The notes beneath the pieces were generated by a model, which ran no database searches, was not told the DNA's origin, and worked only from the letters and a program-made list of their open reading frames with translations. A DNA stretch of 64,000 nucleotides, from assembly GCF_027579695.1 (NCBI RefSeq), contig NC_083587.1:50161521-50225520 (forward strand). Reading direction: 5' to 3'. This DNA is from Neoarius graeffei. Lineage: Eukaryota; Chordata; Actinopteri; Siluriformes; Ariidae. Below, piece by piece: positions 1-64,000 of the stretch. Position numbers and translations under genes: made by a program. How positions within the stretch are numbered: the stretch's first letter is position 1; each line of letters starts with the position of its first letter.

Positions 1-246
1 CCAGGAGATCAGCAGTTTCTGAAATACTCAAACCAGTCCATCTGGCTCAAACCAACACCCATGCCACAGTGAAAGAAAGTCACACTTTGAGATCACAATT
101 TTTCCCATTCTGGTGTTTGAAGCGAACATTAACTGAAGCTCTTGATTTGTATCTGCATGATTTTTTACATGCAAGGGACTGGCTGATTAGAGAACTGCAT
201 AAAACAACAGGTGCATGGGTCTTCCTAATAAAGTGGCCAATGAGTG
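1..246 (-). mobile_element. Partial TA-flanked MITE (CACTCACYGGCC family), cut by window start
   Basis: The sequence matches the right part of the complete copy at 37845-38409 and, in reverse, the copy at 61514-62475. It ends in an AGTGGCCAATGAGTG terminus followed by TA. The open frame inside (69-326) is not a gene; its residues follow the MITE consensus. The orientation is nominal because the element has no gene. The other terminus lies outside the window. Confidence 0.8.
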
Positions 247-792
247 TATGTACTTTCTACTCCTTATATCTTTACGCACCTTCCCAACATCAAGGCCAGT
301 TTCAACCTAAATACATGGAACAATAACACACACAAATGATGACACTGATTACGCCAACCAAATCTGGCAACCCTGACTTAAATTTGAACATTTGTGGGTA
401 AGGATTTCAAATTGTTCAATTTAAATACCTACCGCTTTTGCTGGATGTGATGTATGCTGTTCAAATAAGTTATTAGTGAGCATGTAAGGAGCAGATCGTA
501 CGGTAAGGATAGTTATAAGTTACTGTTATACACAGCTCGGTTGTCGAGGTTAGCACGCTGTGTTAAGCTAATCAATATCGACTGCACGTGTAAGTGTATT
601 ATTTGTTTGTCACAAAGTGCTTGACAATTAAAATATTCCCACTGGAGCACCTTATATAGAGTATTGTTTAAAAATTAATTTAAGAAATTGTGGATTTGTC
701 TCTTTCTGTGTGCACATACCGACCCCTGAATATTATATATTATTATATTTTATTAATATTACATGAGGTTCAGTTAGCTTTGCGCATAAATA
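247..792. other. Gene-free AT-rich stretch
   Basis: No open frame of interest, no tRNA-like box and no clear repeat were seen. The last 130 bases are very AT-rich and lead directly into the foldback element at 793. Confidence 0.5.
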
Positions 793-1311
793 TGGGGTGC
801 CAAGTGTCACCGGGCCCATTTCGTGGACGAAATGCATTTCGTCCATCACAGAATGCTTTTCGTCATCTCAAAATGCATTTCGTCCATCACGAAATGCATT
901 TCGTCCCACGAAATGCATTTCGTCCATCACAGAATGCGTTTCGTCATCACAGAATGCATTTCGTCATCACAAAATGCATTTCATCGTACGAAATGCATTT
1001 CATCAGACGAAATGCATTTCGTCCCACGAAATGCATTTCATCCATCACAAAATGCATTTCGTCCATCACGAAATGCATTTTGTGGGACGAAATGCATTTC
1101 GTCCATCACGAAATGCATTCTGTGATCATTTCTTGATCTACCATACTGCATTCTGTGGACGAAATGCATTTTGTGATGGACGAAATTAATTTTGTGATGG
1201 ACGAAATGCATTCTGTGATGGACGAAATGCATTTCATCGGACGAAATGCATTCTGTGATGGACGAAATGCATTTCGTCCACGAAATGGGCCCGGTGACAC
1301 TTGGCACCCCA
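793..1311. mobile_element. Foldback MITE made of ATGCAT-centred palindromic units
   Basis: The element is bounded by perfect inverted termini (TGGGGTGCCAAGTGTCACCG and its complement) and by TA on both sides, as expected for a TA-targeting DNA element. The interior is a tandem array of about 19-20-bp units centred on ACGAAATGCATTTCGT, which is itself a palindrome, joined by CATCACAGA or CATCACA linkers. The whole element can fold back on itself and each unit can also fold. Frames on both strands (690-1342) stay open only because the unit avoids stop codons; they are not genes. No transposase is present, so movement would need a partner in trans. Confidence 0.75.
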
Positions 1312-1827
1312 TACATAAACAGCTGGTAGAAATATCCTTCAAAAGGCTACTTTTTTTTTTACTTTAAATACATTTCAGAGTCTGTACTTTTGTACTTGAG
1401 TAAAGACGTTGAATCAATACTTCTACTTTCATGACAGTCTTTTTTTTAAGACGTGGTTGTATTTCTACATAAGTAAAGAATGTGTGTATTTTTTGACATC
1501 TGGTTTGAGAGAAATTAGTTCAACAAAATTTAAAACTCAAGCTACTGGTAACCTTAATGAAGCTAACTGGCTACAAAATGCAATGCAGTATTTAGTTAGC
1601 TGGCTAGCTAAGTATGTGGATGAATAAAGATATATTTGTTCTGGTGTTTAAGGATGCAAACAGTGTTTTTGTTTGTTGTGTGGTGGGTTTTTTTTCTTTT
1701 TTTTTTCTTCTTTTACATAGGAGCAAGTCAGCATATTGTATCTGATATTTTTTTTTCTTGAGGCCACCTATGGAGCTGAGAGATAGATAGATAGTAAATA
1801 GTGCATCTCATACTTGTATCTGTATTG
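1312..1827. other. Gene-free stretch, possible hAT-like remnant
   Basis: Around 1385-1440 there is a run about TACTTTTGTACTTGAGTAAA that resembles the subterminal sequence of the hAT element at 13742-16222, but no termini were found. The rest is T-rich low-complexity DNA with a short GATA run near 1785. No gene is supported. Confidence 0.35.
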
Positions 1828-3014
1828 CAGTGGCGAACCGTTCCTATTAGAGCTGGGACTTCAGCTCAGCCAAAACTTAGCCAGACGCACCAAAAAAGCA
1901 ACAGGGCAAAGGATTAGCAAGGGATTAGCGGCAGGCTGCCAGGTAGCTCCATTGTGTATAGTTGTCGATGTTGGTTTTAAAAGTAACTAAGTAAATTACA
2001 CAGGGAAATGAATACTTAAGTCTGAGTGAAAAATCCTGTGGTGAGCTTGCACCAAGAATCTGGAGACAGAAATCTTAGTTCCTTGGCCGTTGGCCTGTAC
2101 TACTTGCTCTCGATAGTGCTGGATTGACCGCATTATTAGCATTCGCTAACACTACTGATGAATGCTACACGGGCTGGAAGGTGACTTCACCGCTGCGCTG
2201 ACTAATGGGTAAGCTAGCGTTGGCCTTCAAGAAGGCTGAGGGCGATAAATTTTTGGTCCCTCCCACTATAAATCTTAATCTGATTGGTTAATTCATCTGT
2301 CACTCCCTACACAAACATACACTGCCATGGCCTTCTGTCCCGGCAATGAAGTCCTAACCAATGAGTGAGCCGGCTCTCAACTCTTCTCTGCCTAGAGAAA
2401 ACAAACAAAAAATCTCATTGGATAACTTGATTTTAATGTTTTCAGGACAGTAGCCCTTTCATTTCTGAAGCAAATTTGATAGAAAATGAGGCCAAATTAG
2501 AAGAGAATAATTACAATGAAAGAATGAATGCAATTAAAGAATGAAAGAAATTAAAACATTCAAAATGCTGGACGGCACGGTGGTGTAGTGGTTAGCGCTG
2601 TCGCCTCACAGCAAGAAGGTACGGGTTCGAGCCCCATGGCCAGCGAGGGCCTTTCTGTGCGGAGTTTGCATGTTCTCCCCGTGTCCGCGTGGGTTTCCTC
2701 CGGGTACTCCGGTTTCCCCCACAGTCCAAAGACATGCAGGTTAGGTTAACTGGTGACTCTAAATTGACCGTAGGTGTGAATGTGAGTGTGAATGTGGTTG
2801 TCTGTGTCTATGTGTCAGCCCTGTGATGACCTGGCGACTTGTCCAGGGTGTACCCCGCCTTTCGCCCGTAGGCAGCTGGGATAGGCTCCAGCTTGCCTGC
2901 GAACCTGTAGAACAGGATAAAGCGGCTAGAGATAATGAGATGAGATGAGATGAAAATGCTGATATATTTGGGCCTTCTCTGAAGGCCTAGAAGGCTCTGA
3001 CAGTTCCCCTCTGC
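1828..3014. repeat. Two-copy interspersed repeat, copy 1 (contains a SINE)
   Basis: The stretch aligns with 26541-27664 over most of its length, starting at CAGTGGCRAA and ending near GGCCTAGAAGG. This copy carries a SINE at 2572-2952 that the other copy lacks, and it lacks the hAT-type MITE found in the other copy. No open frame of note; the repeat class is not recognised. Confidence 0.7.
2572..2952 (+). mobile_element. tRNA-headed SINE, GAGAT-tail subfamily
   Basis: The 5' head has pol III box-like sequences: an A-box-like TGGTGTAGTGG at 2581 and a B box GGTTCGAGCCC at 2624. The body (from about 2650) resembles the 3' end typical of teleost L2-clade LINEs, which suggests that an L2-type LINE supplies the reverse transcriptase. 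The tail is a GAGAT repeat. A target duplication of AAAATGCTG flanks it (2562 and 2953). This family recurs at least fourteen times in the window and creates many spurious frames that read GFLRVLRFPPQSKDMQVRL. Confidence 0.9.
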
Positions 3015-3978
3015 TGTATTTGTATTTGTTTAAAACAAAATAATGTATTTCTAAATTGTTTCATTCCTACTTCCAAGTAGGTATGTTTTTACTGAGGGAC
3101 CCTGACTATGAGAGTATTGGTGCACCCCCTATCATTAATATTTAATTATAAGTAGGCTTTTTGTAATTAATTACCCCTTACTTTGCATCCATAAGAGAGC
3201 ATCTCTCCCTAACCATGTGGAGAAGGTGCATCATTGCCCTTTCTCTCAGAGGGGTTCCTCTGGCCTCTGCAACTCGTACAACTGCTCAAGAACTGGTCAC
3301 TTCATTCATCAGTGGCCATCGGCCTGCTGAGCTCACATGCTGAGATGGTGGCTGTCCATTTGGATAGGAGCTCCAGAAACAAGAATTTGAGATGCCATTT
3401 TTCAAACATGAATTTTATAGAAACTGCCTGAGCAAAAGTGCATTTGATTTTGATGGTATTTGCCTCCAGAATCTCAATATAACACCCTTTAGGAGTATAG
3501 AAAGAGTGATTGGAGCCAAGATCTAGGCACTTGGCTTGATACACATCTCCTTAATCGTTTGTGTCTCTGGAATGCAGAATTAATGGAACATTCTTATGCT
3601 CCGCAATGACTGATCAGCTTTTCTGCTAACCAACAAATGTGAAATGCTGAAAGGATGTTGAACCTCCTCTTTATTCTTACAAATAATGTGAAAGTATCTT
3701 AGAAAGACATTTTTGAATCAATATGACCAAAATGAATGCATAGTACACATGATTGGGAGAAAAGCAACACTGGTTTTTGCTTTTTGTTGTGTTTACATCT
3801 CTCCTGTAAGTCATATTATATCATAAGTCATGTTATAAGCACAACCCCAAAGAACCTTCATTCCTCCACCAGATTTACTGTTGTAGTAATATAAATATAT
3901 ATGAATCCAATGCTAATTAGCCAAAATATGACTTTATGTTAAGCCATTCTTACATCAACAATTCAGACATTTAGTGAT

Positions 3979-3981
<3 letters not shown>
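3015..3981. other. Gene-free stretch
   Basis: Two short overlapping frames (3234-3431 forward, 3302-3544 reverse) have no recognisable domain, splice context or family resemblance. I see no gene here. Confidence 0.45.

Positions 3982-4034
<53 letters not shown>
3982..4034. repeat. GT microsatellite
   Basis: Uninterrupted GT dinucleotides, abutting the left end of the Tc1-like element. Confidence 0.95.
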
Positions 4035-4036
<2 letters not shown>

Positions 4037-4037
<1 letters not shown>

Positions 4038-5609
4038 CTTGAAAGTTTGTGAACCCTTTAGAATTTTCTACATTTCTGCATAAATATGACCTAAAACATC
4101 AGATTTTCACACAAGTCCTAAAAGTAGATAAAGAGAACCCAGTTAAACAAATGAGACAAAAATATTATACTTGGTCATTTATTTATTGAGGAAAATGAGC
4201 CAATATTACATATCTGTGAGTGGCAAAAGTATGTGAACCTCTAGGATTAGCAGTTCATTTGAAGGTGAAATTTGAGTCAGGTGTTTTCAATCAGTGGGAT
4301 GACAATCAGGTGTGAGTGGGCACCCTGTTTTATTTAAAGAACAGGGATCTATCAAAGTCTGATCTTCACAACACGTTTGTGGAAGTGTATCATGGCACGA
4401 ACAAAGGAGATTTCTGAGGACCTCAGAAAAAGCGTTGTTGATGCTCATCAGGCTGGAAAAGGTTACAAAACCATCTCTAAAGAGTTTGGACTCCACCAAT
4501 CCACAGTCAGACAGATTGTGTACAAATGGAAGAAATTCAAGACCATTGTTACCCTCCCCAGGAGTGGTCAACCAACAAAGATCACTCCAAGAGCAAGGCG
4601 TGTAATAGTCGGCGAGGTCACAAAGGACCCCAGGGTAACTTCTAAGCAAATGAAGGTCTCTCTCACATTAGCTAATGTTAATGTTCATGAGTCCACCATC
4701 AGGAGAACACTGAACAGCAATGGTGTGCATGGCAAGGTTGCAAGGAGAAAGCCACTGCTCTCCAGAAAGAACATTGCTGCTCGTCTGCAGTTTGCTAAAG
4801 ATCATGTGGACAAGCCAGAAGGCTATTAGAAAAATGGTTTGTGGACAAATGAAACCAAAACAGAACTTTTTGGTTTAAATGAGAAGCGTTATGTTTGGAG
4901 AAAGGAAAACACTGCATTCCAGCATAAGAACCTTATTCCACCTATGAAACATGGTGGTGGTAGTGTCATGGTTTGGGCCTGTTTTGCTGCATCTGGGCCA
5001 GGACGGCTTGTCATCATTGATGGAACAGCGAATTCTAAAGGAAAATATCAGGACATCTGTCCATGAACTGAATCTCAAGAGAAGGTGGGTCACGCAGCAA
5101 GACAACGACCATAAGCACACAAGTCGTTCTACCAAAGAATGGTTAAAGAAGAATAAAGTTAATGTTTTGGAATGGCCAAGTCAAAGTCCTGACCTTAATC
5201 CAATAGAAATGTTGTGGAAGGACCTGAAGTGAGCAGTTCATGTGAGGAAACCCACCAACATCCCAGAGTTGAAGCTGTTCTGTACGGAGGAATGGGCTAA
5301 AATTCCTCCAAGCCGGTGTGCAGGACTGATCAACAGTTACCGCAAACATTTAGTTGCAGTTATTGCTGCACAAGGGGGTCACAGCAGATACTGAAAGCAA
5401 AGGTTCACAAGGTTTTGTCACTCACAGATATGTAATATTGGATCATTTTCCTCAATAAATAAATAAGTATAATATTTTTGTATCATTTGTTTAACTGGGT
5501 TCTCTTTATCTACTTTTAGGACTTGAGTGAAATCTGATGATATTTTAGGTTATATTTATGCAGAAATATAGAAAATTCTAAAGGGTTCACAAACTTTCAA
5601 GCACCACTG
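4037..5609 (+). mobile_element. Tc1-like transposon, decayed copy
   Basis: Long inverted terminal repeats (about 200 bp, beginning GCTTGAAAGTTTGTGAACCC) flank a transposase remnant. The right end closes with GCACCACTG. The first seven bases of the canonical left end seem replaced by the neighbouring GT tract. Both ends lie in GT-rich DNA. It is a sibling of the element at 53622-55231 and shorter by about 40 bp, partly through an internal deletion near 5030. Confidence 0.9.
4392..5394 (+). pseudogene. Tc1-like DD34E transposase, broken
   Basis: The enzyme would cut and paste its element at TA dinucleotides. The chosen start is the conserved MARTKE beginning; the frame opens five codons earlier. 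The first ~110 residues hold the two helix-turn-helix DNA-binding units, with a PRSGQPTKI linker. The catalytic region shows WTNE (sibling: WTDE, first D replaced by N), QQDND (second D) and NPIEMLW (E). Damage: a TAG at 4827, a deletion near 5030 that shifts the frame, and a TGA at 5230 after KDLK. The last stop is shared with the sibling copy. The protein is not functional as it stands. Confidence 0.9.
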
Positions 5610-5624
5610 TGTGTGTAATATATA

Positions 5625-5627
<3 letters not shown>

Positions 5628-5662
<35 letters not shown>
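5628..5662. repeat. GT microsatellite
   Basis: GT tract just right of the Tc1-like element, which therefore has GT repeats on both sides. Confidence 0.9.
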
Positions 5663-5663
<1 letters not shown>

Positions 5664-5861
5664 ATTTGGTGATGCATGAGGTCAGGATGCAGTATGTGTT
5701 TGCTTTTATATATAATGTCATAACTAGCCAAAGTGAATCTAGTAATGGAAAGTTATCTCGCTACGCATGAAGCTAATGTGGATGAAATCGTTAGATTCCA
5801 GAAGGCAGTGCTTTATGTACTTGGAAAGGGAGGCAGGATCAGAAATTCAACAAATCAGGGC

Positions 5862-6000
5862 TTGCAAGTGGCACAACAGATTAGCACTCATCCTATCATC
5901 TGGAGAGCAAAAGTTCAAATCCAGATTTTGAATCATGGTGATGCCACAGCCATCCTTGCCCAAGAGTCCAAGATACCAAAACTGTCCATGTGAAACTGTC
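5862..6000 (+). repeat. tRNA-like SINE remnant
   Basis: The stretch GTGGCACAACAGATTAGCAC is followed 40 bases later by a B-box-like AGTTCAAATCC, the spacing of a pol III head. It has diverged and has no clear tail. The overlapping frame at 5733-5993 is probably a shadow. The family differs from the main SINE in this window. Confidence 0.45.
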
Positions 6001-6027
6001 TGTATGGGAAGGATGACATGCCATCTC

Positions 6028-6605
6028 GTCCCTATCAATCATAGTAAGGCTAGGCAATCATGTGAGCTTATGTATGCAGAAAAGGGTGGATAGCACTTTC
6101 TTCAGAGTGTGTCATGTTGCCCTATGATGCAGCATAAGCAGAAGTTTCTCAGAGGAACAACAAATCATTCCAATGTTCATTTTATTAGTCCATGTCTAGA
6201 ATCAGAGTGTAATTTATACACAAACTTATCTTTCAGTTCTCCAAGTTAATGTATGCTCTTGTTGTCTGGATTGGTACCATGTACCAAGTTGTATCAACCA
6301 ACAGTGACAGCCTGGCAATTTTGAATTCACAACCTTTACAACCATCAGTAGCCCAAAGCTTTAAGCACTGAGGTTCACCACTGATGATTTTTTTTTAGTC
6401 CATGTGTGGAATCAGAGTGTACTTTATACATCAACTTCTTTCAGTTCTCCAAGTTAGTTATACCATCCAACAATAACAGCATGGCCATTTTTAATTCACA
6501 ACCTTTATAACCATCAGTAGCTCAAAGTCTTAACCCCTGAGCCTCACCATTGATGATTTGTACCATAGAGAACTTATCAATCATGACAAGGCTAGGCAAT
6601 CATGC
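6028..6605 (-). repeat. Local repeat block with tRNA-like heads, units 1 and 2
   Basis: Two related units (about 6175-6395 and 6393-6565) share GTCCATG, AATCAGAGTGTA, TCAGTTCTCCAAGTTA and a reverse-strand tRNA-like head (GAATTCACAACCTTTACAAC ... ACTGAGGTTCACC). A phrase TCAATCAT-AAGGCTAGGCAATCATG occurs at 6031 and again at 6577. The structure fits tandem or serial insertion of an old tRNA-derived SINE on the minus strand. Confidence 0.5.
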
Positions 6606-6973
6606 AAGACAGTAAGACAGTTGAGCAACTCGAATCCTACATTAGACAAGAATGGGTTAACATTCCTATCCCTAAACTTGAGCAACTTGTCTCCTCAGTC
6701 CCCAGACGTTTACAGACTGTTGTAAAGAGAAAAGGGGATGTCTCACAGTGGTAAACATGGCCTTGTCCCAACTTTTTTGAGATGTGTTGTTGTCATGAAA
6801 TTTAAAATCACCTAATTTTTCTCTTTAAATGATAAATTTTCTCAGTTTAAACAATTGATATGTCATCTGTGTTCTATTCTGAATAAAATATGGAATGTTG
6901 AAACTTCCACATCATTGCATTCCGTTTTTATTTACAATTTGTCCTTGTCCCAACTTTTTTGGAATCGGGGTTG
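6606..6973 (+). mobile_element. 3' fragment of DD34E transposon (GGGGTTG family)
   Basis: This 5'-truncated fragment matches the left part of the element at 59647-61257 in reverse. It keeps the last ~45 codons of transposase, ending DVSQW then stop (about 6620-6753), and the complete right inverted repeat ending GGAATCGGGGTTG followed by TA. It separates units 2 and 3 of the local repeat block. Confidence 0.85.
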
Positions 6974-7190
6974 TACACAAACTTATCTTTTAGTTCTCTA
7001 AGTTAATGCATGCTTGTGTCTTGTTGCCTGGATTGGATGGGGGGAGAAAAATCTACACTGGCTGAATTGGTAAGATGTACCAAGTTGTACCATCAGCAAT
7101 GACAACCTGGCAATTTTGAATTCACAACCTTTACAACCATCAGTAGCCCAAAGCCTTAACCCCTGAGCTTCACCATTGATTATTTGTACT
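6974..7190 (-). repeat. Local repeat block, unit 3
   Basis: A third unit of the 6175-6565 repeat, with the same reverse-strand tRNA-like head at about 7105-7170 (AACCATCAGTAGCCCAAAGC). It lies immediately after the transposon fragment. Confidence 0.5.
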
Positions 7191-8254
7191 TTATAGTTAC
7201 CATGTAATTGGGTACCCATCTCCGTTCTTCTACCCCCACTGCTGATTACTCATAATGCAAGTAAACAAATCTAATATTTAGAAAAGTACCTTTTAAGATG
7301 GGATTATGTGAGCAAGACCTCTTGATAACCTCAACCAAGACTACATAAACATCCCATATCTCTCTAATGCATGTGGTAAATAATTCCCCAGTGGCAGGTG
7401 GTGACGTCTGAGTGAATACAACCAAACTATTTAAGAAATAAAAGGTCAATTAATGTTTTAATTGAATCCTGATAAGCTTACTTGAGTTGACATTTTCATA
7501 AAAGCTAGCAACTGGTCTTCTGATTTAAGCATTATTAGTATCAGAACTATAAACCATTATGCTCCAGCACCCCTGCTCTCATTCCCACACATAAAATGAA
7601 CTGATGGAGTGTTTCAAGTGGGGAAATAGCATATGACATGAAGCAGGGATGGGTTTGGGTGGAGCCACACCGATTAACTGATTGGAAGTGATCTTGAGTC
7701 GCCTGAGTGCTTTCTTCAATCCGGCAGATAGCATCATTCTGAGACTTTATCTCCCTTCTTGAACTTCTTTTAAACATCTTCCCCTGCTGACATCCTCTTT
7801 GTTATAAACCATCTTCCTCCTTTGGCATCCACTTTCATTACTGAGGCTTATCTTCAACATCTTCCTCTGTCACTGTTCTGAATGTGTGGCAGGAGTGGTT
7901 TAGATTGGACTGTTAGATCTGTCCTCACCTTCCATAGGCCAAAAACAGCATAGGAAATACCAAAATCTTAATTTATAGTTGAAATGAATACATTTGACTA
8001 CATAGCAGAGGTATGCAGTATGTAGAAGGGGTTGAATGAAGTAGTCTAGTGAGTGATGTGGGGAGTAGTCAGGACCGATGGAAAAAACAAACTCAGTGTT
8101 CCAAATTTTCCGCCTTTTGCCTACCCTGAAGGAATACCTTTTGCGGTTGTGTTTTGTTGTCCTTTAAAGATGAAATAAAATCCTTGCATTGTGCCAAAGT
8201 GAATTCCATCATGACCATTATTGTGTGAATGAGCACTTCTTGTGCTGCAGGTTA
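7191..8254. other. Gene-free stretch
   Basis: Small frames at 7246-7449 and 7547-7777 on the minus strand show no recognised domain. No repeat signature was identified. Confidence 0.4.
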
Positions 8255-8387
8255 CATTTCATTATCCGATCCCACTCAATGAGTTCAGAGTGGCGCATGC
8301 CAGCCTACAGGGTCGGTTGCTATCGAGGTCAGAGTTGAAAAAAACTCCCAGATGCTGTTGTAGACATTTACTGTAAGTTATTCCACG

Positions 8388-9607
8388 AAATCGAGTTGTA
8401 TATGAGCTAATAGCCGATGAGGCGCATAGCGCTGAGTAGCTATAAGGCATGTATGACGAGATTGAGTGGAATAACTGTCTTATTTTATCCATATTCACTG
8501 GATTTTGAGAAACAGAGCAGTTTTATTTTTTGCAAATTTGATAAATAAAAACTTTTATACAAAACGTCCGACAAAATAATTTCTGCTTAGAATGTAAACA
8601 AACTGGCAAAATGACAGGAGCAATTTGGGGAAAACACTACAATAATAATTATTGAAAAAAAAAGATATGTTCTTACCATGAAATACTTTTATTTCATATT
8701 TTGTTGCTTTTTTGTATTTTGGGGGGTTTTGTTTTTGAGTAGAGTTTTTATTTCATCCTCAGTTGGTTCAGTAACATGCTCTGCTGTTTTCTTCTTCTTG
8801 TTCAGGGTTTTTTTGGCGGTTGGCAAACCAACTTAAAGATGCATTACCACCACGGACTGGGCTGGAATGTGGAACAGCAGATACTGGGGGGGCAACTATA
8901 TTCTTTTAGCTATTTCTGTTTCTTTTAAATACTTGATAAAGTAATACACTACCGTTCAAAAGTTTGGGGTCACTTTGAAATGTCCTTATTTTTGAAAGAA
9001 AAGCACTGTTCTTTTCAATGAAGATCACTTTAAACTAATCAGAAATCCACTCTATACATTGCTAATGTGGTAAATGACTATTCTAGCTGCAAATGTCTGG
9101 TTTTTGGTGCAATATCTCCATAGGTGTATAGAGGCCCATTTCCAGCAACTATCACTCCAGTGTTCTAATGATACAATGTGTTTGCTCATTGCCTCAGAAG
9201 GCTAATGGATGATTAGAAAACCCTTGTACAATCATGTTAGCACAGCTGAAAATAGTTGAGCTCTTTAGAGAAGCTATAAAACTGACCTTCCTTTGAGCAG
9301 ATTGAGTTTCTGGAGCATCACATTTGTGGGGTCGATTAAATACTCAAAATGGCCAGAAAAATGTCTAGACTATATTTTCTATTCATTTTACAACTTATGG
9401 TGGTAAATAAAAGTGTGACTTTTCATGGAAAACACAAAATTGTCTGGGTGACCCCAAACTTTTGAACGGTAGTGTATATCTGACTTGATGCGCTCTGCCA
9501 TTTTGTTTTTCTTTACTCACAGTATATGAGCTGATATCCTAGTAGTAGAGTAGCCAATTGGAGTGCACGATTGCTCAAATCCAGTGAATGTGGATAGAAT
9601 ACAGTAT
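8388..9607. mobile_element. Inverted-repeat DNA element interrupted by a MITE
   Basis: An imperfect inverted repeat of about 34 bp (8475-8509 against 9574-9607, core ATCCAGTGAATGTGGAT) flanks the region, and a further hairpin based on GTTATTCCAC / GTGGAATAAC lies at 8388-8472. The MITE at 8947-9474 sits between the arms. The outer ends and any target duplication were not resolved, and no transposase is present. Confidence 0.45.
8947..9474. mobile_element. 528-bp Tc1-type MITE, copy 1
   Basis: Inverted termini CACTACCGTTCAAAAGTTTG are perfect at the ends and flanked by TA on both sides. Near 9350 the phrase AAAATGGCCAGAAAA could be the relic of a transposase start (MARK), so the element is probably a deletion derivative of a Tc1-like transposon. 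It has the same length as the copy at 12760-13287 and differs at only a few positions. Confidence 0.9.
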
Positions 9608-9693
9608 TATCCATTCGTATTCATTAGAAGTATAAGGAGGATTCCGCTGATGGACATGAGCTTCCATGCTGCACGCTCTCAGTTTCAGGTGGG

Positions 9694-10395
9694 GTTTACA
9701 TTAGACTGTATCAGCAGATCATCAGATTAACGTTTTTAAAACGATTAGCGTGCACACAGCAACGCCAATACACGATTAGCGTGCACACAGCCACGCCAAT
9801 AAACGGATACACTCGGCTCCGCAGGCATCCTGCGCTCCAAATCACTCCGCCTTGAACAGCGAGTGCCCTCTGGAGGGTGCGCACTCCGGCCCTGCGCAGC
9901 TCACAGAGCGCGCGAGTGAAGTGCACGAGCAGTGATTCGGGACTGAGCCGCTGTGTGTGTGATCCCAGTGCATATTGGGCATGCGCGTCACTTACCACTT
10001 GCAAGTGGAAGGATGGCAAGCCTAAAGACAATCATAACTACACAATGGGCAGTATTTGCATCAGTATTTGCAGTATTTTCATACTTTTATACTCTTTAAT
10101 GAAAGGTGATACAAGGCGGAAGTCCACGCCGTTTTTCAGCAGTCGCGTCACATGACCAACGCCAGCGAATCAGGAAGGTGGATGTCACAGTGACGTTGTC
10201 CAATGACAACGTCAGCTAGAGCTCAGCACAGCGTATCCGCGTATTCTCAATGTTTACACAGCACCGGACCAGACACGATCTGGATTGAATACATGGACCC
10301 TGGCGGATTCCCGTTTCCCGGCGTTTCCAGGCGTTTTAATGTAAATGGACAGTGCATCCGCGAAGAAAACGAGACAGATACGGTCTAATGTAAAC
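9694..10395. mobile_element. 0.7-kb TIR element (GTTTACATTAGACYGTATC ends)
   Basis: The ends are inverted copies of GTTTACATTAGACCGTATC (9694-9712 and 10377-10395). The inside is GC-richer than its surroundings and has two near-identical phrases CGATTAGCGTGCACACAGC at 9743 and 9774. Small frames on both strands look incidental. The target duplication could not be settled, so the superfamily is open. Confidence 0.65.
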
Positions 10396-11215
10396 TTGGG
10401 CTCAGAATCAGCGATTTTCAGCTGAGCCACCAGCTCATTGATTTGGTACTTCCTTAAATAAATGTGTTAAGTTGTACATTGATTACCCTGATTTATTTAC
10501 TTTCATCAGGACAAAAGGACAATGAAGTTGAAAACGTACTTTGTAACCTGTATAGGGCTGATAATCAAATGCAATTTCAAAAAGCATTCTTTTCTGTTGT
10601 TTTATAATAATTTAACTACAATAATTTTAAAAACCACTAATAAACTAATAATGCTGTCCTGAATCAGTGTTTTGTTTTAACTATGGACAAGAAAACTAGT
10701 TGGATAGTTTTTGGAATAGTTGGTAGACAAGTAAAAAAAAGAAAAAATTAATCGTATATCAAGATCACAATGGACATCATATAAACCTCACACCAGACAC
10801 CCCCCCCCCCCCCCCCCCCCCCCATCAAACTGCAACCCAACAGCAAATATCCCAACCATTCATTCATACAGAGAAGAGCACTCTGGGGAATTATTTGCAT
10901 ACAGTGTCTGAAGTCGGGGAAAAGTGTGTGTGTGTGTGTGTGTGTGGGGGGGGGGGTGCCTCAGATGGGCTTTTGATTGATGAGGAAAGAGATGCATAGC
11001 AATTTTATTAGACCTGGCTGACATGGGCTTTGTGGAATTTAAAGCAAACAGAGCTTTGTGTTAATCCGCAGTGAGAAACGATGAACCCTCACTGCCTTGT
11101 CATTAGATCTACTGAAACAAAGAAAGAGAAAGTGATCTTGAAGTCTTCAAGGTAATCTTGTATTTAAAAAAAAAGTCACAAATGTTCAAGAATAGCCAAT
11201 ATTCTATACTGTGCA
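10396..11215. other. Gene-free stretch with poly-C and GT runs
   Basis: It contains a pure C run of about 27 bases at 10797 and a GT/G run at 10925-10956. No gene or interspersed repeat was recognised. Confidence 0.5.
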
Positions 11216-11226
11216 TACCATAAATA

Positions 11227-11589
11227 TCTCATCTCATCATCTCTAGCCGCTTTATCCTGTTCTACAGGGTCGCAGGCAAGCTGGAGCCTATCCCAGCTGA
11301 CTACGGGCGAAAGGCGGGGTACACCCTGGACAAGTCGCCAGGTCATCACAGGGCTGACACATAGACACAGACAACCATTCACACCTACGGTCAATTTAGA
11401 GTCACCAGTTAACCTAACCTGCATGTCTTTGGACTGTGGGGGAAACCGGAGCACCCGGAGGAAACCCATGCGGACACGGGGAGAACATACAAATTCCGTA
11501 CAGAAAGGCCCTCGCCGGCCACGGGGCTCGAACCAAGAGCTTCTTGCTGTGAGGCGACAGCGCTAACCACTACACCACCGTGCCGCCCC
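11227..11589 (-). mobile_element. SINE, GAGAT-tail subfamily
   Basis: A full-length copy in reverse, flanked by the duplication TACCATAAATA (11216 and 11590). It lacks the GTGAATGTGA duplication present in some other copies. Confidence 0.9.
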
Positions 11590-11642
11590 TACCATAAATA
11601 TGACACTATTAATACATTAATGCTATTGTCCTTCAAAGTCAA

Positions 11643-11748
11643 ATCAATCCATCCATCCATCCATTATCTGTAGCCACTTATCCTGTTCTACAGGGTTGTA
11701 GGCAAGCTGGAGCCTATTCCAGCTGACTATGGGCGAGAGGCAACTTGT
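11643..11748 (-). mobile_element. SINE or L2-type 3' fragment, GGAT tail
   Basis: Only the last ~90 bp of the body is present, after a CATC run (GGAT on the sense strand). It stops abruptly where the next repeat begins. Confidence 0.7.
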
Positions 11749-13510
11749 CCAAGTCAAATCAAGTCAAACTTATTCTTATAGTGTTTTTAACAATAGACAT
11801 TGTCGCAAAGCAGCTTTACAGAAAATTAAAGACTTTAAACATGAGCAAATTTTATCCTTAATTTATCCCTAATGAGCAAGCCTGTGGCAACGGTGGCAAG
11901 GAAAAACTCCCTCAGACGACATGAGGAAGAAACCTCGAGAGGAACCAGACTCTAAAGGGAATCCATCCTCATTTGGGTGATAACAGACAACGTGATTATA
12001 ACATTTTTAACAGTTTTAACATGAAGTCTGTTTCGTTGATGTTATAAACTCTTCATTGATGAAAATGTATATCTGCATTAATTTTTATACTAATTTCATG
12101 CAAGAGAATGCACGTTCACCTGTTCATACGCCATGTTCAGGAGCAAACTAATGTTAATGTCACAAAGTATAACTGTGAAACCAGGACATTTATTATAGTT
12201 TTAACATGAAGTCTACTTTGTTGAAGTTATAAACTGTTCATTGATGGAAACTTGAGTGCAAAACTGTTCATGACAACTGCAGTCCTCAAGTTAGCAAGTC
12301 AACTGTAGTCCTCAAACATAAATGTATTACTGTACATGTCCAGAGCCATCTTCCAAGTGCGACTTTTGACTGTCCATATGGGGCCATCCTCCACAGGGGC
12401 AATGTGATGAGACTCCAGCCAGAAGTAGGGCATCAGGATGGATCAGGTAGGTCTGAGCAGCAGAAGAGGTCAGGATCTCGGCCTCAGGATTGACATGTAA
12501 CTCAGAGGGACAGAGTGAAGGGGGGAGAGAAAACACAGGTTGTTCGGTATGCCCAATGTCACCTAATGAGTAAGAACAGTATACATTTTGTGCTGAGTGC
12601 AAGCAGGGACTCCGGCAAAACTAACTATGACAGCGTAACTAAAAGGGAGAGCCAGAAGGTAACACAGGCATGAGGGTGTCCTGGAACATAAAGCAGCAGC
12701 CACTACACCGTCAACAAACCCGAGTGAGTGTGTGAGTGGGGGGGCCAACAGCATCCATACACTACCGTTCAAAAGTTTGGGGTCACTTTGAAATTTCCTT
12801 ATTTTTGAAAAAAAAGCACTGTTCTTTTCAATGAAGATCACTTTAAACTAATCAGAAATACACTCTATACATTGCTAATGTGGTAAATGACTATTCTAGC
12901 TGCAAATGTCTGTTTTTTGGTGCAATATCTCCATAGGTGTATAGAGGCCCATTTCCAGCAACTCTCACTCCAGTGTTCTAATGGTACAATGTGTTTGCTC
13001 ATTGCCTCAGAAGGCTAATGGATGATTAGAAAACCCTTGTACAATCATGTTAGCACAGCTGAAAACAGTTGAGCTCTTTAGAGAAGCTATAAAACTGACC
13101 TTCCTTTGAGCAGATTGAGTTTCTGGAGCATCACATTTGTGGGCTCGATTAAATGCTCAAAATGGCCAGAAAAATGTCTTGACTATATTTTCTATTCATT
13201 TTGCAACTTATGGTGGTAAATAAAAGTGTGACTTTTCATGGAAAACACAAAATTGTCTGGGTGACCCCAAACTTTTGAACAGTAGTGTACATCCTAGTTT
13301 ACCAAAACATTCTATGCCTGAGGACCTTCCAGATCTATTCCTTTACCTAATAAAAACTATGAACAAAAGGCTTGACTAAACAGATATGTTTTCAGCCTAG
13401 ACTTAAACACCGAGACTATTAGTCTGAGTCCTGAACACTACTTGGAAGTCTGTTCCATAACTGTTGGGCTTTGTCCTTCAAAGTTCCCTTCAGGAATTGT
13501 TTATGATGGA
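11749..13510. repeat. Long teleost repeat (TCAAGTCAAGTTTATT type), copy 1, split by MITE
   Basis: The stretch begins with a diverged TCAAGTCAAACTTATTC, runs through GCAAAGCAGCTTTACAGA and CTCGAGAGGAACCAGACTC, and continues beyond the MITE at 12760-13287 to about 13500 (CTTGACTAAACAGATATG). The second copy lies at 62651-63230. Short frames here (12327-12841 reverse) have no domain. The class of this widespread repeat is not known to me. Confidence 0.7.
12760..13287. mobile_element. 528-bp Tc1-type MITE, copy 2
   Basis: Termini and length are the same as at 8947-9474, with TA on each side. The last terminus reads AACAGTAGTG instead of AACGGTAGTG. It interrupts the long teleost repeat, so it is younger than that repeat. 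Confidence 0.9.
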
Positions 13511-14664
13511 AACTATAGCAGATTAATCTGAGACTTTGCTTGCTTTTTTTTTTTAAATTGTATCTTGTTTACAGAATGTCGCTATCTACTTTTTTAGTCC
13601 GTATTTTCTATCCCATGATTGTTTAGAGTGCGCTTGTGTTTAAAGGTGGTAGTCTGGATGCCATTCAGAACCTCCTGTGTCCAACACTTCTATTCAAAAA
13701 CAAATTGATAAACTACATGCAGGTAATTTGCATGATCTAAACAGAGGTGGACAAAGTACCCAACTTCATTACTTCAAAGTATAAATACCACTGGTCAAAT
13801 GTTACTCCGATACGAGTGAAAGCTGTACAGTCAATTTTTTTTACTTAAGTTAAAGTACTAAAGTACTTGGGTTTAAAAATACTTACCGGTAAGTATTAAA
13901 AGTACAATTTCTGTCAACGCATTGTTGTATTATTGCCACAACACTTACAATATCTAATACCTCCAAAGCAACCTACTGGATTTACTGACTAGCTTGTAGA
14001 AACTAGAATAAACGCCTGGTAGAACATTACAAAATGAAACACAACTAAATTGACAAAGAGCCATTGTCATTTTCTTTTTTTTTAATTGTAACACCCCTAT
14101 CCACCCCCACAAAGCAGCATGGTAGTGTTCTGACCCAGCTCTGGCAGTGTGTGCACACATGTATGTGTATGTTAATCAGGAAGACTGTGAAATAACTGTA
14201 AATGCAGCTTGCTCAGAAAATAAAAATGACAATCCAACCTGCTTAAAACCCAGGTCCACACCTCTAGCTTAATAACTGCCCAATAGCAACACTGCTTTAA
14301 GCAAGACAAAAAGTTGCAAGACCATCATCTGACATCAAAACAAAACTAGCTATGTGTTAACGTTAGCCATGGACCAGGCTATGGCAACTTGGCAGGCAAA
14401 TCCATAGAAAGTAATTTGACTAACCAGACTGCATAGCTATTGCAACATTATTGCTAGCTCTAAAAGCACAGACTTCATTGCAAGCTTTCTCTTGGAATAA
14501 AATGTTTACATACCTCAACACGCTTCCGCAGGTTGGACAGCGAGTTTTTGTAGGTTGTGATGTGGTTTGTTTTTAGGCAAACAAAGCAAATATTTAAAAT
14601 GAAACGAATCTTTAATCCTTTCAGAAAACTGAAACATGGGTTCTAGGTATGGCCATGGGTGCAT

Positions 14665-15476
14665 ACATTCCCCAGAAGAACCACCTCAATCATTGGTGCT
14701 AAAGAAGGCAACTGGGCTTGCTTGAAATTCTTGAAGACGTTTCACCTCTCATCTGAAAGGCTTCTTCAGTTCTGTCTGACTAGTGGGGAGTTACAGGTAT
14801 TTATCCTCTAGTGGACCAAAAGCAACCCAAAGGAGTCACTGAGGTCACCTGGGTCATTGAGTCATCCTGTAGGTGTAGGTCACTGGGGTCTGGGTGTGAA
14901 TGGTGTTAGCAGCCTAGAGAGTCGTTAGGGTGATCTGTGGGTCATTGGCTGTCTCTGCCATCATGCGAGTCATTGAATTCAACTGAGTTTTGGTGTGGAT
15001 GTGTATTCAGTTTTCTGGGAAGTGTGCCAAGGACTGCATTGTAGGTGGCTGATAAATGGTGTTTCAGAGCACTTCCTTTGTTCAGTGATGGTCATTAAAG
15101 GCTAACGAAGATGGCCACTTTTACTCCTCTTTCAAACGACCGGTCTTCTCTGGCTAGAATGCGCACATTGCAGTCCTGAAATGAGTGTCCTTTGTTATCG
15201 AGATGAAGATAGACTGCAGAGTCCTGGCCTGAGGTTGAGTCATGCGCCTGTGAAGTGGTTGTTTTGTTTCCCCAATCTACAAGTCTGTGCATTCCTCCCT
15301 GTTTACATACCTCGAATTGCGTACACTACGTTGTCCTGTTTGTGTCTGGGTATTCTGTCCTTAGGGTGGACCAGTTTCTGCCTCAGAGTGTTACTGGGTC
15401 TGAAATGTACAGGAATGTTGTGTTTGCAGAAGATCCTACTGAGTTTCTCAAATAGTCCACAAATGTAGGGAATGAC
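14665..15476 (-). mobile_element. Penelope-like retroelement, 3' end with GIY-YIG nuclease remnant
   Basis: Read on the minus strand, the fragment gives the C-terminal part of a Penelope-like polyprotein. In order it shows PYICGLFEKLSRIF, a VVYA motif at about 15320, a broken DL-stop-IGETKQPL (the YIG part of GIY-YIG, with Tyr replaced by a TAG), then KGHSFQDCNVRILAREDRSF at about 15120-15180, and a 3' untranslated region to about 14665 containing GAGGTGAAACGTCTTCAAGA. The frame shifts at least once after VVYA. In intact relatives the nuclease cuts the target for reverse transcription. This is a 5'-truncated, dead copy. Confidence 0.8.
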
Positions 15477-15632
15477 AATGTTCTTGTGTTTGTTAATTGC
15501 GTTGTTAACAGTCATTCCCTACATTTGTGGACTATTTGAGAAACTCAGTAGGATCTTCTACAAACACAACATTCCTGTACATTTCAGACCCAGTAACACT
15601 CTGAGGCAGAAATTGGTCCACCCTAAGGACAG
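15355..15632. repeat. Inverted repeat inside the Penelope-like fragment
   Basis: Arms 15355-15476 and 15511-15632 (122 bp each) are near-perfect inverse copies separated by a 34-bp loop. Both arms hold the same Penelope-like coding segment, so the right arm is an inverted 5' piece of the element itself. Such inverted 5' ends are known for Penelope-like insertions and for twin-primed LINEs. Confidence 0.9.
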
Positions 15633-15747
15633 AAAAAAAATCCACTTTCAAAGCTGCTTCATAGTAACAAGTAACGAGGACCTTGATTAAAAATGTAGTG
15701 GGGTGAAAAGTACAATATTTGTCTTTCAAATATAGTGAAGTTAGTCA

Positions 15748-16110
15748 TCTCATCTCATTATCTCTAGCCGCTTTATCCTGTTCTACAGGGTCGCAGGCAA
15801 GCTGGAGCCTATCCCAGCTGACTACGGGTGAAAGGCGGGGTACACCCTGGACAAGTCGCCAGGTCATCACAGGGCTGACACATAGACACAGACAACCATT
15901 CACACCTACGGTCAATTTAGAGTCACCAGTTAACCTAACCTGCATGTCTTTGGACTGTGGGGGAAACCGGAGCACCCGGAGGAAACCCACGCAGACATGG
16001 GGAGAACATGCAAACTCCGCACAGAAAGGCCCTCGCCGGCCACGGGGCTCGAACCCAGGACCTTCTTGCTGTGAGGCGACAGCGCTAACCACTACACCAC
16101 CTTGCCGCCC
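15748..16110 (-). mobile_element. SINE, GAGAT-tail subfamily
   Basis: A full-length reverse copy with duplication GAAGTTAGTCA (15737 and 16111). It lies inside the right arm of the hAT element. The frames 15719-16210 and 15745-16122 are read-throughs of it. Confidence 0.9.
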
Positions 16111-16222
16111 GAAGTTAGTCATAAGTTTCCAAAAAAATAATACTCGAGTAAAGTACAGATACTCAAAAAGTGTACTTAAGTATAGTACTGAAGTAAATGT
16201 ACTTCATTAGTGTCCACCTCTG

Positions 16223-17803
16223 GATCTAAATGGGACATCCAGAACACTGCACACACGCATAGCCTGACTTTGAGTATGCATAACTTTCCCAGTGTAAATA
16301 CTGACCCATGTTGCAGAACGACTTTCACTCGGAGATCTTTATTGTTTCTAACGACAGATGACTTGCGCAGAATTCAACAGTGACAGTAAAAAAGTAATTA
16401 TACTGGATTATTTTATCTCCTGACTCCACATGATGGTTACATTTTGAAGACTAATTCCAAATTGTGGAATTAGAAGTTTGACTTTGCACTGGGGAGGTCA
16501 CAAAGTGCACCCGGTTTATCAGTTTCCTCTCGAACTGATTTAGAGCCGCAGAAATCCCCTGATCAAGTGCTGCTAATGCTGTGCTCCCTCGATATCACAA
16601 AGCCATATTAATTCTAAACTCTTACTGACCTTCAAGAAACAAAACCCGGAATATCAACCTCTGAGCCCGATGATATCGCCGCCGCCTTCTCCGCCCGCAG
16701 CCGTATTACCGAGTGTCTTCAGAGCGCTAAATGTAATCGCAACATTCGTCAAGCAGGTTAAGAGGGAGCTGAGAAAATGAATACACACATTTTTTTTCCC
16801 CTGAAATTTACACGCAGCACAGTTCACAGCTGTTTTAATAACCCATCTAAGACCTGCGATCTAATCGGCAGGAGCAGCATGAGTAATTAAAGCTGAAATT
16901 AATTACTGCCTGTGCTGATATTCTAATAACCGCTTTGGAAGGGGCTTGGAAGGAAGTTGATATTATGTCACCCGTATTTTATCTCCTGTACTGGTGTGTG
17001 ATTGTCTGTACTTTCGGATTATTCATGTAGCCAGGACGAGCTGAGGAAATGGAAGATAACGAGAGACAGAAAGAGAACTTTTCTCCCCTCCACCTCCTCC
17101 AGCTCTCTGCCTCTGACCACGGTGCCCCTCTTGACAGCTCTCAGCTCCGTCTAGCGCTCGTCCCTCCCCCTCTTTCTTTTAACATTCCTTTATCGTGACA
17201 GTGTTTATAGAGAGATAGTGCCGAGGCAGCCTAGGCCTTCGGACTGCTTTTGATGGAAATTAGACAATCGTTCATTAGCGAGGGAGATAATGCCTTTCCC
17301 TCCCCTCCCCTGCTGTCGCCCTGCACTCCCTTTGGGATCTCATTTAACACAGGCAAAAGCTCTCCTCGGTGGAAGTGACTCCGGAGCTTGGGTCCCTCAT
17401 TTGAGACAATAACACTGGAAATGTCAGCCTAAGTAGAGAGGGAGCAGTGTAGTCAAACCCAATCTAATAATCAGAGTTGGTTGGATCCATGGCCTCTCCA
17501 TGTCTTCAAGTTCATAGTCCGATGATTGGAACTTCATTTAATTCAATTGGTTGGAATATCTTCCTTGGTATGATTTCCATTTAAAATTGCTGTTTTTCCT
17601 TGCAATTCCTAATCGAATTGTGCTTTATCAGGTTCTGTATTGTCTTATCATTTTAAGACACCACATGGCCTTTGACCAAATAAAAAGGTTTACTGTTGGC
17701 CAGATGTTGTTCGAAATAGTGTTGAAACTCTAGTTGCGCTTTGTTATACAACTACTATGGAATATTTTCATAGAATAATTTTATTTATTGGATTTATAGA
17801 TAA
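16223..17803. other. Single-copy-looking stretch, no gene; candidate conserved non-coding DNA
   Basis: No repeat signature is seen between about 16320 and 17700. Composition is varied, with AT-rich ATTAAT-type motifs (ATTAATTCTAA, GCTGAAATTAATTACTG) and purine/pyrimidine tracts, and no frame has coding character. Fish developmental gene deserts look like this, but conservation cannot be judged from one sequence. Confidence 0.4.
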
Positions 17804-18183
17804 GGCGGCACGGTGGTGTAGTGGTTAGCACGGTCACCTCACAGCAAGAAGGTCCGGGTTCGAGTCCCGTGGCTGGCAAGGGCCTTTCTGTGCGGAGTTT
17901 GCATGTTCTCCCCGTGTCCGCGTGGGTTTCCTCCGGGTGCTCCGGTTTCCCCCACAGTCCAAAGACATGCAGGTTAGGTTAACTGGTGACTCTAAATTGA
18001 CCGTAGGTGTGAATGTGAGTGTGAATGGTTGTCTGTGTCTATGTGTCAGCCCTGTGATGACCTGGCGACTTGTCCAGGGTGTACCCCGCCTTTCGCCCGT
18101 AGTCAGCTGGGATAGGCTCCAGCTTGCCTGCGACCCTGTAGAACAGGATAAAGCGGCTAGAGATAATGAGATGAGATGAGATG
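17804..18183 (+). mobile_element. SINE, GAGAT-tail subfamily
   Basis: A full-length copy. The duplication GGATTTATAGATAAG lies before it (about 17790) and after it (18184), and the second copy of that duplication directly precedes the next SINE at 18198. This SINE therefore inserted just upstream of the neighbouring one. Confidence 0.9.
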
Positions 18184-18197
18184 GGATTTATAGATAA

Positions 18198-18590
18198 GGC
18201 GGCACGGTGGTGTAGTGGTTAGCACGGTCACCTCACAGCAAGAAGATTCCGGGTTCGAACCCAGCGGCCAGCGAGGGCCTTTCTGTGTGGAATTTGCATG
18301 TTCTCCCCGTGTCTGCGTGGGTTTCCTCCAGGTGCTCCGGTTTCCCACACAATCCAAAGACATGCAGTTAGGTTGATGTGGGGCGGCCTTGGGCTGAGGT
18401 GCCCTTGAGCAAGGTACCTGACCCCTGACTGCTCCCCGGGCGCTTTGGTGTGGCTGCCCACTGCTCTGAGTGTGTGCATGTGTTCACTGCTTCAGATGGA
18501 TTAAATGCAGAGGATGAATTTCACTGTGCTTGAAGTGTGCATGTGGTGAATAATAAAGGTTTCTTCTTTCTTCTTCTTATCGTAGCCTCC
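18198..18590 (+). mobile_element. Chimeric SINE: same head, different 3' body
   Basis: The first ~185 bp match the common SINE (head with B box GGTTCGAACCC at about 18251), then the sequence switches at about 18377 to an unrelated 3' body (GGTGCCCTTGAGCAAGGTAC ... CTGCTCCCCGGGCGC) and ends in a CTT-rich tail after AATAATAAAGG. That second body is frequent in teleost SINEs. This is a separate subfamily or a template-switch product. Confidence 0.8.
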
Positions 18591-18609
18591 ATCTCAAAAT
18601 TCACATATA

Positions 18610-19116
18610 CAGTACTGTGCAAAAGTCTTAGGCACTCTATTTTTTTTCATACAAACTTTGTTATAGATTTCTATTTTATGACTTCTACATTATCAAGTCG
18701 GTACAAAAACATTTTAGAGTTCCAAACGTTCATTTTCCAGCACAAAATTAAATGTTACAGGGGAAAAATAAATACATTTTGAGCAGCATTTACATAAGAG
18801 AGCACTTTTCAGATTAAAAAAGAAAACATAATGAAGGCTACTGGGTTTTGGGGCAAAATGAAAAGGCGAGTGTGACAGTCAAAGTGTCCAGAAGAACTGT
18901 GGCTGATTCTGCAAGATGCTCAGTAAAACCTACAGCTCATTTCCTTAAGTAAAGGTTCGTCTCGCACCAAATATTGACTTTGTTTCATGTATTATGGCTT
19001 ACTGATTACTGTTTATCGTATTTTTTTAATGTTGAAACATTTCATTTCATTATTTTTAAGCCATTTTTAGTCAGCAGCATTTCTTTACATGTGCCTAAGA
19101 CTTTTGCACAGTACTG
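18610..19116. mobile_element. 507-bp TA-flanked MITE (CAGTACTGTGCAAAAGTCTT ends)
   Basis: Perfect inverted ends CAGTACTGTGCAAAAGTCTT (18610 and 19097-19116) are flanked by TA. Internal phrases such as AGAACTGTGGCTGATTCTGC look like the remnant of a transposase 3' coding end, so this is likely a deletion derivative of a Tc1/mariner transposon. A related left end lies at 61307. Confidence 0.85.
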
Positions 19117-19169
19117 TATGTACCGTAAAATGCAAGGTTGCCAGAATTGGTGCAATTTGCAAATGGTTG

Positions 19170-19385
19170 GGATGGCATGGTGGTGCAGTGGTTAGCACTG
19201 TTGCCTCACAGCAAGAAGGTTCCGGGTTCAAACCTCATAGCCAATGGGGACCTTTGTGTGTGGAGTTTGCATATTCTCTCTGTGTCTGCATGGCTTTCCT
19301 TCCAAAGTCATGCAGCTTTGTTCAATAGGCTTCTCTAAATTTCCCATAGGTGTGAATGTGTACCCTGCCACCGGATGAGGGTTTG
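19170..19385 (+). mobile_element. Diverged and internally deleted SINE
   Basis: The head (TGGTGCAGTGGTTAGCAC, B box GGTTCAAACC) is recognisable. The body has lost part of its centre after TTTGCATATTCTC and has no tail. It is an older copy than the other SINEs. Confidence 0.75.
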
Positions 19386-19587
19386 GATCCCTCTGGTGTG
19401 CTATAATCACCCAAGAGAATTCATGGAAGCTAGTTGACGGATTCCTGAATTGCTGACCCTCAACTATGAGGATGGCAGACAGATGAATAAATCAGGTGCA
19501 AGAGTTTATTCTTGGGTTTCAGTCACGTGACTTTTCTTAGTGATTTCACTTCTGGTAAAACAGCTGGTGGTCTAGCAAACCAAAACA

Positions 19588-19923
19588 GCTGCCATAGTGC
19601 AAACAATTAGCGATAACTTATCAGAGTATGCTTGTAATCTAGAAGCCACTGCTCACTTTAGATATATTCAGAAGATTGCTATGTGCAATGGAATCGACCG
19701 CTACAGTCTGGGAAAGAAGGATTTGTCATACGATCTCGAAAACTACCCTTCAGTCAAGTTCCCCGACATCTTGAACTATCTGGTGTTGCAGACGTCCTTC
19801 TACACCGCAAAACTGATGAAAGTGTGAAAGAGTATGGAGGCTTACAACTTTTTTGTATGTGGCTGTGTAAAGGACCTCGCTATCAAGTTGCTGCTGAATG
19901 AATCCTGTATTGTTTTTGCCCGT
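19588..19923 (+). pseudogene. YqaJ-associated transposon gene, first exon, broken
   Basis: The frame reads GIDRYSLGKKDLSYDLENYP then PDILNYLV, passes a TGA at 19825, and continues in the same frame through SMEAYNFFVCGCVKDLAIKL to a GTAAGT at 19924 that looks like a splice donor. This N-terminal block is conserved in the accessory protein of fish ISL2EU elements, whose later part carries a YqaJ-type nuclease domain. The rest of the gene is missing because of the nested MITE. The role in transposition is not established. Confidence 0.55.
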
Positions 19924-20090
19924 GTAAGTTTTTCTTTAAAAGCTTTTCGTTCGCATCTTTACAACGAAGTGCTGCAAGTTGAAGTGTAAACAAACAACAG
20001 TTGGCTTGATTCTCACTTGTGTTGGCTCTTATCTCTCAGGTAAATCATTCATAAAGATCATCAGAAACCCCTTTAAAGACCTGGATCTTA

Positions 20091-20723
20091 GGCCCTGTCC
20101 ACACGACAACGGCAACGAGATGTTATTAAAAAAAAATATCACGTCCACATGGGCAATGGATCAGTAAAATATCAGGTACATATGGCAACGCAACGCTTGC
20201 TGAAAACGATGCAATACACATGTCACACCTCTAGGGGCGCTGTAAGACGGTCCCTTCGGAGACACCAGAACAATAGAAGAAGTAAGGACGCATGCACATA
20301 AACTATTATGTGTGAGACTTCATATTAGCCACAAAGTCAGAAAAATCTGTTCGTAAAATTACATTATAATGACCAAATACAATGAAAAGTATTTTTCCAG
20401 TCTCACCTGTGAAAGGTAATCCCATGTGATCTTGTTTGGACGGCAAACCTGTTGGTACAGTTAAACGCAGCACATGAATGAGGCATCTTTATTCTCCGCT
20501 TTGACCCATCCAATATGGCGGCGAGGATGACGTATGATTCTACGCGGAAGGCGGTGTCTTTAATGGTCCGGAATAAATTGAATGCTACACGTTGATGGAT
20601 TAATTTGTTGTTCTACGCCCTTTTTGAGGAATGTATTGTAGGACTTAAACCAACATCTGAAGAGGTGAGATCGCTCCTTTTTTTCCCTATTTTTGCTGAC
20701 GGGATTGACTCTGCCCTAAGGGC

Positions 20724-20767
<44 letters not shown>

Positions 20768-21101
20768 TTGCACCATTACACAATAAATATTCACAGTGAA
20801 AATATTTTGTAAGCGCGTTTCATGAACCAAGTTATAGGATTTGTTGACAACTCGCATCGAGTTCGTTACACTTCTACCCGGCGTGAAGCACATGTGGTTG
20901 TGACGTCATCGTAAACAAATCTGTTCTACTCATCCAGACGACTTCGCAACGGCACCGTTGCCAGATCTTTCCACTCTGGAACCCGTTCTCAAAAGATTTC
21001 GTTTTGGGGCACCCAAAACGCCGGTGCCGTGTGGACGCCAGGCCGAAACGATAAACAATTTTATCGGATTCACCTGAATCCGTTGCCGTGTGGACAGGGC
21101 C
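20091..21101. mobile_element. 1-kb TTA-flanked element, Harbinger-like
   Basis: The ends GGCCCTGTCCACACGRCAACGG are inverted, and TTA (20088-20090 and 21102-21104) flanks them, as for PIF/Harbinger elements that duplicate TWA. No transposase frame was seen. A CT microsatellite (20729-20764) lies inside. It sits within the ISL2EU-like element. Confidence 0.75.
20729..20764. repeat. CT microsatellite
   Basis: An uninterrupted TC/CT tract; the open frame 20605-20799 runs through it. Confidence 0.95.
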
Positions 21102-21400
21102 TTAGTTAAACAAGACGGAGAAGTGATCACGGCACATTGTAACTGTATGGCTGGGGAAGAATTTTGTCGTGACCTTCATGCATATGGACTTTGAGGAGTA
21201 AACAAAGAAACATCTGGGGTTTTTTAGCATTTCGTGACTAACAAAAGTGCCGTAAAATAACAACACATAACAAGAAAAGTACTTGGAAAACACTAAGGAC
21301 AGAGCTGAGAGGGATACAAACCTTTCACCAAGTGATCACTGCAATCTCAAGCATGCTTCGACTCGGCTCCCTTCGATTCCAGTGAGAGGTTCAAAAGTCA

Positions 21401-21538
21401 CCTTTCTCGACGTCTTTTTGTGAAATCCTGTGTTCGTTCACCCTTTTTTATTAGTTCACGGGGAACCCTGAAGAAACTTTTATCAGTTTCACGGTTTGAT
21501 CGATTCGAACAACCTAAAACAACGCAAGCGTAAGGCAT
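21401..21538 (-). pseudogene. THAP zinc-finger exon of a transposase
   Basis: The exon begins MPYACVVLGCSNRSNRETDK and continues with SFFRVP, the start of a THAP (C2CH) DNA-binding domain: Cys-x4-Cys near residues 5-10 and the FFRVP strand. The Cys-x2-His pair expected later is absent, presumably on the next exon; GGTGAC at the exon end could be a splice donor. The longer upstream frame to 21874 has no coding look. The partner gene lies at 19588-19923 on the other strand. Confidence 0.6.
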
Positions 21539-21658
21539 TTTTAATGCGAGCAATGCACCTTCTCCGTACAAACACTCTGTCAACTGAGCTTTGGTAGACC
21601 ACCAGCTAAAGTTTTGAATAACTAATGAGGCGGATGTGACGTCACGTGAAACCCAAGA

Positions 21659-22788
21659 ATTGTAATAAGACAGAGTAGATACTTTTGGAGAAACCAGCAA
21701 GATTTTGAAAGGATCCAGAAAAAAAAAATCCCATCCTTTTCCTTCAGTGCTCTCTCCAAAGCCACTCCTCCCAAACACATGAACGTGCACTGCCTGATAA
21801 ATGCTGGAATATGAGTCCACTAGAGACAGCGTGGGGGGCGGGGTGGTGGTGAGGCAGGCAGCATAGCACGTCATTGTCCTATCCTATTACCTCATGTTTC
21901 ATTCACACGCAAGAAAACACCTAACATTATCATAATGAATGTAAACAATGAACATGGCTATTGTTAGTACGCTCAGCTGTCAACTAGCTCGCTAGCTTTA
22001 GAAATATGTCTACTAGTCTTCGTCTTGTGGAAGACTCCGGTCACATGCAATGAGTTCACAGACAGAGTGCGCACACTTAGACAGGCAGGTAGGCCATCAG
22101 TCTGAATTAAACGAATGGACAGGCTTTTTACAGCCCTGCGACTTCCACACATAATGGATGTTTTCTTTGAATTGTCAGAGCATTTGATTGATGCAGACAT
22201 TGCTGTCGGTATGTAAAGACAAATTTCAAGAAATATAATAAATGCTTCTAAAAATCATCGAAATATAAAACATAGAACATGACAGGGTGTGCTTTTCTAT
22301 GAAATGAATCAGTGCCATCAATTTACTGTTAGTTACAGCCCCAAAGTTCATAATTTTCCAATAACAGCATGTCCCATAGTAGTTTTTTTTTCCTTTTAGA
22401 CCACAACAATCTGCCAACAATTAAAATTTTCTTTCTGAAGAAACGTCATGCATTTTTTTTAGCTACTGTATTTAAATTTACATTTAATGTTGTGAAATGG
22501 CCACAAAGTCAGTTTATTCATGTTATCACTTATGCTATAGCAGCTTTAAGCAATTATTCTTAACATTGGTCAAGTTACTGAGAAACCACAAAGTTCTCTG
22601 TCCTTAAGCATAGGAAAAAAATTAATCAACAAATGCCTGACCAATCTACTTTTAGAATGCATGATTCTTATCTAAAACTTATGTGACATCAGACTGATCA
22701 AGTGTGCATAATTATTGAATATCATAATCTGCAGCCAGATATGAATAAGCTCCAGGCTTTTTTTTTTAAATAAGACTTTACTGTCCCA
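21659..22788. other. Gene-free stretch
   Basis: Small frames at 21973-22200 and 22369-22563 have no recognised domain. The sequence is AT-rich after 22200. No repeat was recognised. Confidence 0.4.
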
Positions 22789-23094
22789 GCCAACTACGGG
22801 CAAAAGGCAGGGTACACCCTGGACAAGTCGCCAGGTCATCACAGGGCTGACACATAGACACTGACAACCATTCACACTCACATTCATACCTACGGTCAAT
22901 TTAGAGTCACCAGTTAACCTAACCTGCATGTCTTTGGACTGTGGGGGAAACCGGAGTACCCGGAGGAAACCCACACGGACACGGGGAGAACATGCAAACT
23001 CCGCACAGAAAGGCCCTCGCTGGCCACGGGGCTCGAACCCGGACCTTCTTGCTGTGAGGCGACAGCGCTAACCACAAAACCACCGTGCCGCCCC
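22789..23094 (-). mobile_element. SINE, 3'-truncated
   Basis: A reverse copy that keeps the head and most of the body but lacks the last ~75 bp and the GAGAT tail; it begins at TGTCCCAGCCAACTACGGGC after a T-run. No duplication was found, which fits a later deletion. Confidence 0.85.
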
Positions 23095-24131
23095 TAAATG
23101 TGGAGGTGATTGTAGAAAATCATGCATTGATTGGTCAAGAAATTCAGACTATTTCTCAATAATCACCTCGAGCGACTCAGCAAAATGGCGGCGAATTGCT
23201 TTGTCATGTTAAGTGAGGAAAAATGACAAATTATGAAAGAAAATGTTCCTTAAAGCACTAAAGATGCTACAAAGTTTGGTCTAAAACTATTCAAAGATGA
23301 CGTGGAATTGTGATTTATTTTATCAATTTCAAAACAAAGTATTTTATGTGAGTCGGCATAGATAAGTGACACAAGTCTGCACACGTTACACTTGCATGCA
23401 GATTTTGAAGATTGAAATAAATTTTTTTCCCCATACATTTTTAAAAATAATCACCTGTGTATTTATATTAAAACAGTTATCCACCTCAGGCTCAGTGAAT
23501 ATCAGTGAATCATAACTTCAGTTATCGTCTCAGTTATTATTCACAGATATTCACCTCGCCTTCAGCGAATAAATGTTAATTATTTTTTTCGCAGTCCGGT
23601 TTCCATCAAATCCTGTGCTCTGATTGGCTGACGAGTGGGTCCGTATCCTACGATACAGACCCCAGATACGGACCTCTGGCGACTCGCTTGTTCACAACAA
23701 CAAACATAGTAGCAATTTTTGTCAACATTTATTTTCGCATTTCTCAGGAGAATAGCATTAATTTTACAGCATGGATAGCGATAATGACAGTGTTCACAGC
23801 GAAAGCGAGTTTTACTACCCCGAGGAAGAAGAAATAAAAGAAAACATTTCAGGAGAAAGCTAAAAACCTGTAACTGTCGCTAACGCCGAGCAAAAACATG
23901 GCTGAATCCTGATTGACTCAATTTTGTATAAATAGGGGACTACATAGGCAGCAAAATGTAGTTTCTTTCCTGCCATGGAAGTGCACTTGTACACCGAGGA
24001 GGAAACAATTTGCATGACATCCGCAAATGAGGATTCAAAATGGCAGCTCGCCTCGGCTCGGTTTTCCCTTTAGGGCGCTCTCGTTTTCTGTTAGAATTTG
24101 GTAAAGAAAAAAATATCATTTATCAGCTTAA
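23095..24131. other. Repeat-like AT-rich stretch with a 31-codon acidic frame
   Basis: Phrases such as GATATTCACCTCGCC and AATAATCACCTCGAGC, and an inverted pair GGTCCGTATC / GATACGGACC near 23640-23680, suggest old DNA transposon material. From 23772 an ATG opens an acidic frame (MDSDNDSVHSESEFYYPEEE...) that stops at about 23862; it resembles the N-terminus of a transposon protein but I cannot name it. No other gene is supported. Confidence 0.4.
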
Positions 24132-24771
24132 AGTGCCATTCCACCATTGGATGTATTCTTTGGCATAAAATACAATATATTTTATGACAACATGTCTAGA
24201 TAGAGAAATCTTTTAGCTTCAAAATGATATATCAAACATAATTTTTTGACAACGACAAGTATATTAATTTTGCGACCAAAGTCACCTACCCTTTTAATTT
24301 CCGCGTGGTAGTGAAACGTGATGTCATCGGCAGGTTCCCCTTCTTGTGTACCACGTCACGTGTGACGTGGCACAGATTATCAGCAATGGCGGATAGAACG
24401 CGATTGTCAGCTTCGGAAAAGAAGCGACGGAAAATAGCAAGTGATGCCCAAAGGAGACGGTCGATGGTGAATATTGGCACAGCAATCGACAAGTGGAAAT
24501 CGCGTTCTATCCGCCATTGCTGATAATCTGTGCCACGTCACACGTGACGTGGTACACAAGAAGGGGAACCTGCCGATGACATCACGTTTCACTACCGCGC
24601 GGAAATTAAAAGGGTAGGTGACTTTGGTCGCAAAATTAATATACTTGTCGTTGTCAAAAAATTATGTTTGATATATCATTTTGAAGCTAAAAGATTTCTC
24701 TGTCTAGTCATGTTGTCATAAAATATATTGTATTTTATGCCAAAGAATACATCCAATGGTGGAATGGCACT
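24132..24771. mobile_element. 640-bp foldback element with TTAA target sites
   Basis: The two ends (AGTGCCATTCCACCATTGGA and its complement) extend into inverted arms of about 270 bp (24132-24404 and 24499-24771) that pair almost base for base. TTAA lies on each side (24128 and 24772), as with piggyBac or Kolobok elements. The loop (24405-24498) holds coding-like sequence (SASEKKRRKIASDAQRRRS) that continues the ATGGCGGATAG of the left arm. The element could be a hairpin MITE formed around a transposase or host gene 5' end. Confidence 0.8.
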
Positions 24772-24779
24772 TTAAGGTC

Positions 24780-24888
24780 GGTCCATATGGTGGAATACCG
24801 TGACCTTGGCCTTGAATACTGACCTCGGCCCAGAGGGCCTCGCTCAGTACTTTCAAGACCTCGGTCACGGTATTTCACGATATGGACC
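24780..24888. repeat. Short palindrome
   Basis: Arms 24780-24830 and about 24837-24888 are imperfect inverse copies (GGTCCATAT...ATACCGTGACC) with a 6-bp centre. It starts four bases after the TTAA of the foldback element. Confidence 0.8.
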
Positions 24889-25317
24889 TCCCAGCTGGTA
24901 AATAACATATATTTATTACTTGCCTATTACTACAGTATGTGTCAAGTCTAATATACTAAAAATGTCCTTATTGACACGAGTTCCAAATCCCTAATCATTA
25001 GCATCATTAATGAGAAATTTCTTTGTGAAATTGTTCGGTGCTTCTTTTCAGACTTTCCTAATTTATAAAGTGGAAAAAAGCTTCAGGCGTTCAGTGACTT
25101 CTTTAAAAAAAACTCTCTCAAAAGTCTGAAAGTTTCCCCAAAACAGCTACTTTCCTTCATCTTGTGTAAGGCGATTTTGACATCCAGAAGATCAAGTGTT
25201 TGGAGAGACACAGAAAGGAAGAGGGAGAAAGATAGTAGACTGGGAGATGAGGGCTTAGAATCGAGGCTGGATCAGAGAGAGATGAACACAGTCACTGGAG
25301 AATGGTCTGCCCTTTTC

Positions 25318-25373
<56 letters not shown>

Positions 25374-25885
25374 CACACATTCTGCAGAAAAGTTTTGTGT
25401 GCATTAACACCAGCTTGTCAAAACTTGGCAAACCTTCCTGAAGACATTCAGCCATGTCCTCCATGAAACGTGATCTTTACTGGTCAGTCTTTGACCTTCA
25501 GGACCAAAAGGAATGGCAAAGAAAATGATGCATGGTGTGTAAAATGCTGAATGACATGTCTTTTTTTTAGGGAAACTTCCATCAAAAAGAGAGGTATCGA
25601 AGAAAGTCATATAAGGAACATTAAAATGCAGGAGCTTATGGTTCAAAAAGCATCTGGATAGACCATCTGATGGAAATTTAAACTCTGAAAAATCTTAAAA
25701 ATCTGAAAAAGTTGTAGATAATATCTTTAGTATGAAGTATTGAGTAAAAGCTGTAGCATTTGATGGTGTCCATTCAGAAGCTTGGGCTTGTGTGGATTTT
25801 CAGTGCCTAACATTTGAAATATTGTAAGATGTAAGATGTTCAGCAATGCATGGTTTTTGGAGGGATTTCAGAAACGAGTAGGAAT
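24889..25885. other. Gene-free stretch with CT microsatellite
   Basis: A CT tract with one interruption occupies 25316-25370. The frames crossing it are low-complexity. No other repeat or gene was recognised. Confidence 0.5.
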
Positions 25886-26267
25886 CTCATCTCATCTCAT
25901 CTCATTATCTCTAGCCGCTTTATCCTGTTCTACAGGGTCGCAGGCAAGCTGGAGCCTATCCTAGCTGACTACGGGCGAAAGGCGGGGTACACCCTGGACA
26001 ATTCGTCAGGTCATCACAGGGCTGACACATAGACACAGACAACCATTCACACTCACATTCACACCTACGGTCAATTTAGAGTCACCAGTTAACCTAACCT
26101 GCATGTCTTTGGACTGTGGAGGAAACCGGAGCACCCGGAGGAAACCCATGCGGACATGGGGAGAACATGCAAACTCCACACAGAAAGGCCCTCGTCAGCC
26201 ACGGGGCTCGAACCCGGACCTTCTTGCTGTGAGGCGACAGCACTAACCACTACACCACCGTGCCGCC
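25886..26267 (-). mobile_element. SINE, GAGAT-tail subfamily
   Basis: A full-length reverse copy with duplication ACGAGTAGGAAT (25874 and 26268). Confidence 0.9.
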
Positions 26268-26540
26268 ACGAGTAGGAATGAAGTTGGGAATTTATCATGG
26301 AATAAATGTGTCTTTGTCTCAGATTATCTCCACATCTAGTTTGGGCCTTTTATTGATTCTGTACTCTGAAATCACCAACATGAATACAGAAAGGACTTTG
26401 GAGAACCTTTGAGGAACCCATTTCTCTCAGGGTCATATTTAGAATTTCAAATTTAATTTGCAAAATAAAGTAAGTATTTATATAGGGAAAGCCTCTGATA
26501 TTCAGACACCGCATATGCATGCACTTCAGTGTCATTTAAC

Positions 26541-27664
26541 CAGTGGCAAATCGTTACTATTAGAGCTGGGACTTGAGCTCAGCCAAACCTTCGCCAGATA
26601 CCAAAAAAGCAACAGGGCAAAGGATTTTGCAAGGGATTAGCAGCAGGCTGTTAGGCCACTCCGTTGTGTGTAGCTTTCAATGTTGATTTTGAAAGTAACT
26701 AAGTAAATTACACAGGGACATGAATACTTAAGTCTGAGTGAGAAATACTGTAGCGAGCGTGTGTGGAAGGAGAGTCTGGAGACAGAAATCTTAGTTTCTT
26801 GGTCGTTAGCCTGTGCTACTTGCTCTTGATAGCACTGGATTGACTGCTTTATTAGCATTCGCTAACACTACTGATGAACACTACACCAGCTGGAAGGTGA
26901 TTTCACTGTTGCGCTGATGGTGCTGACTCGCGGTTAAGCTTGCGTTGGCCTTCAAGAAGGCCGAGGGCGATGCATTTTTGGTCCCTCCCACTATAAATCA
27001 AAATCTGATTGGTTAATTCATCTGTCACTTCCTACATAAACATACACTGCCATGGCCTTCTGTCCCGGCAAAGAGTGAGCCAGATCTAAACTCTTCTCAG
27101 CCTAGAGACAACAAACAAAAAAATCTCACTGGATAATTCTATTTAAATGTTTTCAGGACAGTAACTCTTTCATTTCTGAAGCAAATTTGATAGAAAATGA
27201 GGCCAAATTAGAATTGGAAGAGAATAATTATCATAAAATTATGAAAGAATGAAAGCAATTAAATAAAGCATTTGAAATCTTGATATGTTTGGGCCTCTCT
27301 GAATACCTAGAACAGCCTTTCTCAACCGGGGTGCCGCAGCACCCTGGGGTGCCGTCTGGCTTCGTTAGGGGTGCCGTCAAAAAATTATATATTCTAGCAT
27401 TGAAATAAATAAAATGAATTAAAATAAAAAAAAAACGATAGTTACACTGATGCAGATCATCGCCACCTCATGCATCATCAAAATTTGTCTCACGGCCCCC
27501 TTTCCCATGTCACAACGTCACTGCCGGGGTCAGCGTATGGTCAGCGTGACTGCGTATATTTTATATGGGGGTGCCTTGAGAATTTGCATACTTCTGAAGG
27601 GTGCCGTGACTGAATAAAGGTTGAGAAACGCTGGCCTAGAAGGCCCTAATGGTTCCCATCTGCA
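26541..27664. repeat. Two-copy interspersed repeat, copy 2 (contains a hAT MITE)
   Basis: It is homologous to 1828-3014. The site where copy 1 carries its SINE is empty here (GAAATCTTGATATGTTTGGG), and the site where this copy carries a MITE is empty in copy 1 (GAAGGCCTAGAAGG). It has no gene. Confidence 0.7.
27313..27633. mobile_element. 321-bp hAT-type MITE
   Basis: Ends CAGCCTTTCTCAACC and GGTTGAGAAACGCTG are inverted with one mismatch. The flanks RCCTAGAA (27305 and 27634) form an 8-bp duplication with one change. The empty site is preserved at about 2985 in copy 1 of the host repeat, which supports the boundaries. Confidence 0.85.
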
Positions 27665-29640
27665 TTTAACAATAAGGTTTCCATCCTCAGCTTATAAAAT
27701 AGCACTTGATCCAGAACATCCTATTATTGTGCATTATGTAGGGCATGGACATGTAATTGTGCATGCAGTTTAATGAAGCCACGAGATATGAAATCAAAAT
27801 CATGAAATATTAATGTCTGTCATCATATTTTTATGAGGTATTTTGAGTTGTTGAATTGCTAAAGTAACTCCAATGCTTTTGTTAATTCAGTGTGCTCCCT
27901 ATAAAGGAAACATGCCCACAATTTGAAAGATAAGCTGACCAAGCACTCTTCTGCTATGCTTACAGCTCGCTTTAAGTTGATTCCTAATTTTATCCATTTA
28001 AAAATTCAACCCTCGGGATAAACAATGTCTGCAATTTAGTTGCTGTCTCCTGGGAAGAAAAGGATAATTAATTAAGTGCCGTATTTATGTATGAGTTTTA
28101 ATATTGGGCCCAAATGGCATTTCATAATTTTTGGAGTGTATTTTCAGGCCAAAATATAAATTTCACTATGCCATATGGTGGCCTCATCAAAGTAACAGAC
28201 AGTGGCTCTGGACTTAATGTGGCTCCTCGATCAAACCAATCGGCTTAAGTCCAAGAACATAATCACACATGACTGAGACATGCCTCTGTTTTTACGCAAA
28301 CTTTCATCCATATTCGTAAGTCTTGCATAACTGTTTAATTCCGTAGCTACAACTGAGCTCTGAATATTTGTCCATTCTCACTTTCCCAGTGACTTTTACT
28401 GGCGCATGAGCTGTGCCCATATTTGAGCTCATCCAGTGCCAAAACTGCTGGTGCATGCTGGGTAATGGAGGCTCCCTGCTGTGGTTCCACCTCTGCTGCA
28501 GCCAGGTTCTGGCCCCCCATTTGTTACCCACTCAACGAGGTGACTGAAGCCTCCTTGCTTGTCACTGATGGGACAGATGGAGAGGGCACAGAATGTTCTG
28601 GACAGGCGCTGGTAATTAGGGACCAGCAGTGGAGCAGCTTTGGTCAGAGCTGTTTTCCCGTCATAACCGTTTGGCGGTGGGGGGTTGGGGGAGGGGGGGT
28701 CTCTTTGCCCTCAGGCATTGTTCTTCCTGGAAAGCATGTGCCATGTCCGGCCCAGGCACAGCTCTCTTTTTTTAATTCACAGAAGTGTGTCATTATGATA
28801 TGACATTTTCACGGATCGCTTGCCTTACCCAGCTTGACTTCTGTATTCAATATTTGTGGCTGTTAGTTTAATGATTTAAGTTGCCACAGAAAACGTTTTC
28901 GCATACTTCAGACAGGAAGTCAGGGTTTAAATCACCATTTTGTTTTTATCTTTACAAAGACCAGTCTATTTTTAAAAATCATTTTTAGTTGCGAATCATT
29001 TTCTTCCATAAGTTGCAGGGCATATGGGTTGAGCTCAGATTTGACAGAGTCTAGACTGGGTCTAGTTAGGGGTCCATTCATTTCATGACCAGTTTGGAGG
29101 AATTTGAAGAACTGTTATTGATGCGGATGGATTTGAAAGCTGACCCCACCCCTAATATTAATCTGAGTCATTTGAATTATTACAGATTAGCAAGAATTTT
29201 ACAATTTTTGTTCTAGGGCTTTTGATCAGCATTTGAATTATGTTGAAAGCTCCTGTGGTCAATAATGGACCAAAATGCCCATTGATATGACAATACATCC
29301 TTTATACTTTCTACAATTAGGACTTGTTTCAGTGATAGTGTCATCTCACTCACTGATGTACAGTGATGACTAATTTGCCGTATCCTCGTTGCTTTGATGT
29401 GGGATGCTGATTCTGCGGATTTTTCTGTTAGATTTAACAATTTATGTTAGTCTATACATGGGTTATGTCTTTATTTGTTGCATTGTGTTTTCGCTGTAGT
29501 TAACCTGCTTGCCTGCTGTCCTGCAAGTGTGCGTTGCCAATAAAAAGACCAAATGATGGGCAATATAAAACATGGTTAGTAGGTGGATTTGCCACTAGGT
29601 ATGAATGAGTGTTTTATGAATGAGTTATATATATGTGTGT
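27665..29640. other. Single-copy-looking stretch, no gene; candidate conserved non-coding DNA
   Basis: From about 27720 to 28260 the sequence is AT-rich without repeat signatures and holds several TAATTAATTAAG and TTTATG motifs. 28300-28760 is GC-richer, and the frame 28423-28803 through it has no domain and ends in low complexity. I see no exon. Confidence 0.4.
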
Positions 29641-29645
29641 GTGTG

Positions 29646-29726
<81 letters not shown>

Positions 29727-29742
29727 ATGTATGTGTGTGTGT
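29633..29742. repeat. TA/GT compound microsatellite
   Basis: GT repeats, then about 70 bases of TA, then GT repeats again; a long TA run of this type can extrude as a cruciform. Six frames of YIYIY or VCVC type arise from it. Confidence 0.95.
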
Positions 29743-30374
29743 GGACTGCCATTCCATTGCGATCTGGTATTCCGTATTTGTGCCCAGTGTTTCCAGGGAT
29801 AAGAGCCGGAATTATTGTGACCTTGACCATGATAAAGTGGTTACTGAAGATTGATAACTTAATCTACTTATGGAAAAACAATATTACTGCCAAATTTGAA
29901 TGTGTTACATGTTTATAAGGGGAAAATATTTATCATTGATTCATTCTGTTCTATTGACTGAATTTATTTGTATTAATTTATTTTTATTAGGTCATATCAG
30001 TTTAAAAAAAAAATCCACTATTGTCTGTGCAGCACTCTTCTTTGTTTTGATGATGATGATGATGCAGGAGCATAGAGGACATTTTCTGAGTTACACGATG
30101 TGCCCATGCTGATGTCTGTTCTATTTTGGTGATGTGCTCATGCTGATGTCTGTTCCATTATGGCATGTAATTATCCAACAACTTGAGCAAAACCTGACAT
30201 TCACCTTAGCAAGTGCAGTTTTAGACATCTTTAAGTAAAATGATTGTATTTACTGCTGTGTTGATTAAAATGGCTCTTTAAACACCATGATCTTTGCAGG
30301 CAGAAAGCCAAGGAAAGGTTAGAAAGTAATCTAAATTAAAAAAAAAATACACTTACTTAAAACTAGAATGGAAC
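29743..30374. other. Gene-free stretch
   Basis: There is a short local duplication of CATGCTGATGTCTGTTC (30106 and 30139). No gene was recognised. Confidence 0.5.
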
Positions 30375-30700
30375 TCAGTAGAGTGCATACCTCCACCAAG
30401 CCACATATTATCAACATCAAAATCAAATCACTCGAACCTAGGATAATACTAAAGCTGTACACCAAATTTCATCAAAATCTGTTCAGTACTTTTTGAGTTA
30501 CGTTGGGAACAGACAAAAATGTCCTGGATCTGAATAGATATTTGGATTTGCATCACAATCTAATCAATTGTTCCTTGGCCCATGAACCACCTTTCCTCCA
30601 AATTTCATCAAAATCTGTTCACTGTTTTTGAGTTATGTTGGGAACAGACAAACAAACAAATGGCAATGAAAACATAACCTCCTCCAACAAAGATGGCAGC
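30375..30700 (-). repeat. CCTCCACCAAG-type interspersed repeat
   Basis: In reverse the phrase CTCAAAAAGTACTGAACAGA with CCAAATTTCATC on the opposite strand occurs twice, and the unit starts at TACCTCCACC-like ends. Related copies are at 42893-44870 and inside the direct repeats at 50050 and 56081. It has no gene. Confidence 0.7.
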
Positions 30701-30764
30701 GGTAATAACAAAAAATAAAAATTTCTACTTTGTTTTTGTAAAATATGTTTATGGTTCCAGTTTT

Positions 30765-30837
30765 AATGTGTGTGAATGGTTGTTCATCTCTGTGTTAGCC
30801 CTCTGATAGATTGGTGACCTGCTCAAGGTTTACCCCT
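30765..30837 (+). mobile_element. SINE or L2-type 3' fragment
   Basis: TGTGAATGGTTGTTCATCTC through GGTTTACCCC matches the SINE body with many changes. The GGAT tail that should follow has grown into the minisatellite at 30838. Confidence 0.65.
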
Positions 30838-31572
30838 GGATGGATGGATGACTGGAAGGATGGAGGAATGAATGAAAAGATGGGTGGATGGATGAAAGGA
30901 TGGATGGATGGATGGATGGATGGATGGATGGATGGATGGATGGATGGATGAAAGGATGGGTGGATGGATGGAAGGATGAATGAAAGGATGGGTGCATGGA
31001 TGGATGGGTGGATGAATGAAAGGATGGGTGGGTGGATGGATGGAAGGATGGATGAATGAATGAAAGGATGGATGGATGGATGGATGGATGGATGGATGGA
31101 TGGATGGATGAAAGGATGGGTGGATGGATGGAAGGATGAATGAAAGGATGGGTGCATGGATGGATGGGTGGATGAATGAAAGGATGGGTGGGTGGATGGA
31201 TGGAAGGATGGATGAATGAATGAAAGGATGGATGGATGGATGGATGGATGGATGGATGGATGGATGAATGAAAGGATGGGTGCATGGATGGATGGGTGGA
31301 TGAATGAAAGGATGGGTGGGTGGATGGATGGAAGGATGGATGAATGAATGAAAGGATGGATGGATGGATGGATGGATGGATGGATGAAAGGATGGGTGCA
31401 TGGATGGATGGGTGGATGAATGAAAGGATGGGTGGGTGGATGGATGGAAGGATGGATGAATGAATGAAAGGATGGATGGATGGATGGATGGATGAAAGGA
31501 TGGGTGCATGGATGGAAGGATGGATGAATGAAAGGATGGATGGATGGATGGATGGATGGATGGATGGAGGGG
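30838..31572. repeat. GGAT higher-order minisatellite
   Basis: Tetramer GGAT repeats are organised into longer units that each contain GGATGGGTGCATGGATGG, GGTGGATGAATGAAAG and GGAAGGATGGATGAATGAAT. The units start at about 30986, 31146, 31274, 31390 and 31499 and differ mostly in the length of the pure GGAT run. All three minus-strand frames are open (HPSIHPS peptides), which is a composition effect. Confidence 0.95.
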
Positions 31573-31848
31573 TTCAGGTGTCAAAGTCTATTGTTTTCAG
31601 AAAAGCAACCAATATCTGATCAAAACAATTTTTTTGGTCTTTTTTTGTTTGCTTGTTTGTTTTCCAGAATTTAGCCACAGTGACACCCGATGGGTTTTCT
31701 CAGATCGCCACACATTCAACATGGATATGGAATCAAACCTGAGAGAATGAGTGCAGGTTCATCTGCTACTCACAGACAGGCCAGTGAGTTACTTCATTTC
31801 TCCGAGTGATGAATTACTTTGTCATCCATCAATCTAAAACAGCATGAA

Positions 31849-31900
<52 letters not shown>

Positions 31901-32508
31901 GTCTGCATAATGCAGTTGAAATAATAGCACTGCGATGCCCATAGGGCTCATATTAATGAGGGTGCTAGGAAAGTTAACAATTTCCATTACATAAATCCTA
32001 ATGCATTCTTTAATTAATTAAGTGCTCATCTATAAACATGCCATTCTGAATCTGGGCTAAGAATGGCTTATTAACGATTTATGTTTCAGGCATAACATAT
32101 TTAAATGTCATTAATATGTTAACAGCATGATAAACATGTGTTCAGCCTCTATTAGCAGTAATAGGTGGTGTCTTGAGTAGAGAAGTAATAATTACGGATG
32201 GCAATAATAGCAGATTTCAAACACAAATGACAGATTTTTAGGCCATTTTTTTAACCCAAATTATAAATACCAGTACAGTATATTCTTTATTTTAATGGCT
32301 AATTAGATAACAGATAATTACCATGATGGAAAAATCACATACGTTTCACGTATGATCATACATTGTTTGTTTGTTTTTTTCACATATGATTAGTTTAGTA
32401 ATATGTTATTCCACATGGAAAAATATGTGAAAGTGCATTTCAGAAAGTGTTATACACTGAAATTTCACATGAACCCAGAGTAAACATGTGATGTGAATAA
32501 TGTGAATG
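31573..32508. other. Gene-free stretch with GA microsatellite; candidate conserved DNA
   Basis: A GA tract lies at 31852-31897. The following 31900-32200 is AT-rich, repeat-free in appearance and contains TTCTTTAATTAATTAAGTGC and ATTAACGATTTATG. From 32330 on, short CACATATG/ACATGTGA motifs begin to accumulate. No gene. Confidence 0.45.
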
Positions 32509-32522
32509 TCTAATGAAAATTT

Positions 32523-32896
32523 CATCTCATCTCATCTCATTATCTCTAGCCGCTTTATCCTTCTACAGGGTCGCAGGCAAGCTGGAGCCTATCCCAGCTG
32601 ACTACGGGCGAGAGGCGGGGTACACCCTGGACAAGTCGCCAGGTCATCACAGGGCTGACACATAGACACCCATTCACACTCACATTCACACCTACGGTCA
32701 ATTTAGAGTCACCAGTTAACCTAACCTGCATGTCTTTGGACTGTGGGGGAAACCAGAGCACCCGGAGGAAACCCACGCGGACACGGGGAGAACATGCAAA
32801 CTCCACACAGAAAGGCCCTCGCCGGCCACGGGGCTCGAACCCAGGACCTTCTTGCTGTGAGGCGACAGCGCTAACCACTACACCACCGTGCCGCCC
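32523..32896 (-). mobile_element. SINE, GAGAT-tail subfamily
   Basis: A full-length reverse copy with duplication TCTAATGAAAATTT (32509 and 32897). It carries TTATCCTTCTACAGG (three bases shorter than the usual TTATCCTGTTCTACAGG), shared only with the copy at 62081, so the two may form a sub-lineage. Confidence 0.9.
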
Positions 32897-33409
32897 TCTA
32901 ATGAAAATTTACAAGTGAAAATCAATGAAAAATACACTAATTGAATTATGTGTAAAAAAAAAAAATCATCAAACTCACAAAAAAAACTCTCACATGCATA
33001 AATAAATTAACTATGGATGAAATAATCACACATGAGTATGGTTCTGACAAAATTGTTTTGAAAACAAAAAAACGAACATGTAAAAAGTTATGCATAAATA
33101 AATGAATCATATGCCAAAATATCACGAGAAAACGTGAAAAAAATCACATGAAAATAAATGAAGAATTGAAAGAAAAAATTAATGCAAAAATTAATGAATC
33201 GTGTAAAAAAAAAAAGAAACAAGAATCATGTGTTCTGAATCATCTGTTAAAAATAAAACTAAATCATTTGTTAAAAATTCACATGTGGAAAAGTGAATTA
33301 TATGTAAAATATCATGTTAAAATTAACTATCATGAAAAAAATCATGTGGAAAAAAATCACATGGAAATAAATGAATCAAGTGTAATAATAATAATAATAA
33401 TAATAATAA

Positions 33410-33445
<36 letters not shown>

Positions 33446-33640
33446 ATTAATCAGGTGCGAAAAAATAAACAAAATTCAAAATTTATATGTGAAAAGAATA
33501 ATGTGAAAACAAATTAATCAAAAGTAAATGTATCATATGTGACAATAAAAGTGCATGTGAAAATGTGTGAAACATAACATGGTAATACGTGCAATGTGTA
33601 AAAACCTGGTGTAAATTTTCCATGTGACTCGTATAAACCA
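32897..33640. repeat. Degenerate A-rich repeat of TCACATG motifs
   Basis: Units of about 12-18 bp based on AAATCACATGTGAAAA and AAATAAATGAATCA recur with much variation on both sides of the SINE (also 32330-32508). An AAT/ATT microsatellite lies at 33382-33444. The frame 33148-33450 results from this composition. Confidence 0.6.
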
Positions 33641-34729
33641 TGTGGCTTTTGAGCACGGGTTTTCATTCCATCCTGAAGACTGTTCCAAGTGAGTGCACTG
33701 TATATAGTGTAATACTGTATACACATATGAATGAACATACTGTAACTCTGTAGATATCGTAGTTTCACATTATTCTTCAGTAAAGGGTCTGTGTACGATT
33801 ATAACCAACAAAGCAGCCTACAAGCCGGTCTGTCTCATCGTATAAGCAATAATTGTTCATTAACATTTCAGAAGGACATAGTTCAAAGTTACTGAAGGAC
33901 AGAGTGTCTCTGAAATAAGGGTCAGTGCCTCCATGATGTTCATTTCCCACCTACAGCTCAGATTGATCAGCAAGGCTGAGCCAGAACGCTTCTGCACACG
34001 CTCAGTAGGAGTCTGGGGCTTTGACGAGAGCGCTAATCTCTAAGGTGCATTGCCAAAGTACAGAGGAATGAGAAATCAAACGCAGAGGGGAAAAAAACTT
34101 TCAGAGGGAAATTATTTATGAAAAAAACATCCTCGTAAAATTTTGATAAGCCATGTGATGTCATTCCAGTTTTATGCCAATGTGATCGGCTTTATGAAGG
34201 ATAACATGATAGGGACTTTGGTTGCTTCTCGTTTGAGGCTAATCTCTGCGGAATTATTCCTCTGGGTTCAATTCACTAGAATCACTTCATGCAGATCCAG
34301 CTGTACCGCTTGGAAGACTTATTTGGGCAAAATTCAGAAACGTTTTCTTGAAATCAGTTTTAACCCAGATACAATATTAATTATTGGAGTAAAGTCAAAG
34401 ATCTTTAGTTTTCTTGTTGTCGTTGTTGTTGTTTTAATAGATTATGATTCTCTGACAAAAGGAATTTCACTACTCATGCTTTAATGGCATGCATCATCTC
34501 CAAAACACAAACAAAATGGTAAACAAGTTTTCTCTTAGACTCTGGCTTCAAGAGTTTATTGGGATGTATTCTGGGTAATAGATTTTTGGCACTTCTGGTA
34601 CTTTCTGGCCCAAGTTATAATCATATACTTTGTTCTCATCAATACAAAAGTGACATGTGAATGTGTTCAATAAAACCAAATTTGCAGTTGACATGTAAAA
34701 ATAAAGGTCAGTTACAGATGCAGATACAT
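33641..34729. other. Gene-free stretch
   Basis: The frame 34143-34484 (113 aa) has no recognised domain. No repeat signature was seen. Confidence 0.4.
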
Positions 34730-35790
34730 GTCAAGAGCTTCAGTTTACAAAAAAGAAAACATGAGAATTGAACAAAATGGAAGAATTTGAAAAATGTGAT
34801 CTCAGTAACTTTGACTGTAGGATGGTTGTTGGGTGCAAGACCGGTAATTTCCGAAATCACTGGGTTAAAAGTTCCTGGAACCTAAGAATAGTGGGGGGAA
34901 AAAACCCACCTAGCAAATGACAATTCTGAGGGTGGATACACTTTGTTGATGAGAGAGGTCAGACGAGAATGGCTAGACTGGTTTGAGCTGACAGGAAGGC
35001 TACAGTAAAGCTAAGGTCTCACATAACCAGAAGATGCTGGTAGGTGATTTTGAGCCTTCTGAGGGTCAACCAGCACACGTTCTGGGCCATTCTGTTGGAA
35101 TATGTGAGAGCCGGGAAGCTACCTTGACAACCAAGAGGGTGTAGCTTCCATCCCTGGAAAGTTTGGTCGTGTTGAAAATTGCTGTGGGTCATCTGTCGCA
35201 ACCATGAAGGCATCCGTGAGCATCCTTGAGGCATAAGTGAGGCTTACCTGGACTACCAGGGGTTACCGTAGCATTCCATCACAACCATTGAGCTCAAAAT
35301 ATTCACAGAACAATGTTCTGCAGAAAGCAAAATGTTTGCCTCGGGGGTGTGGCTTATTTCATTTTGCCATGACCATGCCGTACTATAGCCCTGAAAACCC
35401 TATATACTGCTGTCATTGCTGTAAGGCCATATGTTGCTATACGTTGCTGTTGCCATTGGCTTCCTGACATCTACTGTCGTGGCTACAGTGGCTGCATATT
35501 TGCTCCAACTATATTATGTGACGGATCATCTCCAAAATCTGCTGGAATGGCCATGGTAGCCCCAGCCATGGTTCTCATGGATCAACCAGCTATGTGAGAC
35601 CTTAGCTTAGCTCAAATAATCACTCTTTACAGCCATGGTGAGCAGAAAAGCCTCTCAAAATGCATAAAACATTGACTCCTAAGATGGATGAGCTGCAACA
35701 GCTGAAGATCATATCAGGTTCCACTCCTGTCAGGCAAGACCAGGAATCTGAGGCTCCAGTAGGCACTTGGCTCACCCAGGCAACATTTGC
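34730..35790 (-). mobile_element. Diverged CACTCACYGGCC-family MITE remnant, split by another element
   Basis: Segments 34790-35007 and 35609-35770 follow, in order, the internal sequence of the copy at 61514-62475: AATTTGAAAAATGTGATCTC, then GAGAGAGGTCAGA, TGGTTTGAGCTG, ACTCTTTACA, GGTGAGCAGAAAAGC, and GGTTCCACTCCTG. The termini are not clear. The element at 35008-35608 separates the halves. Confidence 0.65.
35008..35608. mobile_element. 601-bp TIR element nested in a MITE
   Basis: Perfect 18-bp inverted ends AAGCTAAGGTCTCACATA (35008-35025 and 35591-35608). Continuity of the host MITE across it supports insertion. No transposase. The target duplication could not be fixed, so the superfamily is unknown. 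Confidence 0.75.
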
Positions 35791-36739
35791 CAGAACCAGA
35801 GACTTCACTAAACCTTCTTTTTCTTCATGAATGTATGTTTCATTCATTGTATTTCATTCAATATATTCAATTACAAGCAAATAATTATTTACTGGAGTCC
35901 TGAGAAAAGCTATAACCCTAAAACATAGTTTTCACCCTGGCCTGAACTATTCTTAGCTTCTGGCCATGAGAGACTCAATCAACTGTAAGAGCAATGAAGT
36001 TTACTCAAGAAGTCCATGGCCTCTGCTCTTGAGCCCATGTTCCTCGTCTTCCTCCACTTTCTGCACTGTGCTATGCAGAGGGAGGTCCTGCTTTCCCTGG
36101 CCGCCTGTGGGACCTGCTCCTTGGGCTTTTCATCAGCTGCCGCTTCTCGCCCGGCATGCAGTAATTTCATGGCTCATTGCAGGCGCTGAAAACCTTTGAA
36201 ACTGCAAATGTTAACTTTTGCCTGGCCCCGAGCCATTTAGGAAGCGATTAATTCGGCAAACAGAAGCGAGTCGGCTTTCTCCTCCCATGCCGGCGCATCC
36301 TACCCTTGCTCCTCTTCGATCTGGATTTGCATTGGCAAGATAGAAGTGTAATGACAGCTCCTGTTAATTGTGAGGGTTTTTTTCTTCTTCTTCTTTTGCT
36401 TAAAGGTAGATGTTAGTGGTTCTATGAGACGGAGGAGGATGAGTTGGGGGGTAAAGATGGAGCGAGGAAGTCAGTTAAAGTGAAAAACATGGGCAGTTGT
36501 CTTTCTTCAAATGGTTTTGGGAATGGGAGTCATACGAGTTTCCTTTAATTAACAGTTAATTAGCAGTGATGAGAAGGGCTACTTTAAAAATGCACTTGGA
36601 ATTAAGAAACTCGGCTACATCAAGCTCTGAAGCTCTCCTTCACAAAAATGTTGCTATACCACCAGCTTTGTGCCAAGAGTTTATCATGAAAAAATGTAGA
36701 GAAAAGCCAGCAAACAACTCATTTATATAACACCAGCAT
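35791..36739. other. Single-copy-looking stretch, no gene; candidate conserved non-coding DNA
   Basis: 35990-36370 is GC-richer, with CAGCTG and TTAATT motifs. Opposed frames (35966-36199 and 35979-36170) both lack domains. No repeat signature. Confidence 0.4.
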
Positions 36740-37121
36740 CTCATCACATCTCATCTCATTATCTCTAGCCACTTTATCCTGTTCTACAGGGTCATAGGCA
36801 AGCTGGAGCCTATCCCAGCTGACTACGGGCGAAAGGCGGGGTACACCCTGGACAAGTCGCCAGGTCATCACAGGGCTGACACATAGACACAGACAACCAT
36901 TCACACTCATATTCACACCTACGGTCAATTTAGAGTCACCAGTTAACCTAACCTGCATGTCTTTGCACTGTGGGAGAAACCGGAGCACCCGGAGGAAACC
37001 CACGTGGACACGGGGAGAACATGCAAACTCCGCACAGAAAGGCCCTCGTCAGCCACGGGGCTCGAACCTGGACCTTCTTGCTGTGAGGTGATAGCGCTAA
37101 CCACTACACCACCGTGCCGCC
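36740..37121 (-). mobile_element. SINE, GAGAT-tail subfamily
   Basis: A full-length reverse copy with duplication ATAACACCAGCAT (36727 and 37122). Confidence 0.9.
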
Positions 37122-37222
37122 ATAACACCAGCATGTTTATTATTAATTAATTAACAATTTATTAGTATTATTGGTGGTGGTGGTGGTGTTGCTGGTACTG
37201 CTGCTGTTGTTGTTGTCGGTAG

Positions 37223-37324
<102 letters not shown>

Positions 37325-37844
37325 TCCTTTTTTTTAACAATTATTTTTAACCACACAGCTTAACAAAATAATCAGCAGGATTTTTTTTGGATTAGCTAAC
37401 TAAGCTGCCTGCATCGCATCCATAAGAAACAATTCCACCTCATTGACTTTGAGGTTTAAATGAGAAAGGTGGCAGACAGCAATTGTTTTTCTTTTTTTTT
37501 TAATTGCCTCTTTCAGTGTCATAAAATGTTAGAGGTACATTTACAATCTTCTCAGCTCCCTCCCTTCATTTCCATTCGTTCAAACTGTAAACTCACAGGA
37601 AACTGTGAATCAGTAATCAATATCCGCTTGACCTCAAACCGCACTAGCGATTGCACTCATCCATTTACATTCATCACAGAAAATCTTGTAAAAATATTAA
37701 TTACAAGGCTTTAAAAAAAATAAAAAAATCAGGTCCCCATCAGAGAGAGCACACTTTCAATGGCAGTAATGACAAGTCAATTGACTTTCCAACCAACCAG
37801 CAACAACAACATAATTAAACGATATATAACTATATCATGATATA
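37325..37844. other. Gene-free stretch
   Basis: T-rich and A-rich runs; the frame 37460-37714 has no domain. No repeat recognised. Confidence 0.45.
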
Positions 37845-38409
37845 CACTCACCGGCCACTTTAATAGGAACTTGTTCTTGATTCTAAGATTCCTGTTCTTG
37901 GCTGCAGGAGTGGAACCCAATGTGCTCTTCTGCTGTTGCATGCTGAGATGTTTTTCTGCTCACCACGGTTGTAAAGAGTTGCTATGAGTTGCTATATCCT
38001 TCCTGGCAAAAACGCTTGAACCAATCTGGCCATTTTCTTCTGACCTCTTTTATCAACAAGGCGTTTGTTTCCACTCACGGAACTGTCGCTCACTCAATCA
38101 TTTTTTTTGTTTTCCGCACCATTGTGTGTCAACTCTAGAGACTTGTGTGTGAAAACCCCAGGAGATCAGCAGTTTCTGAAATACTCAAACCAGTCCATCT
38201 GGCTCAAACCAACACCCAAGCCACAGTGAAAGTCACAATTTGAGATCAAAATTTTTCCCATTCTGATGTTTGAAGTGAACATGAACTGAAGCTCTTGATT
38301 TGTATCTGCATGATTTGATGCATTGTGCTGCTGGCAAGGGATCGGCTGATTAGAGAACTGCATAAGACAGCAGGTAAGTGGGTGTCCCTAATAAAGTGGC
38401 CACTGAGTG
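37845..38409 (+). mobile_element. 565-bp TA-flanked MITE (CACTCACYGGCC family), complete
   Basis: The ends CACTCACCGGCCACTTTAAT and ...AAAGTGGCCACTGAGTG are inverted with few changes and flanked by TA. The inside has no transposase. A diverged relative follows directly (38410-38720, with ACGTCCAGACTGGTTCAAAC and CAACCGTGGTGAGCAAAAAA). Confidence 0.85.
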
Positions 38410-38720
38410 TATATACTGACCAGCTACTTTAATTAAAATACTCGTACATTTGCTCATTCATGCAATTTTCAAATCAGTTCTGCCTGCTGATGAGAGAGGG
38501 CAAAATAGAACGTCCAGACTGGTTCAAACTGAAAAGAAGACTCCAATAACTGCTCTTTACAACCGTGGTGAGCAAAAAAGCAGCCAAGAACAGAAATCTG
38601 AGGCTAAAGTGGGCACAGGATCACTGAACTTGGAAAAAAGACCAAGATTAACTGACGTGCTTCACCTGTATCTGAATGAAATAGAGCTCACAGGAAATGA
38701 AAGCTCACAGGAATGAAATG
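38410..38720 (-). mobile_element. Diverged MITE fragment of the same family
   Basis: It carries the internal phrases of the 61514 copy (TGATGAGAGAGGGCAAAATA, CTCTTTACAACCGTGGTGAG, ACAGAAATCTGAGG) in the orientation opposite to the neighbouring complete copy. The frame 38450-38716 is a shadow of this fragment. Confidence 0.6.
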
Positions 38721-38741
38721 AGTTGAATGAAATCAATCAAT

Positions 38742-39543
38742 GAATGAAACTAATAAGCCCAAACCTGTTCCAATATGACAATGCTCCTGTGCACAAAGCT
38801 CACAGGAAATTCACAGTTTGTGAATTCATGATGTGCCAAGGTTGGAATGGAAGGACTCAAGGGTCCTACACAGAACACTGACTTCAACCCCATTGAACTG
38901 GAACACTAACCCCAGGCCTCCTAGAAGTGTGAAGGTTATTATCATTAGCACAAAATAAATAAATCTAGAACTGGATGTTCAACAAGGCAGCACGGTGGTG
39001 TAGCAGTTAGCAGTGTTGCCTCACAGCAAGAAGGTTCTGGGTTTGAGCCCAGTGGCCGACAGGGGCCTTTCTGTGTGGAGTTTACATGTTCTCCCCGTGT
39101 CCGTGTGGGTTTCCTCGGGGTGCTCCGGTTTCCCCCACAGTCCAAAGGCATGCAGGTTAGGTTAACTGGTGGCTCTAAATTGACTGTAGGTGTGAATGTG
39201 AGTGTGAATGGTTGTTTGTCTCTATGTGTCAGCCCTGTGATGATCTGGCGACTTGTCTAGGATGTACCCTGCCTCTCGCCCATAGTCAGCTGGGATAGGC
39301 TCCAGCTTGCCTGCGACCCTGCACAGGATAAGCCGTTATGGATAATGGATGGATGGATGTTCAACAAGAACATATAGGTGTGATGATCAGGTGTCCACAA
39401 ATTTTGGCCATATAGTATATTATAATGTGGCAACAAGAACACAGACCATCCAATAATCCAAATCCAATACTTGTCAAAACCAGAGGAAGCATGGCTTGAA
39501 ATAGAAACAGGAGACAAGCGAAACAGAGGAATAGACTAGAAAC
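38742..39543. repeat. Left arm of large inverted duplication
   Basis: It pairs with 40078-41877. It consists of a decayed Tc1-like segment (coding-like FQYDNAPVHKA at about 38768 and TDFNPIEL at about 38883), a SINE, a Tc1-like terminus (GGTGTCCACAAATTTTGGCC, to 39417) and 125 bp beyond that terminus. Since the homology crosses the terminus into flanking DNA, the arms arose by duplication and not by two separate insertions. Confidence 0.85.
38986..39355 (+). mobile_element. SINE, GGAT-tail subfamily
   Basis: A full-length copy with GGAT tail and duplication GATGTTCAACAAG (about 38973 and 39356). Its twin in the right arm (40250-41243) has the same duplication, so the SINE predates the inverted duplication. 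Confidence 0.9.
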
Positions 39544-40077
39544 ATCATCAATGAGTTGAATGAAATCAATCAACGCATTCACCATTTACTAGGACGTGCC
39601 ATATGCCAGTCATCGCATCTCTAAACCACACTCCCCATGTAATTCAGAGATCACTGTTGTATATTCAGACAATGAAACACATTAATAAGATGTAAAAAGT
39701 CCTCAAGGCAAGCAACCAATATTGCTGTACGTTAATAATGTCAAGAGAGTGCCATTGTTTCTGTAATTAGTGGCTGGTGCTATAAATGAAGTGTCAGTAT
39801 TGAAGCACTTCTGTCAACAAACACTTGGTTTATGTCCAAACACAATTGTTCTGTTGTCAAGACCCTATTACACTCCTCAGTGTGTGAAATGTTACATTAC
39901 ACTTTATTATTATGTGTAACTCTTAGCCCTTCTGCGCACATATTCATGATATACTGTAATTCTTTATTTTGAATAACTCATTACTATAGTTACATTGTTT
40001 AATTAATACTGCAGTAGTTCATCCCAGACTGTGAGGATATATTTGAGTGTTTCTAGAGTCCAGGTGCTAGTTTCCAC
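39544..40077. other. Spacer of the inverted duplication
   Basis: About 530 bp of AT-rich DNA between the arms, without gene or repeat signature. Confidence 0.6.
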
Positions 40078-40460
40078 GTTTCTAGTCTATTCCTCTGTTT
40101 CACTTGTTTCCTCTTTCTATTTCAAGCCATGCTTCCTCTAGTTTTGACAAGTATTGGAGTTGGATTATTGAATGGTCTGTGTTCTTGTTGCCACATTATA
40201 AAATTTGTGGACACCTGATCATCACACCCACATGTTCTTGTTGAACATCCATCCATCCATTATCCATAACGGCTTATCCTGTGCAGGGTCGCGGGCAAGC
40301 TGGAGCCTATCCCAGCTGACTATGGGTGAGAGGCGGGGTACACCCTGGACAAGTCGCCAGATCATCGCAGGGCTGACACATAGAGACAAACAACCATTCA
40401 CACTCACATTCACACCTACAGTATGGTCAATTTAGAGCCACCAATTAGCCTAACCTGCAT

Positions 40461-41070
40461 AGCCTGGGCCCGCCCATCCTAAGCGTGACGCAACACGAGG
40501 CCCTGTTGCGAGCTTAGCCTGGCCAGGCAAGCTATCTCCAGCTCTTCCAAGCTCCCGAAAAATCGGGAACCACTCAACTTTGAGCATTTCCAACGGCCCT
40601 GGGTAGAGGCGTGTTCAAGGCACTGACGTAGTAGAACTGCGACCGGAAGCCATAGATTGTTTACAGAATCTATGCCGGAAGCGCTTCATTCACATCACGA
40701 ACATGAAGCAGCGGCAAGCCTTTGACACAGCGGTAGATGCTGTATTGAAAGCATTCAATGGGAAGTTCTCATTGAAAATGGAGCAAAGAGCAGCCCTGGA
40801 GGTATTTATTGAAAGGAAGGACGCTTTCGCCTTGCTTCCGACCGGCTTCGGTAAGAGTTTAATCTACCAGTTAGCCCCATCGCGTCGCATACATCAGAGG
40901 AAAGAGTGATGTGATTGGTTTAAGCTTCGTCACAGCCTTTTCTGGCTTCGACCAGTAGCAAACTGAGGCATTTCAGGGAGGCGGGTCAACCACGCGCTCT
41001 GGGAAACGGTTTGGCTTAATATCTTGGCCAGACCAATAGCTCGTAGAGCTTTGTCGCGTTAGCCAGACTA
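40461..41070 (+). mobile_element. 610-bp insert carrying a RecQ-like helicase fragment
   Basis: It interrupts the SINE and is flanked by TAACCTGCAT (40451 and 41071), a 10-bp duplication. The ends are only weakly inverted (TAGCCTGG / TAGTCTGG). It encloses the helicase fragment at 40703-40909. The class of the element is unknown to me. Confidence 0.7.
40703..40909 (+). pseudogene. RecQ-like helicase N-terminal fragment
   Basis: The 68-residue frame has FSLKMEQRAALEVFIERKDA followed by ALLPTGFGKSLIYQLAP. The PTGFGKS is helicase motif I (Walker A), and the preceding Q-containing stretch fits motif 0 of RecQ-family DNA helicases. Only these two motifs are present; motifs Ia-VI are missing. Many fish genomes carry dispersed RecQ-like genes tied to transposons, and this is best read as a captured or transposon-borne piece. 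It is far too short to act as a helicase. Confidence 0.7.
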
Positions 41071-41313
41071 TAACCTGCATGTCTTTGAACTGCGGGGGAA
41101 ACCGGAGCACCCGGAGGAAACCCACGCAGACAAGGGGAGAACATGCAAACTCCACACAGAAAAGCCCCTGTCGGCCACTGGGCTCAAACCCAGAACCTTC
41201 TTGCTGTGAGGCAACACTGCCAACTGCTACACCACCGTGCCGCCTTGTTGAACATCCAATTCCAGATTTATTTATTTTGTGCTAATGATAATAACCTTCA
41301 CACTTCTAGGAGG

Positions 41314-41687
41314 CGGGTGGCACGGTGGTGTAGTGGTTAGCGCTGTCGCCTCACAGCAAGAAGGTCCGGGTTCGAGCCCCGTGGCCAACGAGGGCCTTTC
41401 TGTGTGGAGTTTGCATATTCTCCCCGTGTCCGCGTGGGTTTCCTCCGGGTGCTCCGGTTTCCCTCACAGTCCAAAGACATGCAGGTTAGGTTAACTGGTG
41501 GCTCTAAATTGACCGTAGGTGTGAATGTGAGTGTGAATGGTTGTCTGTGTCTATGTGTCAGCCCTGTGATGACCTGGCGACTTGTCCAGGGTGTACCCCG
41601 CCTTTCGCCCGTAGTCAGCTGGGATAGGCTCCAGCTTGCCTGCGACCCTGTAGAACAGGATAAAGCGGCTAGAGATAATGAGATGAG
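41314..41687 (+). mobile_element. SINE, GAGAT-tail subfamily
   Basis: A full-length copy with duplication ACTTCTAGGAGG (41302 and 41688). The matching site in the left arm is empty (CCTCCTAGAAGTG at about 38916), so it arrived after the inverted duplication. Confidence 0.9.
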
Positions 41688-41877
41688 ACTTCTAGGAGGC
41701 CTGGGGTGCAGTCAGTATTCCAGTTCAATGGGGTTGAAGTCAGTGTTCTGTGTAGGACCCTTGAGTCCTTCCATTCCAACCTTGGCACATCATGAATTCA
41801 CAAACTGTGAATTTCTTGTGAGCTTTGTGCACAGGAGCATTGTCATATTGGAACAGGTTTGGGCCTATTCGTTTCAC

Positions 41878-42513
41878 TGAAGGGAAATTGTAATGCTTCA
41901 GCATACAAAGACATTCTATACAATTATGTGCTCCAAACTTTGTAGCAACAGTTTAAGGAAGAACCACATATGGATCTGGTGATCAGATGTCTACATACTT
42001 TTGGCCACATAGTGTGTGTATAATATAAAGAATAAAATACATATTTTGTGTGGCCTGTCTAGTTAGTTGGAGCAGTTGTTAAGAGTAGACACAACGTTGT
42101 TAACCCCTGCTTAAATACTTCTTTTCCAATGTGAACAAACATGCTGTGCTGGATCAAGTGCTATTTTACATGGATGGAAGCCATATTGTTAAATTTACAC
42201 AAATTTGTGTTGATGTATTGATTAGCATCCTAATTACAGCTAGGACTCTCCATGCAGCAATATCATACCAACAAACTAGACTCAAATTAGATGTTCATTT
42301 GAGTATATCTGAATTTCAGGGTCATAAAGCTCTCTGTGGTGCTGGACTTCAATCTCATGTTATATCAGACAAATTGAAAGTCCAAGGACAAAATCATGTG
42401 CAGCAAAGATATGCCTCTATTTGTCGCATACTTTTCCATAAGCATGTAAGTCTGTCACTACATCGGAGGTCTGAATACATTAATTTTGTTGCTTTTAGGA
42501 CAAAACATCTTGA
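41878..42513. other. Tc1-like terminus and gene-free stretch
   Basis: To 42012 the sequence continues the decayed Tc1-like segment. After that the frame 42131-42544 (137 aa) runs through AT-rich DNA into the SINE and has no recognisable domain. I do not support it as a gene. Confidence 0.5.
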
Positions 42514-42891
42514 GCTAGGGGCAGCACGGTGGTGTAGTGGTTAGCACTGTTGTCTCACAGCAAGAAGGTTCTGGGTTCGAGCCCAGTGGCCGACGGGGGC
42601 CTTTCTATGTGGAGTTTGCATGTTCTCCCCGTGTCTGTGTGGGTCTCCTCCAGGTGCTCCGGTTTCCCCCACAGTCCAAAGACATGCAGGTTAGGCTAAT
42701 TGGTGGCTCTAAATTGACCGTAGGTGTGAGTGTGAATGGTTGTTTGTCTCTATGTGTCAGTCATGCGATGATCTGGTGACTTGTCCACGGTGTACCCCAC
42801 CTCTCACCCATAGTCAGCTGGGATAGGCTCCAGCTTGCCAGTGACCCTGTACAGGATAAGCGGTTATGGATAATAATGGATGGATGGGCAT
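42514..42891 (+). mobile_element. SINE, GGAT-tail subfamily
   Basis: A full-length copy with duplication ACATCTTGA (42505 and 42892). Confidence 0.9.
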
Positions 42892-43080
42892 ACATCTTGA
42901 ACAAGAAGGGCACTCGGTAGAGTGCATATCTCCATCAAGCCACATATTATCAAAATCAAATCATTTGAAGCTAGGATAATACTGAAGTTGTCCACCAAAT
43001 TTCATCTAAATCCATTTACTACTTTTTGAGTTATGTTGGGAACAGACAAAAAAAAAAAAACAACAACTTTGATCCACATA

Positions 43081-44685
43081 CAGTGGGGCAAAAAAGTATT
43101 TAGTCAGTCACCAATTGTGCAAGTTCTCCCACTTAAAAAGATGAGAGAGGCCTGTCATTTTCATCATAGGTATACCTCAACTATGAGAGACAGAATGAGA
43201 AACAAAAATCCAGAAAATCACATTGTCTGATTTTTAAAGAATTTATTTGCAAATTATGGTGGAAAATAAGTATTTGGTCAATAACAAAAGTTCATCTCAA
43301 TACTTTGTTATATACCCTTTGTTGGCAATGACAGAGGTCAAACATTTTCTGTAAGTCTTCACAAGGTTTTCACACACTGTTGCTGGTATTTTGGCCCATT
43401 CCTCCATGCAGATCTCCTCTAGAGCAGTGATGTTTTGGGGCTGTCGCTGGGCAACACGGACTTTCAACTCCCTCCAAAGATTTTCTATGGGGTTGAGATC
43501 TGGAGACTGGCTAGGCCACTCCAGGACCTTGAAATGCTTCTTACAAAGCCACTCCTTCGTTGCCCGAGTGGTGCGTTTGGGATCATTGTCATGCTGAAAG
43601 ACCCAGCCACATTTCATCTTCAATGCCCTTGCTGATGGAAGGAGGTTTTCACTCAAACTCTCACGATACATGGCCCCATTCATTCTTTCCTTTACACGGA
43701 TCAATCGTCCTGGTCACTTTGCAGAAAAACAGCCCCAAAGCATGATGTTTCCCTCCCCATGCTTCACAGTAGGTATGATGTTCTTTGGATGCAACTCCGC
43801 ATTCTTTTTCCTCCAAACACAACAAGTTGAGTTTTTACCAAAAAGTTCTATTTTGATTTCGTCTGACCATATGACATTCTCCCAATCCTCTTCTGGATCA
43901 TCCAAATGCTCTCAAGCAAACTTCAGACGGGCCTGGACATGTACTGGCTTAAGCAGGGGGACACATCTGGCACTGCAGGATTTGAGTCCCTGGCGGCGTA
44001 GTGTGTTACTGATGGTAGCCTTTGTTACTTTGGTCCCAGCTCTCTGCAGGTCATTCACTAGGTCCCCCTGTGTGGTTCTGGGATTTTTGCTCACCGTTCT
44101 TGTGATCATTTTGACCCCACGGGGTGAGATCTTGCGTGGAGCCCCAGATCGAGGGAGATTATCAGTGGTCTTGTATGTCTTCCATTTTCTAATAATTGCT
44201 CCCATAGTTGATTTCTTCACACCAAGCTGCTTACCTATTGCAGATTCAGTCTTCCCAGCCTGGTGCAGGTCTACAATTTTGTTTCTGGTGTCTTTTGACA
44301 GCTCTTTGGTCTTGGCCATAGTGGAGTTTGGATTGTGACTGTTTGAGGTTGTGGACAGGTGTCTTTTATACTGATAACAAGTTCAAACAGGTGCCATTAA
44401 TACAGGTAACGAGTGGAGGACAGAAGAGCCTCTTAAAGAAGAAGTTACAAGTCTGTGAGAGCCAGAAATCTTGCTTGTTTGTAGGTGACCAAATACTTAT
44501 TTTACCGAGGAATTTACCAATTAATTCATTAAAAATCCTACAATGTGATTTCCTGGATTCTTTCCCCCCATTCTGTCTTTCATAGTTGAAGTGTACCTAT
44601 GATGAAAATTACAGGCCTCTCTCATCTTTTTAAGTGGGAGAACTTGCACAATTGGTGGCTGACTAAATACTTTTTTGCCCCACTG
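43081..44685 (-). mobile_element. Tc1-like transposon (CAGTGGGGCAAAAAAGTATT ends)
   Basis: A 1605-bp element with long inverted repeats beginning CAGTGGGGCAAAAAAGTATT, flanked by TA (43079 and 44686). It holds one transposase gene on the minus strand. It is a different Tc1 lineage from those at 4037 and 53622. Confidence 0.95.
43297..44319 (-). pseudogene. Tc1-like DD34E transposase with two stops
   Basis: The frame runs without shift from the MAKTKE start at 44319 to the stop at 43297, about 340 codons, the normal Tc1 length. Two premature TGA codons occur, at 43912 (after RLKFA) and 43714 (after FSAK). The N-terminal ~110 residues have the paired-type helix-turn-helix units and the linker [13 protein letters not shown]. 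The catalytic signature is complete: WSDE, QHDNDPK and NPIENLW, with 34 residues between the second D and the E. Two point changes separate it from an open gene, so it is a fairly young but inactive copy. The long antisense frame 43670-44338 is a shadow. Confidence 0.93.
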
Positions 44686-44870
44686 TACATATCTGGATTT
44701 GCATCAAAGTCTAATCAGTTGTTCCTTGGCCCACATGGCTCACCTTTCCTTAAAATTTCATCAAAATTTGTTCACTACTTTTTGAGTTACATTGGGAACA
44801 GTCAAACAAACAAATAAACAAACGGAAGCAAAAACATAACCTCCTGCAGCACAGTTGGTAGAGGTAATGA

Positions 44871-47604
44871 CGTCTGGTTTTGAAAGTAAGTGTACTCACG
44901 TTAGGCAAAAAAAAAGATATCATGTCAGAAAAAATGCTTTTATGAATATCTCTAGACTAACTTCAGTCTCCATATATTCACAATTAAAAAAAAAAAAAAA
45001 CTTTTATTCTTATTTCTACCCAAAAATATTTGTGTAATCTGTATTTCTAATTCACTTTTTATGTTACCCTGTATAGAACTTTTTTTCCATTTAATTTGTC
45101 ACTTTTTTCCCTTAAATAATTTTTATTTAAAAAAAAGGGATCAGTTTTTAGGAATCTGTTAAAATTACCAACTCCGAACACATTTTAAGATATAAGGGTA
45201 TGACTGGCTAGGCCTATAACATTCCTTTCTTTATAATTCTCTTTCTCAGAGTTTTCTAAACACTTTGTTTTGAGTGATAGAGAGTGAGAGGGAAGGGAAG
45301 AGCGAGGGAGCGCAGTTAGCCATGTGAGGCACAGAAGGCATAGGATTGGCCCGCCGTCCCCCCCAGCTGTGCACCTGCATTCTGGCACTCTGCAGCACCA
45401 AACCTGACGCAAGAGCTAATTCTCCATCGCCAGCTTCATTAATTTCCCTGCACCAGGACATCCACCGTTTTGACAGCATAACATATAGCAGGTTGTGTTC
45501 AAAAATCTGTCTTTGCTTGAGACGGTCCAAAAATAGTGCACAAAAAAACTTTTAGTTGGCTTTATCTTTTTTCTTTTTTAAAGCTTCACAGCAAGGTTTC
45601 GAGAATGACAACTTATAGAGCTTTTGAGGACATGCTTGCTAGCAGACACACTGATGTACAAGTATGTGCACTCCTCCATGTAGTGGTAAGTTTTTCACGG
45701 CGCCTCTTCAACTCCTGCAGACAGATTTTAATGGGAGACAAATTTGCATCACAAGACCGTAACGATGCTCGAGTTTGACAAATGAAAGGACCCATTTGGG
45801 ATTTGCTGGGATCTGCCTCACTCGTCATAATGAGCAGAAATTCAACCATTAGGATGCAGCTACCATAACAAACTGTTCACTTCTGCAATACATTTGAATT
45901 AGCTGGGGTTTTTTTCTGTACAGCTAATTCTCATCTACTTGTCAGAACATGTCGTTCTCATCCATTTTTTTGTTTTGTTTTGAAAATGTTTGACAGATTG
46001 CTCGTTAGTTTTGCTATCAAAAACAATCCAACAATCTGGTTCTTCATTAAGTCACAACTCTGGAAGAATTGTTACTCCAACAAGGAATATGTCCATATTC
46101 TACCTCCATATAGTATGTACTATATTTCTGGTAGGAATGGTGAAAGAAACTAAAAGAGTAAACGAGAGGCTATAAGCATGAGCCATCGTTCCCACTTTAG
46201 GAGCTCAGTGGTGGGAAATAGGAGGCCGAGTGCATATGACTCACACATGCACTTCCGTTTTGTGTTTTAACAAGCGAGGGCAGCATGTGGGAAACGGCTG
46301 TTTCCTTACCTGGCCGGCCAATAAGCACATCTGCATCCGTTGTTAGTGTGGCCATCCAGCAATCTCCACACCATTAATTGCTCTGGAAGCCACTGAAGTC
46401 ACAGGCTCAGACACTGGCCAGCCGTCCCTGTGCGCTACATTTCTTCCCTCCTTATCAGAAAGCTCCCACATGTCCTGGCTCTAAGGCTAAAATATAAAAA
46501 AAAGGCAGATAATATTGTCTTAATTGCATCCCTGCGACAACTACGTCCGACGGCCAAACGCATCAAATTAAATTTCGTCTTGGTCCAGCGGAAGTGGAGT
46601 CGAGGTCTTATATTTCCATTGCAGGTACACCGTGTGATAAACAACGGAACGAAAAGAGTAATTACGGGGGAGGAAGGAGGGAGGAATTACATCAGAAATT
46701 AAGGAAGTAGTGAAATGATTGTTCCTTAAATGAGTTTTGAGGAGAGCATTAAAAAAGGCCATTAACGCCACACCGAGCAGGTGGTACACTTTGCGGACCA
46801 AAACGAAGCAAAACAAATGCAAAACCAATGAACAAGGGAATAAAAGAGTTACTTTTCCTCCATTTCTTTATCAGGCATACATCGTATTTTCAGGTAATCA
46901 CATGCCACTCAAAATGGGGCTTCATTTATTTATATTATTGGGCTTTGTATGATAAATTAACAGCTTGTCTGCAGGGTATAGTAACGATTCGTGTTCACAT
47001 TATGATAACGCGTTTGCATTAATACAAATAAATTAATAGCATTATCGCGATGTTAATCTACAGGCCAAAATGGAAGCCATTCTGAGTGGTCTTGATGAGA
47101 AAGCATTGAATATAATGATTGTCTGCGGTATATTTTAATATTTGAAGGCTATTTGAATGAACACGGAGAGCATAATGTGCATTGCGTTAGCTTTATGATG
47201 ATCTGGACCCATCACGAGATCTTGAGTTTGCAGCGCTAGCAGAGGAGTGAACCAATAGCTGAATGGGGTCTATTCTGATACATCAGCTTTAACCTGTACA
47301 CTTCTCCTGCTCAATGGGTGCCTAAGATACTGATGCTACACCCTAACCCTGTACCTTATATACTGTCGGGTATATGAGAAGCCATATGCAATGTGATATG
47401 CAATATTCCATGTACTGTAATGCCAAAAGTGAACAAATGGAGATGCTGTTCCATGGGCTCTCGAGTGGCACCATATCGTCACTTTGAATCCAGGTGAATC
47501 CATATGCATCTGTAAACAGTAGTCTAAGAGAGTATAACTGGGGGCACTCTGTGGGTGCAAAATATACTTCTGTTTGAAGGAAACACCTCACGGAAACACA
47601 ATGA
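44871..47604. other. Gene-free stretch; candidate conserved non-coding DNA
   Basis: No repeat signature was found between about 45180 and 47580. GC-richer islands at 45280-45480, 46190-46460 and 46540-46700 alternate with AT-rich DNA holding motifs such as CATTAATTGC and TTAATAC. Frames are short, overlap on opposite strands and lack domains. Confidence 0.4.
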
Positions 47605-47976
47605 ATATCTCATTATCTCATCTCATTATCTCTAGCCGCTTTATCCTGTTCTACAGGGTCGCAGGCAAGCTGGAGCCTATCCCAGCTGACTATGGGCGAG
47701 AGACGGGGTACACCCTGGACAAGTCGCCATGAGAGCTGACACAGAGACAAACAACCATTCACACTCATATTCACACCTACAGTCAATTTAGAGCCACCAG
47801 TTAGCCTAACCTGCATGTCTTTTGACTGTAGGGAAACCGGAGCACCCGGAGGAAACCCACGCAGACACGGGGAGGACATGCAAACTCCACACAGAAAGGC
47901 CCTTGCCGACAGCTGGGCTCAAACCCAGGACCTTCTTGCTGTGAGGTGACCGTGCTAACCACTATGCCACTGTGCC
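47605..47976 (-). mobile_element. SINE, GAGAT-tail subfamily, head truncated
   Basis: A reverse copy missing a few bases of the body (CGCC followed directly by ATGAGAGC) and the last bases of the head; an AAT/ATT microsatellite (47977-48027) directly follows. Confidence 0.85.
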
Positions 47977-47992
47977 AATAATAATAATAATA

Positions 47993-48027
<35 letters not shown>
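47977..48027. repeat. AAT/ATT microsatellite
   Basis: AAT repeats switch to ATT in mid-tract, forming a perfect inverted repeat. Confidence 0.95.
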
Positions 48028-48079
48028 GAGAGGTACTGTGCCAAGGGTACAGTGGTATCCCATTTCCACACCTAAGGCC

Positions 48080-49060
48080 TTGGGACAAAGGTCAAGGTCA
48101 CAGAACTGAGAGAAATGAGGCCACTTGTCTGGAATCTGATGACAAAGGGAAAAGGATATAATACTTCCATGGTTAATAATATTAACTAAATTCCTAACTT
48201 TCACCAATTTCTTGATGCAGGCCAGTGAAAAATATGCAGATCACTGATCTGACCTGTCAAGGTCACTCCAGGGCAAAACTAATGTTCCCAAAAATGAAAG
48301 CCCATATATGACTTCCTATTCATGATCAATCATAACTATGGGCCTATCTCGCACCATTTTCATAATACAAGCCATTAAAAATATGCAGGTCATTGATTTG
48401 ACCTTTCAAGACCACTCAAGATCAGATTTTTGGTGCCATAAGAAAGTCCATATATGAGTTCCTATTCATCATTAATAGTACCGTAACTATGGACCTATCT
48501 AGCACAGTTTGAGATACAGGCCTTTGAAAATATAGGGGTCACTGATCTGACCTTTCAAGGTCACTCCAGGTCCAATTTTTGGTTCCAAAAGAAAGTCTAT
48601 ATATGACTTCCTGTTCATGGTTAATAGTAACTATGGCCTTATCTTGCTCCGTTTTTGAGATATAGGCCATTGAAAATATGTGACCTAATATTGACCTAGG
48701 TCAAAGATCAATAGGTCAAAAATATAAATATTCATTAAAACATGTTTTTCTATGGCAAAGGAGCAAGGCTAGCTCAAAGACCATGAAAAATAGACAAAAC
48801 TTTGACTTTTTGCTATAGAGTCACTTAATTGACAAGTTCAAGGTCACATAACTCAGTGAAAATAGGTCAAATCACTTAACCAATACAAACTATTTTGAAG
48901 ACCCCCCCCCCCCAAATAGGTTCTCTGTACCCCATTTGGTGAAAATTCATGAAAAAATGAGGGAGGAGTAGCGATTTAACGCATAAGTGATCTTTGACCT
49001 AATTCTGGCAACGGGTCAAGGTCAGAGGTCAAATTAGTGTAAAAGAGTATTAAGATATAA
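48080..49060. repeat. Tandem ~150-165-bp repeats rich in AGGTCA half-sites
   Basis: Units starting at about 48225, 48385 and 48535 share CACTGATCTGACC, TTCAAGGTCACTCC, CCATATATGACTTCCTATTC and TATAGGCCATTGAAAATATG in order. AGGTCA or TGACCT occurs more than ten times, several as TCAAGGTCA, the extended half-site bound by NR5A/ERR-type receptors. No gene is present. Whether the sites are bound is unknown. Confidence 0.65.
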
Positions 49061-50049
49061 GGGCCTTGGAAGATGGCATGAAAGAATTTCGTCTAGCTTG
49101 TCCTGGTACTGTACCAGGTGGTCCCATTCATAGCCATTCCTGAAACTTTCATGACGTCATGCATGATATGGAGATCACAGATGGTCACTACCTATATGCA
49201 CACCAAGTTTTGTCCAGATATCTTGAAAACTGAGCGAGAAGTGACCCTTGCCTAACTACTACTACAGCATATACACTAAACCTAAGCAATTTCAAGATCC
49301 CATTTGCACTTCAGTGGAAATGGGATAATAAGTTTAACTTAGATAGCACCTTTCTTACACCCAAGGTCACTTTACAATTACAAAAACAAAAAAAATTCCA
49401 CCAGTAGAGGATCAGGATGTAATTCCAATGGTGTAGCCACCCACAGTCCCACCAAAAGGCACACAAAGGTATGTTCCACACCGCCTGCATAGCTGTCATG
49501 ACGCCACCAGGCAACATCGCCTGGAACACCATGCCATGGATCCACAAAGCCAGCACAGAAGCACCGCTACACAGAGCACTGGACAACCCCAATGTTAAAA
49601 GAGCAATGAGCTCACTGCAGTCCATAGCGAGGAGCACAGGCATCACCCATGGCGCACAAAGGCCTGAAGGAAACTGAAGCCCAAAACTGGGTCCAGAGCT
49701 ACACCACAACCGGCAGACAGAACATTCAAACAAAAAACAAACATCAAACTATACAAACACAAAAAGAAAAAAAAACAAAGGGAGAAAAAAAAATGAAAAG
49801 CTCCGGTGAGAAGCAGCAGCCAAAATGTGCACAGCGTACTCTCAACCGGAAACGGAAACAGTTTGATGTATTAAAGAGTTTGATATGTTTAGTGATTCTG
49901 GTGATATTTATCTATGCCAACTTTGTTACTTCTGCCAGCTTTGTTTGCCTGTTCCCAACGTAGCTCAAAAAGTAGTAAACTGATTTTGATTAGTTATCTT
50001 TTTATTTTCATGTAAGTTCACTATTAACTGTAAAATTTTGACACATTAT
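49061..50049. repeat. Further interspersed repeat sequence, no gene
   Basis: 49315-49700 (TAGCACCTTTCTTACACCCA, CTTTACAATTACAAAA) resembles a common teleost repeat. A hydrophobic antisense frame at 49311-49733 (140 aa) and short forward frames are not supported as genes. 49915-50010 holds a fragment of the CCTCCACCAAG repeat. Confidence 0.5.
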
Positions 50050-50789
50050 CTATATTTACCTCCACCAAGTTTAATGGAGGAGGTTATGTTTTTGCCTCCA
50101 TTTATTTGTCTTTTCCCCAACATATCTCAAAAAGTAGTGAATGAATTTTGATGAAATTTGGAGGAAAGGTGAGCCATGGGACAAGGAACAATTTATTCGA
50201 TTTTGATGCAAATCCAGATATGAATGTGGATCCAGGATTGTTTTGTCTGTTCCCAGTGTAACTCAAAAAGTAGTGAAATAATTTTGATGAAATTTGGAGG
50301 AAAGGTGAGGGCCAAGGAACAGTTGATTAGATTTTGATGCAAATCGGCTTAGCAGAGGTATGCACTCTACCGAGTGCCCTTCTAGTTTGCTGTGTTTTTT
50401 TTTTTAACGAGCTGCTCTGACATCACATGAGGACGTTTCATTAAAGAAGTGCAGCTACAACCGCATTTAATAGTAGGAAAAAACCTGAAAAATACAAACA
50501 ATCTCAAATCAGGTTTTGCTGAGAAGAAAAACAAATCAAGAGCTTCTTTCCTGACTCAGATTTTCCCAGTGTTATATTAATGAAAGAGTGAAAAACTTGA
50601 AGAGCCAAAATGCAACGCAGGTCTGTATATGATTCGATTGAGTTGTGGCAGAGACGTGACTTGGCTAGTTAGCGAGCTACAAGATGACGAGCATGATGGC
50701 ACTGATGGTGGTATTAGTATGAAAGCTGAAGCTTGGGAAGCTGATCTATTTGAACAGATTGTAGAAATAAGGAGGGAAAATAGCCACAT
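50050..50789. repeat. Left ~740-bp direct repeat flanking the LINE
   Basis: It aligns from CTRTATTTACCTCCACCAAG to RATAGCCACAT with 56081-56836 with scattered substitutions and one 9-bp gap near 50347. The first half is the CCTCCACCAAG repeat, the second half (50400-50789) occurs only in these two places in the window. A frame at 50629-50832 (ELQDDEHDGTDGG...) has no known domain. Confidence 0.9.
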
Positions 50790-53621
50790 CACTGAGGATG
50801 TGTCCAAGCTGCACTATTCAAGGTGTTTCTAATAACTGTCTATAACTGGTGTAGCCAGTGACCTCCAGGAAAGGGTGGATGACAACCACGAATAGTGTGG
50901 TGATGACTGGAGAGACAGTGGACAGCACGGAGAGATGGCAACCAGGGCAGTAAGGGTTAGCACCCCGAGCTGCAGCCCCCATGAGGGAGCACCCAACCAA
51001 GCTACAGAAAGCCCTATTGAAAGATACCCCCAGGGATGCTCGAGAGGGGGGGAGAATGAGCACCCCAGACGGACGGATTTCCTGGCAAGAGACATGAGCG
51101 ATGGATTATCATCTACGAGAGTAACCTGTTTGTGTGGCAAGAGCTGCAAGAACCTGAAGGGTCTGAAGATCCACCAGACCAAGATGGGCTGCACAAGGAG
51201 GAAGCAAGCTGATCAATGCACAGAGGCAGTGCTTAGTACTGTCCCTGGTGAGACAGAGGAGGAGCTGGACCCGGAGTCACCCCACAGTGTCCAGAACCTC
51301 CAAGCTCAGCGTGCTGCATCTAGCAAACCATCTGAACGTCGCCGGGTCCTGTGGCCTGCTGTACACAAGGAGACTGAGTGGCACTAGTTTGACGAAGACG
51401 TCAATGCTGCCCTGGAAGCATCATCGAAGGGAGCAGTGGAACAGCAGCTCCAAATGATGTGCATCTTCATCATCAGCATTGGCGCTGAGCATTTTGGCAT
51501 CAAACAGCCAAAGGCCAAGATTACAGCTAGGCCAAACTGACAGGAGAGCAAGATCACCCAGCTCAGGGAAGACCTGAAGGCCCTTAAACAGTGCTACAAG
51601 AGTGTGAGTGAGGAGGAAAGACCTGCCCTGGCAGAGCTCCAGGACATCCTCAGAAAGAAGCTCATCTCCTTACGTTGTGCTGAGTGGCACAGGAGGAAGG
51701 GCAGAGAGGGGGCTCGCAAGCGCACTGCTTTTATAGCAAATCCATTTGGATTTACTAAAAAGCTGCTAGGGCAGAGGCGAAGCTGAACCCTCATGTGCCC
51801 AGAAGAGGACATCAACCAACACCTCAGTGTCACTTACTGTGACAGGCATAGGGAGGAAGATCTTGGGCCCTGCAGAGAGCTAATTACACCACCCACACCC
51901 TCCATCCAATTCAACACTAAAGAGCCCACTCTGGCAGAAGTCAGGGAGACAGACAGGGCTGCGCAGACCAGTGCAGCACCAGGGCCGAGTGGTGTGCCAT
52001 ACAAAGTGTACAAATACTGCCCAAGACTCCTGGAGAGGCTGTGGAGGATCATCAGGGTGGTATGGTGGAGGGGAAGGGTAGCCAAGCAATGGAGGCATGC
52101 AGAAGGTGTCTGGATACCGAAGGAGGAGAAAGGAAGTGATATCAGTCAGTTTCGAACCATCTCGCTGCTCAGTGTAGAGGGCAAAATCTTTTTCAAGATT
52201 CTTGCCAACCGCATGACCAAGTTCCTCCTGAGGAATTCCTATATCGACACTAGTGTGCAGAAGGGGGGAGTTCCAGGCATTCAAGGCTGCATAGAATACA
52301 CAGGAGTGGTCACCTAGTTAATCCGAGAGGCAAGGGAAAACCGAGGAGATTTATCAGTCATCTGGCTTGATCTGGCAAACGCCTATGGATCCATCCCTCA
52401 CAAACTGGTGACAAAAGCCTTGACAATCCACCACGTTCCACAGAAGGTAATAGAACTCATACAGGACTATTATAGTAGTTTCAGCATGAGATTCACCTCT
52501 GGAGCAATAACATCTGCGTGACACCACCTAGAAAAAGGCATCATCACTGGTTGCACCATATCAGTGACGCTGTTTGCTCTGGCGATGACTATGTTTGTCA
52601 AGGCAGCGGAAGTGGAGTGCAGAGGTCCTCTGTCCAGATCTGGCATTCGCCAACCGCCGATTCGAGCTTTTATGGACGATCTGACTGTCACAGCAACATT
52701 AGTGCCAGGATGCCGCTGGCTCCTCAGAGGCCTGGAAAGGCTAGTAACATGGGCAAGAATGTCATTTAAGCCAGCCAAATGCAGGTCCCTGGTCCTGAGG
52801 AAGGGGAGAGTAGTGGACAAGTACCGCTTCCACTTAGATGGACTCCCAATTCCATTGGTGTCAGAGAAGCCTGTGAAGAGCCTGGGGAAGATCTTCGACG
52901 CCACTCTGAGAGATACAGCGGCGATCCGATTAATGCAGGCAGAGCTGAAAGCCTGGCTATCAGCAGTAGACAGGTCAGGCCTTCCTGGGAAGTTCAAGGC
53001 ATGGATATATCAACATGGCATCCTGCCAAGACTTCTATGGCCACTGTTGATGTACCAAGTCCCAATAACAACAGTGGAGGGCTTTGAGCGAAACATCAGC
53101 CAGTTCCTGCGCAGGTGGCTGGGTCTGCCGAAGAGTCTGAGCTGCATTGCCCTGTATGGGCACACTAACAAACTGCAGCTTCCTTTCTCTGGCCTGACAG
53201 AGGAATTCAAAGTAACAAGAGCCAGGGAGGTGTTACTATACAGAGACTCATCTGACACCAGAGTCTCCTCTGCAGGCATAGTGGTCAGAACTGGAAGGAA
53301 GTGGCAGGCACAGGAGGCAGTCTAGCAGGCAGAAGTGAGGCTGCAACATGGCGTCTTGGTGGGCTCGGTGGCAGTCGGACAAGCGGGGCTTAGCAGCCAT
53401 ACTAAACCATGCTACAATAGAGCCCAGGGGAGAGAGAGATGGCAGCTTATCCAGGGCAAGATCCGGACAGAGGTGGAGGAAGAACGCCGTAGCAGAGCAG
53501 TGACCATGCGCCAGCAAGGAGCTTGGACCAACTGGGGCCATGCATCGACTCGGAAGATCACCTGGTCAGAAATTTGGAAATCAGAACCAGCAAGACTCAA
53601 GTTCCTGATCCAGTCTGTGTA

Positions 53622-55231
53622 CAGTGGTGCTTGAAAGTTTGTGAACCCTTTAGAATTTTCTATATTTCTGCATAAATATGACCTAAAACATCATCGGATT
53701 TTCACACAAGTCCTAAAAGTAGAGAAAGAGAACCCAGTTAAACAAATGAGACAAAAATATTATACTTGGTCATTTATTTATTGAAGAAAATGATCAAATA
53801 TTACATATCTGTGAGTGGCAAAAGTATGTGAACCTTTGCTTTCAGTATCTGGTGTGACCCCCTTGTGCAGCGATAACTGCAACTAAACGTTTGCGGTAAC
53901 TGTTGATCAGTCCTGCACACTGGCTTGGAGGAATTTTAGCCCATTCCTCCATACAGAACAGCTTCAACTCTGGGATGTTGGTGGGTTTCCTCACATGAAC
54001 TACTCACTTCAGGTCCTTCCACAACATTTCGATTGGATTAAGGTCAGGACTTTGACTTGGCCATTCCAAAACATTAACTTTATTCTTCTTTAACCATTCT
54101 TTGGTAGAACGACTTGTGTGCTTAGGGCCGTTGTCTTGCTGCATGACCCACCTTCTCTTGAGATTCAGTTCATGGACAGATGTCCTGACATTTTCCTTTA
54201 GAATTCGCTGGTATAATTCAGAATTCATTGTTCCATCAATGATGGCAAGCCATCCTGGCCCAGATGCAGCAAAACAGGCCCAAACCATGATACTACTACC
54301 ACCATGTTTCACAGATGGGATAAGGTTCTTATGCTGGAATGCAGTGTTTTCCTTTCTCCAAACATAACGCTTCTCATTTAAACCAAAAAGTTCTATTTTG
54401 GTCTCATCCGTCCACAAAACATTTGTCCAATAGCCTTCTGGCTTGTCCACATGATCTTTAGCAGACTGTAGACAAGCAGCAATGTTCTTTTTGGAGAGCA
54501 GTGGCTTTCTCCTTGCAGCCCTGCCATGCACACCACTGTTGTTCAGTTTTTTCCTGATGGTGGACTCATGAACATTAACATTAGCCAATGTGAGAGAGGC
54601 CTTCAGTTGCTTAGAAGTTACCCTGGGGTCCTTTGTGACCTCGCCAACTATTACACGCCTTGATCTTGGAGTGATCTTTGTTGGTCGCCCACTCCTGGGG
54701 AGGGTAACAATGGTCTTGAGTTTCCTCCATTTGTACACAGTCTGTCTGTCTGTGGACTGGTGGAGTCCAAGCTCTTTAGAGATGGTTTTGTAACCTTTTC
54801 CAGCCTGATGAGCATCAGTAACACTTTTTCTGAGGTCCTCAGAAATCTCCTTTGTTCGTGCCATGATCCACTTCCACAAACATGTGTTGTGAAGATCAGA
54901 CTTTGATAGATCCTTGTTCTTTAAATAAAACATGGTGCTCACTCACACCTGATTGTCATCCCATTGATTGAAAACACCTGACTCTAATTTCACCTTCAAA
55001 TTAACTGCTCATCCTAGAGGTTCACATACTTTTGCCACTCACAGATATGTAATATTGGCTCATTTTCCTCAATAAATAAATGACCAAGTATAATATTTTT
55101 GTCTCATTTGTTTAACTGGGTTCTCTTTATCTACCTTTAGGACTTGTGTGAAAATCCGATGATGTTTTAGGTCATATTTATGCAGAAATATAGAAAATTC
55201 TAAAGGGTTCACAAACTTTCAAGCACCACTG
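53622..55231 (-). mobile_element. Tc1-like transposon inserted in the LINE
   Basis: A 1610-bp element with ends CAGTGGTGCTTGAAAGTTTG and complement, flanked by TA (53620 and 55232). It is the better-preserved sibling of 4037-5609. Its insertion point lies in the LINE codon for the Tyr of VYDVLPSPSN. Confidence 0.97.
53842..54864 (-). pseudogene. Tc1-like DD34E transposase with one stop
   Basis: From MARTKE (54864) the frame is open to a TGA at 54004 after KDLK, and then continues in frame to a second stop at 53842, giving the usual ~340 codons. The DNA-binding half and the catalytic residues WTDE, QQDNGPKH and NPIEMLW are intact, and D and E are 34 residues apart. The single internal stop would remove the last ~53 residues. 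It follows AAG and could be a CGA-to-TGA change at a CpG. The frame also opens 26 codons upstream, but the MARTKE start is the conserved one. Function is doubtful because the C-terminal part is conserved in Tc1 transposases. Confidence 0.93.
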
Positions 55232-56080
55232 TATGATGTCCTCCCAAGTCCATCAAACTTCCATTGCTGGGGGCTGGCAGAAACACCATCATGTCCACTG
55301 TGCCCCTGGAGCACATCTTAAGCTGCTGCCCGAAAGCCCTGGGAGAGGGGCGGTACAGATGGCGCCATGACCAGGTGCTGAAGGCGGTTGCTGACACCAT
55401 CTGCACTGGAATCCAGCAGAGTAGATACCAGCCCCCAGTAAGGCTGAACATCACATTCATCAGGGCTGGAGAGAAGCCTCAGTTGAAGCGAAAGGTCCCA
55501 ACTGGGCTGTTATCCTCAGTGCGTGACTGGCAGCTGAAGGTGGACCTTGGGAGGCAGTTGAAGTTCCCTGAGCACATCACCAGCACAACACTCAGGCCAG
55601 ATATGGTCCTAACATCTGAGAGCTCAAAGCAAGTGGTGCTGGTGGAACTAACAGTCCCCTGGGAAGACCTGATTGAGGTGGCCTACAAGCAGAAGAAGGC
55701 AAAGTACCTGGAGCTGGTAGAGGCCTGCAGGCTGAATGGTTGGAGGGCCCACTGTGAGCCAATCGAGGTCGGTTGTAGGGGATTTCCAGGGCAGAGCCTG
55801 CACCGGACACTCAGGCTTCTTGGCATCAGGGGGTTACAGGAGAGGAAAGCCACCAAGAACATCAGTGAGGCAGCAGAGAAAGCCTCAAGCTGGCTGTGGA
55901 TTAAGAGGGGCAATACATGGTGTAGTGCGCTGCTTGGACACAAGTTGGGGACTGATCAACCCCGACTGGGTCGCCCAGGCGAGGGTGTCTGATGATCCAA
56001 GACCCGAAACACCCCGTGACCCTGGGTTTATCACTGAGGATGTGTCCAAGCTGCACCATTCAAGGTGTTTCTAATAACTA

Positions 56081-56836
56081 CTGTATTTACCTCCACCAAG
56101 TTTAATGGAGGAGGTTATGTTTTCGCCTCCATTTGTTTGTCTTGTCCCCAATATATCTCAAAAAGTAGTGAATGAATTTTGATGAAATTTGGAGGAAAGG
56201 TGAGCCATGGGACAAGGAACAATTTGTTCGATTTTGATGCAAATCCAGATATGAATGCGGATCCAGGATTGTTTTGTCTGTTCCCAGTGTAACTCAAAAA
56301 GTAGTGAAATAATTTTGATAAAATTTGGAGGAAAGGTGAGGGCCAAGGAACAGTTGATTAGATTTTGATAGAAATCAGAAGATGTGGCTTAGCGGAGGTA
56401 TGCACTCTACTGAGTGCCCTTCTAGTTTGCTGTGTTTCATTTTTTTTAAACGAGCTGCTCTGACATCACATGAGGACGTTGCATTAAAGAAGTGCAGCTA
56501 CAACCACATTTAATAGTAGGAAAAAACCTGAAAAATACAAACAAACAATCTCAAATCAGGTTTTGCTGAGAAGAAAAACAAATCAAGAGCTTCTTTCCTG
56601 ACTCAGATTTTCCCAGTGTTATATTAATGAAAGAGTGAAAAACTTGGAGAGCCAAAATGCAATGCAGGTCTGTATATGATTCGATTGAGTTGTGGCAGAG
56701 ACGCGACTTGGCTAGTTAGCAAGCTACGAGATGACGAGCATGATGGCACTGATGGTGGTATTAGTATGAAAGCTGAAGCTTGGGAAGCTGATCTATTTGA
56801 ACAGATTGTAGAAATAAGGAGGGAAGATAGCCACAT
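56081..56836. repeat. Right ~756-bp direct repeat flanking the LINE
   Basis: The copy of 50050-50789. It follows the 3' end of the LINE with no spacer and ends at CCACAT, after which AGGGTAAAAGCTG begins, sequence not found next to the left copy. Confidence 0.9.
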
Positions 56837-57066
56837 AGGGTAAAAGCTGAAACAAGGGTTCAATTCCATTGGCACCACTGTTGTCAAGTAATTGAATGGC
56901 ATGATGGGTAATATCGGAAACGGTTCACCAAACTGAAAACAGACCAGCTTACTGTTGAAGCTCACATTAATCATAAAGATGAATATGCAAGATGTTCAGG
57001 ATGGAGTTTTCCTTTAACAATCTATCTGGAAAAAATTCCAAGAAGGTACCCAGTTACACTTCAGGA
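56837..57066. other. Gene-free flank
   Basis: Probably the DNA that lay next to the right repeat before the LINE arrived. No features. Confidence 0.5.
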
Positions 57067-57880
57067 TCCATCCATCCATCCATCCATCCATCCATCTTCT
57101 ACCACTTATCTGGGTCCGGATCGCGGAGGTAGCAGTCTAAGCAGAGCAGCCCAGACTTCCCTCTCTCTGGCCACCTCCACCAGCTCTTCCGGGAGAATAC
57201 TGAGGCATTCCCAGGCCAGCCGAGAAATGTAATCTCTCCAGCGTGTCCTGGGTCTGCCCCGGGGTCTCCTTCCGGTGGGACATGCCCAGAAAACCTCCCT
57301 TGGGAGACGTCCTGGGGGCATCCTAACAAGGTGCCCGAACCACCTCAACTGACTCCTTTCGATGTGGAGGAGCAGCAGCTCTACTTCAAGTCTCTCCCAA
57401 ATGACCAAGCTTCTCACCCTGTCTGTAAGAGAGAGCCCAGCCACCCCGTGGAGAAAACTCATTTCTACTGCTTGTATCTGCGATCTTGTTCTTTCGGTCA
57501 CTACCCATAGCTAGTGACCATACCGTAGGTGAGAGTGAGAACATAGATGGACCAGTAAATTGAGAGCTTTGCCTTTTGGCTCAGCTCTCTCTTTACCACA
57601 ACAGACCGGTTTAGCATTCACATCACTGCTGACACTGCCCCGATCCGTCTGTCCAACTCCTGCTGCTTCTTACCCTCACTCGTGAACAAAACCCTGAGAT
57701 ACTTAAACTCCTCCACTTTAGGTAGCAACTCCCCCCTGACCGGAGTAGGCACTCCACCCATTTCCAGCTGAGTGCTATGGCCACAGACTTGGAGGTGCTG
57801 ATCCTCATCCCAGCCACTTCGCACTTGGCTGCAAACCGTCCCAGCGCATGCTGTAAGTCACAGATTGATGAAGCCAACTT
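57067..57880 (-). mobile_element. Rex3/RTE-like LINE, 5'-truncated, with GATG tail
   Basis: On the minus strand the end of a reverse-transcriptase protein is readable: GRFAAKCEVAGMRISTSKS (about 57800), EFKYLRVLFTSEGKKQQ, then RSQLRWFGHLVRMP and RPRGRPRTRWRDYI (about 57200-57330), closing near PPRSGPR. A GATG run (CATC at 57067-57096) follows the coding end directly, which is the known ending of Rex3. The frame is shifted at least twice between 57500 and 57850. The retrotransposon is dead; only its C-terminal domain is present. Confidence 0.8.
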
Positions 57881-58499
57881 CACTTCAAGGTCATATATCC
57901 TTAAAATGTGTTTTCCAAATATTAATATTTTAGTGATTTTAGTCATCGGACATTCAGTATCCTTATTCCCAAACAAGATTTAACAAACAACATGATTCCA
58001 AAGTCATTCGTCAATAACATGGACATTATTTTTCCAGGTTCATTCCTTATCCTGGTTCTAACCTGGTCTTCCTTCCTTCTTTACTTATTCAGACTAATGA
58101 TGGGGAATCATGTGAACACACTCTATTGTCGAATTTTATTTTCATCTCAATCTGGCCTGAGTTTCCCAAAAGCATCGCTGCACAAAGATCACCTTTAAAT
58201 GGTAGAGCGAGCAGCACAATGAAGACACTCTCTCTCCTAGTTAAGATGCTCTTAGCATTAAGAGGCTTTTGGGAGACCCACCCCTGACACCCCCCCAACA
58301 CACACACACACCATCACCACCTCCACCCAAAAAAAAAAAAAAATCAGTCTGCAAATGATTCGTTTTAATTTGGAATGCTGAATCAAATCTTTTCCTCTCA
58401 TCCACTATAGGCACCTCAGGGGCATTTTAAATAATTTATTAAGCTGGACTTGCTCTTGAGGCAAGAACAAAAAAAAAAAGCATCAGACACACACACACA

Positions 58500-58549
<50 letters not shown>

Positions 58550-58845
58550 AAAAAATGCAATAGTAATTAAGAACATTATCAAGGTAAAGGGTAATTAGAG
58601 GCCTTCAGAATGTCTATGTGTCTATACTGATGGCTCGGAAAGCAGGGTTAAGCCTCGGATTTTTATTTCCCTCCATTTTGGGGAAAATGTATTACCTTTT
58701 TAATTGTTTGGATTTTGAACTTGATTAAGCATTTAATTACAGAAATTAATTAAGTAACCTCTTCAGGGTGGCGTGATTAGTGTTATTAATCTATGAAATG
58801 CAATGGTATGTAGTATGATATATATACTGTATATATATATATATA
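57881..58845. other. Gene-free stretch with AC and TA microsatellites
   Basis: AC repeats occur at 58488-58548 and a TA run at 58815-58845. 58550-58800 is AT-rich with many TTAATTA motifs and looks single-copy. Small frames have no domain. Confidence 0.5.
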
Positions 58846-58997
58846 TTAGGGTGCCAATCATAACAATGGGGAAAATTCATTTTTGCATTTTTTAAAGTCT
58901 CACCCTCTAATTATTTTCCTTTAATAGCAAGAAAATGAAATATAAATTTAGAATAAGATGCAACAATATTTAGAGGTGGCCTCTGAAAATCCTACTG

Positions 58998-59372
58998 TTG
59001 TATAATTTTCGGACATTTATGTTCTTGTTTTTAATAAAGCTATTAAAAGATGTAGATTTAGAAAATATCAAGACCTTGAGCATCTCAAGCTTCATTACAA
59101 AGCACACCCACACTTTGTTCACAAGCCTTCGCATTCCAACAGGCTTCTTAGGAAAAGCCCCGGAGGAATGGCCAGAAGATGAAGATTACCAGGAAGGAAA
59201 GAGACTAATTGGTGGACTGAAAGTTGTCAACGATTCAGCTGAAAGAGGTGTAGCTCTTGTTCAGCAGTTCAATGATGGCATCACCATTCATGAGGATCAA
59301 AAACAGTATCTTTTACAAGTTGTCGAATACCATCGAAAACAGCATCCAACAGTGAAGAAGAGTCCTCTTTAA
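58998..59372 (+). CDS. Unknown transposon-borne protein, C-terminal part
   Basis: The 124-residue frame begins inside AT-rich DNA, so the true start or splice acceptor is not known; coding character is clear from about 59110 (GFLGKAPEEWPEDEDYQEGK) to the end (LKVVNDSAERGVALVQQFND, then EDQKQYLLQVVEYHRKQHP). The acidic and lysine-rich, helix-prone end is followed 56 bases later by AATAAA, so it is the 3' end of a transcription unit. I recall similar VNDSAERGVAL stretches in transposon-like proteins of other animals but cannot name the family or its function. It may be an intact terminal exon of a longer, lost gene. Confidence 0.5.
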   Translation: MYNFRTFMFLFLIKLLKDVDLENIKTLSISSFITKHTHTLFTSLRIPTGFLGKAPEEWPEDEDYQEGKRLIGGLKVVNDSAERGVALVQQFNDGITIHEDQKQYLLQVVEYHRKQHPTVKKSPL

Positions 59373-59646
59373 AAAAGATGTTTGGTCCTTTTATTGTTTC
59401 TATGTATTTAAGTGTTCAATACTGTTTAATAAAGTTTTCATCTCTGCAAATTAGTAGCTTCATATGATTTCCTTACATGCTATCCAAGTTTTTTTTTTTA
59501 AACAAGTCATTAGCCAAAATCACACAATAATTCCAAATTTCAGGGAGTTTGTGCCACCTCTAAACATCAATAAATTTAGCTAATATTTCACAGCATGATA
59601 TATTTAGCCCAAAGGAAAAAAACTGGGGGGTGAGACTTGAGAAATA

Positions 59647-61257
59647 CAACCCCAATTCCAAAAAAGTTGGGACAAAGTACAAATTGTAAATAAAAACGGA
59701 ATGCAATGATGTGGAAGTTTCAAAATTCCATATTTTATTCAGAATAGAACATAGATGACATATCAAATGTTTAAACTGAGAAAATGTATCATTTAAAGAG
59801 AAAAATTAGGTGATTTTAAATTTCATGACAGCAACACATCTCAAAAAAGTTGTGACAAGGCCATGTTTACCACTGTGAGACATCCCCTTTTCTCTTTACA
59901 ACAGTCTGTAAACGTCTGGGGACTGAGGAGACAAGTTGCTCAAGTTTAGGGATAGGAATGTTAACCCATTCTTGTCTAATGTAGGATTCTAGTTGCTCAA
60001 CTGTCTTAGGTCTTTTTTTGTCGTACCTTCCGTTTTATGATGCGCCAAATGTTTTCTATGGGTGAAAGATCTGGACTGCAGGCTGGCCAGTTCAGTACCC
60101 GGACCCTTCTTCTACGCAGCCATGATGCTGTAATTGATGCAGTATGTGGTTTGGCATTGTCATGTTGGAAAATGCAAGGTCTTCCCTGAAAGAGACGTTG
60201 TCTGGATGGGAGCATATGTTGCTCTAGAACCTGGATATACCTTTCAGGATTGATGGTGTCTTTCCAGATGTGTAAGCTGCCCATGCCACACGCACTGATG
60301 CAACCCCATACCATCAGAGATGCAGGCTTCTGAACTGGGCGCCGATAGCAACTTGGGTCGTCCTTCTCCTCTTTAGTCCGAATGACACGGCGTCCCTGAT
60401 TTCCATAAAGAACTTCAAATTCTGATTCGTCTGACCACAGAACAGTTTTCCACTTTGCCACAGTCCATTTTAAATGAGCCTTGGCCCAGAGAAGACGTCT
60501 GCGCTTCTGGATCATGTTTAGATACGGCTTCTTCTTTGAACTATAGAGTTTTAGCTGGCAACAGCGGATGGCACGGTGAATTGTGTTCACAGATAATGTT
60601 CTCTGGAAATATTCCTGAGCCCATTTTGTGATTTCCAATACAGAAGCATGCCTGTATGTGATGCAGTGCCGTCTAAGGGCCCGAAGATCACGGGCACCCA
60701 GTATGGTTTTCCGGCCTTGACCCTTACGCACAGAGATTCTTCCAGATTCTCTGAATCTTTTGATGATATTATGCACTGTAGATGATGATATGTTCAAACT
60801 CTTTGCAATTTTACACTGTCAAAGTCCTTTCTGATATTGCTCCACTATTTGTCGGTGCAGAATTAGGGGGATTGGTGATCCTCTTCCAATCTTTACTTCT
60901 GAGAGCCGCTGCCACTCCAAGATGCTCTTTTTATACCCAGTCATGTTAATGACCTATTGCCAATTGACCTAATGAGTTGCAATTTGGTCCTCCAGCTGTT
61001 CCTTTTTTGTACCTTTAACTTTTCCAGCCTCTTATTGCCCTGTCCCAACTTTTTTGAGATGTGTTGCTGTCATGAAATTTCAAATCAGCCAATATTTGGC
61101 ATGAAATTTCAAAATGTCTCACTTTTGACATGTGATATGTTGTCTATGTTCTATTGTGAATACAATACCAGTTTTTGAGATTTGTAAATTATTGCATTCC
61201 ATTTTTATTTACAATTTGTACTTGTACTTTGTCCCAACTTTTTTGGAATCGGGGTTG
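59647..61257 (-). mobile_element. DD34E transposon (CAACCCCAATTCCAAAAAAG ends)
   Basis: A 1611-bp element with ~220-bp inverted repeats beginning CAACCCCAATTCCAAAAAAG and ending GGAATCGGGGTTG, flanked by TA (59645 and 61258). Its relative at 6606-6973 is a fragment. Confidence 0.95.
59867..60944 (-). pseudogene. Tc1-like DD34E transposase, frame-shifted
   Basis: From the probable start at 60944 (MTGYKKSILEW) the frame runs through a TGA at 60819-60821, then stays open for 263 codons to 60006. A one-base shift in an A7 run near 60018 puts the last ~45 codons (VEQLESYIRQEWVNIPIPK ... DVSQW, stop 59867) in another frame. Helix-turn-helix residues ([19 protein letters not shown]-like) precede the catalytic [15 protein letters not shown] and SPIENIW. 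D and E are 34 residues apart. Both defects are single-base changes, so the copy is young, but no complete protein can be made from it. Confidence 0.92.
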
Positions 61258-61306
61258 TAGATAACTTCATTTTTTATTGGCACCCTAATATATGATTTTT
61301 TATATA

Positions 61307-61480
61307 CAGTCCTGTGCAAAAGTCTTAGGCACCCTATTTTTTTTTCATATAAACTTTGTTATAGATTTCTATTTTATGACTTCTACATTATGGAGTCAGT
61401 ACAAAAACATATTTTAGAGTCCAAACATTCATTTTCCAGCACAAAATTAAATATTACAAAAAAAAATGTTCGTACTGAAG
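61307..61480. mobile_element. Left part of a CAGTNCTGTGCAAAAGTCTT element
   Basis: TA-CAGTCCTGTGCAAAAGTCTT and the following ~170 bp match the left half of the MITE at 18610-19116. The right terminus is missing; the sequence passes into another Tc1-like remnant. Confidence 0.75.
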
Positions 61481-61513
61481 ACATCAAAACCATGAAATAA
61501 CATATAGAACATA

Positions 61514-62475
61514 AACTCACTGGCCACTTTATTAGGAACACCCATCCACCTGCAGTTTTATGCAGTTCTCGAATCAGCCGATCCCTTGACAGCAGCACAA
61601 TGCATAAAATCATGCAGACACAAATCAAGAGCTTCAGTTAATCACTTCATTCAAACATCAGAATGGGAAAAATTGTGATCTCAAAGTGTGACTTTCTTTC
61701 ACTGTGGCATGGGTGTTGGTTTGAGCCAGATGAGTATTTTTGGTTTGAGTATTTCAGAAACTGCTGATCTCCTAGGGTTTTCATACACAAGTCTCTAGAG
61801 TTTACACAGGATGGTGCAAAAAACAAAAAACACTGAGTGAGCGACAGTTCTGTGGATGGAAACGCTTAGTTAATAAGAGAGGTCAGAGGAAAATGGCCAG
61901 ATTCAAGGTGGTTTGAGCTGCCAGGAAGGATATAGTAACTCATAGCAACTCTTTACAACTGTGGTGAGCAGAAAAGCATGTCAGCATGCAACAGCAAAAG
62001 ACCACACTGGGTTCCACTCCTGCAGCCAAGAACAGGAATCTTAGAATCAAGAACAAGTTCCTATTAAAGTGGCCGGTGAGTCACATCACACACATCACAT
62101 TATCTCTAGCCGCTTTATCCTTCTACAGGGTCGCAGGCAAGCTGGAGCCTATCCCAGCTGACTACGGGCGAAAGGCGGGGTACACCCTGGACAAGTCGCC
62201 AGGTCATCACAGGGCTGACACATAGACACAGACAACCATTCACACTCACATTCACACCTACGGTCAATTTAGAGTCACCAGTTAACCTAACCTGCATGTC
62301 TTTGGACTGTGGGGGAAACCGGAGCACCCGGAGGAAACCCACGCGGACACGGGGAGAACATGCAAACTCCACACAGAAAGGCCCTCGCCGGCCCCGGGGC
62401 TCGAACCCAGGACCTTCTTGCTGTGAGGCGACAGCGCTAACCACTACACCACCGTGCCGCCCTGGCCGGTGAGTG
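61514..62475 (-). mobile_element. CACTCACYGGCC-family MITE carrying a SINE
   Basis: A complete reverse copy of the 37845 family, TA-flanked. Its first bases are mutated (AACTCACTGGCC). The SINE at 62081-62462 lies eleven bases or so from the right terminus. Confidence 0.85.
62081..62462 (-). mobile_element. SINE inside a MITE
   Basis: A full-length reverse copy with duplication TGGCCGGTGAG (62070 and 62463) made from MITE terminal sequence. The tail repeat is irregular (CACATCACACACATCACAT) compared with other copies. It shares the TTATCCTTCTACAGG shortening with the copy at 32523. Confidence 0.9.
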
Positions 62476-62650
62476 TATAAGGAATTATGTGGTCAACAAA
62501 AAAAGTGTCAAAAAAAGCAAAATGTGTTTGATATTTTAGATTATTCAAAGTAGTCAGCGTTTACCTTGATGACGTTTTGCACACAATTGGCATTATCTTA
62601 ACCAGCTTCATGAGGTAGTCACCTGGAATGCTTTTCAATTAACAGGTGTG

Positions 62651-63230
62651 TCAAGTCAAGTTTATTTGTATAGCGCTTTTAACAATAGACATTATCGCAA
62701 AGCAGCTCTATAGAATTTTAATGACTTTAAACATGAGCTAATTTTATCCCTGATCGATCCCCAATGAGCACGCCTGTGGCGACGGTGGCAAGGAAAAACT
62801 CCCTCAGACAACATGAGGAAGAAACCTCGAGAGGAACCAGACTCAAAAGGGAACCCATCCTCATTTGGGTGATAACAGACAACATGACTATAACATTAAC
62901 AGTTTTAACACGAAGTCTGTTTCGTTGATGTTATAAACTCTTCATTGATGGAAACTAGAGTGCAAAACTGTTCATGACAACTGCAGTCCTAAAGTTAGCA
63001 AGTCAACTGTAGTCCTCAGCCATAAAAGCATGACTGTATGTGTCCAGAGCATCTTCCAAGTGTGACTTTCAACTGTCCGTATGGGGCCGTCCTCCACAGG
63101 AGCGATGTGATGAGACCAGACGTAGGGCATCAGGATGGATCAGGCAGAAGAGGTCAGCATCTCGATCTCAGAATTGACATATAACACAGAGGGACAGACG
63201 GTGGGGGGTGAGGTGTGCCGTTCGTGAAAT
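62651..63230. repeat. Long teleost repeat (TCAAGTCAAGTTTATT type), copy 2
   Basis: It matches 11749-12520 in the same orientation, beginning TCAAGTCAAGTTTATTTGTA and ending near CAGAGGGACAGA. It has no gene. Confidence 0.7.
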
Positions 63231-63942
63231 TAGTGAAATTTCTTGCCGTTTAATTTGTTTGAGATCAAAAGTAAATAGTAAATAATAAAAATACAGTAAA
63301 TAGCCCTATTACTACTAACAACTGTAGTAATCCATATTATGTCAAGAACCGCTCAGCTAAGTAAAGAGAAATGACATCCATCATTACTCATCATGAAGAG
63401 TCCATTGTCAGTGACTCTCGTCAAGTATGAGGGGGAACTACCCAGAACTACCCAGCTCTGGTTTACACAGTAATCCAAATATTCAATTTTGTCAACATGG
63501 GTCCTCACACTTGATATATAAAAAGTCATCAAAGGTTAAGATTAGAGTTAAGGGTTGGGTTTGTTTGGGGATTTTTTCCCTTTCTTTTTTTTCCTTTTCA
63601 TCCTTCATTTTTCAGCTAAGGCTCAGAAAAGCTCTGAGAGTCTACAGACTTCCCCAGAGTACCCTACTGCATTATCACATGACCTGCAAGCCTGATTACA
63701 TCCACAGAAAAGGGGAGAAGTCGAGCTTATTTCATGAGCCTGGTCATGAAAGGACAAATGTTTCATTTGAAATGGGATGCGATATGATCGGAATCGGGTG
63801 GGTAAAGGTGGGTGTGGCTTAATTACGTTGATCCAGGATCAATGTGACATACAGAGCATCTGAGTCAATGTTTGATTCGATGCTGATCCACATCGTATAG
63901 AAGGTGTATGCAAACCCCCCACCCCACCCCCCGTGAGACTGG
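63231..63942. other. Gene-free stretch
   Basis: The frame 63427-63822 (131 aa) has a run of hydrophobic and Ser/Phe residues from T-rich DNA and no recognised domain. I do not support it as a gene. Confidence 0.4.
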
Positions 63943-64000
63943 GTGGCACGGTGGTGCAGTGGTTAGCACTGTCGCCTCACAGCAAGAAGGTTCTGGGTTC
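63943..64000 (+). mobile_element. SINE head, cut by window end
   Basis: GGTGGCACGGTGGTGCAGTG with the usual head up to the B box start GGGTTC at the last base of the window. Confidence 0.85.

Follow-up and report, generated by a model that had tools for sequence, protein, structure and literature searches.

The window, a 64,000-nucleotide stretch of the Neoarius graeffei genome, contains a LINE whose body extends from 50838 to 56030 on the plus strand. The element is interrupted by a Tc1-like transposon with a minus-strand transposase, a later insertion at 53624-55233 (edges to within a few bp), and a second copy of this transposon lies at 4030-5610. The first part of the LINE open frame (50947-53634, plus strand) includes a reverse transcriptase (RT) domain at ~52114-52887 and, near its start, what we take to be a zinc-finger-like motif. 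Ahead of the Tc1-like insertion, six stop codons interrupt it in frame; these are private to the window copy, yet neither of the two frame parts contains a frameshift. With stops read through, for protein searches only, the RT matches Pfam RVT_1 (E 6e-19), and its best match among solved structures is the R2 retrotransposon protein (E 2e-21), with L1 ORF2 at E 1e-12. By sequence similarity, the LINE encodes an R2-type RT. The C-terminal part of the frame (55237-55989, plus strand) contains RPD...ELTVPWED...KKAKYLEL and is, by motif only, a putative restriction-like endonuclease (RLE); RPD...ELTVPWED...KKAKY, which we presume to be the RLE motif, is visible in an alignment of 12 LINE copies. 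This part has no Pfam match and no PDB match better than E 0.43, and AlphaFold models it with a pLDDT of 34 and no usable fold. In the original prediction, which described an RLE-type LINE, the LINE itself is well supported, and the RLE-type assignment rests on the R2-like RT similarity and the motifs. Insertion at a fixed site in the 28S rRNA gene, a mark of the R2 clade proper, is not seen, the 3' flanks of the copies being unrelated. Within each subfamily, copies stop at, or a few nucleotides from, one 3' end and lack poly(A). No relatives of the LINE were found in a viral contig collection, and 28 pattern matches in a genome contig collection yielded none that was confirmed.

The LINE starts and ends with the same 49-50 bp (R), a feature overlooked in the original prediction. 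A copy of the LINE 3' end stands at the 5' end (R-left, 50789-50837, plus strand), 49 nt long with one mismatch to the 3' end proper (R-right, 56031-56079, plus strand, without poly(A)). The motifs CTGATGA and GAAAC lie directly upstream of R. We considered whether the RNA begins with a ribozyme of the hammerhead or HDV-like type and rejected this, as the core is, by eye, not kept in related subfamilies; no ribozyme was detected at 49900-57000 of the window, where four Rfam matches all fall under their gathering scores.

The LINE is enclosed by a pair of long direct repeats (A). A-left occupies 50050-50788 on the plus strand, with one T (50789) common to A-left and the LINE and assignable to either side; A-right occupies 56081-56836 on the plus strand, separated from the LINE end by a single extra A nucleotide (56080). 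In a BLAST comparison of the region with the window, 50050-50789 and 56081-56836 align in direct orientation at 95.4% over 756 columns (718 identities, 21 substitutions, 17 of them transitions, and internal gaps at three points, measuring 9, 3 and 4 bp). The copies are ~740 and 756 bp long, and both adjoin the LINE ends to within 1 bp, as originally predicted. When the window is compared with itself, no direct-repeat pair exceeds A in length; next come a 690-bp pair at 85.5% identity and a tandem array. A 537-bp direct pair at 8944 and 12757 was considered as a parallel case and set aside as, by eye, an interspersed element. The six stops exceed, by a rough estimate, the number guessed from the divergence of A; as a clock, they point to a somewhat older LINE and the absent frameshifts to a younger one.

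A had been described as an older interspersed repeat joined to sequence with no other occurrence in the window. The first component is confirmed by a genome search: positions 1 to ~355 of A (50050-50404, plus strand) are an old interspersed repeat, with 38 other places listed at 79-84% when the best 40 candidates were scored per search. The part beyond ~355 also includes repetitive sequence: ~50639-50775 belongs to another old repeat, with matches elsewhere at 70-87%. The searches of the 2.34-Gb assembly, which scored the best 40 candidates each, listed no further full-length A, and the 3' flanks of other LINE copies are unlike one another; A is therefore not part of the LINE. An LTR or a transduced LINE segment can be dismissed, since full-length A is listed at the two places in the window only and other copies have other flanks. 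The original exclusion of LTRs thus holds, and no other family copy was found to carry the 740 bp as part of the element.

A-right appears continuous with the native right flank. In the window, 2 of 38 other places of an old repeat match both sides of 56836/56837 colinearly. At a related insertion, C12:19.16M, the alignment of a Tc1-like element spans the outer end of the right copy without interruption (flank 252-1022; repeat end 614) but breaks off at the LINE in the left one.

Direct repeats adjoining both LINE ends were sought at 29 insertions, which represent three subfamilies. Abutting repeats longer than 20 bp are present in six (~2.5 kb, 740, 610, 170, ~89 and 32 bp), of which the five outside the window have unrelated targets, and repeats of 10 bp are present in two; the other 21 have no abutting repeat by the test used, several being without a clean 5' end and many being reached over only 1.5 kb. 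The search at other LINE copies that the original prediction had proposed thus succeeded at five further loci. The longest pair, at C12:44.2M, was forecast from half the evidence beforehand and then found; its copies of 2502 and 3144 bp are 95.3% identical, the right one having additional stretches of 333 and 372 bp. C12:19.16M, a very young copy, has a 610-bp pair at 99.67% identity within 4 bp of both LINE ends. The remaining pairs lie at C10:36.2M (170 bp), C12:32.9M (~86-89 bp, 94.2% identity, with ~13 extra bp at the 3' junction) and C4:3.1M (32 bp, identity only 87.5%). In a chance control of 240 mismatched flank pairs from 16 single-locus copies, junction scores reach at most 17.5 bits, compared with 276 bits at C10:36.2M; the two 10-bp cases score 19.3 bits, barely over the control.

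The census comprises 14 single-locus copies (L018, L019, L020, L021, L022, L025, L028, L029, L031, L032, L034, L037, L039, L040), a further eight made up of pairs (L049/L030, L050/L027, L052/L024, L051/L033, L026/L023, L053/L036, L054/L038) and L055, which has both ends in one locus, and, beyond these 22, the window, L076, C12:19.16M, C2, C14, C25 and C13. The 3' flank was covered over ~1.5 kb for the 22 copies, 240 bp for L055, 4 kb for L036, L025, L022, L028, L040, L034, L039 and C11, 5.8 kb for C6 and 1.2-1.5 kb for the remaining loci; the 5' flank was covered over 446 bp to 3.9 kb, and longer duplications could escape at copies not extended. By eye, the LINE 5' ends of L050/L027, L029, L032, L051/L033, L052/L024 and C25 are not clean. 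L046 (a split copy) was left out, and L027 and L030 do not count separately, since their 5' parts already serve in the pairs; the C4 copies L055, L057 and L058 were counted once because their flanks are common to all three. L035, L041-L045 and L056-L074 lie outside the census (they lack one flank or duplicate a locus already tested), and 10 of the 40 places in the LINE copy listing were left out. Short matches at L021 (6 bp) and L026/L023 (~9 bp with filler) were not counted. Five insertions that look to have proper 5' ends (C14:77.87M, C2:120.38M, C6:8.17M, C11:1.73M, C13:16.72M) show no abutting repeat within 1.2-5.8 kb of 3' flank, and genome searches list no second copy of the 5' flank within 25 kb at C14 and C2. 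Some repeat-less insertions end at a nested insertion. C25:50.79M, inside an abundant repeat whose many copies match at 98-100%, gives no information.

The A pair is best read as a giant target-site duplication, a possibility raised in the original prediction and supported here by the duplication of the target up to both LINE ends and by similar cases at other loci. We consider it very probable that a non-site-specific, R2-group-like LINE inserted here by target-primed reverse transcription (TPRT) and that a wide stagger left A on both sides. Before insertion, the target would have held a single A joined to AGGGTAAAAGCTG, without the LINE. The first, bottom-strand nick would lie at 50049/50050 and the top strand would have been broken ~740 bp downstream, at the present 56836/56837; cDNA copying and fill-in of the wide stagger would then leave 740 bp on either side of the LINE. 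Some related copies lie between other duplicated stretches of up to 2.5 kb, so the LINE appears at times to duplicate a long part of the site where it lands. The second-strand break is probably loosely placed in this group, which would yield target duplications of ~10 bp to ~2.5 kb, with some insertions left without a detectable one.

The distant second break may have been made by the endonuclease of the element, may have been a nick already present, or may have lain on the sister chromatid. The last could have operated within the same overall process: the cDNA would pair with a break further downstream on the sister, a route that PMC7058536 proposes for a 22.6-Mb duplication mediated by L1. 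Such joining would give kilobase sizes without melting a long duplex and would leave an indistinguishable final sequence, but a single, loosely placed second break accounts equally well for lengths from 10 bp to 2.5 kb, and we regard sister-chromatid joining as possible but rather doubtful. Insertion of the LINE exactly at the junction of a pre-existing tandem A/A would produce an identical final order, and only two full A copies are listed. This is nonetheless very improbable: the LINE would have to hit the junction to within 1 bp, the same chance would have to recur at C12:44.2M, C12:19.16M, C10:36.2M and C12:32.9M, with unrelated sequences, and the longer repeats are about the same age as the LINE subfamilies. 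Repeat identity is 97.2% for A versus a mean pairwise LINE identity of 95.6%, 95.3% versus 93.2% at C12:44.2M, and 99.7% versus 96-100% within the subfamily at C12:19.16M, so that divergence of the longer duplications roughly follows subfamily age, which it does not do everywhere (87.5% for the 32-bp pair, 94.2% for the 86-bp pair). Least likely of all is an artefact of the assembly or a false duplication of haplotypes. Sequence can be duplicated by assembly errors, and our analysis is of the assembly alone, but 21 substitutions and three gaps distinguish the two A copies, the right copy of the 2.5-kb case has its extra 333 and 372 bp, and duplications end at the LINE ends at several loci.

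Across five loci in three subfamilies, the fragment of another copy's 3' end found at the 5' end measures 43, 49, 49, 50 and 52 nt; other loci have upstream fragments of ~100 bp to ~1.5 kb (partial head-to-tail dimers). R probably arose through transcription starting in an upstream copy. In such a Penelope-like cycle, transcription would start within an upstream partial copy, ~50 nt (here 49 nt) short of its 3' end, and run to the normal 3' end, making the inserted RNA terminally redundant; new LINE copies would then need a partial head-to-tail dimer as promoter source. The alternative is template jumping, with the RT passing from one RNA's 5' end onto the 3' end of a second. Jumping between templates, reported for LINE RTs including R2 in PMC6895275, fits the variable upstream fragments at other loci but, if random, would not be expected to give lengths of 43-52 nt, and seems unlikely. 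Returning to the upstream start, the near-fixed 43-52-nt redundancy makes a clear prediction of the RNA start position. It is conceivable, though short of probable, that this R2-group lineage has second-strand cleavage uncoupled from the first nick and regular kilobase duplications in the germ line, together with a Penelope-like cycle based on an R-body-R RNA.

The abstract of PMC6895275 describes second-strand breakage by LINEs, both how the break is made and where it falls, as very poorly understood. The Neoarius graeffei insertions provide, in an animal genome, a LINE that duplicates kilobases of flanking DNA. With duplications from 10 bp to ~2.5 kb and a young subfamily at no fewer than 40 listed places, this natural group is a dataset on the origin of the second break, whether from the element, a random nick or the sister chromatid.

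Among known systems, R9 of bdelloid rotifers is, like the window LINE, an R2-group element whose target duplication is exceptionally long (126 bp, as cited in PMC6895275 and PMC3636483), the longest R2-group case among the reports found. R9 is rDNA-specific, whereas the present group occupies unrelated targets with duplications of 10 bp to ~2.5 kb. Kilobase target duplications are already known for L1 and zebrafish L2: the cited sections give a median of 1,495 bp for human L1 without nucleotide excision repair (PMC5223499) and a 1,228-bp duplication in 1 of 25 ZfL2-2 insertions in wild-type chicken cells (PMC2666801). These elements resemble the present LINE in duplicating hundreds to thousands of bp, but they are other LINE lineages studied in cultured cells, whereas ours is an R2-like element with insertions in a genome assembly. 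Penelope-like elements form tandem or partial-tandem copies with repeated flanking ends, as described in part of PMC11167929. Partial tandem copies with repeated ends are common to both; unlike Penelope-like elements, the present LINE has an R2-like RT and no GIY-YIG domain at E up to 1. By description, the element recalls the HERO clade, R2-group LINEs that occur in fish and of which many are without site specificity according to the cited passages of PMC4640811, PMC3636483 and PMC9004415, and it shares with them this frequent lack of target specificity.

The LINE at positions 50789-56079 of the window lies between two long direct repeats, as the original prediction held; they span 50050-50789 (A-left) and 56081-56836 (A-right). 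The window belongs to contig C20, one of 38 in an assembly of 2.34 Gb whose repeat families give a fish-like impression. When aligned, the two copies share 718 identities and differ by 21 substitutions and by gaps of 9, 3 and 4 bp. By eye, the inferred first nick (50050-50060) falls no more than ~5-7 bp from where an older interspersed repeat begins, a closeness that is possibly a coincidence. The element had also been described as an RLE-type LINE, and its reverse transcriptase (RT) gives its best match to an R2 retrotransposon protein (E 2e-21, with L1 ORF2 at E 1e-12; stops were read through for the search). A restriction-like endonuclease is a candidate by motif: in the alignment of copies, the C-terminal part carries an RPD/ELTVPWED/KKAKY pattern, which we take to be associated with restriction-like endonucleases, and neither Pfam, PDB sequences nor the predicted fold confirmed such a domain there.

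The LINE ends in AAGGTGTTTCTAATAACT, without poly(A). The flanks of its copies are unrelated to one another, and the element is therefore not site-specific. Just before its 49-nt terminal repeat, a conserved 3' region at 55930-56031 (GGGTGT...GAAACACCC...GGGTT) is common to the subfamilies and may fold into a structured RNA that acts as a signal, either to the RT or in forming the 5' end of the RNA. A Tc1-like transposon with terminal inverted repeats of ~216 bp (97.7%) is nested in the LINE at ~53624-55233, and a second, 93.5% alike, is found at 4030-5610. The LINE frame contains six in-frame stops, all of them upstream of the Tc1-like transposon, and neither of its two parts has a frameshift; these stops appear private to the window copy, because the other readable copies (4 to 8 per place) have sense codons there. 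Elsewhere in the window are a near-perfect inverted repeat (24127-24405 and 24498-24776; arms of 279 bp, 98.9%, ~92 bp apart) and a direct pair of 537 bp at 97.6% (8944-9480 and 12757-13293), which resembles an interspersed element, bounded by terminal inverted repeats, that is present twice.

Direct repeats adjoining both ends of the LINE were sought at 29 insertions, and repeats longer than 20 bp abut six of them, the window (740/756 bp) and five others, in keeping with the original prediction of a giant target-site duplication. The longest, at C12:44.2M on contig C12, measure 2,502 bp on the left and 3,144 bp on the right (95.3% identity in an alignment of 2,415 columns), and two stretches, of 333 and 372 bp, are additional in the right copy; the match was at first seen there in part, and the advance prediction that the beginning of the 3' flank would be matched by sequence lying another 1.8 kb upstream proved correct. 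The others are 610 bp at C12:19.16M (99.67%, at most 4 bp from both LINE ends), ~170 bp at C10:36.2M (96.5%), 86 bp by BLAST at 94.2% or ~89 by alignment at C12:32.9M, where the 3' junction has ~13 additional bp, and 32 bp at C4:3.1M (87.5%). Two further insertions (L020, L037) have 10-bp abutting repeats, and 21 of the 29 have none by this test. Among 240 mismatched flank pairs from 16 single-locus copies, used as a chance control, the junction score reached at most 17.5 bits, against 19.3 for the 10-bp cases and 276 for C10:36.2M. Repeats longer than 20 bp occur at 5/13 copies with a complete 5' end and 1/16 others, numbers too small for a claim. The element flanked by the 610-bp duplication (G000:C12:19164281-19167904; L075, L088) is a very young relative of the LINE.

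If the repeats were born with the insertion, their divergence should follow subfamily age. The window repeats are 97.2% identical, against a mean pairwise identity of 95.6% among 16 copies of the window subfamily, and those at C12:44.2M are 95.3% identical, against 93.2% among 10 copies of theirs (two being segmental duplicates). At C12:19.16M the repeats are 99.7% identical; the 3' end of the LINE copy there matches at least 40 places at 96-100%, and its subfamily may therefore have been recently active. The shorter repeats at C12:32.9M (94.2%) and C4:3.1M (87.5%) track age less well. A tandem duplication predating the LINE could be invoked for the paired repeats, but it does not predict this overall agreement between repeat divergence and subfamily age. 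Neither does an assembly error.

Two loci bear on which of the paired copies was there originally. In the right copy at C12:19.16M, the alignment of a Tc1-like element continues unbroken past the outer end of the repeat (it covers positions 252-1022 of the 3' flank, and the repeat ends at 614), whereas in the left copy the same element ends at the LINE start. In the window, an old repeat overlaps the end of A and is colinear on both sides of the boundary between A-right and the right flank at 2 of the 38 other places listed (second-piece E values of 1.7e-6 and 8.8e-4). From these two observations, the right copy seems to be continuous with the ancestral flank; for A-right itself, the alignments hint weakly at such continuity.

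The first 49 nt of the LINE (50789-50837) directly repeat its last 49 nt (56031-56079) except for one base, a feature added here to the original prediction, which lacked it. The 5' start of this terminal repeat is identical at C12:32.94M (L049) and nearly so at three other loci, in related subfamilies. Among 23 loci where the LINE match extends to query position 19 or below (drawn from 30 fetched of 40 places listed), 22 carry, immediately upstream of the 5' start, a piece of the 3' end of another copy, L072 being the sole exception; two of the 23, L055 and L058, are segmental duplicates and represent one event. The fragment spans 43-52 nt at five loci (the window, L049, L053, L054 and L076), and most of the remaining loci have ~100 to 821 bp; at L051 it is at least 216 bp and, by eye, bounded by another transposon, and at four loci fetched later it is 102, 162, ~453 bp and ~1.5 kb. 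At C12:37.94M, the LINE junction is head-to-tail and direct, without a spacer. That the lengths cluster so tightly at 43-52 nt in three subfamilies suggests that the RNA has a defined 5' end, lying within the 3' end of the upstream copy, and the longer fragments are partial dimers. One partial dimer occurs three times within ~230 kb on contig C4 (3105989, 3132672 and 3335489; L055, L057 and L058) with flanks in common, which is segmental duplication.

Target-primed reverse transcription yields a duplication when the second strand is cut downstream of the first nick (PMC2666801; PMC6895275). In the window, the second break would have fallen 740 bp from the first nick. We favour a loosely placed second-strand break, in the same duplex or in the sister chromatid, the two being alike in sequence. 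Comparable distances are reported for other LINEs: L1 duplications that range from 5 bp to 5.3 kb, with a median of 1,495 bp, in repair-deficient cells (PMC5223499), and a 1,228-bp duplication at 1 of 25 zebrafish L2 insertions in wild-type chicken cells (PMC2666801). An L1-mediated 22.6-Mb duplication has been explained by joining to a sister-chromatid break (PMC7058536). In the open-access passages covered, we found no R2-group LINE whose duplications reach hundreds of bp and none in which partial head-to-tail copies are the rule; a Utopia family is noted there as occasionally tandem in U2 genes (PMC4640811). The longest R2-group duplication that we found reported is 126 bp, for R9 (PMC6895275), whereas that in the window is 740 bp.
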